This document shows, piece after piece, positions 1-64,000 of a stretch of 64,000 bases of DNA (the stretch's first letter is position 1; every line of letters starts with the position of its first letter). Made by a program: the position numbers and the translations under genes. The stretch lies in the NCBI RefSeq assembly GCF_032884065.1, contig NW_027062691.1, positions 310,001-374,000 of the forward strand. Direction: 5' to 3'. Below the pieces are notes generated by a model, which saw nothing but the letters and a program-made list of their open reading frames with translations, did no database searches and was not told where the DNA came from. This DNA comes from Artemia franciscana. Lineage: Eukaryota > Arthropoda > Branchiopoda > Anostraca > Artemiidae.

Positions 1-299
1 AAAAATAAGGATGAATGGGTTAACGTTGTAATGCCCAACGGGCTATATGATAAAGTTTGTTTATATTATTTCTTAACTCGTTATTTCAAATCATCCCTAT
101 ATTCATACCCAATCAGCATATCATCTAATCTAGCAGCCATGAAATTTTTTATTATTTTGAAAGAGAATTATAAATTTCGGTTTAATAGTGGTTTACGTTT
201 TGTTTTAGGATTGAAAATGAAGCTTGACTAAGTAATATATGAAATGAATATTAAAGTTCTTATATTATAAGAAATGTAGATAAAACACATGTTCACTGC
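1..299. other. AT-rich stretch without a recognised feature
   Basis: AT-rich sequence left of a virus-like fossil. The 66-codon open frame at 31-231 shows no recognisable motif. It may belong to the fossil to its right, but nothing visible proves that. Confidence 0.4.
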
Positions 300-1310
300 T
301 GATTAGTGGATAGTTTAATTGTGAATGGGAATACAACATCTGATATGAACTGGAGTTTTGATCCTAAAACAGAACATGGAACACTACTCTATGAGATTCC
401 TATAGAAAGGCAATATTTTCCAACCAATCAAAACAAATATATCAACGCACTAAAAAGATTATAACTGATAAATTAGGGAGGTTAATTGATCTGAATGGGG
501 AAAATATTGAATATCTTTTGGGTTTGAAAAAAGTTTAATTAAATTATTCAATAAAGTTTGTCTATTATAAATTCTGATCAATAAGAAACAATTATTGTAT
601 ACCAGACCTTATAGTAGTGGGATTGGTTTTTCTTAAAATTATCGCCAACACTCAGTTATTCCAGACGTAAATAAAAAAAATATAAAAGATGAAGCTCATT
701 CCATGTAAAACATTACGATTAAACCTCAACTGGAATTACTTGAAAATGGAGCCATTGAATATGGAAAAGATTGGATAAATTTTAATCAAAGAGAGTTAAA
801 TGATGTGAGATCACTTAAAGATATAGTTTCAAATAACAAGATATATTTCAACAAAAATCCTGATGAGTAGAGAAAAGGTTTATTGGACGCAAGGATTTTA
901 GGGAATTAACTTAAGCTAAATCCCTGATGATCTTGTTGATGCCCAAAGTGACAGTCAAAGATCCACCTCCACTGTTTGAAAATCTTATAATGGTTATTTA
1001 ATAATTTCTTCCGTATATAAATGGCAGTGAATCAAGTTGTTGCTCGTTATTGGGAAATATTTTTAAGCCTATTGTTGATGATTCTACAACCAAATATGAA
1101 TATATAGAAATTAGAGAAAACAATGTGAACATATCTCAAAAATTAAATTATAATTTCATTCTAAAATATGTGGTGGAAGCTTGGATTCTTCCAGATGATT
1201 GTTACCTTTTTCAAACATGAAGTAATACACTGGGTGGAGCAAATATACGAAATAATGATGAAGCTACCGTAACAAACAATGGATTTAAAATACATTATCA
1301 ACGGAAAATA
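300..1310 (+). mobile_element. Fossil of a capsid-bearing virus-like element (Polinton-like)
   Basis: Several short plus-strand coding remnants lie in a row and are clearly broken in multiple places. One remnant, about 310-540, ends in a segment resembling the C-terminal style of small proteins carried by Polinton-type elements. Another, about 1060-1310, contains ILKYVVEAWILPDDCYLF and a following glycine- and asparagine-rich piece, which resemble double-jelly-roll capsid-like proteins of such elements. The family call rests on remembered similarity only. It looks old, with no terminal repeats visible, and it is cut off on the right by the tandem repeat at 1320. The alternative is an unrelated decayed multi-copy protein. 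Confidence 0.35.
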
Positions 1311-1319
1311 TAATGAAAG

Positions 1320-3075
1320 TCCCCCTACAGCCCTCGGGACAAGGGTTGTAAGTTATGCCCTTGGGGCATACAAGGTATATTTACAAAGGGTGATCGTATA
1401 GACTTTGGAGGGGGCTCATTGGATCGGTAATCAGAAGTTCTAGTTGCCTATTTAACATTCAAAGTGATCAAAAGGTGGATGCCCCCCAAGAGCGATCGTA
1501 CAGACTTCGTAGGGGCTCATTGGATCGGTAGTCAGAAGTTATAGTGCTCCATTTAAAATTCAAAGTCATCAAAGGTGGAACGCCCCCCCCCCTCACCTCT
1601 TATTTTCCCGAAATGAATCAGATAGAAATTTTGAGATGGCCATTTGATGTCGAAGAAACTTCAAAAAGCACATTCGATTTGAAACTGAGCCAGTCAATGC
1701 CTTCTGAATAGCCGAAACTGATTTTAGGGCAACTAACCCCCCTCTAACGCCCACCATTTCCCCAAACACATCCAATAAAAATTTTGAGAGACTGATTTTG
1801 TTCAACGTAATTGAATGGTCTGGAAATTATGTCTTTGAGGATGACAACCTCCCACAATCCTCAGGGAAAGGGTTGTTAGTCACACCTTGGGGGCAACAAG
1901 GTGTATATAGAAAGTATGATCGTATAACCTTTGGAGGGGGACATTGGATTAGTAATCAGAAGTTCTAGTGCTCTTTTTTTAGGTTTCAGAGTGATCAGAG
2001 GATGTAAGCGTCTGATTTTAATTTTACGATGGCCATTTGTTGTTGTAGATACTTCAAAAACAGCCCATTTGCTTAGAATTGAAATTTTAACAGTTGAAAG
2101 TGAACACATTCAATAGAAATTTTGAAGATAGTCATTTTGTTTAACGTAATTGAAAGATGCGGAAGTTATATCTTTGAAGGTGCCAAGCCCCCCCCCACAC
2201 AGCCCTAACAGATGAAAGTTAAGCCCTGAAGGCATACAAAGTATATATGGAAAGGGTGATCGTATAAGAATCGGAGGAGGCTCATTGGTTTCTTAATCAG
2301 AAGCTTCAGTGTTCTGATTAAGACTCAGATTGTCCGGAGGGTGAATACCCCCCCCCCCACACACACACATTTTGTGTTTTCACGATATGCATCTGATAGA
2401 AATTTTGTGACGGCCATTTGTTGTCATAGAAACTCCAAAAACAGCCCATTCGATTGGAAATTGAAAGGACCAATGCCTTTTTTAATAGTCGAAAGGGATT
2501 GGATGGAAACTTACCCCCCTCCCTCGCCCACTATTACCCCAAAAACATTTAATTGAAATTTTGAGATTTCCATTTTGTTGAATGTAATTCAAATTATGGG
2601 AAACTGTGTCTTTGAGGATGAACCTCCCCCCAACCGCCCTCAGGACACGATTAGATGTGCCCTGGGGAAAAATGTATGTACAGAAAGGGTGATCGTATAA
2701 ACATCGGAGGGGCTCGTTGTATTGGTAATCAGAAGTTCTTGTGCACATTTTAAGATTCAGAGTGATCGGAGGGTGGAAAAACTCACCCCTCCAAACCTTG
2801 TTTTTTCCCTTATGCATCTGATCGAACTTTTGAGATGGCCATTTATTATCGTAGGAATTTCGAAAAAGGCTCATTCGATTAGAAATTGAAAGGAGCAGTG
2901 CCATTTTTATTTGTCAAAAGTGATTGGATAAAAACAATCCCCCCCATCACATCCGTCGATTTCCTGAACATATCTTATCAAAATTTTGAGATAGCCATTA
3001 TGTTCAATGTAGTTGAAAGATCTGGAAATTATGTCTTTGACAAACCCCCATACCTTTTCAAGACCAGAAAATAAT
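1320..3075 (-). repeat. Tandem array of a family H module, unit about 435 bp
   Basis: The segment 'gatcgtat...ggaggggctcattggat..gtaatcagaagttc' recurs near 1405, 1500, 1930, 2260 and 2695, giving spacings of about 95, 430, 330 and 437 bp. Each unit also carries a C-rich tract and an 'aaattttgagat(a/g)gccatt(t)tgtt' segment. The same order of landmarks occurs once inside the family H copies (for example 7245-7500 and 21720-21990), so this looks like tandem expansion of one internal module. A further diverged single module lies at about 3400-3600. Short ORFs here are chance. Confidence 0.7.
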
Positions 3076-4191
3076 TTGCACTCCACTGAAGAAAAAAGGC
3101 TGTGGATTGTCAGTTTAGTATACATATGCTAATATGTATTCCTTAAAGTCTTAATAATTTTTAGTGTATCAATTTAAAAAAATTAAAATAGTCTAAACTT
3201 ATTTTGTTTATTTAAATCATACAATAAATAACCGAGTCAAACTCATAACGAGCATAACTTAACCTGAGTAGGGCTGACAACCCCCATGCCTTATCAAGAC
3301 CAGAACATAATGTGTACTTCACTGAAAACAAAATATATAATAGAATGTTATCACTTTGTTTTTACCTTTTAAAATGTGTTTACTAGACATATAAAGGGGG
3401 AAGTCCTTCCCCTTTCACTCCTACTGCAGGGCGAATGTTTTGTGCCCTTTTTCAGAGTAAAAAGAGATTGGAGGGCATGGAGTCCTTCTCTCAGGCCCAT
3501 TTATTTTCGAAACGCATCCAGTTAAAATTTTGACCCGGTAATTTGATCGGCATTATAGAACGGTCCAGCGGCTATGACTTCAGGGATATTAGACATGTGA
3601 ACCCCCACCAATTATACAATTGGCCCATTATGGTATAAAACTAAATACTGCTATAAAAATAAATCAAAAGGCATTGTGTTAAATGGTTGCCAATTAGACA
3701 CCTCAGTAATATTCTGAGAACGACTGGCCGTATTAAGTTGAACTTCTGGGGGATATTGCTACTATTGCTACTAATGCTCTCACAATTTAGATAAATAAAA
3801 AGAGTGTAAGTGTATCCAGGTTTGTCAAAAAGCATGGATAGAATCTTTTGAGAATGATATTAAGTTTTATTTTTCAGGTCTACTTAAAAAGCTATAAAGT
3901 TAAATTTAAATATACTTTTTGTGTCAGGATTAAAAATTGTTGAAAAAGTTTCTCCAACGTGCAAATAGCAACCCATTCTATGCATTCTTGTAGAAGAAAA
4001 CTGAAAAGATATATCATATATTTTTTTCCATGATAAAGACTATGTCAGTAAAAAACGAACAGAAGTTAGGTTAAGAAACCTTTTCCACAAGACAAGTTTT
4101 TCATAAAAAAGTAAATGGCTCCATTGAGCCAAGACTGGGCAAAATAAAGTAAAATAATCTGGTAACCTTTCATACTCATTTTCTAGACTGC
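3076..4191. other. Intergenic; short duplicated segment only
   Basis: A segment of about 60 bp at 3045-3110 ('cccccataccttttcaagaccag') recurs diverged at 3275-3340. A degraded family H module sits at 3400-3600. Nothing else is recognised. Confidence 0.4.
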
Positions 4192-4360
4192 CAAATTGAC
4201 ACATTTTGTGTCAAAATGACACAATTTGATGTTGCGTGACACAATGGCACATTCGGTCGAAATGATGACACAATCGACGCAAATGACACATTTTTCGACA
4301 AAAAATGACACAATCGACGAAAATGACACATTTTTCAAAAAAAAATGACACAATTTGGTC
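4192..4360. repeat. Short tandem repeat built on TGACACA
   Basis: About ten occurrences of 'tgacaca' sit in 170 bp, spaced by A/T-rich or 'atcgacg' spacers, with a locally repeated unit of about 37 bp ('atgacacaatcgacgaaa' then 'tgacacatttttc'). The left part includes an inverted pair, 'gacacattttgtgtc'. Confidence 0.75.
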
Positions 4361-4943
4361 ATCCGTGTTTTTTAAATGGTAATAAAAGAAAAGTAAAATT
4401 TCAGTTTCTACCTCCAGAAAAGCTTCAAATTAACGGAGGGGAATAACACTACCTAACGGTGGCAGTAGTACACAAACAGTGCAGAATACAGGACAGATGT
4501 CATTACCATAACTAAAATTTAAACCACGAGAAGAAAACAGCCATAGGTGGAAATTTCAAATCAAAATACACGTTGAATATCTGAACTTAATTGGCTGCTT
4601 GATTGAGCATATGATGTAGCCAACTGGTACGTACTTTATAGTAAAAAGTAAACAGCGTGCAGTTTACCAACGCTGTATGCATAAGCAGCAACTCACATTT
4701 TTAAAAGTACAGGAGGGGTGTCCCACCTCGGACAAGATGACAAATTTCCAGATAAGTCTTTCCATCAGAATAATCCATCTGGCTTAAAAAGGCACCAACA
4801 AATATGACAAAAATACTAGATTGAAGCTAATTGAAAGGCTTATATATTGAGTAAATAAATATAGCTTTAAAATTTCTAACTGAACATACATCTATTTCCA
4901 AACAAGATAACTTCTTTCTAACCTTACCTTCTTTCACCTAAAA

Positions 4944-5387
4944 ATGATGAAAAAGGTCAACAAGATCAATTGCTTGAATTTAGAGTTCCAGAGCAGTGAC
5001 ACTCACATTCACAAACTCCTTTTCAGCTCAAGGGCAACCATGAAGTTTATTGTCAAAACTGACATCTTAGAGAATGATGATGCTTTTGTCATACCCATGA
5101 TCTCAGGCTGTTTCAAGGAAATTTCCGAGATTTCTTTTGGTCCAAATACCGAAATACACGTTCTGAAATACAAGGATGTGATATCCTCAAATGATCTCAA
5201 ACAGTTTAGGTTGAACTGCCCGAACTTCCTTGTAGAAGTTATCAAACAATTGAGGAAATTAATTGATCATTCTGATCCCACTTTAAAAGCTCCCTGTCAC
5301 CCAGTGACCACTTTGAGCAGAAAAGTTGACACTCTTGTGGGACTGACTGGTCGGCTCAGCAGATTACTTGGGAAACATGAAGGTTAA
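4944..5387 (+). pseudogene. Open frame of 147 codons, possible hAT-type transposase fragment
   Basis: This is an uninterrupted frame with fairly balanced composition in an AT-rich surrounding. The middle (residues about 84-105, FRLNCPNFLVEVIKQLRK) resembles a segment found in hAT-derived proteins, where a conserved F-x-x-x-C-x-x-F-L is followed by an amphipathic helix and a family-variable linker. No zinc-binding BED finger, catalytic DDE residue or C-terminal dimerisation block is visible, so at most a central piece survives. It ends just before family H repeats. It could instead be an exon of an unknown host gene. No splice sites were identified with confidence. Confidence 0.35.
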
Positions 5388-5694
5388 GTGGAAAGGTCAA
5401 GGAACGTAATCAAAAAAACTCACGTTTAGCACTTTTCGCTGTAATACATAAAAATGGGGTGTGCTAATTATTAAATGTACAACTTAATTTCTATGTGCAA
5501 AAACTCGTTTTTACGCAGCATTTAAAGCAAAAATTCCCCTTCATATAATTGTGTACCGTTAACACTGTTAAATTTAAATCGCTCTGCTTATATCTAATGA
5601 ACCGCTAAGAGAAATTTAAATTTACCACTTACAAACTTATAGATGGTTAGATAAAATTTTCAGATGTTTATGTGAGAGAGTGCATCAACCTTCC
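5388..5694. other. AT-rich spacer
   Basis: Nothing recognisable between the 147-codon frame and the first family H copy. Confidence 0.4.
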
Positions 5695-6181
5695 AGGAAT
5701 TTAATAAAAAAAACAAGCTTTTTTTAACTGCAAGTAAGGAGCGACATTAACGTTTTTGTTAGTAATAAACATACGTACCTTATGAATTGACTTATGTACC
5801 AAACTTCTATATTTGTATATTTTTATTACACATGTGAAAAAAAAAACAAATGAACACGCATTCGTAATCTGTCTTCTGGCAAAAAATTCAAAATTACACA
5901 TTTTTGCTGATAGGAGCTTGAAACTTCTACAGTGGGGTTTTCTGATACGCTGAACCTGATGGTGTGATTTTCGTTAAGATTCGTTAAGATAAGGAAAATA
6001 TTCTCAGGCTCGTAACTTTTGATTGGTAGGACTAAACTTGATGAAACTTATATATTTAAACTCAGCATTAAAATGCAACTCTTTTGATGTAACTATTGGT
6101 AAGAATTCCATTTTTTAGAGTTTCGCTTACTATTGAGCCGGGTCGGTCCTTACTACAGTTCGTTACCACGAACTGTTTGAT
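5695..6181 (+). mobile_element. Family H repeat, internally deleted copy
   Basis: The left end has 'aaacaagctttttttaactgcaagtaaggagcgacatt'-type sequence. The right end is the hairpin CAGTTCGTTACCACGAACTG (6156-6175) followed by TTTGA. Compared with the full copies (about 1.7 kb), most of the interior is missing, with direct joining of the left palindrome arm to the 'cttctggcaaaaaatt' module near 5830. Family H has no visible transposase and is probably non-autonomous. Confidence 0.75.
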
Positions 6182-6856
6182 AAAACAGATTTTTGCGAAA
6201 AAAATAATAAAATAAATAAAAACAGGGTTTTGAGATGTTCCATATTTGGTTATCAATTATATCCTTTGACGTCTTCCAAATCGCTATTTGTCTTGCTTCA
6301 AAATACATTATTTGAAATAGTGGTCCACCCAACTAAGTATCTTATAATTAGAATCAAGTAAAAATGAATAACAGATAAATCTTTTATTTAGGACAGCGAA
6401 AAATAGCTCAAAACTCTCAATTAGGACTACAAAAAAGTTAAATTAAAATCTATTAAAGCTACCAAAAAAATCTACCAAAATGTCATTAACAGTTTAAGCC
6501 TATATTATATATTTTTTGTCACTCCAATCATCAATAGTAGGTGCATCAATTCAAAAAAAAAAATGTTGTGGCTCGGTGGCTAATTTTACTCAACAAATCT
6601 AGGAGGGGGTAGTTTTACTTTTTCCTCCATTTTTTCAATGAAAATAGCCCAAAATGCATTTTTCAAAATAGAGGAGCAATCAAAAATATTGGGAAAATTG
6701 CTCCCATGTGCCCCCCCCCAGCTAACAGGCCTATTTAATGGATAGGTAGCAGGTTTTGATAAATTATTAACCAAGTAACGTCAAATTCCAATTGCTCAAG
6801 ACTGTTTTTACCAAGAGTAGGGGTGGCCCAAAGGAGAGTGATTGATTCAGCCCTTA
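6182..6856. other. Spacer between two oppositely oriented family H copies
   Basis: AT-rich, with a G/C-run segment at 6590-6730. The short minus ORFs look like chance. The flanking family H hairpins (6156-6175 and 6862-6881) are in inverted orientation, so the two copies plus spacer form a large inverted arrangement. Confidence 0.4.
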
Positions 6857-8579
6857 TCAAACAGTTCGTGGTAACGAACTGTAGTAAGGAGCAACCCGGC
6901 TCAATAGTAACCGAAACTCTAAAAAATGGAAGTTTTATACCAATAGGTACATGAAAAGAATCAAATTTTAATTCTGATTTTAAATATATAAGTTTCATCA
7001 AGTTTAATCTTACCCATCAAAAGTTACAAGCCAGAAAAAATTTGCCTTATTTTAGAAAATAGGGAGAAACAGCCCCCTATAAGTCATAGAATCTTAACAA
7101 AAATCACATCATCAGATTCAGCGTAACAAAGAACCCTATTATAGAAGTTTTAAGTTCCTATCTACAAAAATGTGGAATTTTGTATTTTTTGCCAGAAGTC
7201 AGATCACGGATGCGTGATGATTTGTTTGTTTGTTGTTTTTTTTCGCAGGGGTGATCGCATCGACCCAGTGGTCTTAGAATCTTGCAAGAGAGCTCATTCT
7301 AACGGAAATGAAAATTTCTAGTGCCCTTTTTAAGTGACCAAAAACATCAGAGGGCACTTAGACCCCCTCCAACGCAAATTAATTTCCTAAAGTCATCCGA
7401 TCAAAATTCTGAGATGGCTATTTTATTCAGCGTAGTCGAAAAACCATATAACTATGTCTTTGGGGACGACTTACTCCCCCACAGTCCCCGTGGGAGGGGC
7501 TACCAGTTACAAACTTTGACCAGTGCTTACATATAGTAATGGTTATTTGGAAGTGTACTGACGTTTTCAGGGGGATTTTTTATGTTGTTGGGGGGGGCGG
7601 GGGGTTGAGAAGATGGGGATATGCTTGGGAACTCTTATTGGAGTAATTGGTCATGGGGGAAGAAATCTTTCATGAAGGGAGCACAGGATTTTCTAGCACT
7701 ATTTAAAAAAAAACAATTAAAAAATAAATATGAAAAAGTTTTTTCGACTGAAAGTAAGGAGAAGCATTAAAACTTAAAACGAACAGAAATTATTACGCAT
7801 ATGATGGGCTCACCTCCTCCTAATACCTCGTTCTTTACGCTAAAGTATTTTTAGTAATTTCAACTATTTATTCTACGGCTTTTGTGATTCAGTGGCCATT
7901 CTTGAGAAATTAGGACAAAATTTAAGCTTTAGTGTAAAGAGCGAGGTACTGAAGAGGGGGTGAACCCCCTCATATACGTAATAAAAACATGAGAATACAG
8001 AAGTTAGTTACGTAAGCTAATTGGTAAGTTACGTATATCTTTTACTAATAAAAACATTCGTAAAAATCAAAAGTTCTAGTTGCCTTTCTAAGTAACCAAA
8101 AAAATCGGAGGGCAACTAGGCCTTTTCCACCGCTCTTTTTTTTCTCAAAATCACCCGAACAAAACTATGAGAAAGCCATTTAGCTAAAATATAAATATGC
8201 AAATTTCGATTTAATTATTCATCTGCGGAGAGCCAAAATCAAAACATGTATTGATACAAAAACATTCGGAAATTAAATAAAAAAAAACAAGTTTTTTACG
8301 GAAAGTAAGGAGCGACATTAAAACTTAAAACGAACAGATTTTACTTCGTATATGAAAGGGGCTGCTTCCTCATCAACGGGCCACTCTGTACGCTAAATTT
8401 TTTTACTGTTTTAAAAAGTAGAGTTAAGAGAAAGAGTCAAACTTTAGCGTAAAGAGCGGGGCGTTGATGAGGAAGCAGCCCCTTTCATATACGAGGTAAA
8501 ATCTGTTCGTTTTAAGTTTTAATGTCGCTCCTTACTTTCAGTTAAAAAACTTGTTTTTTTTATTTAATCTTTATTAAGT
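6857..8579 (-). mobile_element. Family H repeat, near-complete copy (about 1.7 kb)
   Basis: Read from the hairpin end (6862-6881), the order is: hairpin; AGTAAGGAGCaAC; the 'ggctcaatagtaaccgaaactct' block; the 'gccagaagtcagatcacgg' block; the GATCG..GACCCAGTGGTC module; a C/G-rich stretch; a first palindrome with arms around 7780-7850 and 7915-7990; a 'gttgcc..ctaagtaacc' block; and a terminal palindrome at 8267-8575. Other copies at 10113 and 17975 have the same order in the opposite orientation, which defines the element as a unit. No protein-coding capacity is seen. Confidence 0.8.
8267..8575. repeat. Terminal palindrome of the family H copy
   Basis: Arms of about 130 bp (about 8275-8398 and 8440-8565) are near-perfect inverted repeats around a short loop. 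They contain AAGTAAGGAGCGACATT, 'aaacttaaaacgaacag' and the variant GGGGCTGCTTCCTCATCAAC in both arms. Transcripts would fold into a long hairpin. Confidence 0.85.
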
Positions 8580-8833
8580 ATCATCGCTCATCTGTTTTTA
8601 CCTCAACATGGCCCCAGACATTTACGTCAGTCATATAAAATCCAATTTGTATATTCCTTTTCGTTAAAACGCTTACATTTTCAAATTTCTTGATATAAAA
8701 TGACAGATTTTGATACTCCTTAGTTTCAGCAGAAAGAAAACCTAGTCGTTTTCATTAAATTAGGTTTAAAAAGACTGAATTGAAAGCAGCTCCCATACCT
8801 TCAAAGCCTCTTTGTATTGGCGTTTAATTGTGT
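8580..8833. other. Unremarkable spacer
   Basis: No gene or repeat recognised. Confidence 0.35.
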
Positions 8834-9039
8834 TTCAGTAACAACACTTCGGCTTTGTCATCGATTTAAGATTATTGTGAGAAAGTGGTAGGGAGCTTAT
8901 ACCACTTTTACGGAAATCATGGACCTCAGGCTAGGTTGATGACTATGTTGTTATATTTTAAAAAGCATCACCTATGAAGCCTACAGTTGCAACTTTATAT
9001 AAATTCCTAAAACATTATATCTTACTAAATACAAAAAAA
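8834..9039 (+). mobile_element. Left-end sequence related to the element at 57739-59003
   Basis: The order 'aacaacacttcggctttgtc', 'gaaagtggtagggagcttata', 'ttttacggaaatcatggacct' matches 57745-57895 ('gcaacactttggttttgtcg', 'gaaagtggtaagggtctaac', 'ttttacggaaagtgtgtgacct'). The copy is diverged. No right terminal inverted repeat was found downstream. Confidence 0.6.
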
Positions 9040-10105
9040 AATGTTAAGACTTAATAGGGAAATCTTTATGGTAGCAGTGTATTTGAGGGAAGTTAGAACT
9101 GAGGGTCTAATTACTATTACCAAGCATGCGTCAGAAATCTTACTCAACGCAAATACGTTCATACAGCTCCATAAGGAAATTTTAATGACAGTGGTGTACT
9201 TGAAAGAGCTTGAAAAATATTCATATAATACGAATTTTATTCAAACTAAACGCTTTTATAAGGCTTCGTAGGGAAACTATTTTGGCAGCAGTGCTTTTGA
9301 GTGACATTCAAGTTTCACCAATGTCTTGGAACTACTACCGGTCAACCGACAGGGGTATTACTCAACGCACACACGTTCATACAACTCTATAGGGAAACCT
9401 TTAGGGCAGCAGTACATTTGAGAGACCTAGAAAACTATTCATACAATAGGGATATTAAAAATCCAAACACATTCTTAAAGTTCGATAAGGAAACATTATG
9501 GCAGCACTGCATTTGAGTGATCTTACAAGTTCCACCAATGTCTTATAACTATTATCGATCAAGCGATAGGGATTTTACTCAACGCACAAACGTTCATACA
9601 ACTCCATAGGGGAACCTTTACGGCAGCAGTTTGTTTGAGAGACCTTGAAAACTATTACTAAACATACATTAGGGATCTTATTAAACCCAACACGTTTATA
9701 AAGCTCCATAGGAAAGCCATTTTGGCAGTAGTGCATTTGAGTGACCTTGCAAGTTTCTCCAATGTCTAACAATTATTACCGGTCATACAACAGGGATATT
9801 ACTCAACGCACACACGTCAATACAAATGTATAGGAAAACCTTTACTGCAGAAGTGTATTTGAGGGACCATGAAAACTATTACCAAACATACCATAGGGAG
9901 CTTATTAAACCCAAACATGTTTAAAATCTCCATAGGGAAATTATTGCGGCAGCAGTACATTTGAGTGATCTTACACGTTTCGGTAAACCTTATAACTGTT
10001 ACAGATCGCACGATAGGGATTATATTCAACGCACACACGTTCCTTGAACTCCGCAGGGAAATCGTTATGGGAGCCGTGCATTTGAGGGACTCACTAGCTT
10101 CATCA
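9040..10105 (+). repeat. Satellite array, about 220-bp unit made of two half-units
   Basis: The phrase 'caacgcacacacgttcat' recurs at about 9145, 9362, 9580, 9806 and 10027 (spacing 217-226 bp). Each unit contains two related halves of about 110 bp, both with 'ctccatagggaaa..tt..ggcagcagtgcatttgag'. One half continues 'agaccttgaaaactatt' and the other 'tgaccttgcaagtttcaccaatg'. About five units are present. Short ORFs through the array are by-products. Confidence 0.85.
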
Positions 10106-10112
10106 GTGGCTT

Positions 10113-11768
10113 GTTTTTATTAAATAAAAAAAAACTCAAAGTAAGGAGTGATATTAACATTTAAAACGAACAGAAATTATTCCGTATATGAAAGGGGATT
10201 TCCCCTCCTTGGTGCCTTGCTGTTTACGCTAAAGTTAGACTCTTTCTCACAACTCTAATTTTTAAAACAATAAAAATCTTTAGCGTTAAAAGCGAGGTGT
10301 CGAGGAGGGGAAAACCCCTTTCATATTCGGAAAGTTTTTGTTCGTTTTAAGTTTTAGTGTCGCTCCTTACTTTCAGTTGAAAAAACTTGCTTTTTTATTC
10401 AATTTCTGAACGTTTTTGAATTAATGCATGTTTTGATTTTGGCTCACCGTACATGAATAATTAAAACGAAATTTACATATTAATTTTTTGCTAAATGGCT
10501 TTCTCTTAGCTTTGATCGGACAATTTTGAGAAAAAAAAGGGTGGAAGAGGAGGCCTAGTTGCCCTCCAATCTTTCGGTTACTTAAAAGGGCAACTAGAAC
10601 TTTTAAATTTTTTACGAACGTTTTTACTAGTAAAAAGTATACGTAACTTACGTAACGAACTTCTATGTTCTTACATTTTAATTACGTATATGAGGAGGTT
10701 AGCCCACTCGTTAATACCTCACTCTTTACACTAAAGCTTAAACTTTGTCCCAATTCTTTAAGAATGACCTCTGGATCACAAAGGCCATATAATAAATAGT
10801 TGAAATTACTAAAAATACTTTAGCACAAAGAGCGAGGTATTTAGGAGGAGATGAACCCATCACATGCGTAATAATTTCTGTTCGTTTTAAGTTTTAATGG
10901 TGCTCCTTACTTTCAGTTGAAAAAACTTTATCATATTTGTTTTTTAATTTTAAATAATCATAGAAAATCCTGCGTCCCCTTCATGAAAACATTCTTCCAC
11001 CATGAAAAGTTCCATTATGGAAAAATCTTCCCAAGTAATTCCTTCCCTTCACCCCCCCAAACAAAATAAATCCCCCTGAAAACGTCTGTACGCTTCCCAA
11101 TTACCATTACTTTATGTAAACACTGGACAAAGTTTGTAACTTGCAGCCCCTTCCCCGGTGACTTTGAGGGAGTAAGTCGTCCTCAAAGACATAGCTATTA
11201 GATTTTTCGACTATGCCGAACAAAATGGCTATCTCAAAATTTTGATCCATTGACTCCGCGAAAAAATGAGCATGGGAGGGGGCCTAGGTGCCCTCCAATT
11301 TTTTGTTCACTTAAAAGAGCAATAGAAATTTTCATTTCCGTTAGAATGAGCCCTCTCGCGACATTCTAGGACCACTGGGTCGATGCAATCACCCCTGGGA
11401 AAAGAAACAAAATAAATAAACACGCACCCGTAATCGGTCTTACGAAATTCCACATTTTTGCATATAGGAGCTTGGAACTTCTGCACTAGGATTCTCTCAT
11501 ACACTGAATAAGATGTTGTGATTTTCGTTAAGATTTTATGACTTTCAGGGGGTGTTTCCCCCTATTTTCCAAAACAAGGCAAATTTCCTCAGGCTCGTAA
11601 CTTTTGATGGGTAAGACTGAATTTGATGAAACTTATATATTTAAAATCAACATTAAAATGCGATTCTTTTGATGCAACTATTGGTATCAAAATTCAATGC
11701 TTTAGAGTTTTGGTTACTATTGAGCCGGGTCGCTCCTTGCTACAGTTCCTTACCACGAACTGTTTGAA
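10113..11768 (+). mobile_element. Family H repeat, near-complete copy
   Basis: It starts in an A-rich terminus followed by 'caaagtaaggagtgatatt' and ends at the hairpin (11743-11762) plus TTTGA. It contains both palindromes (arms about 10140-10220 with 10280-10390, and about 10680-10740 with 10815-10880). It directly abuts the last satellite unit, which suggests insertion into the array. Confidence 0.8.
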
Positions 11769-11834
11769 TTTAATTAGTTTACTCTGCACTGAAGACGGAG
11801 GAGCGGACATCTCGACCCAAATATTTGCACAGTT

Positions 11835-12463
11835 TCTTCTATTTGAGGGAGTAAGTCTTTCCTAAAGACATAGTTATTATTTTTTTTTACTATGCTAGAC
11901 AAAATGGCTATCTCAAAATTTTGATCCATTGACTTTGGGAAAATATGAGCGTGGGAGGGGGCATAGGTGTCTCTAATTTTTTCGGTCACTTAAAAAGAGC
12001 ACTAGAACTTTTGATTTCCGTTAGAATGAGCCCTCTCACGACATTCTAGGACCACTTGATCGATACGTCCTGGGAAAAAAAAAAAAAACAAACAACAAAC
12101 AAATAAACAGGCACCCGTGACCGGTCTTCTGGCAAAAAATACAAAGTTCCACATTGTTGTAAATAGGAGCTTGAAACTATTACAATAGGGTTCTCTGATA
12201 CGCTGAATACGATGGTGTGGTTTTCGTTAAGATTCTATGACTTTCATGGTTGTCTTCCCCTGTTTCCCAAAATAAGGCAAATTTTCTCAGGCTCGTAAAT
12301 TTTGATGGGTAAGACTAAGTTTGATCAAATTTATACATTTAAAATCAGAATAAATTCCGATTCTTTTGATGTAACTATTGTTATAAAAATTTCATTTTTA
12401 GAGTTTCGTTTACTATTTAGCCGGGTCATTCCTTACTACAGTTCGTTACCACGGACTGTTTGA
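11835..12463 (+). mobile_element. Family H repeat, partial copy (hairpin-proximal part)
   Basis: It runs from the 'gagggagtaagtctttcctaaagacatag' block to the hairpin (12439-12458, one mismatch in the stem) plus TTTGA. It lies in the same orientation directly behind the preceding copy. The palindromic half is absent. The 11769-11834 segment between them is unassigned. Confidence 0.75.
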
Positions 12464-12477
12464 TCTTACATTTGGCA

Positions 12478-12662
12478 TAGCTCCTAGGAAGCACAAACAC
12501 GTTCATTCAAATCCATAGGGAAATTGTTACGGTAAAAGTACGTTTGAGATATTTTATAAATTTCGTCAATGTCTTATAACAGGCAAGAATTTCGTAGTAT
12601 ATGTCAGAGAGGACTCCAAAGTTATGATTCGATGAAAGATGAGCTTGAGACAATAGGTGATC
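12478..12662 (+). repeat. Remnant of the 220-bp satellite and its flank
   Basis: 'cacaaacacgttcattcaaatccatagggaaattgttacgg...gtttgag..atttcgtcaatgtcttataac' (12490-12575) is one further satellite half-unit, beyond the family H insertions. It is followed by 'tatgtcagagaggact' (about 12599), shared with 58005-58021 inside the TIR element. The 69-codon frame at 12569-12778 overlaps this and is not regarded as a gene. Confidence 0.65.
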
Positions 12663-12699
12663 ACGTGGATCGTCCATCATACCCCCTCACTCTAAAAGA

Positions 12700-13330
12700 A
12701 CGACATCTGAGAGATAGACATGTTGCATGTTGTTTAAGGCAGAATAAAGTAAGCATTGTCTGCATGTATGTACTATAGATACGCAGAGATGCCCCGTGGC
12801 CCATTACCAGATTTATCTCCACCCAACTGTTTTTGTTTTTTTTTTTTTTTTATAAAAATTAGGAGCGTTACGCATTTTTGAACCAGAACTTCTCAAGAAT
12901 TTTCAGTTTGTAAAGTTTGAGAGCCAAGGAAGAGGTGCCCTTCTATTTTCTCTCATTTTTTTCTGCCACCAACTTTTTCAGCATAAAGATAGGCATGTTG
13001 CACCTTGTTTAAGCTGGAGCCAAAAATCCTATCTTTTCTATCTCCAGTTTTCTGCAAAGAAGTAACAATGCCCACCTTCTTAAAGTTAAAAACATACAAT
13101 TGCTTTCAATTTAGATCAACACTCAGTTTAAGGCTTAAAATGGGCTTATGTCCCATGCAATACGGCCCACCAATTTGACTGCAAACTTTTTAGTAAAAAC
13201 GGGGGCATATTGCACTTTATTGAAGCAGAATCACGCAAGAACTGCACTATGATTGCAGGCACAAAAGGGCTCGTGGCCCCTCTAACACTATCCCTCCCAC
13301 AAAACACTTTTTGCATATTCTTTCTACCTA
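12700..13330. repeat. Degenerate tandem segments
   Basis: Diverged copies of 'gcatgttgcaccttgtttaagc' (about 12718, 12990, 13207) and of 'ggctcgtggcccctctaac...ccctcccac' (about 12793, 13270) suggest an old tandem array. Period and boundaries are uncertain. Confidence 0.4.
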
Positions 13331-14538
13331 ATCGCCCTAAAATTTAAGGGACAAGTATACTGTTTAAACGGCTCAATTTAATGATAATTTTTAGATGCTG
13401 CCCCTTTTCTAAGGCTCCTGCTTGAAGCCTCAGCAATGCCATTGACCTGAACAAGATTATCCAGCGATGGTCAGTTTTAAAAGAGAGCCGAATTCAGATT
13501 TAAGCTGTACTTAGTTTCTCATTTTCTTCTTTAGCATTCCACAATGTTTCTTATTTGTTTCCCTAGTCCAGTTTAAGCAATAAAGGATTATGTTTTAGGT
13601 TTTAACAATTAAAGGATAATTGTTTAGGTGACGACGATTTGTATAATAAAACGAGAAGTCGTTCAAACAGGAGACCCTCCCCCAATAACTTTAGTGCTTT
13701 AAGCCATCTGTGTTGGAGTTTTTAATGGATAGCTGATACATAGAACCCTGGTACAGGGTTCATTGAATTTCTATAGACCAGTATAATTATATAAGGTGTT
13801 ATACATGAAAGCTATAACACCAAAATACTAGAGGAGGTGAACTAAATAGCACACAAAGGGTCAAGACACACAAGATTAGGCTCAAATGAAGCTCAAGGTG
13901 GCACAGAATCTTTGGGAATCCGTATTAGTATAATCAGACCTTTTCATAACCATGATATGAACGGCAGAAAAGTCTGTCTACAACAAAAGTTCATCTATTG
14001 CGAAAGGGAAAGAGTAAATGGTCCCTCACCCTCTAATTACACACCTTTGACTAAGCCCCTGTTTGTCTTGAGCATAGGCTACACCAGTATTGCCAAATGT
14101 TTGGTTTAAAGTTGCGCCTCCATAAGAAAGTAAATAAGGCGAAAGATTCATTTTTATAATGAAAATACACTGAATAAACACCCTCCAAACAAATGCGCTG
14201 ATCTGAAAAAAATAAAGTGCAAACGCCTCACAAAGTGCAAAAATGGCGCAAATGTACCCTATCCTGCGTAGGCTGTAGAAATGTTTACAATTCGTATAAA
14301 CAGCTGAAATTGTATGCTGAAAATCAATTAAAGTAATTGAGTACTGTATAAATTATATAGTCCAGTTAACAGTATAGCATATGTCTATAATGTTGAAATC
14401 ATTTCTGCCTCTGCAAAAAGCAGTTCAGTATATTTACAATTTACGATTCTAATTTAATAAGCAATTATATCAAATATACATAAACTATATAATGCTTTGC
14501 CACATATGGCTTAGTTTGCGGGTAATACCCAGGGATGG
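13331..14538. other. Intergenic, nothing recognised
   Basis: AT-rich. The 65-codon frame at 13912-14109 has no recognisable motif. Confidence 0.4.
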
Positions 14539-14655
14539 TTTTCCTTTCATCAAATAATTGGCTATTGAATATTATGAATATCTAATTGTTAGATGGAGGT
14601 TTATATAGCTGTGGGAATTCTTCTCCTTTAAAAACAGATGCAGAGGAAAAAAGGG
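14539..14655 (+). repeat. Direct repeat, copy 1 (about 115 bp)
   Basis: 'ttttcctttcatcaaataat' through 'aaaaacagatgcagaggaaa' is repeated almost exactly at 15545-15656, with only a few differences. The second copy is about 1 kb away in the same orientation. Confidence 0.85.
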
Positions 14656-15544
14656 AAAAAATGAAAAAAGGGAAAATTCGCACAAATCAGGTAACTGCCA
14701 ATTGCCCGTCTGTCCGTGCGGCAAAAATATGAAAACTAAAAAACAAGCCTAAAATAGGTAGGCCTATTCCTTTAATTCATTGAAATTTGGATTTTAGCTG
14801 AAAGTCCTACCTTCTTTTGATTGGACTTTAACTCTTCTGAAAGTAAACCCATTTTTTTGTTGAAATTTCTTTGCTAGTTTGTAAAACAGATTTAAATAAA
14901 TGGTTCTATCACCAAACAGAGTGGACCCATTAGTCTCCAGTTATTTGAAGTAATATATTTCGAATAAACATAGGATATGGGCAGTGGCGCGCCGGGTTTC
15001 CCTCTTGGTAATTATTGTGTGTATACTGGATGCAGATACACTGCGTTGAATTCTTGAGGTTAATTAGCCATAGGAGTTTTAATCTCTCGCTGTTTTTTTT
15101 TTTTTTTGCAATACACTAGCGAACATCAAATTATGCTAATTTGCTTCTATTCAAGCGTTCGAACATCCATTATGAGATTAATCTGCTTAATATAAAATTC
15201 CCCGGATGTAATCCGTAAAAAATGACCACAAATATTTATCAGAAAATTTATTAACAAAAATGCTATAGGCAAACTAGGCGAATAATAAGAATCACTTGTA
15301 TTGAATAGAATAGAATTTTATTTTCAAAACGTGAGGAAAGCAGAGTGGTTTGAGAAAAAGCGTAAGAAACATGAACTAAATGAACTCAGGAGTGTCTCTT
15401 TAAGACAGCTTTGGGGAGAGGAGGAGGTTTTCTCAATTTTGTAATGAAGATGCAAAAATTTGCAAACCAGCATGTTGGGGATCGTTAAAGCAGAGTTGCC
15501 TAAGTCATTATGTCTGCTAATTCAATTAAAATTAGTGTTTTCCT

Positions 15545-15656
15545 TTTTCCTTTCATCAAATAATTGGCTATTGAATATTATGAATATCTAATTATTAGAT
15601 GGAGGTTTATATAGCTGAGGGAATTCTTCTTTAAAAACAGATGCAGGGGAAAAAGG
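15545..15656 (+). repeat. Direct repeat, copy 2 (about 115 bp)
   Basis: Partner of 14539-14655. The two lie about 1,006 bp apart and enclose non-coding sequence without recognisable elements. Confidence 0.85.
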
Positions 15657-17867
<2,211 letters not shown>

Positions 17868-17974
17868 AAGATATTATTAAGAAAAGTGTTCCTGCGTTTT
17901 TCTAGACTAAATTTACCCATTTACAGACAGTCTTATTATTTTTGTTATACTTACATTTTCGTGCCATTATTAAA

Positions 17975-19643
17975 TTAAATAAAAAAAACATTTTAACTGC
18001 ATTTTTTTAACTGCAAGTAAAGAGCGACATTAAAACTTAAAACAAACAGAAATTATTCCGTATATGAAAGGGGTTTTCCCCTCTTCAACCCCTCACTCTT
18101 TACGCTTAAGTTCGACTCTTTATCAAAACTTCACTTTTTAAAATAATAAAAACTTTAGCGTAAAGAGCGAGGGGTTGAGGAGGGGACAACCCCTTTCATA
18201 TACGGAATAATTTCTGTTCGTTTTAAGTTCCAATCTCGCTCTTAACTTGCAGTTAAAAAAACTTATTTTTTTAATTCAATTTCTGAACGTTTTTGAATTA
18301 ACGCAGGTTTTGATTTTGGCTCATCACACATGAATAATTAAAACGAAATTTGCATGTTATCTTTTTTTTTGCTAAATGGCTTTATCATAGTTTTGATCAG
18401 ACGATTTTAATAAAAAAGGGGTGGGGGAGGAGGAATAGTTGCCCTCCATTTTTTTGTTACTTAAAAAGGCAACTAGAACTTTTTTTTTACGTTTTTATTA
18501 GTAGTAAATATACGTAACTTACGGATTAGCTTGCATAACGAACTTCTATATTTGCACATTTTTATTACGCATAGGAGGAGGTTCGCTCCCTTGTCAATAC
18601 CTTGCTCTTTACACTAAAGCTTGAATTTTGTCCCAATTCCTTAAAAGTGACCCCTGAATCACAAAGGCCGTAGACTAAATAGTTGAAATTACTGATAAAA
18701 CTTTAGCGTAAAGAGCGAGGTATTGTGGAGGAGACGAACCCCTTATTTACGTAATAATTTCTGTTCTTTTTAGGTTTTAATGCTGCTCCTTACTTCCAGC
18801 TGAATTTCTTTTTAATTTATTTTCTCATTGTTTTCTTTTTTAAATAATGCTTGAAAATCCCGCAGCCCCTTCATGGAAATTCTCTTCCCTCATAAATTCC
18901 TCCATGGAAAGATCCTCCCATAGCCTCCCCTCCCCTCATCACGCAAAAGTCCCCCTGAAAACATCTGTACACTTCCCAATAACCCTTACCATATGTAAAC
19001 AATGGTCAAAGTTTGTAACTTTCAGCCTCTTCCCCGGGGACTGGGGGGGATTAAGTCGTCCCGAAAGACATAATTGTTAGGTTTTTCGACTATGCTAAAC
19101 AAAAAGGCTATCTCAGAACTTTGATCCAGTTACTTTGGGAAAAAATGAGTGTGGGAGGGGGCCTAGGTGCCCTCCAATTTTTTCGGCCACTTAAGAAAGG
19201 CCGTAGAACTTTTAACTTCCGTCGGAATGAGCCCTCTCGCGACATTGTAGGATCACTGGGTCAATACGATAACCTCTGAGGAAAAAAAACAAAACAAACA
19301 ACCGAACAAATAAACACGCATCCGTGATCTGTCTTCTGGCAAAAAATACAAAATTCCACATTTTTGTAGATAGGAGCTTGAAACTTCTACAGTAGGGTTC
19401 TCTGATACGCTGAATTTGATGGTGTGATTCTCGTTAAGATTCAGTGACTTTTAGGTGAAGTTTCCACCTATTTCTAAAATAAGGCAAATTTTCTCAGGCT
19501 CGTAACTTTTGATGGGTAAGACTAAACTTGATAGAACTTATATATTTAAAATCAACATAAAAATGCGACTCTTTTGATGTGACTATTGGTATTGAAAAAA
19601 TATTGCTAAAAAAAATCACAGTTCATTACCACGAACTTTTTGA
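17975..19643 (+). mobile_element. Family H repeat, near-complete copy
   Basis: It begins 'taaataaaaaaaacatttta' with 'gcaagtaaagagcgacatt' and ends at a degraded hairpin (about 19619-19638). The terminal palindrome (arms about 18000-18115 and 18150-18260) carries CAACCCCTC in both arms. A second palindrome spans about 18545-18770. The hairpin-side 'ctcctta' block seen in other copies is eroded here. Confidence 0.8.
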
Positions 19644-20293
19644 AAACAGTCTTTTTTCTCTGAGAAGCACCCCCCCCCCCCCAAAAAAAAGTTACACAAA
19701 ACATTAGACATTCCGAAAAAATTTAATCTTAAAATACGAAATTAAATCAGAAGAGTATATAGAAAATTAACTAAATTTTAATTAAAAATATTTTAATTTT
19801 ACGAATAAATATTGCAAGAAGCGTAAACGACAGAAGAATTCTGATTGTATGTTCAAATTCAGTATTTTAAATTGTATTATATTATATTACTATTAAATTG
19901 TATTGTATTACTATTAAATTATATTATTATATTAAATTGGATATTGGATTGCATACCTCAAATTTATATTTTTGCAGAAGAAGTTACGAACAAAGAAATT
20001 TGGAGCCAAAACTGTGTTTCCCACTGAAAAATCTTATTAAATGATTAACGTATAATAATTTGATACCATTTGCTGTATTCAGCCTGTATGGTCCTGACTC
20101 AAAAGAGGGGTAATATGAACTGTAAGTGCAGAGCAACTATTGTCAATTAGCACCCTCAACTCTAAAAACGAAATGCAAAATAACTTATCAAATGAATTTT
20201 CTCACTGACAATTCTAATGCTGAGTCAAAATGCAAAAATTTATCAAGTTTACATTTTCCAATCAAAAATCAAAAGCGAAAGAAAATTTATGAA
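19644..20293. other. AT-rich stretch up to an assembly gap
   Basis: Simple-sequence-like TTATATTA tracts at 19860-19940. Nothing else seen. Confidence 0.4.
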
Positions 20294-20393
20294 NNNNNNN
20301 NNNNNNNNNNNNNNNNNNNNNNNNNNNNNNNNNNNNNNNNNNNNNNNNNNNNNNNNNNNNNNNNNNNNNNNNNNNNNNNNNNNNNNNNNNNNN
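20294..20393. other. Assembly gap (100 N)
   Basis: Exactly 100 Ns, the conventional size for a gap of unknown length. Frames reported through it are meaningless. Confidence 0.98.
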
Positions 20394-20547
20394 AATTATG
20401 AAAAGGAAAAATACCCTTAAGAAGCAGCATAACCAAGGACGTATCCAGGACTTTTGCTTGGGGAGGGAGGGGGTACAAAATAACGATAAATAAAAGTTCA
20501 AATAGTAATGAATCCTTTTAATTGACAGTAAATTTCACAAAAAACCA

Positions 20548-20638
20548 CTAGGTATTTCGGTTACATATGTAGTTACCGTCATCAGTAGTAATATTGATGT
20601 ATTCTGACGGGCACTGCATATGTGACCAAAATATCTAG
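20548..20638 (-). ncRNA. Inverted repeat with a hammerhead-ribozyme-like core
   Basis: Left arm 20548-20585 and right arm 20604-20638 are inverted copies of one 35-38 nt motif. Read on the minus strand, the 20548-20585 arm contains CTGATGA, then a self-complementary segment, then GAAA. This is the order of the conserved core of a type I hammerhead (CUGAUGA, stem II, GAAA). The fit is imperfect: the base after CTGATGA does not pair ideally, and stems I and III are not convincing by eye. Hammerheads are known from Penelope-like elements and retrozymes, so a repeat-borne ribozyme remnant is possible. A plain foldback is the alternative. Confidence 0.25.
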
Positions 20639-21335
20639 CATTTTTGCTGAAATTTATCACCGTGTATTAAAAAGTTTAAAACCTTGTATTATCTATTTGA
20701 ACTCGTATTTATCGTCATGGAAAGGCAGTGTGGTCTTCGAAATTATCTATTACAAAATTACACTTTAAAAAACACGTCAAATATTGTTTGTATGCATTTT
20801 TTCTTATGTTTTTACGAGTCGGGAGCAAATATCAGGGGCGATTTTCAAACCTGGTGTGCCTCCCACCCCTGGATACAACCTTGATGAAACTTATTTAATC
20901 GAATCAAAGATTCTAAAAACATCGGTACGGCAATCTTATGTAGGGCGGTTACAGTTGTGTGTCTATGATGATAATAATTTATTTTCTCACCCAAAGGGTA
21001 CAAAAAACAACTAGAGTGCAAAAATTAAACAGCAAAAACAAATGCCAATATACGAATGTAACATTAACTACTGAAGAACAATACAAAACACTAAGTAGAC
21101 GGGTCAGCAGATTAACAGCATTTCCCTTAGGGGTGATCGTGTCAAACCAGTGGAGCAGAAAATCAGAAAATTTTGTTTAAACTTTGAACAAATTTATGTT
21201 CTAAAATCTTTTTAACCATAAATTTGGTGTTCTAGTGCCCACTTCAAGTAACAAAATGATAACGCCAGAGTAAAGTACAGTTTTCAGCAATTTAGCATTA
21301 ACTCTGGACTTTTTTCCAGCCAAATTGCTGATGCA
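20639..21335. other. Intergenic, nothing recognised
   Basis: Short overlapping frames at 20684-21180 have no recognisable motif. Confidence 0.35.
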
Positions 21336-22650
21336 CCAAACAATTCGTGGTAACGAACTGTAAGTAAGGAGTGACGTGGTTCAATAGTAATCGAAACTCT
21401 AAAAAACGAAATTTGGTATTAACAGTATATTAAGAGAATTGGCTTGTTATGCTGATTCCAAATATATAAGATTCATTAAGCTTAGTGTGACCCATCAAAA
21501 GCTAAGGGTCTGAGAAAATTTGCCTGATTTTCGAAAATAAGGGAAATACTCCCTAAAAGTCAACGAACCTTGATGAAAACCGCACCACCAGAGTTAGCGT
21601 GTCAGAGAATCCTATTTTTGAGATTTCAAGCTCCTATCTACAAAACTGTCGAATTTGGTAACTTTTACCATAAGAAAGACCACGGATGCGTGTTTATTCG
21701 TTTTTTGTTGTTTTTTTTCCCAGGGATGATCGTATCAAACCACTGGTGCTAGAGCATCGCGAGATGAGTCATCTGAACGGAAAATTAAAATTTCAAGTGC
21801 CCTTTTTAAGTGACCAAATAATTGGAGAGAAGCAAGCCCCCCTACCACGTCCCTTTCCCCCCAAAATCGTTCAATCAAAATTTTGAGTCAGCCATTTTGT
21901 TCAGCATAGTTAAAAGGTCCGTGAACTATGCCTTTTGGGATAGTTTGACCCCCACGGCCTCTGGAGGAGGGTCCTTAAGTTATCAAATTTGCCCATTGCT
22001 TATGTATGGTATTTGTTACTGAGTTTGCTTGCGTTTGCATTACGTTTAAGTTTGCATACGTTTTTCAGGTGGGGTAAGGATGGTGAATTTTCCGCTGGGG
22101 GGATTTCCCATGGGGAAGAATGTTCCCGGGGACTGAAATTTTCAGAGGAAATTTTACACTGGGGGAATATGCCGGAATTTCTGTGAGAAATTATTTTTAT
22201 ATGCTTAACTTTCTCTTCGCTGACTCAATTTTAGGTCTTGAGATTTTAAGAGTAAATTTTTAAGGGTAAGTAATTGTCCGGGGTGAATTTTCACCGGGAT
22301 TGAATTTTCTAGAGGATCTTTCAGTGGAGGGGCATTTTCAGTGGAGGTGGATAAGATATTATTTAACAAACCATCAAACACTAAATAAAAAAAAAACAAG
22401 TTTTTTTTAACTGAAAGTAAGGAGTAACATTAAAAATTAAAACGAACAGGAATTGTTGCGAATATGGAGAGATTAATCCCTCCTAAATACCTCACTATTT
22501 ACGCTAATGTCTGAATTTTGTCCCAATTCTTTAATAATGACTCATGAAACAGAAGAGTCGCTTAATTAGAACAATTAAATGATTTTTTAAAGTACTAAAA
22601 ACCTTTAGTGTGAAGAACGAGGTGATGAGGAGAGGGCAACCCCCTTCATA
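21336..22650 (-). mobile_element. Family H repeat copy
   Basis: It starts at the hairpin (21341-21360, one stem mismatch) followed by GTAAGTAAGGAGTGAC. It runs through the 'gatcgtatcaaaccactgg' module (21727) and a G-rich block with many 'gggg' runs (22070-22350). It ends in a palindromic stretch (22385-22640) with 'gaaagtaaggagtaacatt'. The terminal palindrome is eroded compared with other copies. Confidence 0.7.
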
Positions 22651-22899
22651 TACCGGAAAGGGCTGTAATTTTATAAATTTGCTCATAATGTTTACATATA
22701 GTATTTTTTATTGAAATGTGCTACAGGTCGAAATATCACCGGTTCAAACGTGGTTGTCCCCTGATTTTAGTCAGAAAAAAGTGAAGAGCTATAACATTGA
22801 ATTAAAAAAAGGTAATCAAAAATTGTATCAAACAATTATAAAAAACAGTCTATCAAACAGTTATATGTATTTTGTATTATTGGAAAAACAATAAGAAAT

Positions 22900-23185
22900 T
22901 TAAATGAAAAAACAAGTTTTTAAGCTGAAAGTAAAAGCGACATTAAAACCAAAAATGAAGAAGAATTATTCCCTATATTAAAGGGGTGTCCCCTCCTGAT
23001 CACCTTGCTCTTTATGCTTAAGTTTGACTCTTTGTCACAGCTATACTTTTTAAAGTAATAAAACACTTCAGCGTTAAGAGCGATGTGTTGAGGAGGGGAC
23101 ACCTTTCATGCACGGAATAATTTCTGTTTATTTTAAGTTTTAAAGTCGCTCCTTACTTTCACTTAAAAAGAACTTGTTTTTTTTG
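22900..23185. mobile_element. Solo family H palindrome
   Basis: Arms with 'gctgaaagtaaaagcgacatt' (22923) and 'aaagtcgctccttactttcac' (23141) enclose GGGGTGTCCCCTCC and GGAGGGGACACC. It is about 285 bp long and stands alone, so it may be a MITE-like form moving independently or the residue of a deleted longer copy. Confidence 0.7.
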
Positions 23186-25164
23186 TTTAACTTTAAAGTT
23201 AGATCCGGCAAAGCATCCTTTTGAGTTTCCTCGGCTAGTTGCTGGGTGGACTGGGTCAAATTGGCCTTGGAATGGTTCATTATAGGGTAAAACATAACTT
23301 CCAAATAAACTTTCTTGTGTTTTTTTTAGTCAGGTCAATGAAGCTTTCCTAGACTCGTTCTAAGATCAATTCCTAAAAATCTCTATAAGTCTGCCTGAGG
23401 GTATACCAAATTATTCTAAACAATCAGCAATTTTACCTGGATTTTAAGCATTCATTCTTATCCTTCAAATTTGTGTTTCAGATAGACTTTAAGCAATGGT
23501 GAAAATCTCAACCAGGAAAAATACTAAAAATTCATTCTTGAACACGAATAGTATAATATACTGATTTGTGCAAAAAAGAAGAGTCACTCAGCAAGTGAGA
23601 AAGTTGCTGATGCATACACATTAATTAATCACTATGTCCGAGTACTACTTCTAGGATTATGATTCAGACGCCAAAAAAATAAATTACCTTTTGAAGATCA
23701 AACATGACTAAAATTACAAAGATTAACCGTAATAACCTATCTATTCACGATCCATATATTCGCTTAATGTAACGTAACGCTATTTAATGTATTATGGGCA
23801 TTTTGCTTCTTTTCTTAATTGTGTGGCTTATAGCGACGCCTTTAGGTTCCAATCAATAGTAGTTCTACAACTACTAATCCGTTGTCTATCGTTATGTGGT
23901 TGTCAAATTGTCAGGTAAAACCCCATATGGCGTATTTGCAAATACATTTTTGAATAAAAAATATAAGATTCTATGACTTGGATCCCACGAATTATATTTA
24001 ATATCAATATCTTCTCAAAAACCCACTTGGGCAGAACTGCGAAGACATTAATCGTTCAATAAGTATGAATTTCCATTTTGCACCGCAAGTACATACGTAA
24101 TATTTATGAACCATTTTAAACATTTTTAGCTTTACTTAGCGAAAGCCATAATATAACAGGACTTAAAGATACGTTGATTTTTTTACCCTATCACAGGAAA
24201 CGAAAATGCTGGGCCAAGAGGAAAAAATATGAAAAAGCCTTAGCCCTATTTAAAATTATTAACATTTTCAAAAATTAAAACAAAAATATTTGAAAAATAC
24301 ATTTAGCTCCCAATACAAAAAAGTTATTATTAAAATAAAGCTATCATTTTTCCTGCAATCCACAAAAATAAAAATTTTAAAACTAAATTTAAACTTTCAA
24401 GTTTAAACTTTAACTATTGAAGGACGATTTCTTATCACATGATAAACCCATCCTTTATTTTCACTCTCTAAAGTTTGAATTTTTCGGGCAGCTGGAAAAA
24501 AGTTCTCTATTTTTTTGTACACTTATAGATAAAAATGTTAACATTTCTATATTTTTGTTTTACCCACCTTGGTCACCTTCTTCCCCATTCAAACACTGTA
24601 TTCTTGCAATAAATGTAGTATGTTAGTTTCAGTCACCATGGCACAGAGTTAATGATAATCTTTTCATTGAATGGTGCTTTCACACTACAGTGTAGAGTCT
24701 TTCACACCAACATTATTTAAAACTACGTCAAGTTCTTCAATCCTACGAAGGAAATTTTATCCGTAATGCAGGCAGTGCCAAGTAGGCGAAGCAATCGAGC
24801 TCCGCATAAAATTTTAGGTTGTGTAAGCTTATCATACGTTACAGGAAGTCAATAAAGCAAAAACAGAATGAAATTTCTGAATGGACAATTCATGAATTTT
24901 AAAAATAAATTAGTATATTTTCCCTAGAAAGTCTTACATACTTGATCAGAGCTTGAGTCTCCACGTCCGTTGTAAATTTAAATTTTGACCAGTTTGCTTA
25001 TGATAATTTTAGACTATGATTATAATGGTTTTATGAAATTTTGCGTTAGCCTAGTGTCCGGGCCCCAGCATGGTACGCGGCAGGCTTCTATATATGGATT
25101 CTCATTGTCCCTTGTGTTCTAACCGCAAACAGTTTGCTGTCTTTTCATATTGCAGATTTTCATT

Positions 25165-25168
<4 letters not shown>
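23186..25168. other. Intergenic, nothing firmly recognised
   Basis: About 2 kb, AT-rich. A minus-strand stretch at 23205-23300 reads as a short polar peptide (MNHSKANLTQSTQQLAEETQ...) but has no identified family, flanking splice sites or extension. Confidence 0.35.

Positions 25169-25249
<81 letters not shown>
25169..25249. repeat. (AT)n microsatellite
   Basis: About 80 bp of AT dinucleotides. The Ile-Tyr repeat proteins predicted across it are artefacts. Confidence 0.98.
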
Positions 25250-25251
<2 letters not shown>

Positions 25252-26659
25252 GGAGAAATTCTATCTGTATTTACCTTTTTTTTTTATCTATTGTCCTAAT
25301 TGTTTTGTTTCTCCTTTCATGGAGGCCATAACTCATTTTGAAATATTATTTAGCTCCTCTGCAGTCGAATCACCATAAGGATCGTTATTAAGATCCTAAC
25401 AATTCATAAGGATTGTTAGTTATTGCTTTAAAAAAAGAAAGAAAAAAGAATTGGGTTTGAATGAAGTTCAAATCTCTATATTACATTTGACTTGGGCAAA
25501 ACATTAATTAACATACATAAAACGACCCCAATGATATTGCTACTAAATTAACCTTTTGCAAGACTTATATACTCTTAATGCAAAATAATCTGCGGGCGAG
25601 GACAAGAGACAGCTGCTTCTTGAAAAAAAAAAACTTTCTATAGCGAACGGCTAATCAATGATTTAATGGGAAAATCTATTCCAGATTAATAATCCTTTTT
25701 AAAAATTTGTATACTTAATCCTTGCTGCTGTACTAAAGGGATTTTTTATTTAGGATTATGTTTATTCATTAAGATATGTTCGACTTTTAGATGCTTTAAT
25801 TTGGAGAAGTTGATGATAAAATAAAGCTACAGCATAGATTCTTGTTTTAGTGAAAATATTTAACAGTGGATAGATTAACTGAACACAAGTTTGGGCTTCC
25901 CCATCAGGTCACAGCCTCGTAAGTCATATTGGACCTTCGACACCAAGGCCCAATGGAATGCCGCTCCACAAATGTGATTCATCGGTCAAGGTCGCCGATC
26001 CACATTTGTGATTGTCTCCCGGACAAAAACTGTCACGCCCCGTTTCATGTTTACCGTTTAATATAGAATTATACAAACTCAAGAGCATATTTGAGCATGA
26101 GATGATGAAAAAAAAATGATACCACTGAAAACTGCTTTTTACAGTCTTTTTCATCTAGAAAGCTTCTGTTTTGATCCATAGGCCTCGAACGATTTACTCC
26201 AGCTATGGAGCTACTGCATTCAGTTGGTTCACGAACCTTAAGACCCAACTTAACCAAGAACCTAGCAAGATGTCAAACCTCACATGGCACTTGCCCTAGA
26301 AGCAGATGCTCAGCAAGAGATCAGACTTGAAACCTCCTAAATACACAGCTTAAGCCCTAGCTGCTAATCCCTACAGCAATTAAATTCTCTTTCATGGATG
26401 CAAACAAAGCAGCCCTTTCAGTACCAGTCAGATCAGGTATAGAAACCCAAAAAAGAAACTGTGACTGTTTACCAGGTTGACTGAACTTCAAAAGCTCACC
26501 TAGTAATTAGGCTATGGACGGAAGACTTTGAAAGCCCTATCCTCATCCTTCAATCAGAGGTCACTTAAGGCAAAGGCCTCGAGAGCTAAGGTACAACTTA
26601 CTACTGATCTTGTTTCATTTACTTTCACCAGGAACTCTCAAAATCTAAAAAAAAAAAAA
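25250..26659. other. Intergenic with a small hairpin
   Basis: Nothing gene-like is recognised. At about 25962-26012 there is an imperfect foldback ('ccacaaatgtgattcatcgg' against 'ccgatccacatttgtgat'). Confidence 0.4.
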
Positions 26660-27245
26660 TATATTCATTTTGCTTACATTTTCATCTAGGATGCTTAAAT
26701 AACCAATATAAACAAAGTATAAGAGAGTTTTACTTCCCCAGTTGATTCCATGTTCTCCCATTGTCTTTGCTGTACTCCTTAGAACAAAATACATCAAAAT
26801 TATTCAAATAAAAGAGGATGGGACGCAATCCTGCTTAACTCCTGATTTAATACAAAATCAGGTGTTAATCTCATTTTCTACTTTAACGGCAGAAATGCTA
26901 TTGTCGTACATAGCACAGCTTACTTAAATGTATTTATCTGTAATACCATACTTAGATGGGACCTTTGTCAAAGCTTTTTCATTAGCTGAATCAAAAGCTT
27001 GCTCGTAATCTATAAAACTGAGGACTAAAGGGGTTTCATGACTCAGGCAGTTCTAAATTATTTCTCTTAAAACTGTATCTACAGCATCTCGAAGTCTAAA
27101 AAATATCATCATACTAAGTAATTTGCTTCCTATAGAAACCTAGCTAATGTCTCTATAATTACTACCTTCACCCTTATCACCTGTCTTGTAGAGGGGTTTA
27201 ATTAGAGTTTTCCCAAAAACACTAGGTACTTCCAGCTCTCAAAAA
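26660..27245 (-). pseudogene. LINE reverse transcriptase remnant
   Basis: The minus strand reads through non-LTR retrotransposon reverse transcriptase landmarks in the right order: PSVFGKTLIKPLYKTGDKG, SNYRDIS, then LVLSFIDYEQAFDSANEKA (the catalytic F-x-D-x-x-x-A-F-D region), KYGITDKYI, a KSGVKQDCVPS segment (normally GVKQGC-LSP) and a decayed counterpart of the YADD box near 26690. In-frame stops and a missing stretch between the 'RLRDAVD' and 'CLSHETPLV' segments show that it is dead. Family members normally carry an upstream endonuclease, which was not found. The 5' end lies near 27245. Clade not determined. Confidence 0.8.
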
Positions 27246-28023
27246 TAATGTTCACAATTTTCAATAATTTATCTCTACTTCATATATATATCCTCAAAAT
27301 TTTCTGCCCCTCTCACTTATAGTTCTTTCCTTATTAATAATTGAGGCACCGTTCCTACCTTTAACTGGGACAAGTTCAGGTAAACTATTTCCTCTCAATT
27401 TATTAAAACGCCAGTATAATATTTTACTATTATGCCGTTAGGCACTAAATTATATTTTATTACTTCATACTAAATATACAATAAAAACAAAAATCAGATG
27501 AAAGTGAATAGAATTCAGTAAAACTAAAAGAAGATAATTTCCGTTCATTCCAGGATGTAGCCCTCTACTTTCACTTGAAAAAACGAATATTCAAAATTTA
27601 AAAAAACCTAAATATTCAACCAAGTGCAGATGATGAAGTATTAAAAGATCTTGTTTGGCTAAACGACTACTAAGGCCTTATTTACACGATTCTACCTATA
27701 CAGTTAAACCTAGGACCTCAGAATGGCATGTTTTTGTGGTTTATATTGGCTGTTTTTGATCATTTAACTATCAAGTCCGTCCTTTTCTGTTAAAAAGCCT
27801 TACTTCTCCGATATTTATTCTTTTTTTTTTAGGAAGATAGGCAGATTGGTCACCCAACTACAGAGACCTTACTCCTCTGATGAAACAATTCAAATACTTT
27901 AAAAGGCTGATCACGACTTAGAGTTATGTAAGAATGACGGATTTCGACCTTCTGTTTTCTCCAATTTAGTCTTAAAGGAAACAACGAAAAATTCATGAAG
28001 CATATCGAGCGAAAAGGGCCTTC
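27246..28023. other. Region downstream of ACBD6, nothing recognised
   Basis: AT-rich. The frames at 27850-28195 have no recognisable motif. Confidence 0.4.
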
Positions 28024-28056
28024 TTTATTATCAAAAAAATTAAGTAACACTTTATT
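28024..28056 (-). terminator. Candidate polyadenylation signals for ACBD6
   Basis: Two AATAAA hexamers on the minus strand, at 28051-28056 and 28024-28029, lie about 205-235 nt past the ACBD6 stop codon. This is a normal distance for a 3' UTR. In an AT-rich region the motif can also occur by chance. Confidence 0.45.
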
Positions 28057-28259
28057 CTCACAAAACCAGTGGCTAGTCTACAGACCCTCATTTTTCCTAA
28101 TCATTATCAACTGGTTATTTCACCTTCTTAAAATAGGTGTAATACAACTATCCAAAATTCAAAAGATTCACAACAAGATTTTGTCAAAATCTTAGTTTGG
28201 TTTTGAAGGAAAAGAAAAGCAAGAGGAACCAATCTGTATGACATTTGAACCGGATTAGT

Positions 28260-28964
28260 TCACAATAAAGTTGCCATTTTTATCCTCTCAGAAGCAACAG
28301 CTCTGGGAGTTAGTCCTTCACTGTCTTTCACATTAACATCAGCCCCGAATTCCAATAAAATTTTCAAACATTCAACATTGTCACACAAAGCAGCATAATG
28401 GAGTGGCGATTGACCATCTTCATCCCTTTTGTCTACGTCAGCTCCTCTTTCAAGCAAAAAGCGGAGGACTTCAATTGAATTTCTGTCTGAAGCCCAGTGA
28501 ATCAATGACAATCCACTTTCGTCTGTCACGTTTACATCGACAACTGACAATGCTTCCTTAAGGGCAGCGAGGTTGTTTTCTTTACAAAAGTCGAAAATAT
28601 TTTTGTCCGTTTCCGATAAAATTATTTCATCATTTCTTATACAGCTAACACTAACCCAAGGTTTCGTTTTAGCACTTTGAAACTCAGGATTAATTCTTCG
28701 AACTACGTCAGTGTACTGTGATTGAGCTTCCTCTTTAGATATATTCTCTAGTTTTTTCCATGCTGACCATTTCTTACTGCCTTTGAAATCCCAAAACCCT
28801 GGTTTCGGTGTTGTACAAGGACCTTCAGTAGCTTGCTTATAATACCCATATAATTCCAATAGGCAGCTTTCTTGAAGAGAACCAGCAACTCCTTTGACAT
28901 AGGCGATAGCAAGATCGAAATCTTTGTCAATTTCATCAGAGAGGCCATCGTTAAAAGACTCCAT
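28260..28964 (-). CDS. ACBD6: Acyl-CoA-binding domain-containing protein 6 (ACBD6-like)
   Basis: This intact 234-residue protein has the architecture of ACBD6, a soluble protein that binds long-chain acyl-CoA. In vertebrates it is known to support N-myristoyltransferase. The ACB domain spans residues about 15-95, with the hallmark YGYYKQATEG (39-48), KKWSAWKKL (64-72) and Tyr84, matching the Tyr/Lys/Trp positions that hold the CoA moiety. An ankyrin block follows, with a diverged repeat at about 117-147 and two clear repeats at 149-180 and 182-213, each with the LLERGADV or LLEFGADV signature. A short capping stretch ends at 234. No signal peptide or membrane segment is seen. The start ATG has a favourable context (G at -3 and G at +4). 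The coding region is intronless, and its start lies 3 nt after the stop of the METTL23-like exon in the same frame. The C-terminus is slightly short compared with vertebrate ACBD6. Confidence 0.93.
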   Translation of the reverse strand: MESFNDGLSDEIDKDFDLAIAYVKGVAGSLQESCLLELYGYYKQATEGPCTTPKPGFWDFKGSKKWSAWKKLENISKEEAQSQYTDVVRRINPEFQSAKTKPWVSVSCIRNDEIILSETDKNIFDFCKENNLAALKEALSVVDVNVTDESGLSLIHWASDRNSIEVLRFLLERGADVDKRDEDGQSPLHYAALCDNVECLKILLEFGADVNVKDSEGLTPRAVASERIKMATLL

Positions 28965-28967
28965 ATC

Positions 28968-29180
28968 TCAGCTTTTAGTTATCTCGTAAAGATTGATAAT
29001 ATGACCACTTAAAAAATCGCTAAAATTTTCTAAACACCCGTCATCCAAATTTTCTGTGTTGATTAGCTTGCACTTTAGACCCCACTTTAGCAAAATGGAT
29101 CTGATTGACCAGTCTGCGCTACGCTCTTGGTAGGAAAATATAAATTTCGCTGTTGGGTTTTCTTCGAGCAGATAAGCAAC
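28968..29180 (-). CDS. METTL23: Last coding exon of a METTL23-like methyltransferase
   Basis: A 71-codon minus-strand exon follows a good acceptor (pyrimidine-rich, TTTACAG at the 29181 side) and ends in TGA at 28968-28970. The encoded C-terminus contains YLLEENPTAKFIFSYQ, directly followed by ERSADWSIRSILLKWGLKC. It aligns from memory with the METTL23 C-terminus (human ...YQVRSADWSLEALLYKWDMKC...). METTL23 is a seven-beta-strand methyltransferase reported to act on histone arginine. The SAM-binding motifs lie in upstream exons that were not found; the 100-N gap at 29300 begins only 120 bp upstream. The remaining 70 residues are intact. The stop is followed by GAT and then the ACBD6 ATG. A related METTL21/22-type enzyme is less likely because the YQxRSADWS block is METTL23-like. 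Confidence 0.82.
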   Translation of the reverse strand, partial: VAYLLEENPTAKFIFSYQERSADWSIRSILLKWGLKCKLINTENLDDGCLENFSDFLSGHIINLYEITKS

Positions 29181-29299
29181 CTGTAAATAGCGAAACTGGA
29201 ATTATACTACTTGAGATACTTTGAAACTATTATAATTATAGAAAGACTAGTTAAATTAATCGTTGAATTGTCTGAATTGCTATGATGAGGGATGTGATT

Positions 29300-29399
29300 N
29301 NNNNNNNNNNNNNNNNNNNNNNNNNNNNNNNNNNNNNNNNNNNNNNNNNNNNNNNNNNNNNNNNNNNNNNNNNNNNNNNNNNNNNNNNNNNNNNNNNNN
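29300..29399. other. Assembly gap (100 N)
   Basis: Gap of conventional size just upstream of the METTL23-like exon. It may hide upstream exons or join unrelated contigs. Confidence 0.98.
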
Positions 29400-29803
29400 T
29401 AAGGGATTCGACGTGCAGTTTTTTTTTGCATAGCAAAGTGTAACAATGTTTATTAATTTCTATTTTTATGAAAATAACCGATTGATTGATTGACGATTAG
29501 AAAACTAGTATAATCAAAGACATTTTACTTCATTCAAGTAAACGTAATTTAATTTTCTTTTCATGATATAAGCCATAGTACAAGGAAACTAAGCAAAGAA
29601 CTTTATTCACAAAGCTAGGACCTTTTCCACTATACGTATCTCACCGCTAAAGACCCCTCATAGCATTTTTGTTGTACATATTTAAGTTGACGAAGTCATA
29701 CTAACTAATATTTTTTCTAACATTCCCAGTTTCCCAAATTTACTAAGATTAACGAAGTAGGTTCAAAATCCAAAACATACTCCAACAAACAAGGAACATT
29801 TGC

Positions 29804-29936
29804 CAGGATTGCCACCAGGCGAAAAAAGAAACTACTAAATTTTAGTGTTTTTTTTGGTTAGTTTAGTGATTCTTTTGTTTATGCAATATAAAAAATCACT
29901 AAAAATAGTTATAAATCACTAGAGGTGGCAACCCTG
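29804..29936. mobile_element. Small hAT-type MITE (133 bp)
   Basis: It begins CAGGATTGCCACC and ends GGTGGCAACCCTG, an inverted terminal pair of the CAGGGTTGCCA kind common in hAT MITEs. Inverted subterminal copies of 'ttttagtg' and 'cactaaaa' extend the palindrome. No 8-bp target-site duplication is evident, so it may be old. Confidence 0.65.
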
Positions 29937-30382
29937 ACAGGTACTGACCATTGGCTGGTCAGTGCGAGCCTCGGTGATGCGGTCATGCGTTTCGGCGCGA
30001 GCCTCGTTTATCGCGTAGGTAGAGATCAAAGCCAGTACAGATTTACTTAATCTACGAGTAAACAACTAAAAAATACATTTTAATAAATGATCTTTCCACA
30101 TTGTACCAAGATTTTTTTTTTTTTGTAAATTCTAAATAGTTGGTAGTCAAAATGAAACCGCAAGGAAGCATACTTATCACCAATTAAATCCAGTTAAATG
30201 TGCCATTTAATTTATTGTGATACAACAATTACGCCGTTCTGATAAGACAGTGGTTGACGAATCGATCAAAAAGTCGATATCAATCGAGAGCATGATAGAC
30301 AGCAGTTGTTAAACTCGTGCATTTAGTTTTTGTTTAATAAAAATAAAGCAAAAGCGGGCATTACTTCTGCCGCACTCCGTAT
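29937..30382. other. Intergenic, locally GC-richer
   Basis: The segment 29940-30030 is unusually GC-rich for the window, with 'gcgagcctcg' at 29966 and 29998 flanking 'gcggtcatgcgtttcgg'. No gene recognised. Confidence 0.35.
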
Positions 30383-30482
30383 NNNNNNNNNNNNNNNNNN
30401 NNNNNNNNNNNNNNNNNNNNNNNNNNNNNNNNNNNNNNNNNNNNNNNNNNNNNNNNNNNNNNNNNNNNNNNNNNNNNNNNNN
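30383..30482. other. Assembly gap (100 N)
   Basis: Exactly 100 Ns. Confidence 0.98.
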
Positions 30483-31859
30483 AAGAACAGAGAAAAGGCA
30501 GTAGCCTAGGAAAAACATAATCTGTCTGTAAACCCTGACCTACAGAAACAGGCCATAAAATATGGAAGGAATTCATCTACTCTTTTCTTGTAAATAAAAA
30601 TTTAAACGGTTTTTTATCTGTAATGCCAACTACTTACTACACATTGGAACTTTAAAGTAATTTGACTTAAAAGTAACTAAATTTGTGGTTGATTAATCGC
30701 TAAGTGTCAACTAATTTACAAATTAATTAAGTTTAAAAACAAAAACAAATATAGCTGCTTTCATTCATCCATTGTTTTGTTCATGCTGAGAGAGAGAGGT
30801 TTCCTGCAATGTCAGTGAACCAAGGTTAGGGTCGGGCCGAAAGGTTCACCCGACATTATTGGTAGAGACATATTATGACAGGAAGGAAGGAATGGCGACA
30901 GGGACGTTCCCCAGAGTAGGTTTCATCAGGTAGAAGAATGTTTTGGCAAGGGCAGAGCAAATTCCACCCCTCCCACCAAAACCAAGAGTACAAAAAATAC
31001 AAGCGGTATAAATTAAATTGAAGCATTCCAAGTGAATTCAAATTATTCCATTTTATGGCGTATGTCTCCTTTTTCCTTAACAAAAAAAGGAACCAAATAC
31101 CAGGCCCCATTTTCATAGCTCCATAATATAATCCTCTTCTGTCATTCTGAATTGCAACGAGAATTGATAAAAAAAGGAGAAATATACGCCAGTTAGAGGC
31201 GTGTGTCTCTTTATCTTCATAACGATACAAGATAAGAAAAGTCTGACTCCAACATTCCATTCCTCATGCTTAGTTTATCCAAGACACATACATACCCCAT
31301 TATGACCAAAATGGCATATGTCGCACTTTTAATTATCCCAGCTGGTTTGTCATAAGGGTTTATTACGACATCTTAGGAAAGATAAAGGTATTAAGTTGAA
31401 ACTTCAGTACCTGTTGAGGGGGATTTATAACTAAATATGGATGTTAGAATTGCCTGTCTGCAATATATCTGGGATGGCTCAGGACATTAAAGTGACACAG
31501 TCACGAAATATTGTATTGTATATCGAAAAAAAGTAAGCGCATGCGCTCAGTGCATGCGCTCTATGTATGCATGCAGGGTGTCCAAGGCGTAACTGAACAA
31601 TATTTGAGGAACAGGTAAAAGCAATAAATTGAACCTTTGAGGGCTAGTACAACTACTAGTTATGCATTTAGTACTACAGCTATTGTGACTTTTCAAACTG
31701 AAATTGCTGTTAACTGTTTGAATTTGTGACTACTTACAACTGCAAATACTTGTGACTGTGACTGCAATCCCAACTACTTGTAATTGCAATTGCCAGTGCA
31801 TATGGCTTTAACTGCATCAGCTACTTTGCTATAGCAAATAACAAGAAAACCCCTCAGAG
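30483..31859. other. Intergenic; one unrecognised 134-codon open stretch
   Basis: The minus frame 30856-31260 is open for 134 codons and rich in aromatic residues, but shows no family motif. Two of its parts resemble each other (KETHASNW and KETYAIKW), which points to repeat-derived sequence. A palindrome AGCGCATGCGCT (31536-31547) followed by 'gcatgcgctc' lies to its right. Confidence 0.3.
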
Positions 31860-32470
31860 CTGGAGCAATGCCAAAGGGGTAGATATAGACTGGCTGGCAG
31901 GCTTTCTAGCTCAAAATCCACAGCTGTCACTACGCAAGCCTGAACCCATAAGCTTGGATCAAGCGGTGAGCTTTAATGGGGTCAACATTGGACAGTTCTT
32001 CTCAAACCTGAAGTAGGTTCTAGAAAAGCTTCCTTTGACTACAAGTGACATATACAACTGTGACAAATTTTTTTTGCATAGTTCACGTTCCTCCTGTGGT
32101 GTTTGGAGAGAGGGGTTAGACGAGTATGCAAGACAACATCTTCAGAAAGAGATGCCCCTGTGACCATGGTTGGAACTGTTTCTGCAAGCAGTCAGTATTT
32201 ACTACCTTACTTTATGTTTCCAAGGAAAAATTTTCAGCCTCACATGCTAACTGGTGTTCCAGAAAACTCAGCAGGAGAGCCTAACAATCAGGCTGGATCA
32301 ATCAGGATCTATTTTTGAAATATATTCATCATCTTAAGGACATATTCACATGCATCTCAAGAGAGCCCAAAGCTTCTAATCTTAGATACCTATGACTCTC
32401 ATATCTCCTTAAAAGTTGCCCAGTTCGCAAAATATTCAGGCATCAAGCTACACATTAGCCGCAAGATCTA
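31860..32470 (+). pseudogene. pogo/Tigger-type transposase remnant
   Basis: Plus-strand pieces match a pogo/Tigger (Jerky-like) DDE transposase in order. LAGFLAQNPQLSLRKPEP is the end of the DNA-binding region, and NGVNIGQFFSNL leads into the catalytic domain. YNCDKF corresponds to the YNVDET box with the first Asp. YLLPYFMFPRKNFQPHML lies in the core, and LLILDTYDSHISLKVAQFA carries the second Asp. Stops and a frame change break the frame, and the third catalytic Asp region is absent. A decayed Tc1/mariner-superfamily DNA transposon. Terminal inverted repeats were not found. Confidence 0.82.
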
Positions 32471-33119
32471 GCTGTTAAATGTTAGTGTGTATTTTCATTT
32501 CAAGTGCAAATACAAAAATGCTGTAGATAACTGGATGTTGTCTAATCCTGGGAAGACCTTGACAATATACGACAAAGAACAAAGATAAGAAACTCTCTTT
32601 GTTCTTTGTCATGGCTGGCTAGTTTGGCTTCAGATCTTTCATTTGACAATATGTGACATTGCTTGTCTTGTTAGACAAAGTCTTCTTCTATCCCAAACAA
32701 CATCAAGAGTTTCTCACAGAAAACTGGCTACGTCTGAAAACTAAGTCAATACCCCTCAGCAATGTCACACGTTACCCAACATGGTCAAGGACGTAAGAAA
32801 GGAGCTTCAAAAGTTCTGCAGGAAACCCATCAAGCTTCAGCTTGAAAAAAAAAACAAAGAAAGAAAGCAAATATCAGCAAGTAGTTGATGAGATAGTTGC
32901 TGAAGGGAAAAACACCTGCATAAATAAGAAACTCTGCATAGAGCCAGAAAGTGAAGATGAAATTGACCTGGACAATGAAAGTGAAATTCTTTGTAAGGTG
33001 GCTTTTCTGACGAGGAGGAGCTTCAGATATTAAGGCATTCGAAATAAAACTGACATCATTTATCAAGCATATTGATAAAAGAAAGCTCGATCATTTTTTA
33101 AATTGCAAGGAAGCAGTAG

Positions 33120-33823
33120 AAGAAGCTGATATAATTTTTTTTTTAGCAAAATACTAAAATGGAAAGTGCACTACCGGAACTTCAAACCGGTTGTTTGATT
33201 TCAAGAAGATCAAACGTAAGATGGATATTTTTGGAAACCCCTACGCAGTGGAAATCAATAATGTACCAACTGATTTGCAAACCAACTTGATAAATTTGCA
33301 AAGTGACAGCACATTTAAATTGCTTTTAAGTAAAAAATCGACTTGGTGGATTCCTATGAAAGTTTGACTTCTGAAACCTACAAGGAGTTAAAAAGGATCG
33401 CTCAGCATATAATTATTATGCTTGATAGTACATATATTTGTGAGTAAACTTTTTCAACTCTGAATTATAGACAAGAAACACTGTTTTCGGTTATCAGATA
33501 TACATTTAGACGCAATGCTTCACGTCTCTACTGCAAAAATGCAAGCTAATATAGAAAAAAAATTTTGCAAGTCAAATGCAAGAAAAACATTTCATTGATT
33601 GTATTAACTACAATAAGTACCGTAAAAATAATATACATTAAGGGTTTTATTTTTGAACCCAAAATGTACGTATATAAATATTGTACATATACTCTAATCA
33701 TTATACTATACCAACAATACTACACTACAGTGCAATAACCTGTGACCAAAATGCGGCCCGCGTAATATCCCAACGTAAAATGTTGGCCCTTTTACAACAA
33801 AAGATTTCCGACCCATGCTCTAG
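33120..33823 (+). pseudogene. hAT transposase C-terminal remnant with right terminus
   Basis: GNPYAVEINNVPTDLQTNL followed by NLQSDSTF and, in a neighbouring frame after a stop, 'STYICE..FSTLNY' correspond to the C-terminal dimerisation region of hAT transposases of the GTF2IRD2/ZBED5-like type. The non-coding part at 33752-33823 has 'gcggcccgcg' and ends CCGACCCATGCTCTAG, like a hAT right terminal inverted repeat. Stops and frame changes show that it is dead. It follows the pogo remnant within about 650 bp, with a low-similarity transition between. Confidence 0.7.
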
Positions 33824-35446
33824 AATATAAGATTCCCAAAACTCCCTAAGGAAATTCTAAAATACTTACTTGCAACACACCTTAATAAGTATCAATAAAC
33901 TTTATCCACCCCAACCCTATAACGGGCAAATATCTGGCCCATATTATAAAAATATTCGATGAATTTTCAATAGGCCAACTTGTTTCAGTCTCCGTTTGCT
34001 CCTGTTGTCATTGTTTGTTTGTCGTTAAATTAATAATAAAGGAGTCGGTCTATAGAGAATTCATTGTTTCTACATAATTCGTGGTTATATATTTGTCCAT
34101 TAGGGGGTGGGGGTTAAAGTATACGGGTATACAAATAAGGAATGGTGTCAGTGAGTATATTAGTTTCTTTTTTAGCCGTTTTCAGAGTCTAATAACATTT
34201 CCTACTCGATAGTGTGAATTTTAAAATTATACGGAGTAGGCCTATAGGAATGCTGAATATTTTTCCAAATTTTATCAAGATAGACATAGAATAAAAACAA
34301 ATAATATGATAGGAAAATTATGTTTAAGTAACGAAATTGCTACAACAGCAAATTCTTAATATTGACGAAAATTGGATACCATATAGAACATATCTTTAAA
34401 CAACATAACGTCTTTGTATTTCTGATACCTTCAAGCCAGACATAGACTAGTAGCAGTTCCAATGAGTCAGTCAGAAGTCTTGATCAAGACCATTTTTTTC
34501 CTATTCTCGTGCAAAGGTAGCAGATTCATAACTTTGTAGTTCATGAATATCTTCCTTGCAAATAATGATAAAACCAAACAGCGCCAATCACCATTTGGCT
34601 ATCGAATAAAAAAATTCTAGAAACCAGTTCGACTGAGTTAACAATAAAATGGACAAAAGGGCAAATTTCCCAGATAGGTATTTTTCCCCTTAAAACATCT
34701 CGAGTATTTTTCGATCAAATAAGTAACATGATAATATATAATCCAGGAATGTGTCTTCTGGTCAGTCTCCACCATTGTTTGTTTTATGGACTTGATCAAT
34801 ATGGGCTCTGAATAGGTCATACTGCAAAATCAGGTAAAAGAAAAAACTTTCATGTCACAATGTGAGCATGTGTTACTATGATACTCTAAGTTCTTAAGAT
34901 ATTCATACTCGTTGACCAAATAATTGCAAGGCTGGAAATCCTCCAGAAATGGGGAGAGGGGAAAATATTTCAAAAAAGCTTTTTTACGAGTAAGATCCGC
35001 AAGATACTATATTTCAGGGGTATAGTTGGCTATGGGGCAGAAGGGGGTGGGGCAGCCGTCCCCTATACTCTATTTTGACCCCCCAGACCCCAGTTTGCCC
35101 CCCACCCCCAGCTGAAATCTAGTTTCTTCCAAAATCTTGTCAAAAGTATAATAAGCCAGCATAATTAAAGCATTCACAAAAACGGGTCAGTTTTCTTTAG
35201 TCTATCTTTGCCTTTGTTGTACTATATGGCTAATAATTCAGTTTTCAATGTCATTTTCATTTGATTTGGAACATTCGGTCACCCCCCCCCCCTCATCCAC
35301 CCAAGAACTTTTAAGAAATTAAGCCACTACTACATTTATTCGAATATCTCGATACTTATGTTTTAATATACATAAACTTATGTATGTTTCTAATCTTCAG
35401 GGAGAAAAATGCCTGTCTACCCCTCCCTCCTTTGACAAAGTCCTAC
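33824..35446. other. Intergenic or intronic, one MITE-end-like segment
   Basis: 'gtggttatatatttgtccattagggggtgggggttaaa' (about 34080-34118) resembles the ends of the inverted-repeat element at 49253-49437. No PDZ exon of the APBA gene was recognised here by eye. Confidence 0.4.
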
Positions 35447-35629
35447 CTCTTTCTGAAGATCCTTCCTTGAAAACATGGCTAATTCATCTCCAAAAATCTC
35501 TTGTGAGTTTAAAACTTCTTGATAATCAATCTCACGTCCAAAAGTCTGATCCTCAATCCCATTGGCCTTCAAAAATTCCATATAAGCCACCTGAAATGCT
35601 TGACCAATCGATTGAGCGATGAATTGGGC
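35447..35629 (-). CDS. APBA1: X11/Mint (APBA) exon: end of PTB domain and linker
   Basis: A 61-codon exon bounded by a TTTTAG acceptor and an AAAGAG|GTAGGA donor, phase 0 at both ends. It encodes AQFIAQSIGQAFQVAYMEFL and continues with KANGIEDQTFGREIDYQEVL, then NSQEIFGDELAMFSRKDLQK. This is the C-terminal helix of the PTB domain and the following linker of the X11/Mint/LIN-10 family, which ends LQKEV at the start of the PDZ tandem in known members. X11 proteins are neuronal adaptors that bind the NPTY motif of the amyloid precursor protein and organise trafficking. The next exons (PDZ1 and PDZ2) were not found between here and 29400. Whether this is the alpha/beta or gamma-type orthologue cannot be decided from this exon. 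Confidence 0.93.
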
Positions 35630-35736
35630 CTAAAATGGAAATTCCCTGTTTAATATTCCATAATTATAACATTCTCCTAGAAATAAAAATAACAGATGCA
35701 CATAAAATGAAGATAACATTAACCAGTTCTAAATGA

Positions 35737-36310
35737 ATTGAATAAAAAAACAAACAAGTTTTTATAGCTGAAATTGAGGAGCAACGTTGAAACTTAAAAC
35801 GAACAGAAATTATTATGTATATGACGGGGTTTGCCCTCTCCTTAATACCTTCCTCTTCATGTTAAAGTATTTTCAAACTTCTGACAAAGCTTCTTATTCT
35901 AATCAAACGACCATTGTGATTCTGGAGTCATTCTAAGAGAATTGGACAATAGTAAAACTTTAAAGTAACGAGCAAGGTATTGAAGAAGGCAAACCCCATC
36001 ATATATGGAATTATTTCTGTTCCTTTCAAATGTCAATGTTGCTCTTTACTTTCAGTTGAAAACTTGTTTAATTTCTGATCATTTTCCAACTAAAGCTGAG
36101 AAATCCAGCTTCACTTCATGAAAAAGTCCCTCCCACAGCAGAAAATTCTTCAAAGTAAAGTTCTTCCCACATAAATACCCCCTCCCTCTCAACAATTCCA
36201 TATTTGCTGAAAATCCCACAGGGAAATTTTTTGCAGACAATTCTTCCTGAAAAGTCATCCTTAACATACTCTCATTTGAAAAAGGCTTTAATTTCTGACC
36301 GTTTTTCAAA
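35737..36310 (+). mobile_element. Family H-related palindrome and flank
   Basis: The palindrome has arms about 35755-35870 and 35950-36060 ('acttaaaacgaacagaaattattatgtatatgacgggg' against 'ccccatcatatatggaattatttctgttc'). It is followed by the 'ttcatgaaaaagtccctccc' block that normally follows the palindromes. It sits about 110 bp upstream of the APBA exon acceptor, in the intron. Confidence 0.7.
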
Positions 36311-36314
36311 TCAT

Positions 36315-37463
36315 TAAACAAAAAAAAAACAACAATTTTTTAAAACAAAGCAAGGAGCGACATTAAAACTTAAAACGAATAAAAATTACTCCGTATATGA
36401 AAGGGGCTTTTCCTCCTCAACGCCCCGCTCTTTACGCTAAAGTTTGACTCTTTCTCTTAACTCTACATTTTAAAACAGTAAAAAACTTTAGCGTAAAGAG
36501 CGGGTCCCCCCAACCCCCCATTGCACTTCCTGGCTGAAGGGTCAAGAAACGGAGATCAGCACCGCCGGTACGGACTGTAAAGTCTAATGCCGTATCCTTT
36601 ACCTTTTTTTTTTACCTCACTTTCAGTAGAAAAACTTTTCATATTTATTTTTTCATTGTTTTTTTAAATAATGCTAGAAAATCCTGCGCCCCCTCCATTG
36701 AAAGTCTCTTCCCAATAAAACGTTCCTCCATTGAAAGGTCCTCCCACGTAACCCCCCCACTTCAACTCTCCCCCCAAACCAAAAAAATCCCCCTGAAAAC
36801 GTCTGTACACTTCCCAGTAACCATTACTATATGTAAACACAGGCCAAAGTTTGTAACTTGCAGCCCCTCCCACGGCGACTGCGGGGGAGTAAGTCGTCCC
36901 CAAAGACATAGTTATTAAGTTATTCGACTAGGTTGAATAAAATGGCTATCTCAGAATTTTGATCCGGTGATTTTGGGGAGAAAATGAGCGTGGGAGGGGC
37001 CTAGGTGCCCTCCAATTTTTTTGGTCACTTAAAAAGGGCACTAGAACTTTTAATTTCCGTTAGAGTGAGCCCTTTTGCGACATTCTAGGACCACTGAGTC
37101 GATACGATCACCCCTGGGAAAAAAACAACAACAAAAAAACAAATAAACACGCATCCGTGATTTGTCTTCTGGCAAAAAATGCTAAATTCCGCATTTTTGT
37201 AGATAGGGGCTTGAAACTTCTACAGTAAGGTTCTCTAATATCTGATGGTGTGATTTTCGTTAAGATCGTATGACTTTTAGGGGGTATTTCCCCCTATTTT
37301 CTAAAATGAGGCAAATCTTCTCAGGCTCGTAACTTTGATGGGTAAGACTAATCTTGATGAAACTTATATATTTAAAATCAGCATTAAAATGCGATTCTTT
37401 TGATGTAACTATTGGCATAAAAACTATCCTCCTTACTACAGTTCGTTACCACAAACTGTTTGA
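36315..37463 (+). mobile_element. Family H repeat with a SINE-derived insert
   Basis: The left palindrome arm (36345-36440) and loop are present. The right arm is cut after 'tttagcgtaaagagcggg' by a SINE tail at 36505-36613, and the element resumes with 'acctcactttcagtagaaaaactttt'. It ends at the hairpin (37439-37458, one stem mismatch) and TTTGA. The intervening blocks are intact. Confidence 0.8.
36505..36613 (+). repeat. SINE 3' end fragment inside family H
   Basis: About 108 bp nearly identical to 53245-53354: 'ccattgcacttcctggctga', 'ggagatcagcaccgccggta', 'cggactgtaaagtct', 'tttacc' plus a T run. Only the 3' part is present, consistent with 5'-truncated retroposition. Confidence 0.88.
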
Positions 37464-38482
37464 TGATGGATATCCTCTCCGTGGAAAATTTTCCCCAGAA
37501 ATCCCCTAAACCCAGTAGAAAGTTTCTCCAATGAAAAATCCCCCCATGGAAAACCCATTCTAGACTATCCCAACCCCGCTGAGAATTTCCCCCGGAACAT
37601 CACCAAATGTTAAATTTAGTCGGCAAACAAAAAGTAAGACAAATAAAAATAATTTGGTAAAGGAATTCTGGTCAACTCTCTCTTTGTAAAATTTTCCCTG
37701 GAAAGATCACCCACGGAAACTTTTCTCTCCATGGAAAATTTTTCATCATAGTAAATCCTCCGAAGCAGAGAGTTCCCGTCCCCCCAGAAAACAAGATGTC
37801 TAAATACCTCCCAACAACAAATACAATTCGAAAACAATGGGTAAATTTTGTAACTTACAGCCCTTTCCCCAGGGACTGTGGGTGAACGTGTTATCCCTAG
37901 AGTCATAGTTATTGTACCTTTCAACTATGCTGAACAAAATGAATGAACGAAAATTTTAAGCGGACGACTTTGGGTAATAAAGGTCGTGGGAGGGGGCTAC
38001 TTACACTCTAATATTTTTGGTTACTTTAAACGGGCAGTAGGACTTTCAATTTCCGACCAAATTAGTCCTCTCCCGATCTTCTAGGGCTACTGATTAAACG
38101 TGATCACTCCCTGGAACAAAACACGCATCCGTGATCTTTCTTCTGGCAAAAAATGCAAAATTCCATATTTTTGCTGGTAGGAGCTTCAAATCTCCACAAA
38201 AGGGTTCTCTTATGTCTGAAACGCCGAATCTGATGGTGTGATTTTCATTAAAATCGCTTGACGTTTTAGGGGTATTTCTCTCCTTTTTTCAAAATTGGTC
38301 AAAACCTCTCAGGCCCGCAACCTTTGATGGGTAACATCAAAATTAATGACCTTTATATATTTTGAACAAAATAAAAATTCCAATTTGTTTGGTATATAAT
38401 TGTTAGCAAATCTCTCTTTCTAAAGTTCCGGTTACTATTGAGCCGTGTCGCTCCCCACTTACAGTTTGTTACCACGAACTTT
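37464..38482 (+). mobile_element. Family H repeat, second diverged copy in tandem
   Basis: From the 'tggaaaattttcccc' block through the 'gatcactccctgg' and 'tcttctggcaaaaaatgc' modules to a degraded hairpin (38462-38480). It lacks the palindromes and is more diverged than its neighbour. Confidence 0.7.
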
Positions 38483-39391
38483 TAGATAAGTTTTGTGAGT
38501 CACAAAAAGTTGATAAGTTGTAAAAGATTTGAAGCCTTATTATTATTAAATAACAAATCAAATTTACAGTAATGAAACAATACAACAACTGAACAATAAT
38601 TACAAGAATTAAACAAAGAACTAAACAGTAATTACAGACAATATCTAAACAATGATCGAATTAAAATAACAAATTAAAATTAAATAATAAATAAAAGAAA
38701 ACGAAAAATATGCTTGATAATTGAATAAGTTAATCGGTTATTGACGTACGCAGTATGTACACAGATGAACGCAGTATGACGGTAAGGCACATGAATACTA
38801 AGCAGAACAATTACATTTGAAGTATTTCAATGGGATTTGAAATCAGCTTAGTCATTAGCCTACGTAAAGAATGTTCCAATACAATTAATACATTACTCAA
38901 ATTAGGATTAGAAGTAATATTTTCTTATCTATTTAAACTATTTTTATCTATTACCTATTTTTCTATCTGAAAAAATGGCAAGTCCAAAAAAAATTTATAG
39001 AAAAAACTTTAAGACTCTATTCGGTACTGAATTTACGGTACAATAGCTCGCTCGCGATGGAATAGCGCTATTTCTTCCATGCCACCAGCAAGGTTTACCA
39101 AGATTTTTTAACAAGTTGTTAAGAACAAGTTACTTATAATAGCTTAACCGGTTCTAATATAAATTAGTCGAGTCTACTTCTAAAAGTTAAAAAAGTGAAC
39201 ATATAGTCTGAAAAAAAAAAAACAACAAACAAACACAAACACATTAGGATTATTCCAACTGTTCTGACTGCTATTCCCCCTATGAATGTGTTCTCACTAA
39301 TAAAGAAATTTATCCAAACATGTTGGTATGGAAAAAAAAAATCAACTTCTTGCACTGAGAACGTAGCTTTCTTCGCGACTGTTAATTTTTT
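38483..39391. other. A-rich low-complexity intron sequence
   Basis: Long A/T tracts with 'aacaat' and 'aattac' repetitions (38560-38700). No gene-like content recognised. Confidence 0.4.
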
Positions 39392-39740
39392 TCAAACAGT
39401 TTGTCGTAACAAATTCTAAGTAAGGAGCGAAACAACTCGATATTAACAGAAACCTTAAAGAACAGAATTCTGATATCAATAAACAAATCGAAAGAATTGG
39501 CTTATTATGCTGACTCCAAACATATGAGATTCAAAGTTTGACTGTTTGTCCCAATTTCCGAAGATGAAACACAAGAGCCGTTTAATTAGAATAAGAAGCT
39601 TCTTAAAAGTGCTAAAAATTTTAGCGTGAAGAGCAAGGTATTGATGATAGCAGCAACCCCTTTATATACGGAATAATTTATGTTTGTTTTAAGTTTTAAT
39701 ATTGACCCTTACTTAGAGTTGAAATTTTTTTTTCTAATGA
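39392..39740 (-). mobile_element. Family H repeat, internally deleted copy
   Basis: The hairpin end (39397-39416, diverged) with CTAAGTAAGGAGCGAAAC is joined through the 'ttatgctgactccaaa' block directly to the right half of a palindrome, ending in the 'gacccttacttagagttgaa' terminus. Confidence 0.65.
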
Positions 39741-40410
39741 TATGCTAAGCAACTGGAAGTCAATCCCTAGATGTCTGGCGGTCACCCAACTAATAAATAT
39801 TTTTCATATCTAACTCTACTATCAATATAGTTGAATTCATGTCACTCCACTTTCCTCTCGATTTTAATTGCAGTGTTTTCCTTTTCTGTGAAAGGTAAAT
39901 TTTTGCAGTATTATATTCAACAGTCTTATATTCAACTTATGAAAATAAAGGTTAAAGTTTAAAAAAACTTATTTTATTTGTTTTTTTAGGCCTAATGTTT
40001 GTTGTTATTTTTTAATGTTAATTTTTTTTCTTTTCTTTGTTTTAATTACGCTCCATATTTTTCCTTTTTTTATAAATGAATAAATACATTAAATACATGC
40101 CATCTTGTAATACATGGATACATAAATAGATAAAACATTTTGTATGAATATACAAAATGATATATAATGATAATCATATATAATAAATAATCATAATATA
40201 ATAAATACACGTATAACAAATATATAATAATAAAACATGGTATATAAACAATTTTATAAACATAGCTTCTTTCTTCAACTAGGATTCGTAAATATAGGAA
40301 AGCTAATAAGAAAATACGAATCATTAATGTTCGTTAACATTAATTTTCAGGGAGATTTTGGAGCGCAAAATTTTCCATTGGGACGATTACCGTTACCTCA
40401 ACAGACTCCT
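39741..40410. other. AT-rich intron sequence
   Basis: Very AT-rich (40060-40250), with no recognised feature. The 84-codon minus frame is a composition artefact. Confidence 0.4.
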
Positions 40411-40742
40411 CCTAGCGGAGTGGTTAACACGATAGACTTGAAATGCTTTGTCCGTGAGGACGGGGGCTCAAGTCTTGGTATCGCTGGTTATTTGGTTTGG
40501 AAGGAGGTCAATGGCGTGACTCTGTAAGCTCAGCCAGAGTCAACCCAACTCTAAATGGGTACCTGGAGAAATCTGGAAGGTAAACAGGAAAGGTAAGCGA
40601 AAGCACAAGATGGCTGGTCAGCCAGGCCGAACAACCAGGAAGTGCAACAAATTGCACTTCCTGACTGAAGAGCCATGAACCGTAGATTAGCCCCACCAGT
40701 AGGGACTGTAAAGTCCAAAGCCTTACTTTTACCTTTTCTTTA
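40411..40742 (+). repeat. tRNA-derived SINE, variant head
   Basis: The head 40411-40489 resembles a class II tRNA: box A-like TAGCGGAGTGGTTAACACG and box B-like GGCTCAAGTCTTGG. From about 40494 it shares the body of the SINE at 53029-53354 ('tggcgtga', 'cctggagaaatctgg', 'ggactgtaaagtc', 'accttttctt'). The body is more diverged than the copy at 53 kb and contains a 12-bp hairpin at 40636-40663 that is not in that copy. No clear target-site duplication. Confidence 0.75.
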
Positions 40743-41340
40743 CGACAGACACGGGGTCTTTGTGGAGGCTCGGGTGAGAAGCAAAGAAGAAAAACAAAAA
40801 GAATACCCTAGCGGCGTTATCACTTTCATCACTGAGCTTTTAATGAAGGCTATAATAGGTAATTTAAGGTCCACTTGTCGATTCAGCCTTCTGAAAATAG
40901 GCGCATTTCTGAAGGCCAGTCCCTCTATACTGGCAGAAACCTAAAAGTCAATACTTATAAAATAATAAATAACTCCAAGACGCTTTGCTGCCACAAGCCA
41001 TGCAAGAATTCTAGATACTACTAAGGTCTTTACATTAATCTCCCGAAAACAAATTTTGTCAATATGACACAGGAATACCTTATAATGTTTCTCTTACTGA
41101 TGAGTACAGGAACGAGTTTAGAGGTGAGGCCCTCAAACTTTGGTCTCACAATAAACTTACAGTTTTTACAATTTCCACGTATTTTAATATATACTTCTCT
41201 ATAAATTAAAGTACATGGATATTTCATAGGAAACGATGGAGCGCTTTAGAATATATAACTATATATAATTATATAATTAGAATACAGAATATAAATAGTC
41301 TTTAGAACTATTTTAAATCCAATAAAATAAATATACTAGC
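40743..41340. other. Intron sequence, nothing recognised
   Basis: Between the SINE and the APBA exon. No gene-like content on the plus strand. The minus frame at 41030-41227 has no motif. Confidence 0.4.
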
Positions 41341-41505
41341 CTCTTCCGATTCAAAGATATGACAGACCATTCTCGGCGTTTTGCTTATCCTTGGGCCATC
41401 TTCTCCTTCAACTGGTGGAGTTCTTCTCCGGGCCATCAAAACAACTAAATCTCCTATGTCAGCAATATAGGATATTGTTCGCAAAGCGTGATCCATCATA
41501 ATCTC
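41341..41505 (-). CDS. APBA1: X11/Mint (APBA) exon: core of PTB domain
   Basis: A 55-codon phase-0 exon after a strong acceptor (TTTCTCTTTCAG). It encodes EIMMD, then [20 protein letters not shown], then a short variable loop ([20 protein letters not shown]) and [10 protein letters not shown]. The first and last blocks are hallmark PTB strands of X11/Mint proteins. The loop is shorter than in vertebrates. The protein must continue with AQFIAQSIG from 35629 (vertebrate: ESEDAQLIAQSIG), which places the exon end at the GAG codon 41341-41343. The intron then starts GCTAGT, a GC rather than GT donor. A GT four bases further in would put the next exon out of frame. Confidence 0.93.
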
Positions 41506-41734
41506 CTGAAAGAGAAAGGTATCATCTGCTACAAAATTGTTAATAATGTTGGAGCACAAAAAATTGTACATACGGCTAAGGAAAGGAGAGATAATTGACT
41601 ATTCCTTTTAATAAGATTCAATTAAATTCAAGATATATAGAAACAAAAATTATAGATGGGGAACCAACAGAAAGCTAGGCTCGTATAGAAGGCTACTTTA
41701 ATACTAATACGAAAAAAAAAATAGTTAAAAATAT
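41506..41734. other. Intron sequence
   Basis: Short spacer between the exon and the minisatellite. Confidence 0.4.
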
Positions 41735-43725
41735 TTAGAGGAAGAAGGAATAAAAGAGGCTACCTCTAAAGTAAAATGACAGAATATGACAATGACATAA
41801 AAAACACGATGATTTGCAATCAAGGGCAAATCTACCTGCATAATTGGTGAGTTTCTGTTACTCTACATACAAAATATTTGGAGAAAGAAGAAAAAAAGGC
41901 TACCTCTGAAGTATAACGGCAGAATATCAAATGACATAGAAAAACATGACAATTTGCCATCAAGGGCAAATCTACATGTATTATCGGTAAGTGTCTGTAA
42001 CTCTACATACAGAAAAAGCTTATTATAACGACAGAATATACCGACAGTTATAATGACAGAACATCCAAATGAAATAGAAAAACATTATAATTTGCCATCA
42101 AGGGCAAATCTACTTGTAAAATTGGTAAGTGTTTGTAACTCTACATACAGAAAAAGTTTATTATAACGACAGAATATAACGACAGTTATAACGGCCGAAT
42201 ATCAAAATGAAATAGAAAAACGTGATAATTTGTCATCAAGGGCAAATCTACCTGTATAATTGGTAAGTGTCTGTAATTCTACATACTTAATATTTGTAGG
42301 AAGAAGGGAAGAAGAGACTACCTCTCAAGTATAAAGACAGATTATCAACATGAAATAGAAAAACATGATAATTTTCCATCAAGGACAAATCTACATGTAT
42401 AATCGATAAGTGTCTGTAACTCTACATACAGAAATAGTTTATATAACGACAGAATATCAAAATGCAATAGAAAAACATGATAATGTGCCACCAAGGGCGA
42501 ATCTACTGGTAAAATTGGTAAGTGTCTGTAGCTCTACATACAGAAAAAGTTTATTATGACGACAGAATATAACAACAGTTATTACGACAGAATATCAAAA
42601 TGAAATAGAAAAACATGATAATTTGCCATCAAGGGCAAATCTACCTTTATAATTGGTAAATGTCTGTAACTCTACATACAGAATATTCGGAGGAAGAAGG
42701 GAAAAAGAGACTACCTCTAAAGTATACCGAAAGATTATCCAATGGAAATAGAAAAACATGATAATTTGCCATCAAGGGCAAATCTACCTTTATAATTGGT
42801 AAATGTCTGTAACTCTACATACAGAATATTCGGAGGAAGAAGGGAAAAAGAGGCTACCTTTAAAATATGACGGCAGATTATCCAAATTAAATAGAAAAAC
42901 CTGATAATTTACCATAAACGGCAAATCTACCTGTATAATTGGTAAGTGTCTGTAACCCTACATAGAGAATATTTGGAGGAAGAATGGAAAAAGAGGCTAA
43001 CTCTAAAGTATAACCATTAAAATGAAATAGAAAAACATGATAATTTGCAATCAAGGGCAAATATAACAGTATAATTGGTAAGTGTCGGCAACTCTACATA
43101 CAGAATATTCGGAGGAAAAAGGGAAAAAGAGGCTACCTTTAAAGTATGACGACAGATTATCCAAATTAAATAGAAAACATGATAATTTGCCATAGAGAGC
43201 AAATCTACCTTTATAATTGGTAAGTGTCTGTTACCCTACACAGAAAATATTTCGAGGAAGAAGGTAAAAAGAGGCTAACTCTAAAGTATAACGACAGAAT
43301 ATCAAAATGACATAGCAAAACATGATAATTTGCCACCAAGGGCAAATCTACATGTATAATCGGTAAATGTCTGTAACTCTACATACATAGGCTAATATTC
43401 GTAGGAAGAGGGGAAAAAGAGGCTACCTTTAAAGTATAACGACAGATTATCCAAATTAAATAGAAAAACATGATAATTTGCCATAAAGGGCAAATCTACC
43501 TCTATAATTGGCAAGTGTCTGTAACCCTACATAGAGAATATTTTGAGGAAGAAGGGGAAAAGAGGCTACCTTTAAAGTATGACGACAGATTATCCAAATT
43601 AAATAGAAAAATATGATAATTTACCATAAAAGGCAAATCTACCTGTATAATTGGTAAGTGTCTGTAACCCTACATAGAGAATATTTGGAGGAAGAGGGGA
43701 AAAAGAGGCTAACTCTAAAGTATAG
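41735..43725 (+). repeat. Minisatellite, about 139-bp unit, 14 copies
   Basis: The landmark 'gggcaaatctacc' recurs about every 139 bp from 41826 to 43632. Each unit has a small hairpin (ATTTGCC, loop ATCAAG, GGCAAAT), then 'ataattggtaagtgtctgtaac' and 'tctacatacagaa'. Two linker types alternate: type A ('ggaggaagaagggaaaaaga', then 'ggctacctctaaagta') and type B ('aaaagtttattataacgaca', then a duplicated 'gaatataacgacagt'). Type B occurs only in the left half (about 41998-42600). Located in the 10.8 kb APBA intron. Confidence 0.92.
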
Positions 43726-44999
43726 TTTGTAAAGTTTAAAACGAACTTATTTAACTTAGGCCTCTTAGCAATGCCTCTTTTGCATTTGGGGCAAAATCTT
43801 GATTGTCCCCCCTCCCTTGTCTTCCAATAATTTTGAGGTCAAATTCTACCAAAATTTTCATTTATTAACAAAATGCGCTGTCTACTTTATTTTAACAAAT
43901 AATAGGTTTCAAAAATTACAAAATGAGTAGTGATGCCTCAGTCTATTTAAAGATGCCCACAAGGGGGGTATAGAGTTATCAATCGCTCAGGACGTTATTA
44001 CGCGCACCTGGGTCTTACACAACACTATACTATACTTGTTTGTTTTTTAATGTTACATAAATTATTCTAGTATAATTATTTTTTTAACTTACAGTTGAGA
44101 ATGCAAGTAAATGCCAAAGCGAGAATGCCAGCACTAAATAGGATTCTTTTCCTCCTTTAAGACTGGTACAAAGACCCCCATCTAAGAACAACTTTAAAGA
44201 TAATAAATATGAGTCTCGCAAATGCACTTCCAGGAAATATAGTACACCCATTAAATTTTGGCTGTTTATACCCTAATGTACCAAGGACAGATAAATGAAA
44301 TCTTAATGTTAGAATTAGCTAAGTGGAAAATCAAAAACTTAAACAACCGATCACGTCAGCTTGGTGATATCTCAGCCTGGTGATGAGGGATCGAGAGGCT
44401 GAACCCAGTTTTACCAACACACAGCCAAGAAACGTCATTAATCCAATCCACATACAAGACTAATGCCGTGTACAGGTGGGTTAATGGGTTGGGAGGCGTT
44501 TGGAAATTTTTTTATCAAATATATCTTAAAATCATTTCCTAGTGAAAAATGTCTTCATATGCAGCTAAGCAGCTTTTGGTAATAGCTGGCACAACAATTG
44601 GCATAAAGAATTTGGCTAAAAAGACGCTCAGGGTGCATATTTCTTTTGAAGGCGCAGTTGCCTTAGGGCATAAACATACTGTAAATATTTCAAAAGTTTT
44701 AACAGACGAAAAACATTGTCAAATTTCAGGGATAGCTTTTATTTACTTTTTATCACGTTGCAATATGGCATCATGACAAAAATGTGATGCAGCCCTAAAA
44801 CTTCTTAATTTTTAATATAGAATATTTTGAAAATTGATGTTTTAAAGTACTGGACTTAATGGGGTCCAGTGGGGTTTTACCCCACTCAACCCTATTGGGT
44901 CTATATTAGACATGCTTGCTAAGTAATGATTTAGAGAGTATTAACAGACAGTATTGTGGTTTGTTCTTAGCATTTTTCTTATAATCAGAGTCTTATATT
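43726..44999. other. Intron sequence, nothing recognised
   Basis: The 75-codon plus frame at 44549-44776 has no recognised motif. Confidence 0.35.
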
Positions 45000-46125
45000 C
45001 AATTGGAACTTGAATGTGATATCAGATGGCTGGCACATGGCACCCCCTGCCAAGCGTTTTCACGCCTACAACATTTTTAAGCACTTTCCTATAAAAATAG
45101 CTATTTAAATTAGAATCAATCGTTTAAACTTAAAGGAAAATCTTCAATAGCGTTGATGCCTCGTGACAATTGACACCAGCGTGGCGTAATGTACCTCCCC
45201 CGTGGCACTCTCTGGCGTGCACTATTACAGCTAAGGCATTTTCAACCCATTCCCTAAAAAATAACAAGCTGACAAACTAAAATTGACCATTTGTTTTTAT
45301 TTGAACAGCGGGTGATGGCATTACATTGTTAGAACATGTTAGTCCAAGGCAATTCACGCCATCCTGACACACTGTAGCTGGGACACGGCGCCATCTGCTA
45401 AGCGTTATCACGCCTACAGTATTTTCGGGCAAAAATTCTACAGTATTTTCAGGCATACCAAAAAAACCATTTACACTAGAATCGATCCTTTAACCCCAAA
45501 AGAAAATCTCCAAGAGCGTTTCTTCTGATGTCTCGTGACAAATGACACCAGCATGGAGCAATTAATCTACTCGATGAAACCCTCTGGAGTGTCAAATTTA
45601 AGCATCAAAGTATCAAATTTAAGCATTTTCAGCCTTTTTTCCCAATAAAAATAAGCTTAAAAACTAAATTTGACCATTTTTGTTATTTGAACAGTGAGAA
45701 CTTCCACTTCATTGTTAGAACGTGTTAATCCAAGGCAATACACGCCACCAAGGCACACTATGGCTGGCACACGCCACTCTCTAGAAAGTATTATCACACC
45801 TACAACATTTTCTAGCAATGTCCTACAAATATAACCATTCACACTAGAATCGATCGTTTACATTTAAAGAAAAATCTCTAATAGTGTTTCTAGTGATGTA
45901 TCGTGACAATTGATGCCAGCGTGGCAGAGATCACCCGATCATTGAAACCCTTTGGCATGCACTGTTACACCTAAGGCATTTTCAACCTTTTTCCCACAAA
46001 AATAAGCTTCTAAACTAAAATTAACCATTGTTTTTATTTGAGCATCGAGAAAATCCCATTTCATTATTATGTCGTGATAGTCCAAGGCAATTCCCAGCCT
46101 GAGACACGCAATGGTTGGCTCGAAG
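45000..46125. repeat. Satellite array, about 365-bp unit, three copies plus a partial
   Basis: 'atggctggcacacg'-type landmarks at about 45027, 45392, 45765 and 46111, each followed by 'ttatcacgcctacaacattttc', 'actagaatcgatcgttta', 'tcgtgacaattgacaccagcgtggc', 'ctaaggcattttcaacc' and 'tttttatttgaacag'. Spacing 346-373 bp. Units are clearly diverged. Confidence 0.85.
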
Positions 46126-46774
46126 CACTCTATGCCATCCATTAAGATTCTTACCTCCAACGGTCTCGGTACCCCCACTTCTTGTTCCACCTCCACCACT
46201 TCTGCCACTGATTCCATCAGTTTCAAATCCCCCACTCCCCCCTCCAATTCCGCAGTTCTGATACCGCCAATTCCGCTCCGACTTCCACCGATTCCAAGAT
46301 TTTTTACGTGACTGCCCCCGTGGTAATCTATAGCTAGCCATCGACAATAGCTAGTTTATTGTACGTTTTCAAATAGTATTACTTGAAAACTGGAAGGATA
46401 AACTTTCACATCTTATGAAGATGAAATATTTCAAGAGACTGAACTATGAAACAAGCATTAATGGGGATCTTTCAGGAATGTTTACGCGTCATGACAGTGA
46501 GGGGTTGAATTCCTTCGGAGTGCCCAAGAATTTCATTCATCAAAATGCGGGTTATACCAAATTAAAATTTCCAGGGATGATAGTGCTCAAAGAGAATGCT
46601 AACATAAAAGTTTCAGTTGATGACGAAGATCACCTTCTTGCTTATGCTGCTAAACATTACCCGTTGATAGATCCTATCACATTTTACTGGCATTAGCATT
46701 CAAAAGATGACAGGAAGAAGACGAGCCTACTGCATCACCATTGTCATAATGCATATCTTATCCAGGTGCCGAAA
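46126..46774. other. Gly-rich open stretch (minus) and unrecognised 93-codon frame (plus)
   Basis: The minus frame 46021-46347 begins MSMASYRLPRG and runs into a Gly/Ser/Thr-rich part. A second minus frame over the same bases (45939-46247) is also open, as expected of short GGN/GAA repetition. An apparent donor (GGAG|GTAAGAAT) lies at about 46156. The plus frame 46415-46696 (93 codons, ends ...PLIDPITFYWH) has balanced composition but no family I recognise. Neither is called as a gene. Confidence 0.3.
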
Positions 46775-47367
46775 CTGCAACCTATGTAAAAATATGGCCC
46801 ACTGAGTAGTATACCAGTGCAAAAATGGGAACATGCAAGTGCTTGTCTCACTTTAATTTGTCATACTCTATTCTTTAACAGAATATTCTTTAAACTGTCA
46901 TTTGTTTTAAATACCTCTCTTTTCGCCTTTCTTATTTTGACTTTTTTGCTCTTTTTATTTACATTTGCAATAAATTTGAATCCTTTTTCTTTTTCAAAAA
47001 CTTTCTTTTGCATTTTAAATGATACAAAGAATGTCTTCCGTATGTTCACGTTTTGAAAAAAAATACTTTCTAATCAAACAGACTTGAGATGTGTCCCATG
47101 AACAGTAAATTCTTGGATGAAGAAAAAGGAAGTACAAAAGAAAGTCCTTAAGACTTGTGTTTCTTTTTATTGTTGTTTGAGTTTTTTATATATATATACC
47201 TTCCTTTCTAAACGAAAAGACGTCAAGCATGTTCCCTGGATAAAAAAACAACTCTTGAGTGATAAACAAGAAAAGGTAAAATTTGTTATTATCGTTCATT
47301 GCTTTTTTTTTGTTATTAGAATATTGATCTGAATGAGTGGAAGTTCTTACTCTTTTTGTTTTCGCTC

Positions 47368-47473
<106 letters not shown>

Positions 47474-49252
47474 GTTTAGTTAGTATGCAAAAAGGGGGTT
47501 ATATAAATTTATAGTAGGTACCATTTTTATTTATAACGTGCTAAATTGAGATATTTTCACTTTGTCGTATTTTCCTCTCTCTGAAATGTGAAATCACTTA
47601 AGAAAAAACTATTTTTCATTTTTTTCTTTTTTTATAATTGGAGAAGAATATAAATTTTTAAACAGTAGTTAAATCACTTCTTGGTTGCATGATTTTCGTA
47701 CTTTAGTACAATCGTACTACTGAGTGGAGGTCTAATTAGTTTTGTTTTTGGAAACAATTTCTAATGAGGATATGTTCTTTCCTTGACGTTTTATTCTTTT
47801 TTTTCAAGAAAGCACGAGATCTCTCCTAAAAAATTTGGATCTTTCAGTCTTGTAAAAGTAATTGGTCTTTATAATAACCCCACCCTTCAAGTTGTTTAAA
47901 TTCTTAAATTCTTGTATTAAGACTTTTTTTTAGTGTTTCATTCTTTATTGCAATGTGTGTATGGATCAATATTTTTATCTTTTTTTTCTGTTTATTTTTA
48001 TACCTTCTTTTCTAAACGAAAAGACACCCAAGCATGTTTTCTGGATAAAAGATTCTTGAGTGATGAACAAGCAAAGAAATAATTGATTATTACAGCTGTT
48101 TGGTAAATCTTTTACTATAATATTGATCTGAACGAGTGGAGGTTTTATGTTCTTCCTCTTTTTGCTTTTACTCTATTTTTCAAGTAATCCTTATCGATAG
48201 ATATTTAGTTAACATATTCAAAAAAAAGTATAATTCAATTTTTATAATTTTAAAATACTCTTTTTAGTTATAATATATTAAACTGAGATATTTTCCTTCA
48301 TGGTAGATAGTTCGACAAGGGTGTAAAGTTAAGCCTAATTTCATAAAAAAAACAGCTTGAAAGTACTTCTTGGTTGCATGATTCATCCTATTGAGGAAGT
48401 ATTCTTTTTTTGTGCAACAAAATGATAAAAAAAAAAACTTTGTACAAATTACAAATCAATTTACAAAAATTAAAAGTTACAACTCTATAAAAAGCAAAAA
48501 TGTGTAAACTTGTAAAACAAAAACAAATTGTAGTTAATTTGAATTTTACTTTGTAAAATACTGTATAACAAATCCATGTTCTTTCCTGAAGGTTTTACTC
48601 TGTTTTCTTTTTTTGTAATACTACATATTTATTCCTTTTTTTGTAAAAATAATTCGTCTTTATAATAAGCACGCTTTTCTTCCTAGCGTACTGGATTTGT
48701 TTCTCTAGAAGTGGTTAGTTTTTATATTAAAGTTCTACTGGGGGTTTAATTGTAATATTTATTTCATCGTAATATCAATTTTAATATTTTTATATTTCCC
48801 TTTTTTTACACCACTTTAATATATTCCTTATTTCCCCCATGTTCTAAAACTTTCTCATTTTCTAATGCCTTCCTTTTGTTGATGAGACATAGATCTATTG
48901 TCTCTGTTTTGTCAATCATTGCCACAACCTACTTTTTAATAGAAAAGACATCGAACAGGCCCCATCGATAGGAAGCTCTTGAATGATGAATAAGCAAAGG
49001 AACAATTGGTTTTGTAGTTGTTCAATGGTTGTTTTATTAGAACGCTCATATTGATGAATACAAGCGATCTTTATCCTCCTGTTTTTAATTTTTATTTTTT
49101 TATCTAACTTTTTTCGGTACTTGTATGATAAACCCCCTACTGCTCAAGTTGTTCATTCATTGACGCATTATAGAATCAGTTTTTTTCGTTAGTTTCTTTC
49201 AGCTTAGCGTGAGACAAAGACAAAGGGAAGTGACAGAATAGATGGGAAATTT

Positions 49253-49437
49253 ATATTTTGGGTTATATATTTGCACATTAGGGATGTGGGGGGGGGTAAA
49301 TTATTTGGACAGTGTAAAGTTATAAGACAATTCTTACTACATAATAGGCAGAATAATTGAATCTAACACATTAGGCATGGAGACAGGCTAAACTTTACCC
49401 CCCCCCCTAATGTGCAAACATAAGGCCCAAATTTGTT
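49253..49437. mobile_element. Small inverted-repeat element with poly-G/poly-C arms
   Basis: 'gggttatatatttgcacattaggg' with a G run and 'taaattatt' (49259-49303) is inverted at about 49390-49425 ('aaactttacccccccccctaatgtgcaaacataaggccc'). It is about 185 bp, and a related single arm lies at about 34080. Confidence 0.65.
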
Positions 49438-50245
49438 TCTTAGTATTATATTTCTCTCTTACTTTGGTATATTCCATTAGAGTGGAGCGTCAGAGAAACA
49501 TATTAGAAGAATATTAGGTAGGAGTCCTCTTTTTTCTTCGTGAAATAGCACGCTAACGATTAGATCAGTTTCAGATCCCTTAAGGTGCACACAGACAATA
49601 TTTTAGGGGTGTAATCAGGGGGTACTATCTGTCCAGGAAGTGGGGCTGTGCTGAGTTTAGATCACACATATGGTTTATAAAACACACATAGATAATAGTT
49701 TAATGATAAGAAAAGCGTTAGTTCCCTTGAAACATCAAGGTCACAAATAGACCTAATATAGACCTAACATGGTTCAATGATCAACACCTAATATAGACCT
49801 AATATGGAACATTGATCTATAGTACCGTTGCAATAAAAAGAGAAAAAAATCGAACAACAATAAAAAGAAACACAAGTCTTAATGACTTGCTTTTGTACCT
49901 TCTGTTTCTTCATTCAAGAATTTTCTATTCATTTGAAGCACCAGATGTCTGTTTGATTAGAAAGTAATTTTTTAACACTAAGATATAGAACATAAAAGAA
50001 AGTCTTGAAAGATAAAAAAGGATTCAACACTTTTACACTTAAAAATCAAAAAGGATAAAAAAATTAAAATGAAAAAAGTGAAAAGAGAGGTACTCAAAAT
50101 AAATAACAATTAAAAGGGTATTCTGTTAAAGCAAAGGACCTGACATACCAATGTGAAACATGCACTTGGATTTTTGTCATTTTTGCACTGGTGTGATAAT
50201 GAGTGGACCACCTAACCTTTGTAATTTCAGCAACCTTTATTATGA

Positions 50246-51431
50246 TTTGACATATGTGAGTCACAAATCTTTAGTTTTACGTTTATGGATGACATTTTCT
50301 TCCAGCAAAAGGACAAGACAACTTGCCATACAACCAACGTAACAAACATGAAAAATAGAACAATCTTTTTCCTTATGGGTGGGCTTTAATAAAATATTAG
50401 TTTTGCATAATCCTAGAAAAATAAGCAAATATTTACTTCGCTCCTTACTTCAATATCGAAAACCTGACTTTTTAATCAATAGTAACTTCTTGGATCACAA
50501 TTTTTTTGTTATATTTATGCTTAAAAAGAAATGACAATATATAATATTGAATATATAATAACTAAAAGAACTCTTAATTAAAACAGTGAATTTTTTCATC
50601 TCATTTAAGCCCTCCTGGAGGGTAAATACAACAGCAATTACCTTAAAATCCTCACCGTATTTAAACTCTACACTGTATACTAAAGAAAAAATATTCTATC
50701 TTATGGCTTAACCGAAAGATTCCAATCTATTGTCTTTCTCTCGAAATATATTTTCAAAACACAGGGAAATATCATTGAGTGATTTACCTCCATTAGTTGT
50801 AGGCAAATTTTGCCCTAGCTGCGAAGCAATAATTTTGTCCGCTTTAAGGCCTAGCGGAAGTTCAGACATTTTACTCCCTAGTCAATTCTTACTCAAAATT
50901 GCGATTATCGCATTGTTATTCCTCGTAATTTTGCAAGTAAATAGGAAGATTTATCTGCAAAAGAACAATTATTTGAGGAGAAAACTAGAGAAATTATTAT
51001 TCGAGATTTTTTTTTTTGGGGGGGGGGGTCAACTCTTACGCAAGAAATACCAGGAAAACACGGGAAAATTAAACGTTTCGTACGGAAAATTAAGCATTTT
51101 GCAAAGTTTGGGGGGGGGGCAAATCCCTCTCCTGCGTACGTACCTGGGGTCTGGCCATCATTATTCGCCAGGGTGCGTTATAAACTTGTGGAAATTACAA
51201 ATAAAACGTACATGTCTTCGGGTTTTACTTCATGCAAACCAATTTACACAAATAAAATTTAAATAACTGCTTTTAGCGAAGTGATCAATTTACTTTATTT
51301 TGTTTATCTTTGCGGGTCCATGAAAAAAATTCTAAAGCTTGAGTGCTGCCTGTGTATTTGTATATCTGAATTTGTATTAGACTAAGACAGTAATTACACA
51401 TGACAACTACCTACACCTAGTAGAATTGGAT
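50246..51431. other. Intron sequence with an unrecognised 178-codon open frame
   Basis: The plus frame 50730-51266 is open for 178 codons. It has a hydrophobic stretch at residues about 55-72 (LLKIAIIALLFLVILQV) but also runs translated from T and G homopolymers (FFFGGGG), so the C-terminal half is unlikely to be real. No family is recognised. Confidence 0.25.
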
Positions 51432-51710
51432 TCATATAAACGGTTCCCGTATCTCCATACTTCTTGACAACCTTCCGTCGACAATTTCTGGTAACAGCGC
51501 CTCAAAGCCAAATTTTTGTAGATTTGGCAGCATTTTGTTAGACCAGAATTCTCGGTCACGACCAATCTTTTCATAGTATAATTCCCCTTCCCCTAAAAAT
51601 ATTACAAAGTATACAAAATCAATGTCACAACAACCAGCCTGAGACTTTAGGCAGGCGTGACTTGCTAAAAGATAACAAACCGTGTATTGGTCCAATGAGA
51701 GAGGCACCCG
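51432..51710 (-). pseudogene. YqaJ-type exonuclease C-terminal fragment
   Basis: The minus-strand segment GEGELYYEKIGRDREFWSNK followed by 'MLPNLQKFGFEALLPEIVD' resembles the C-terminal part of YqaJ/lambda-exonuclease-like proteins found in many copies in invertebrate genomes, which typically read 'Y-x-K-I-x-R-D-x-x-F-W ... F-x-x-x-L-L-P-E-I-V-D'. Only the last part of such a protein is present. It lies in the large APBA intron and probably derives from a mobile element. Family assignment is from memory. Confidence 0.5.
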
Positions 51711-52305
51711 CATACTCCCGCCGTTTACCCAAGCCAAACTAACCAAACACTTGAAAAACTATAGGCTCTATCACTATCTTATCTCTATGACTATCTACCT
51801 TGGTTCTACTGTCCTAGGAACGACGCAAGGACGGATAATAGATAGACATGTCTATTAACAAATGAACTAACCTCCTTTTTATACAATTCTAACAAGGGGG
51901 GAATTAATGCCAAGTTTGCTTCTCACTCAATCGGACTATCTGTCTTGGCTTTTTCTATAATAAGCCATGATCTGATGCCCACAACTATTCCATTTTAATT
52001 CAAATTTCGCTCTTTTTCAACTCCGTTTCGTTTCAACTTCGCTCTTTACTTCCACCAGAAAAATTTCATTTTTTAAATATTAATAATTTCTTCGATAACA
52101 CTGGGACATTTCTGCTTAAAATCACACAAGAACACATAATAATGACGAAACATCTTAATTAAGAAAGCGATTTGTTTTCATCTTACTTAAATAATGCTAA
52201 AGGGTCCGTATAGCATGAATGTTATTAATATCCTTCACTGTCTCTTCCTATAGACAAAATATCCCAAATTAAGGTTTGACTATAAGATGGAATTCATTCT
52301 ATTAC
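51711..52305. other. Intron sequence, nothing recognised
   Basis: Spacer between the exonuclease-like fragment and the APBA exon. Confidence 0.4.
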
Positions 52306-52392
52306 CTTGAGTTCCGTATTTAATACCATAATCTTCTCAGTAGAAATAAATAAGTCCACTTCTGTAGTAGGTTGTGGCTCACCATCTGGGGC
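52306..52392 (-). CDS. APBA1: X11/Mint (APBA) exon: N-terminal part of PTB domain
   Basis: A 29-codon phase-0 exon between a TTTCAG acceptor and a CTCAAG|GTAATA donor. It encodes APDGEPQPTTEVDLF followed by ISTEKIMVLNTELK, matching the X11/Mint PTB segment (vertebrate ...STEVDLFISTEKIMVLNTDLQ-E-I...). It joins in frame to [14 protein letters not shown] in the next exon, 10.8 kb downstream on the minus strand. The preceding exon, which should encode the start of the PTB domain (RARYLGS... to SRIK), was not found up to the right edge and probably lies outside the window. Confidence 0.93.
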
Positions 52393-53014
52393 CTGAAATT
52401 AATTTTTAAAAAATAAGCTAATTTATAAGCAACGAGTTCCAGAAAATCTTTTCCGTAGCTAAGAAACAGAGGAGGAAAAATAGGAATTTGAGTTTGCTGA
52501 AAGATCAAATTAAATTAAGATTGATTTAGCATCTGATATCCTAAACATAAATAGTCAAGGACCGACAATAAAGAAATATCGATAGAAAATAGTTACCAGG
52601 CTTCAAAGAGCTAAAGAAGGTTTGAACATTGAATCTAGGGCAGTAATAGGTGCTGAAAACAAATATCTGGTGGCGCATTCAAAATTCCTTGCACCAATGG
52701 CAAAAGGGCGTGTCTGCGGATATAGAAAACAAAAAACAAAGATTGATATATTTTTATTCTGGGGACCATTGAGTTCGATTTCAGATCCGAGTACATTAAT
52801 CAGGGATTTCAAGAGTAAATTGGAGTATTGTCTCTCCACTCTACTTTTCACATTTATCTTGCCTTAATTTGCACTTGTCAGCATTAAGACTTTACAAGTT
52901 TTTTAACTGATCAACATTAGCGTGAAAAAGCTATACTCTGTGCAATACTAAGTATTTTGCAAGTTCTCTCCCATGTTCCCACCCTAAATCCCACGATATG
53001 ACCCAGATCTTTCC
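52393..53014. other. Spacer, nothing recognised
   Basis: The overlapping frames at 52603-52867 show no recognisable family. Confidence 0.35.
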
Positions 53015-53368
53015 AAGCTCGCGTACCCGAGCTCGCGTTGGCCGAGTGGGTTGGTGCGCTGGATTCGGGATCCTGTATCTGAGAGGACGTGGGTTCGAAT
53101 CCCGGTGTACCCAATTCTTCAGTTTGGGACGGGGGTCAGTGGCGTGATCCTGTAAGCTTGGCCAGAGTCGACCCAGCTCTAAATGGGTACCTGGAGAAAT
53201 CTGGGGAAGGTAAACAGGAAGGGTGTGCGAAAGCACAGGTTAGCTGGCCCCCAACCCCCCATTGCACTTCCTGGCTGAAGGGCCAAGAAACGGAGATCAG
53301 CACCGCCGGTACGGACTGTAAAGTCTAAATGCCGCATCCTTTACCTTTTTTTTTAAGCTCGCGTACCC
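53015..53368 (+). mobile_element. tRNA-derived SINE with perfect 14-bp target-site duplication
   Basis: The SINE (53029-53354, 326 bp) is flanked by AAGCTCGCGTACCC at 53015-53028 and 53355-53368. The head resembles a Leu/Ser-type tRNA: box A TGGCCGAGTGGGTTGGTGCG (53039-53058) and a perfect box B GGTTCGAATCCC at about 53092. The acceptor ends do not pair, so it is not a working tRNA gene. Body landmarks are 'gtcagtggcgtgatcctg', 'gggtacctggagaaatctgg', 'gcaccgccggtacggactgt' and a tail 'cctttacc' plus T9. The intact duplication indicates recent insertion by LINE machinery. Confidence 0.93.
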
Positions 53369-53769
53369 TCATTGCGCTGATCTTATACACCTAGCGGAAA
53401 TTTTACCAGAGCGCTATCTAGCATTGCGATCTAATTGCAAGAACGTAAATGTCATCACTTTGTTGATAATCGAAGATTTTAAAGCTAACAAAAGAGTGAC
53501 TAACTGTCACAGACAAGAAGTAGTAATACAGACGTCCAACTGAAATAATTTTATGGTACCAAGAATTTAGTGCTTGAGTTTGACTGTCCTCAATTTCTTC
53601 CTAAAAATGTTTTACTAAAGGTTGCCTCCTTAAATCAGGATTATTCAAATATTTATTATTACTGAAGAAGTTCAAAGAATTAACTTAATTTATTATCTAT
53701 ATTATTTGAACATGTATTGAAAATTTTCCTGGTAAGTGCATCAAAGCTGGCTAGCTTTTTTAGGCCAAG
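53369..53769. other. Spacer, nothing recognised
   Basis: AT-rich, no gene-like content. Confidence 0.4.
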
Positions 53770-54720
53770 GGCTTGGTTCTGAGTGTTTCACTAACTGTTA
53801 AACTTCTCCAGCCCTGCTGTAATGATAACAAGGACGCACTTTGGACATCTGAAGATGATGATTATTTTCTGGCCGTTCCATCATATGGTGAGCACTCTGG
53901 CTTTAGGTCTGGCCACCTTCTAGGTGACAAGTTAATACTACCCTTCATTGTAGCTGCAGGCCATCACAAGTATGCAAAGTGTCTGCAACCTGCCAGATGA
54001 AGTGCAAGACTTATTTGAAAGAGGCATATTCAATGTGAAAAGGCAACCAGGCTCGTTTAACCTCGCGCGGCCGGATCATACTGCTGAATCCATTATAAAT
54101 CTTGATTAGAAAATAAATTTTGGTTTTAACATGAATGAAACTTCCGAGTTTGATTTTCCGCATCGCGAAGATAGCTATAAATTTATCAAGAAGAAGATGA
54201 TGCTTGTAGAAACGGATATACCCATATTGCACTGTCACACAGACCCCTTTGCTGCAACCGATTAAATTTTATGAATATGATTACCAATGAGCAGAACAGT
54301 CCATCGGTTGCGAGCTCCTCACTTTCAGCTGCAAAGACTTGAAGCTGTAGCCAAGTATGTCAATAACAGTGGACTGAAACAGCAAAAATATTCTGAGCTT
54401 TGAGCTCTTTTCATTTGCTCCTTCAATTTTTCAGCTCAGAAATTCTACGTTTACGCTTCGAAATTGTGCTAAGTCTACCGTGTTAGACTTTGTGAAAGAG
54501 CCCAGTGCCTTTTACGAATGGCCTGAAAACCCAAAATTTCCAAACAATGTTCCAAAAGGAACGTTGTTTGTATGAGCATGAAGCCTTTGTTATCGACTTC
54601 ATGCCACTGGTTTGCCAAAAGCCACCAGCTGAACACGAAACGGTCGAAATATATGCCATGCGGTTGCTTAAGGCCGTGTTGAAAGGGTAGTATATCTCCG
54701 AAGGGCTGCAGTGGGTGTCA
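53770..54720 (+). pseudogene. Decayed multi-copy repeat protein, family unnamed
   Basis: Plus-strand pieces include LILPFIVAAGHHKYAKCLQ, then LPDEVQDLFERGIFNVKRQ with PGSFN, and a later piece with HEAFVIDFMPLVCQKPP. Together and in this order they resemble an uncharacterised protein present in many copies in invertebrate genomes, usually counted as transposon-derived. The pieces are interrupted by stops and frame changes. I cannot name the transposon class. No terminal repeats found. Confidence 0.45.
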
Positions 54721-56409
54721 TCAGTTACGTGGCAGCTGCTCGACAGTCTACTCCTGACAAGCTCAAAAATTGGAAACTGGACAAAGATTGTTGTAAATAC
54801 AAAGAGCAAAGTAAATTTGATGAAAGCAATTTGTGAATCAAGGGAATCACGTAAATTTAACTATATAAGAAGCTTCTGTTTCGACTCCACTAATCGAATG
54901 GAGTTGCAAAGGTGTTTCCACCTTTCTGTGCAGCCCCCATTTGCTCTGTTCCCCCCCCTTTGAACGTAACTCTAATGCAAGTTTTCGTTTGCTAGGTCCC
55001 TGACTAAAATATGCAATCAATTAGAAGCAGAAGTTTCAGGAAAAAGTTTATCTTACATCGGGTAAAAATAAAGTCTCAACAGCCGTACCTGACAGTACAA
55101 TCAATATATATTGAAATTAAGGAAGAAGAAAGCAAGCAATCTATTTTAGAAAAATATTTTTCCACTGCAATATTACAGCAATGTATTCTTTTTACTAACC
55201 AGAGCTGATGTCTGCAGAATGTTTTGTAAAAGCTATATTTGAACATTTTTCTAAGTATTACGGTGGGTACCTGGTAAGCGTGACAGAAATATTTGAAAAT
55301 GATTGGGTTTGTCCAAAAATTGGTGGTAAACCCTTATTTGTATTATGTACGCCATTTTTGTTACACTTGCCCTCCGCAGGTATGATAAAGGATTTATTAA
55401 GGACGACCGATAACATGTCACCAAATGGGTTAAATTGGATCATGCAGCGGGATCTTGCTGAGCATAAATTTTGAAGGGTTAAAATTTTCTCAAAATCGAA
55501 AAAAGTAAATAAACTATATGACAACCGTAAAAAAACGAGGGAGAAATTATAAAGAATTAAATCTTTTCAATTTGACAGCCCGGGACCCTCCTCTATGTTC
55601 GTTTCAAGGTTCAGCAAAGAAATGAAAACCTAGAAATTCTTCAATAAATAACATTTCTGATCACATTCAATGTTTTAGAAAAAGATCTCTAGATTTCAAT
55701 TTGACTTGAAGGTATAGAACACTTAATATATTTAAACATATCAAAGTTTTCACGAAAGTATGCATGCACATATATTAAAACAGAGAGTTTTAACCAGAAG
55801 AATAAACAGAGAAATTACCAAGACCTTATGAACACCCAAATAATCGATACTAAATCAGTAAATCCCCTCATTAAACAAGATGAAAGACACCACATCCAAA
55901 TGATTATTTGAGCCTGATTATCATTTCCCTACATTGGTAGTCACAGCAGGGAAGGTTATCATTATGTAAAATAAGGCAAAACCAAAAGAAACAAGGGCCA
56001 TTTCCTTATTTCAAGGCTTGTTTAATAATGGATAAATTATAACAGGAAAAGTTCATTTCAGGGGACCATTTATGACCTGGTTGTGATAAAACCTCATTAA
56101 CAAAAGGAAAATTACATGATATAATCGCTCTGAGGAAGAGTATGTAAAGATGCAGTTTAAACTGTGGGTATTTAAAAAGAATAATCTCCAGAAGTTTTAC
56201 AAGTTTTCAACTTACATCAAAGATCACTTGAAAAAAAACTGATTTGTTTCCTTTTTATGTAAGTTGTCTTTTTAAGAAATCGGATGCTGGATTTGGACAA
56301 ATAATGTTGTAACATGTTTTTAAAAAGTCCAAAAAAGTCCCAAAGAGAATAAAGGTCTGGATTTAGTGATTCTGATTTGGTCCCTGGTCACGCGACTTCT
56401 AAAAAGGGT
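54721..56409. other. Mostly unrecognised; one 88-codon frame
   Basis: The plus frame 55208-55474 (MSAECFVKAIFEHFSKYYGG...) is open and not low-complexity but has no recognised family. It could be the tail of the decayed protein to its left. The rest is AT-rich. Confidence 0.3.
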
Positions 56410-56625
56410 TATCAAATCGAGGTATTCCAAATTCACAACCACCAAATACAGAATTTACTCACGCACTATTACAACACGATCCAGGCTCTTTTGTCATTGG
56501 TCATTATGGTCCTCATGATGGAACAATACTACCAGAATATGCAAAAAATCCTTTAGTCTTTTTGTTTTCAAGTCACGCCAAAAAAGTTCATTTCATCTCG
56601 GATGGTCACCACTTTACATAAGGTA
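56410..56625 (+). pseudogene. Possible Mutator-like (MULE) transposase fragment
   Basis: An open plus-strand frame without an initiating Met encodes a coding-like peptide ending FVIGHYGPHDGTILPEYAKN, then LVFLFSSHAKKVHFISDGHHFT and a stop. In MULE transposases a stretch of the type 'L-I-F-x(3)-L..L..S..W-x-x-D-G-T-F' carries the first catalytic Asp. Here 'ISDGHHF' would be that site. The similarity is weak and the piece is short. Confidence 0.3.
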
Positions 56626-57078
56626 CCACTTACCTTTTACCCTCTCACATAGGGTACATTCACCTCTCATATTTCTCCGGTTTCAATAGTTGTTTTTCTT
56701 TACTTACCTTAACTGAATTACAAGCGATTGAATTACAGTTTGGTATGGGTACGTTAAGTACTTGCAATCGCTTAGTCCTGATTTCCCTCTCAAGCTTTAC
56801 TGCTTTCCTTGGCAGGTGAAATGTGATAGTATTTGCTTTATTAATAAATATTTCTTTCTCTAACTGACAAGTGAATTTATTTTTGAGAATTTGACTACAA
56901 ATGAAAAAAAAAGAATAAAAGCAAAAAAAAAAAAGAAATCCATCTTTGATAATTCATCAGTTTGGAACTAAAACTGAAAAATATCAGTACTGGTTTTGGA
57001 TTCTTCAAATAGCTTTGGTTATAGACCTAACAGAAGAGAATTAATAAAAAATACTGAACTAGCGTTATAAGTTTAAAT
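56626..57078. other. Spacer, nothing recognised
   Basis: AT-rich with A runs. A small inverted pair 'gaattacaagcgattgaatt' lies at 56714-56733. Confidence 0.35.
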
Positions 57079-57447
57079 TTGTTAGCTCCACTGGGAATAG
57101 GCGAAATTGGATATACAGCCACTTCATTTTTTATATTTTTCTCTCTCTTTTCCACCTGTATCACTAAATTTTTGGTCAATTTTGGCAACTACATTCTAGC
57201 ACTCATTCTACATAGAACTAACTGGCAGAAACACTTGCTAGTGTGTTGGCAGACTTCCATTAACTTTATTTTGACCGGACAAATCCCTCCAACAAAGGGA
57301 GATTTAACAGTCATCTTAAAACGTCATTTCAACGGTCTGTGCTTATTGTGCTTTATCCTACTTGGGGAGCTTTTTCAAGGTGAACTCTATGTAAGCGAAA
57401 TTCGTGGCATGATTAACAGCTTATTGAGAGGTTACTGTTCTTGGTAA
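57079..57447 (+). CDS. Unrecognised hydrophobic open frame, 122 codons
   Basis: It starts at a TTG/ATG-type position near 57079 and ends at TAA about 57447. Residues about 15-45 form one or two hydrophobic segments (ATSFFIFFSLFSTCITKFLV and IGNYILALIL-like), and residues about 92-103 form another (LCLLCFILLGEL). This would fit a small membrane protein or one exon of a larger one, but no family motif, splice site or neighbour supports a gene. T-rich sequence readily gives hydrophobic frames, so chance is a real alternative. Confidence 0.2.
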   Translation: MLAPLGIGEIGYTATSFFIFFSLFSTCITKFLVNFGNYILALILHRTNWQKHLLVCWQTSINFILTGQIPPTKGDLTVILKRHFNGLCLLCFILLGELFQGELYVSEIRGMINSLLRGYCSW

Positions 57448-57738
57448 TTAAGTAATATTTGGCTGTACGAGTGGATAGTCTTTGAGACAGGGGTCTTTTC
57501 TTTCTAGGTGGAATAGGCTTCACATATGCCTAGAAGAAAGAGGATCGGACACATCAACAATACCCATAGTATTAAAAATTTTGTTCATCCTTGGGTAGCT
57601 CTTCAGTGTTCTGACAATATGTTTAACTACAAAAAGTTTCGAGCCTGAAAGAGGGGCGTAGTTCCCCACTAAACCTCTATTAAAGGAATTACAGGAGCAT
57701 AAAAAAATTATCTCCAACTTCAGTTAGTCTGGTATTTG
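57448..57738. other. Spacer, nothing recognised
   Basis: The 65-codon minus frame at 57520-57717 has no recognised family. Confidence 0.35.
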
Positions 57739-59003
57739 TGTTGCGAGAGCAACACTTTGGTTTTGTCGTGTTTTTTTTTTTTTTTTTGTTCCTAGCACCC
57801 CGATTTCAGCTTATTCCTAGAAAGTGGTAAGGGTCTAACCTCTGCGGTTTTTACGGAAAGTGTGTGACCTAGGCCGGATTGATGAATATGACTTTACATT
57901 TTGGAAAGCTTCGTAGAACTCTTGCCTGGGGCCAAAAAGGATGGTTTTTGCTTGTCCTTGAGAAAGAGCCTATAGTGTGTAAAGTGAAGAGGAGTTGTAT
58001 AGCCTATGTCAGAGAGGACTATCTGAAGTTATGCAGCCAAGCTTTCGTTTCATCAAACCATGTTTCTGCTTTCGAGTGGAAAGCTCCGTTCTAGCAGGCA
58101 AGCAGGCAAGCAGGCAGGCACCAGTTTCAAATTGAAGATGGACTAAAATCTATAAGTGTTAAATATATGCGACAGTTACCCTGCCCCACAGCCAATATAT
58201 CTTCTTTGAGTGATAAATAGAAAAATTTAGAGAAGCAAAAAAGCGGCATTTTCCCACGGGTCCGAAAGTGCTGCCATCTATTGTTTCTACCCATTTCTGT
58301 TCGTGATTTCTGCTGAGTTTATCATTCGGTTTTTCGCACTTGGGATTGCGGTAGAGAAATGGTATCAGATGTGCCTCTTAAACTTTGAAAATTCTCTCAT
58401 TGCTAAAGAAATGAGAGTTTATCCTTTGCTCCTTTCTAAGTGATGACGTTAGAAAGTTGGCCAACGGCAAAAAAGTCAACTTTTGAACTAAGACAGATAG
58501 ATTTTTTTTTTGACGGCAGTCGATAGCTTTTGATGAGCTGATCAAAGTATATGTCATCCATTTTTTTGTACAAAAATTCCTTCATGAGATATACCAGTTT
58601 GAAAGTTTAAAGGGGTTGACAACTTCAGTAGTAAGGTACACACTGAAACCAAAAATAGGCCGATACCAATTGTGAGACATATAGGGGAGTTGTAAGCAAC
58701 AGTCGGCTGTTAGCTCATAATCATCCTCGGCAATGAGGGGTTCGCAACTCTTACTAGTTGGTGTACCTACTTCTTGTTTCCGCTGTATTTGATGGTAAGA
58801 CCAATTTGGTTCCAGTGGTAAGGCATGTATGGGACTTGTAAGTAATAATCGGCTGTAAGGCTACAATCATCTTTAGCAATGAGGAGTTTGCAACTTTTGC
58901 GAGTTGGTGTACCTAATATGTATTTTAGCATCCTTACAGATTAACAACTTCAGCGTTTAGTCGCAGCGAGGAAACAAAACCAAAGTGTTGCTCTCGCAAA
59001 ACT
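57739..59003. mobile_element. DNA-transposon-like element with 26-bp terminal inverted repeats
   Basis: TTGCGAGAGCAACACTTTGG plus TTTTGT at about 57740 is found inverted at about 58976-59001 (ACAAAACCAAAGTGTTGCTC plus TCGCAA). Length is about 1.26 kb. The interior holds a CAGG/CAAG microsatellite (58094-58121) and two diverged tandem segments of about 140 bp (58655-58775 and 58800-58925, both ending 'agttggtgtacct'). No transposase frame, so probably non-autonomous. The right end is followed by a hairpin CGGCGAAGCCG. The left end is shared with 8834-8975. Confidence 0.78.
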
Positions 59004-60099
59004 TTACTCGGCGAAGCCGATCAAAGGTTGCCGCAACACCTCACGTTGCTCATGAAACGTAGATCTAGTATTTTATTGCTTTTAAATTTCTTGGGTACCA
59101 GAAATAGCAAAATGCAACCTTGAGTTTAGATCCAAAGAGGCTCAACTCAGGTACAGAAGAGCAGAATTTAGTTTTAATGATGCTTAACCAACTAATCGAC
59201 TTCAATCTAATTTAATTCGATCCAACTCGATTTTATTTGGATCCAACCGCAAATGGCTGGGAACGCCTCAGTGCTAGACTGCGTATGAGATGGGCGGATA
59301 TCATCCCCGATCGACTCACAGCGTGGGGCATTTACCGTAGCGATGCTTAAAACAGCGAAGCTTAAAATCTATCCTCTGAAAACAGGCCACTCTGGAGAAG
59401 ACTATGGCGCTGGTGTCTGGTTCCCTCTACGCTGGCGTCACTGCCGAGCAAGAGGTTTAATTAACTAGTTTTTATCGATGTCAATTTAAGAGAAGTGGAA
59501 AAGAAATCTTCTTTTTTTACAGGGGCGAATCAAATCATTTCTAAAAGTCGTTCTCGTTGATTAGGACTTTAACAACTGTCTTTTCACTGAAAAATTGACA
59601 TATTTAAATAACAAAATCAAGTTAATCAAGTGTTTGCCTCAGTGAAAGATAAGGCTGTTAAAGATAGATGTAACCAAAGATTAACATTTAAGAAACTTCG
59701 CTTCACACGGATTGGAAATAAAGGGACAAGGGAGACGAGTTTATTTTGAAGACTTTTGGAAACACATAAGAGGGCCATTGAAATCGTTGGTACAAACCAC
59801 TTCCAAAACTGCTTATTTTATTTTGTTTGACAATTTAAACTATGTTTTTCTTTTGTTGCCATTCTACCCATCGATGACCCTCTACCATGAACTATTCAAC
59901 AAATAATAGTAAATAATATTATCTAGGTTATCCCTTTAGCTGTAATTGTTCTTCTTTAAAAGTTGGATATTTTTTTTAGTTCTGTGATTACAGAATTGTT
60001 TAACGCAAAACATTAATCCAAGTGGCTATCCAAAGAAAGACACGAAAGCACTTGATACTTGGCAACCACATATATAACAAGCACTTAGCAATCACAACT
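59004..60099. other. Intergenic, a GC-richer island without a recognised gene
   Basis: The segment 59245-59455 is GC-richer than its surroundings, but no frame gives a family I recognise. The rest is AT-rich. Confidence 0.35.
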
Positions 60100-60910
60100 T
60101 TTAACAAACAAGCAAAATTAAAAAAAGGAAATAAAACAACCCCTGAGAAATTATCTCCCTTGAAACTTCCCTCCCTATGGAAAATCCTACCAGCAGACCA
60201 TTGGCCCCCCTCACCCAAAAAATGCATGCATACTTCCCAATAACAAATACTATACGTAAACAATGGACAAATTATGTAACTTAAAGACCTTTCCCCAGGG
60301 GCTGTGGGGATCGTGATATCTCCAAAGGCAGAGTTATTCGGCTTTTCAACTATACTGAGCAAAACTGATATCTAAAATTTTGATCGGACAATTTTTAGAA
60401 AAGGGGGCGTGGGAGGATACCTAGTTGTCCTCCAATTTTTTTGTCACTTAAAAGGGCACTATAACTTTTAATTTCCGTTCGGAAGAGGTCTCTCTTGATA
60501 TTCTGGGACTATTGGGTCGCTACAATAATCACCGGAAAGAAGAATAATAAATAAATAAACAAGCATCCATGATCTTTCTTCTGGCAAAAAATACAAAATT
60601 CCACATTTTTACACACAGGAGCTTGAAACCTCTACAGTATGGTTCTCTGATACGGTGAATGGAATGATTTTCATTGAGATTCTATGACTTTTAGGGGCAT
60701 TTCCTAATTTTTTCGAAAATAAGACAAATTTTCTCAGGCTCTTAACCTTTGATTGGTAAGACTAAACTGAATGAAACTGATACATTTGGAATCAGCACAA
60801 AAATCCATTTCTTTTAATATATTTATTGCTATCAACTGTCCCTTTTTTAGAGTTTCAGTTGATATTGAGCCAGGTCGCTCCTTACTTACAGTTCGTTACC
60901 ACAAACTGTT
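60100..60910 (+). mobile_element. Family H repeat, partial copy
   Basis: From the 'gaaacttccctccctatgga' block through 'ggcactataacttttaatttccgttcgg' and 'tcttctggcaaaaaatac' to the hairpin (60889-60908, one stem mismatch) and TTTGA. The palindromic half is absent. Confidence 0.78.
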
Positions 60911-60919
60911 TGAGATAAT

Positions 60920-61490
60920 CCTTAATAAATTGGAAAAATGAATATAATTAATGTTTATTGGAAATATTTAGCTTCTAGTCAATTGAGGTAACTGTTTAAC
61001 ATATCTTTGCCTGATATTGCTTATTTTCTTAAAAAGCCGTTGGGAAGATGTTTAATTTTAAAAGGTTGAAAACCTAATGAGCCTCTAAATTAACCCTTAA
61101 ATAATTCAAGTTCTTGGCTTCGTTTAAAAGACGTTCATTCTCTTTATTGATCAACACACATTGCAAAATAATGCTAAATAAATTAGAAACAACTTACATC
61201 AAAACAGCTGTTATAGTAAATATTCAACTTTTAGCTAATGGAGGAAACTTTCTAACATCTGCTCAATTGATTTTGTTTATTTTCTTAAAAAACAGGTTGA
61301 GAAAAGGTTAATTTTAAAAGGCTGATAAACTTTTGATTGATAAAACATATTGCAAAATAATACTTAGTAAACTGAAAAAAAACTTTTATGCAATTAGTTC
61401 TGATTGGAAAAAAAATCGACATTTAGTCATGGGAGGAAACACTCTAAGTTATTCAGTATTTATTTTCTTAAGAAATTAGATGGATAAAAT
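60920..61490 (+). repeat. Degenerate tandem repeat, three units
   Basis: 'ttagctaatggaggaaac..tctaacatctgctcaattg..ttattttcttaa' occurs at about 60970-61035, 61225-61290 and 61418-61475, each preceded by 'aataaattggaaa' and followed by 'ttaattttaaaagg'. Units are about 190-250 bp. Confidence 0.65.
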
Positions 61491-63297
61491 ACTTCGCTTG
61501 AAACCTAGTAGTAATTAGCGTAATGTGCCTCGGAATAATGTTTAATTTTTTACTCAACTAGAGAAATCTTTTCCACAAGAAAAACTTCCATCTACAGTAA
61601 AACAGCCAACTTTCTAATTATAGATTCAGGGCAAGAAGAGATAAGAAAAAGTTGAAAGCGGTTAACACCTTAATACATCTATTTAAGATTAGAATCAAAG
61701 CCAGGAAAGATTTGGAAAACAAAAGGGTCTACTTACCAAGGTCTGAATTTCAAAGCAAGCAAGGGAAAATAAAATCTCATAAACAAAGTTATAATGATAC
61801 AAGTTTATCTCTAAAAAAACGCAAAAACATGAAGGACATAAAAAAAATTATTAATAGAGGTTAATATTAAAGCTTTTGCTGAAAGGAAAGTGTGCATACA
61901 AAAGCAGATAGTTGACCCGAGAGTACGAAAAACTCAAGTTCGCCACCAAGACAAAAACAATCAACGCTATCTAGCGTTATCCAGCAAAATCTGTCTTGTT
62001 CTGTCTATTGTTGTATATGTTCTTTTATCTTTAGCTTTTTATAAGGTTGAACATAAAAGAACACTTATTTCCTAAAAGGGAAAAACATGCGTTCATGTAG
62101 ATTATTTAAAAATTTGTCGTTGTCCTGCGTATTAACCTTATCTTAACTGCTTTATGCTAAATATTTTTTTAGTGGATTTTTTTTTATTATTTCCCCTCCA
62201 TATTATGTTGAGGCAATTGGAAGGGATGTGTTAATATCAAAGTTTTTTTTGCTAATAATTAATTTTAATGAGAAACACAAATAATTTAGTTCATAACCAA
62301 AAGTACTTATGGTTTGTAATTAAAAGAACTACTTTCAGAATATTAACCGAAATTAACTTGCATCTTTAATTAAAATCCAAACTTTAAAGAAACTAATAAT
62401 TTTTTATTTTTTAAGTAATTATAATTACTTATTTTTGATTTCCTCGGCCTCTGATAGGTAACTAAGCACTATCAGTGGGATTTAGTTGCCAGTTTCTCAC
62501 ACCCATTATGGTGGATGAAATGAAAAATTCTACAGATTGAAATTTATAAAGGTACTTATGCATAGGTGTCAACTTAAAAGGGACTGACAGCCAGATCCAA
62601 CAAAACAATACCTGACTGGCTAGCTGAAAATTCTTAAAAACGGCTTGAAAGGATTTGACACGAATTATAAATTTTAACCGTCAATATATCGGGATTACAT
62701 CGGTCTTCAGGGATGAAGCCGAACTCTCCTACTAATACGGACTAAGCAAACGCATCCGTACATACTTGCAATTTCTGTTAGTAAAAGAAAAACTAGAAAA
62801 ATAGCAAAAAAGAAAAAGAAAATTAAAACTAAAGTTTCATCAGAATATACAAGTATTGGTTTGCAATTTGTATCTAAACTTCAAGGTCAAACTAAAAACT
62901 GAAAACTTAAATAAACTGAAAACTTAAATGAACTGAAACTTAATATAGAACAATCAATAAACTAAAATGTAAATCAAAAAGTAAACCTATGCAGTAATTT
63001 AATAATATAGTAATTTTTATTTTCCAATTTCAAGTTTCTTTAAATTTCAAATTAGCTTTTTTGTAAATTTCTAGAGTAAGATTTGAAACGCAATTTTCCG
63101 AATTAGAGGGATTTTAAATTTTGCAAGTTATTACTAACAACGGGAAGTTGTTGTTCGTCGATTCTCTTTTATTTCCTCTTTCTTTAAGGTTTAAACGAAG
63201 AGGAAAAGACGGTTTACCGCAATGTTTGTCTTAATTCCATTGGCTTATATATGTGACATATTCTCGCTGTTTATGATGAAAAATGTCATTATTTAAA
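61491..63297. other. AT-rich, nothing recognised
   Basis: The frames at 61652-61864 (Lys-rich) and 61890-62075 have no recognised motif. A-rich low complexity at 62780-63000. Confidence 0.35.
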
Positions 63298-63313
63298 ACG
63301 TCATATATGACGT
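63298..63313. promoter_or_regulatory. CRE-like palindrome
   Basis: ACGTCATATATGACGT is a perfect 16-bp palindrome containing two inverted TGACGT half-sites. Such half-sites are bound by CREB/ATF factors, but no promoter or gene start is visible nearby, so this is only a sequence observation. Confidence 0.25.
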
Positions 63314-63524
63314 ATATGTGACACTATTTACATGTTACATATTTTCAAACGCCGCTCATGTTGTTCCATATCTCTGGACAGAAAAATAGCCCTGCCTCTT
63401 TAGAACTAGGTTAGCTAATGCTGAGGGACACATATGACAGACGCAATGTCTTGAGAGACAAATAATTCTACCATTTGAAAACTGATTTTTCTTTTGTCAG
63501 AAGCAAGTAAAAAGGACGAAACAA

Positions 63525-63800
63525 TTTTGAGAGATGTCTTGTATAAGCAATTTCTCAATGCTTTTATCGATGTTAACGTGTGTATTTTATAAAATGTGCC
63601 ATTAAATAGATACAAATATTTATACTGTGAACAAATTGTGGCTCCTTTAATAAGAACAAAAAAAAAGTAAAAAAAAAGATTTGAGAGATGTTTTCTATAC
63701 ACAATTTCTCAATTCCTCTATGGGTGTTAACCTGCCTATTTTTATAAAATGTACCTTTAAATGAATGCATATACTTATATTGTGAACGAATTGTGGCTCT
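63525..63800 (+). repeat. Tandem duplication, about 152-bp unit, two copies
   Basis: 'gagagatgtcttgtataagcaatttctcaat' (63531) recurs as 'gagagatgttttctatacacaatttctcaat' (63683). Both copies continue 'gttaac', 'ttataaaatgt.cc.ttaaat' and 'tgtgaac.aattgtggctc'. Minus-strand frames across it are shadows. Confidence 0.85.
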
Positions 63801-64000
63801 TTTGTCTCTAAACAATACAATCTAGAGCAGTGATGGAACCTTTCTTCAGAACTCTGGCATTGGCGGGATACAAATCCATGGCAAAGTAAGCGGTAGTTGA
63901 GCACAAAATAATTTCTGAGACCATACTGGCTAATCATAATAAAACATAAAATCACAAAAAAAGGAAGAATACGAGGACAATAAAGATCCAGTGAAAAATT
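63801..64000. other. Right edge, nothing recognised
   Basis: No gene or repeat recognised in the last 200 bp. Confidence 0.4.

Follow-up and report, generated by a model that had tools for sequence, protein, structure and literature searches.

Transcripts carrying two adjacent open reading frames (ORFs) are annotated in Drosophila, where FlyBase release 6.04 lists 159 dicistronic gene pairs and where, at loci with polycistronic transcripts only, the distance from stop to start runs from -34 to 319 nt (PMC4528330). CG33713/CG33714, one of the dicistronic pairs of Misra et al., combines a main ORF for acyl-CoA binding with an upstream ORF of 90 aa for RNA binding, and the most distant expressed sequence tag (EST) given for the association came from the crab Carcinus maenas (PMC2276209). 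CG33714 is SLIRP1 (PMC5559520), and Anox is the fly homologue of ACBD6 (PMC7057175). CG33713 is entered elsewhere with low viability and CG33714 as semi-lethal (PMC11674832, Table 1).

The brine shrimp Artemia has a comparable locus in the window analyzed here, a stretch of 64,000 nucleotides corresponding to C105:310001-374000, where C105 is the scaffold that carries both copies of the gene pair. As in the FlyBase dicistronic pairs, adjacent ORFs encode two proteins, and the 3 nt that separate them lie inside the range of -34 to 319 nt; the fly pairs are backed by cDNA or RNA-seq, whereas the Artemia unit is proposed from genome structure. The Drosophila SLIRP1/Anox locus is similar in that its two-ORF transcript has an acyl-CoA-binding protein in the downstream position, as does the Carcinus maenas EST, but its upstream ORF encodes a 90-aa RNA-binding protein, whereas that of Artemia encodes a 217-aa METTL23-type methyltransferase, 3 nt away. 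For this comparison we take CG33713 to be Anox. The upstream ORF in Artemia is METTL23 and not of the SLIRP type. A human SLIRP query found nothing credible in C105:300001-414000 or 509000-578999, and its five genome-wide matches, on C1 and C14, had 28-29% identity and were not credible either.

An earlier note on this DNA had called so tight a pairing unusual in an animal, which is overstated in view of the 159 FlyBase pairs and of the reports from fly and crab in which an ACBD6 homologue follows another gene as the downstream ORF (PMC4528330, PMC2276209). The Artemia case would be an arrangement of a known arthropod kind, with METTL23 as an apparently new partner for ACBD6. METTL23 did not appear in the literature covered as a partner of ACBD6 or, among the dicistron papers listed, of any dicistron; the dicistron search is a weak test in that METTL23 was not a required term. 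Subscription papers lay mostly outside the literature covered. The one paper that came up for METTL23 together with ACBD6 concerns epilepsy genetics and is unrelated. We offer, tentatively and with some doubt, the possibility that ACBD6 is a habitual second cistron whose upstream partner changed within Pancrustacea, being SLIRP in the fly and the crab but METTL23 in Artemia. If so, the ACBD6 start codon would be reached independently of the gene that precedes it, and dicistronic partners would be swappable while the downstream member stays downstream. Comparison of the partners would tell functional coupling from chance capture, and would indicate the route to the second ORF. Should transcripts confirm the Artemia unit, it would be a compact natural crustacean dicistron whose downstream gene has already been reported from fly and crab as a second ORF, there with a different partner.

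Arrangement of the METTL23 and ACBD6 genes

The pair was found twice in the genome, both times on C105 and both times with the sequence TGA-GAT-ATG at the junction. The second copy is referred to here as copy B (coordinates below). In the window, direct reading of the minus strand across the junction gave ACT AAA AGC TGA GAT ATG GAG TCT. The features of the window copy are as follows.

29180-28968, minus strand: METTL23 exon 4, 70 codons plus TGA (28970-28968), phase 0, acceptor TTTACAG; its counterpart in copy B is C105:557990-558202
28967-28965, minus strand: GAT spacer codon from the METTL23 stop to the ACBD6 ATG, identical in copy B
28964-28260, minus strand: ACBD6 ORF of 234 aa with no intron; the ankyrin repeats follow the acyl-CoA-binding domain
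29030-29044, minus strand: upstream ORF (uORF) MTGV*, 4 codons, out of frame; the sole ATG within the 335 nt preceding the ACBD6 start
28051-28056, minus strand: first AATAAA past the ACBD6 stop, 203 nt downstream, with a further two at 230 and 440 nt
29181-29299, minus strand: 3' end of METTL23 intron 3, 0 of 119 sites different from copy B; candidate site of an internal start
30383-30482, no strand: run of 100 N marking where the alignment to copy B starts (window 30382 = C105:556438); exons 1-3 of the same copy lie from C105:572781 up
29300-29399, no strand: second run of 100 N, within intron 3; 55 bases lie between the aligned pieces in copy B
25638-30382, minus strand: stretch that aligns to copy B (C105:556438-562995) at 88-98% identity, piece by piece

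The ACBD6 ATG (28964-28962) lies in the same frame as the METTL23 TGA and has G at -3 and +4. This contiguous, single-frame spacing and this start-codon context had been described in the earlier note, as had a gap too small to hold a 3' UTR, a poly(A) site and a promoter; the minus-strand reading bears out all of these, the gap being 3 nt.

The names ACBD6 and METTL23-like, given to the genes from the letters alone, were upheld, the latter provisionally. The ACBD6 ORF matched the Pfam acyl-CoA-binding protein (ACBP) family PF00887 (E 3.7e-27; the match spans residues 14-89, counted in the stop-to-stop ORF), and its C-terminal part matched the ankyrin repeat families PF13637, PF13857, PF12796 and others. 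The ACBD6 family is characterized at the protein level by acyl-CoA binding and stimulation of N-myristoyltransferase. The ACBP domain is followed by ankyrin repeats in the ACBD6 family and in the same order here; the human ACBD6 gene has several introns, whereas the Artemia gene is intronless. A retrocopy origin of the latter is conceivable. When the ACBP part was compared with the PDB, 2cop (ACBD6) ranked second of 20 matches, behind 2cqu. A single-sequence structure model of ACBD6 had a mean pLDDT of 53.9 and was confident in the ankyrin part only, with residues 1-130 below 50. The nine NCBIfam families returned for ACBD6 all fell far under their cut-offs, and of 14 pattern matches to ACBD6 in viral contigs, 0 were confirmed.

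METTL23 exon 4 by itself had no match in Pfam or the PDB, and the window exon is named METTL23 because copy B holds the complete gene. Exons 2-4 of that gene (193 aa) matched PF10294 (E 5.6e-22). Its 217-aa protein contains, on direct reading, LEIGAGT and SDCFYD, which we take to be significant motifs of METTL23/METTL21-type (PF10294) methyltransferases. The protein matched 20 PDB sequences, the best being METTL21A (E 8e-14) and none being named METTL23. The PF10294 domain is common to the Artemia gene and to METTL23/METTL21-type methyltransferases in general, and the provisional choice of METTL23 over METTL21 is based on a human METTL23 sequence, to which three of the exons aligned at 41-54% identity.

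Proposed expression of ACBD6 as a second cistron

No AATAAA or ATTAAA was present within 29180-28260, that is, from the start of exon 4 to the ACBD6 stop, and three AATAAA signals follow that stop. If canonical signals are used, the METTL23 mRNA should therefore carry ACBD6 too. We consider it rather probable that the two genes make up a single dicistronic transcription unit, with ACBD6 perhaps made mostly from a shorter, internally started mRNA. The dicistronic mRNA was one of the candidates in the earlier note, and it is supported at the level of gene structure (a common last exon, and AATAAA solely after ACBD6). RNA from the METTL23 promoter would run on through ACBD6 to give a dicistronic mRNA, from which METTL23 would be translated. 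Less surely, most ACBD6 protein would be derived from a shorter capped mRNA that starts either within exon 4 or just ahead of it, in the closing part of intron 3. Exon 4 would then act as a leader, presenting one weak 4-codon uORF followed by the ACBD6 AUG in its good context, and the long mRNA may contribute extra ACBD6 by stop-start reinitiation. Among the routes to ACBD6 the internal start is favoured, followed by reinitiation, with trans-splicing and read-through behind.

The 335 nt that precede the ACBD6 start codon (29299-28965) contain one ATG. Among 1,247 overlapping minus-strand stretches of the same length, the fraction with one ATG or none was 0.0184. By synonymous shuffling, METTL23 exons 3 and 4 together had one out-of-frame ATG against about 4.3 expected (P 0.018), exons 1-2 had 6 against 5.5, and the entire METTL23 coding sequence had 7 against 9.5 (P 0.16). 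With dinucleotide shuffling P was 0.083 over the 335 nt and 0.12 over exon 4 by itself, and the first 335 nt of ACBD6, examined as a control, had 8 ATGs against 6.5 expected. All of these tests were picked after the sequence had been seen. The same 335 nt had no TATA motif and just two loose Inr-like matches; a bacterial-type promoter scan was set aside as meaningless for animal DNA. ACBD6 protein perhaps comes from a shorter mRNA that starts in intron 3 or exon 4, the preferred route, for which the ATG scarcity is weak and post hoc support. Simple leaky scanning over the full length of the mRNA was judged unlikely because the METTL23 coding sequence contains nine ATGs, its own start included.

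Alternatively, a single dicistronic mRNA could serve both ORFs by termination-reinitiation, with ribosomes that end METTL23 resuming at the AUG 3 nt on. We regard this as the less likely route, although the short spacing, the good AUG context and the agreement of both copies are what it would lead one to expect. Reinitiation after an ORF as long as this one (217 codons) is usually poor, and the junction RNA was no more structured than its shuffles (z 0.32; 118 of 200 shuffles folded at least as well). In this model, even a real lack of ATGs in exons 3-4 should make no difference. In its favour, reinitiation by 80S ribosomes following inefficient stop recognition was shown in selected yeast (PMC11952965).

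Spliced-leader (SL) trans-splicing at the exon 4 acceptor, which would resolve the pre-mRNA into an ACBD6 mRNA, appears quite improbable. Such trans-splicing has been reported in calanoid copepods (PMC4664967), but Artemia is a branchiopod and not a copepod. The trait of an SL-resolved operon, a trans-splice acceptor between the cistrons, is absent here, the stop-to-ATG gap of only 3 nt leaving no room for one.

Read-through of the UGA to give a METTL23-ACBD6 fusion protein, also put forward in the earlier note, gained no positive support and is highly improbable. Both ORFs lie in one frame with GAT alone between them, as read-through would need, but a shared frame has a one-in-three chance of arising and so carries little weight. 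The stop is followed by G (UGA-G), whereas UGA-C is the leaky form, and the RNA around it has no notable structure; on these two grounds the fusion was rejected as the main reading. In addition, ACBD6 starts at an AUG of its own, in a good context. Gene prediction at such a junction may merge the two genes, or truncate or lose one of them.

Two copies of the gene pair on one scaffold

Genome searches covered the 1.27-Gb assembly of 6,468 contigs. A brine-shrimp artemin query gave six matches in it: one of 99% identity over residues 156-230 of the query, three of 76-91% in neighbouring stretches, and two of 50-57% that represent a weaker relative. The METTL23 protein gave nine matches (12 of 12 candidates scored), in which each of the four exons appeared twice, all on C105, and the ninth was a distant methyltransferase on C8. 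In the ACBD6 search, 150 of 1,858 candidates were scored and 216 matches obtained; among the matches listed, two sites were full length, the window and C105:558206-558907 (plus strand), which were 97% identical, and the rest were mostly ankyrin repeats. METTL23 exon 1 was assigned by a purpose-designed peptide pattern and is kept in the second copy. Both ORFs are open in both copies, which are arranged on C105 as follows.

C105:550081-550152, 553093-553335, 555618-555743 and 557990-558202, plus strand: METTL23 exons of copy B, phase 0, GT-AG
C105:558206-558910, plus strand: ACBD6 of copy B, the whole ORF lying in the last exon of METTL23, after GAT
C105:579250-579179, 576123-575881 and 573600-573475, minus strand: exons 1-3 of the window copy, whose exon 4 was found solely in the window

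Copy B is gap-free over its span (C105:550081-558910), and no N occurs across C105:529000-568999. Near the window exon, METTL23 exons 1-3 were not found in C105:300001-414000 by tblastn or in the window by motif. The homology of the stretch with exons 1-3 to copy B ends at C105:572781, equivalent to B 556437, exactly beside the N run 572730-572780. The window homology to copy B begins at C105:340382 (window 30382), equivalent to B 556438 and directly adjoining the N run 30383-30482. Because the two breaks meet at B 556437/556438 and fall on N runs, the scaffold has a 232-kb block placed in intron 3. This N-bounded block, C105:340383-572780, sits in intron 3 of the window copy and holds copy B in the opposite orientation. 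The window shows only exon 4 of METTL23, because the scaffold places the block within the third intron. The window exon as an orphan fragment was dropped as a reading, the exons 1-3 of the second set ending exactly at the N run.

Pieces of homology were also present further out, in order, separated by insertions and surrounded by many dispersed repeats. On one side, B 549276-548893 and 548878-548364 correspond to C105:587540-587917 and 589985-590499. On the other, B 565212-565341 and 567032-567296 correspond to window 25631-25504 and 25508-25248. The layout of C105 may represent alternative haplotypes, or a large or misplaced duplication, set in one scaffold. As one copy may be allelic to the other, the two cannot count as strong evolutionary replicates, and anyone using C105 should note that they are nested in each other on this scaffold. 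That the junction itself is an assembly artefact is hardly credible: a misjoin is near, with N runs at 29300 and 30383 and exons 1-3 placed 232 kb off, but the junction is N-free in the window and recurs N-free in copy B, where four exons and ACBD6 are contiguous, so that the assembly error raised in the earlier note is refuted, barring one and the same error in both copies.

Divergence between the copies was assessed piece by piece. In METTL23 exons 2-4, 7 base differences were synonymous (pS 0.057) and 2 were non-synonymous (pN 0.004), and exon 1 had 2 synonymous and 2 replaced codons. ACBD6 differed at 10 synonymous and 9 non-synonymous bases (pS 0.068, pN 0.016). Intron 1 (642 sites) differed by 7.8% and intron 2 (2,277 sites) by 2.5%; in intron 3 the difference was 1.4% over an aligned body of 1,390 sites and 0 over the last 119 sites, which is not significant against 1.4%. 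Exon 4 diverged by 2.3% and ACBD6 by 2.7%, and downstream of the pair 6.2% of 289 and 6.1% of 906 sites differed. Because exon 4 and ACBD6 diverge more than intron 3, overall divergence gives no sign of constraint. The synonymous/non-synonymous split suggests constraint, clearer in METTL23 than in ACBD6, as seen in two copies only. Intron 3 of copy B (C105:556742-557341) has extra tandem units of about 180-210 bases, of which the window copy seemingly has one.

Other features of the window

An Rfam search of the window returned 0 families reaching the gathering score. Broken open stretches at 31762-32318 (plus strand) presumably resemble a pogo/Tigger-type DDE transposase. A recurrent peptide of the approximate form TIxFSVSENPTVEVSSSY occurs on the minus strand at 5907-6014, 12163-12216 and 19370-19423 and apparently derives from a dispersed repeat; related DNA repeats of about 75-88% identity lie around 6854-8568 and 18002-22002. 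A run of AT dinucleotides occupies 25168-25248, about 3 kb downstream of ACBD6, and an open stretch of 184 codons lies at 50712-51266 (plus strand).
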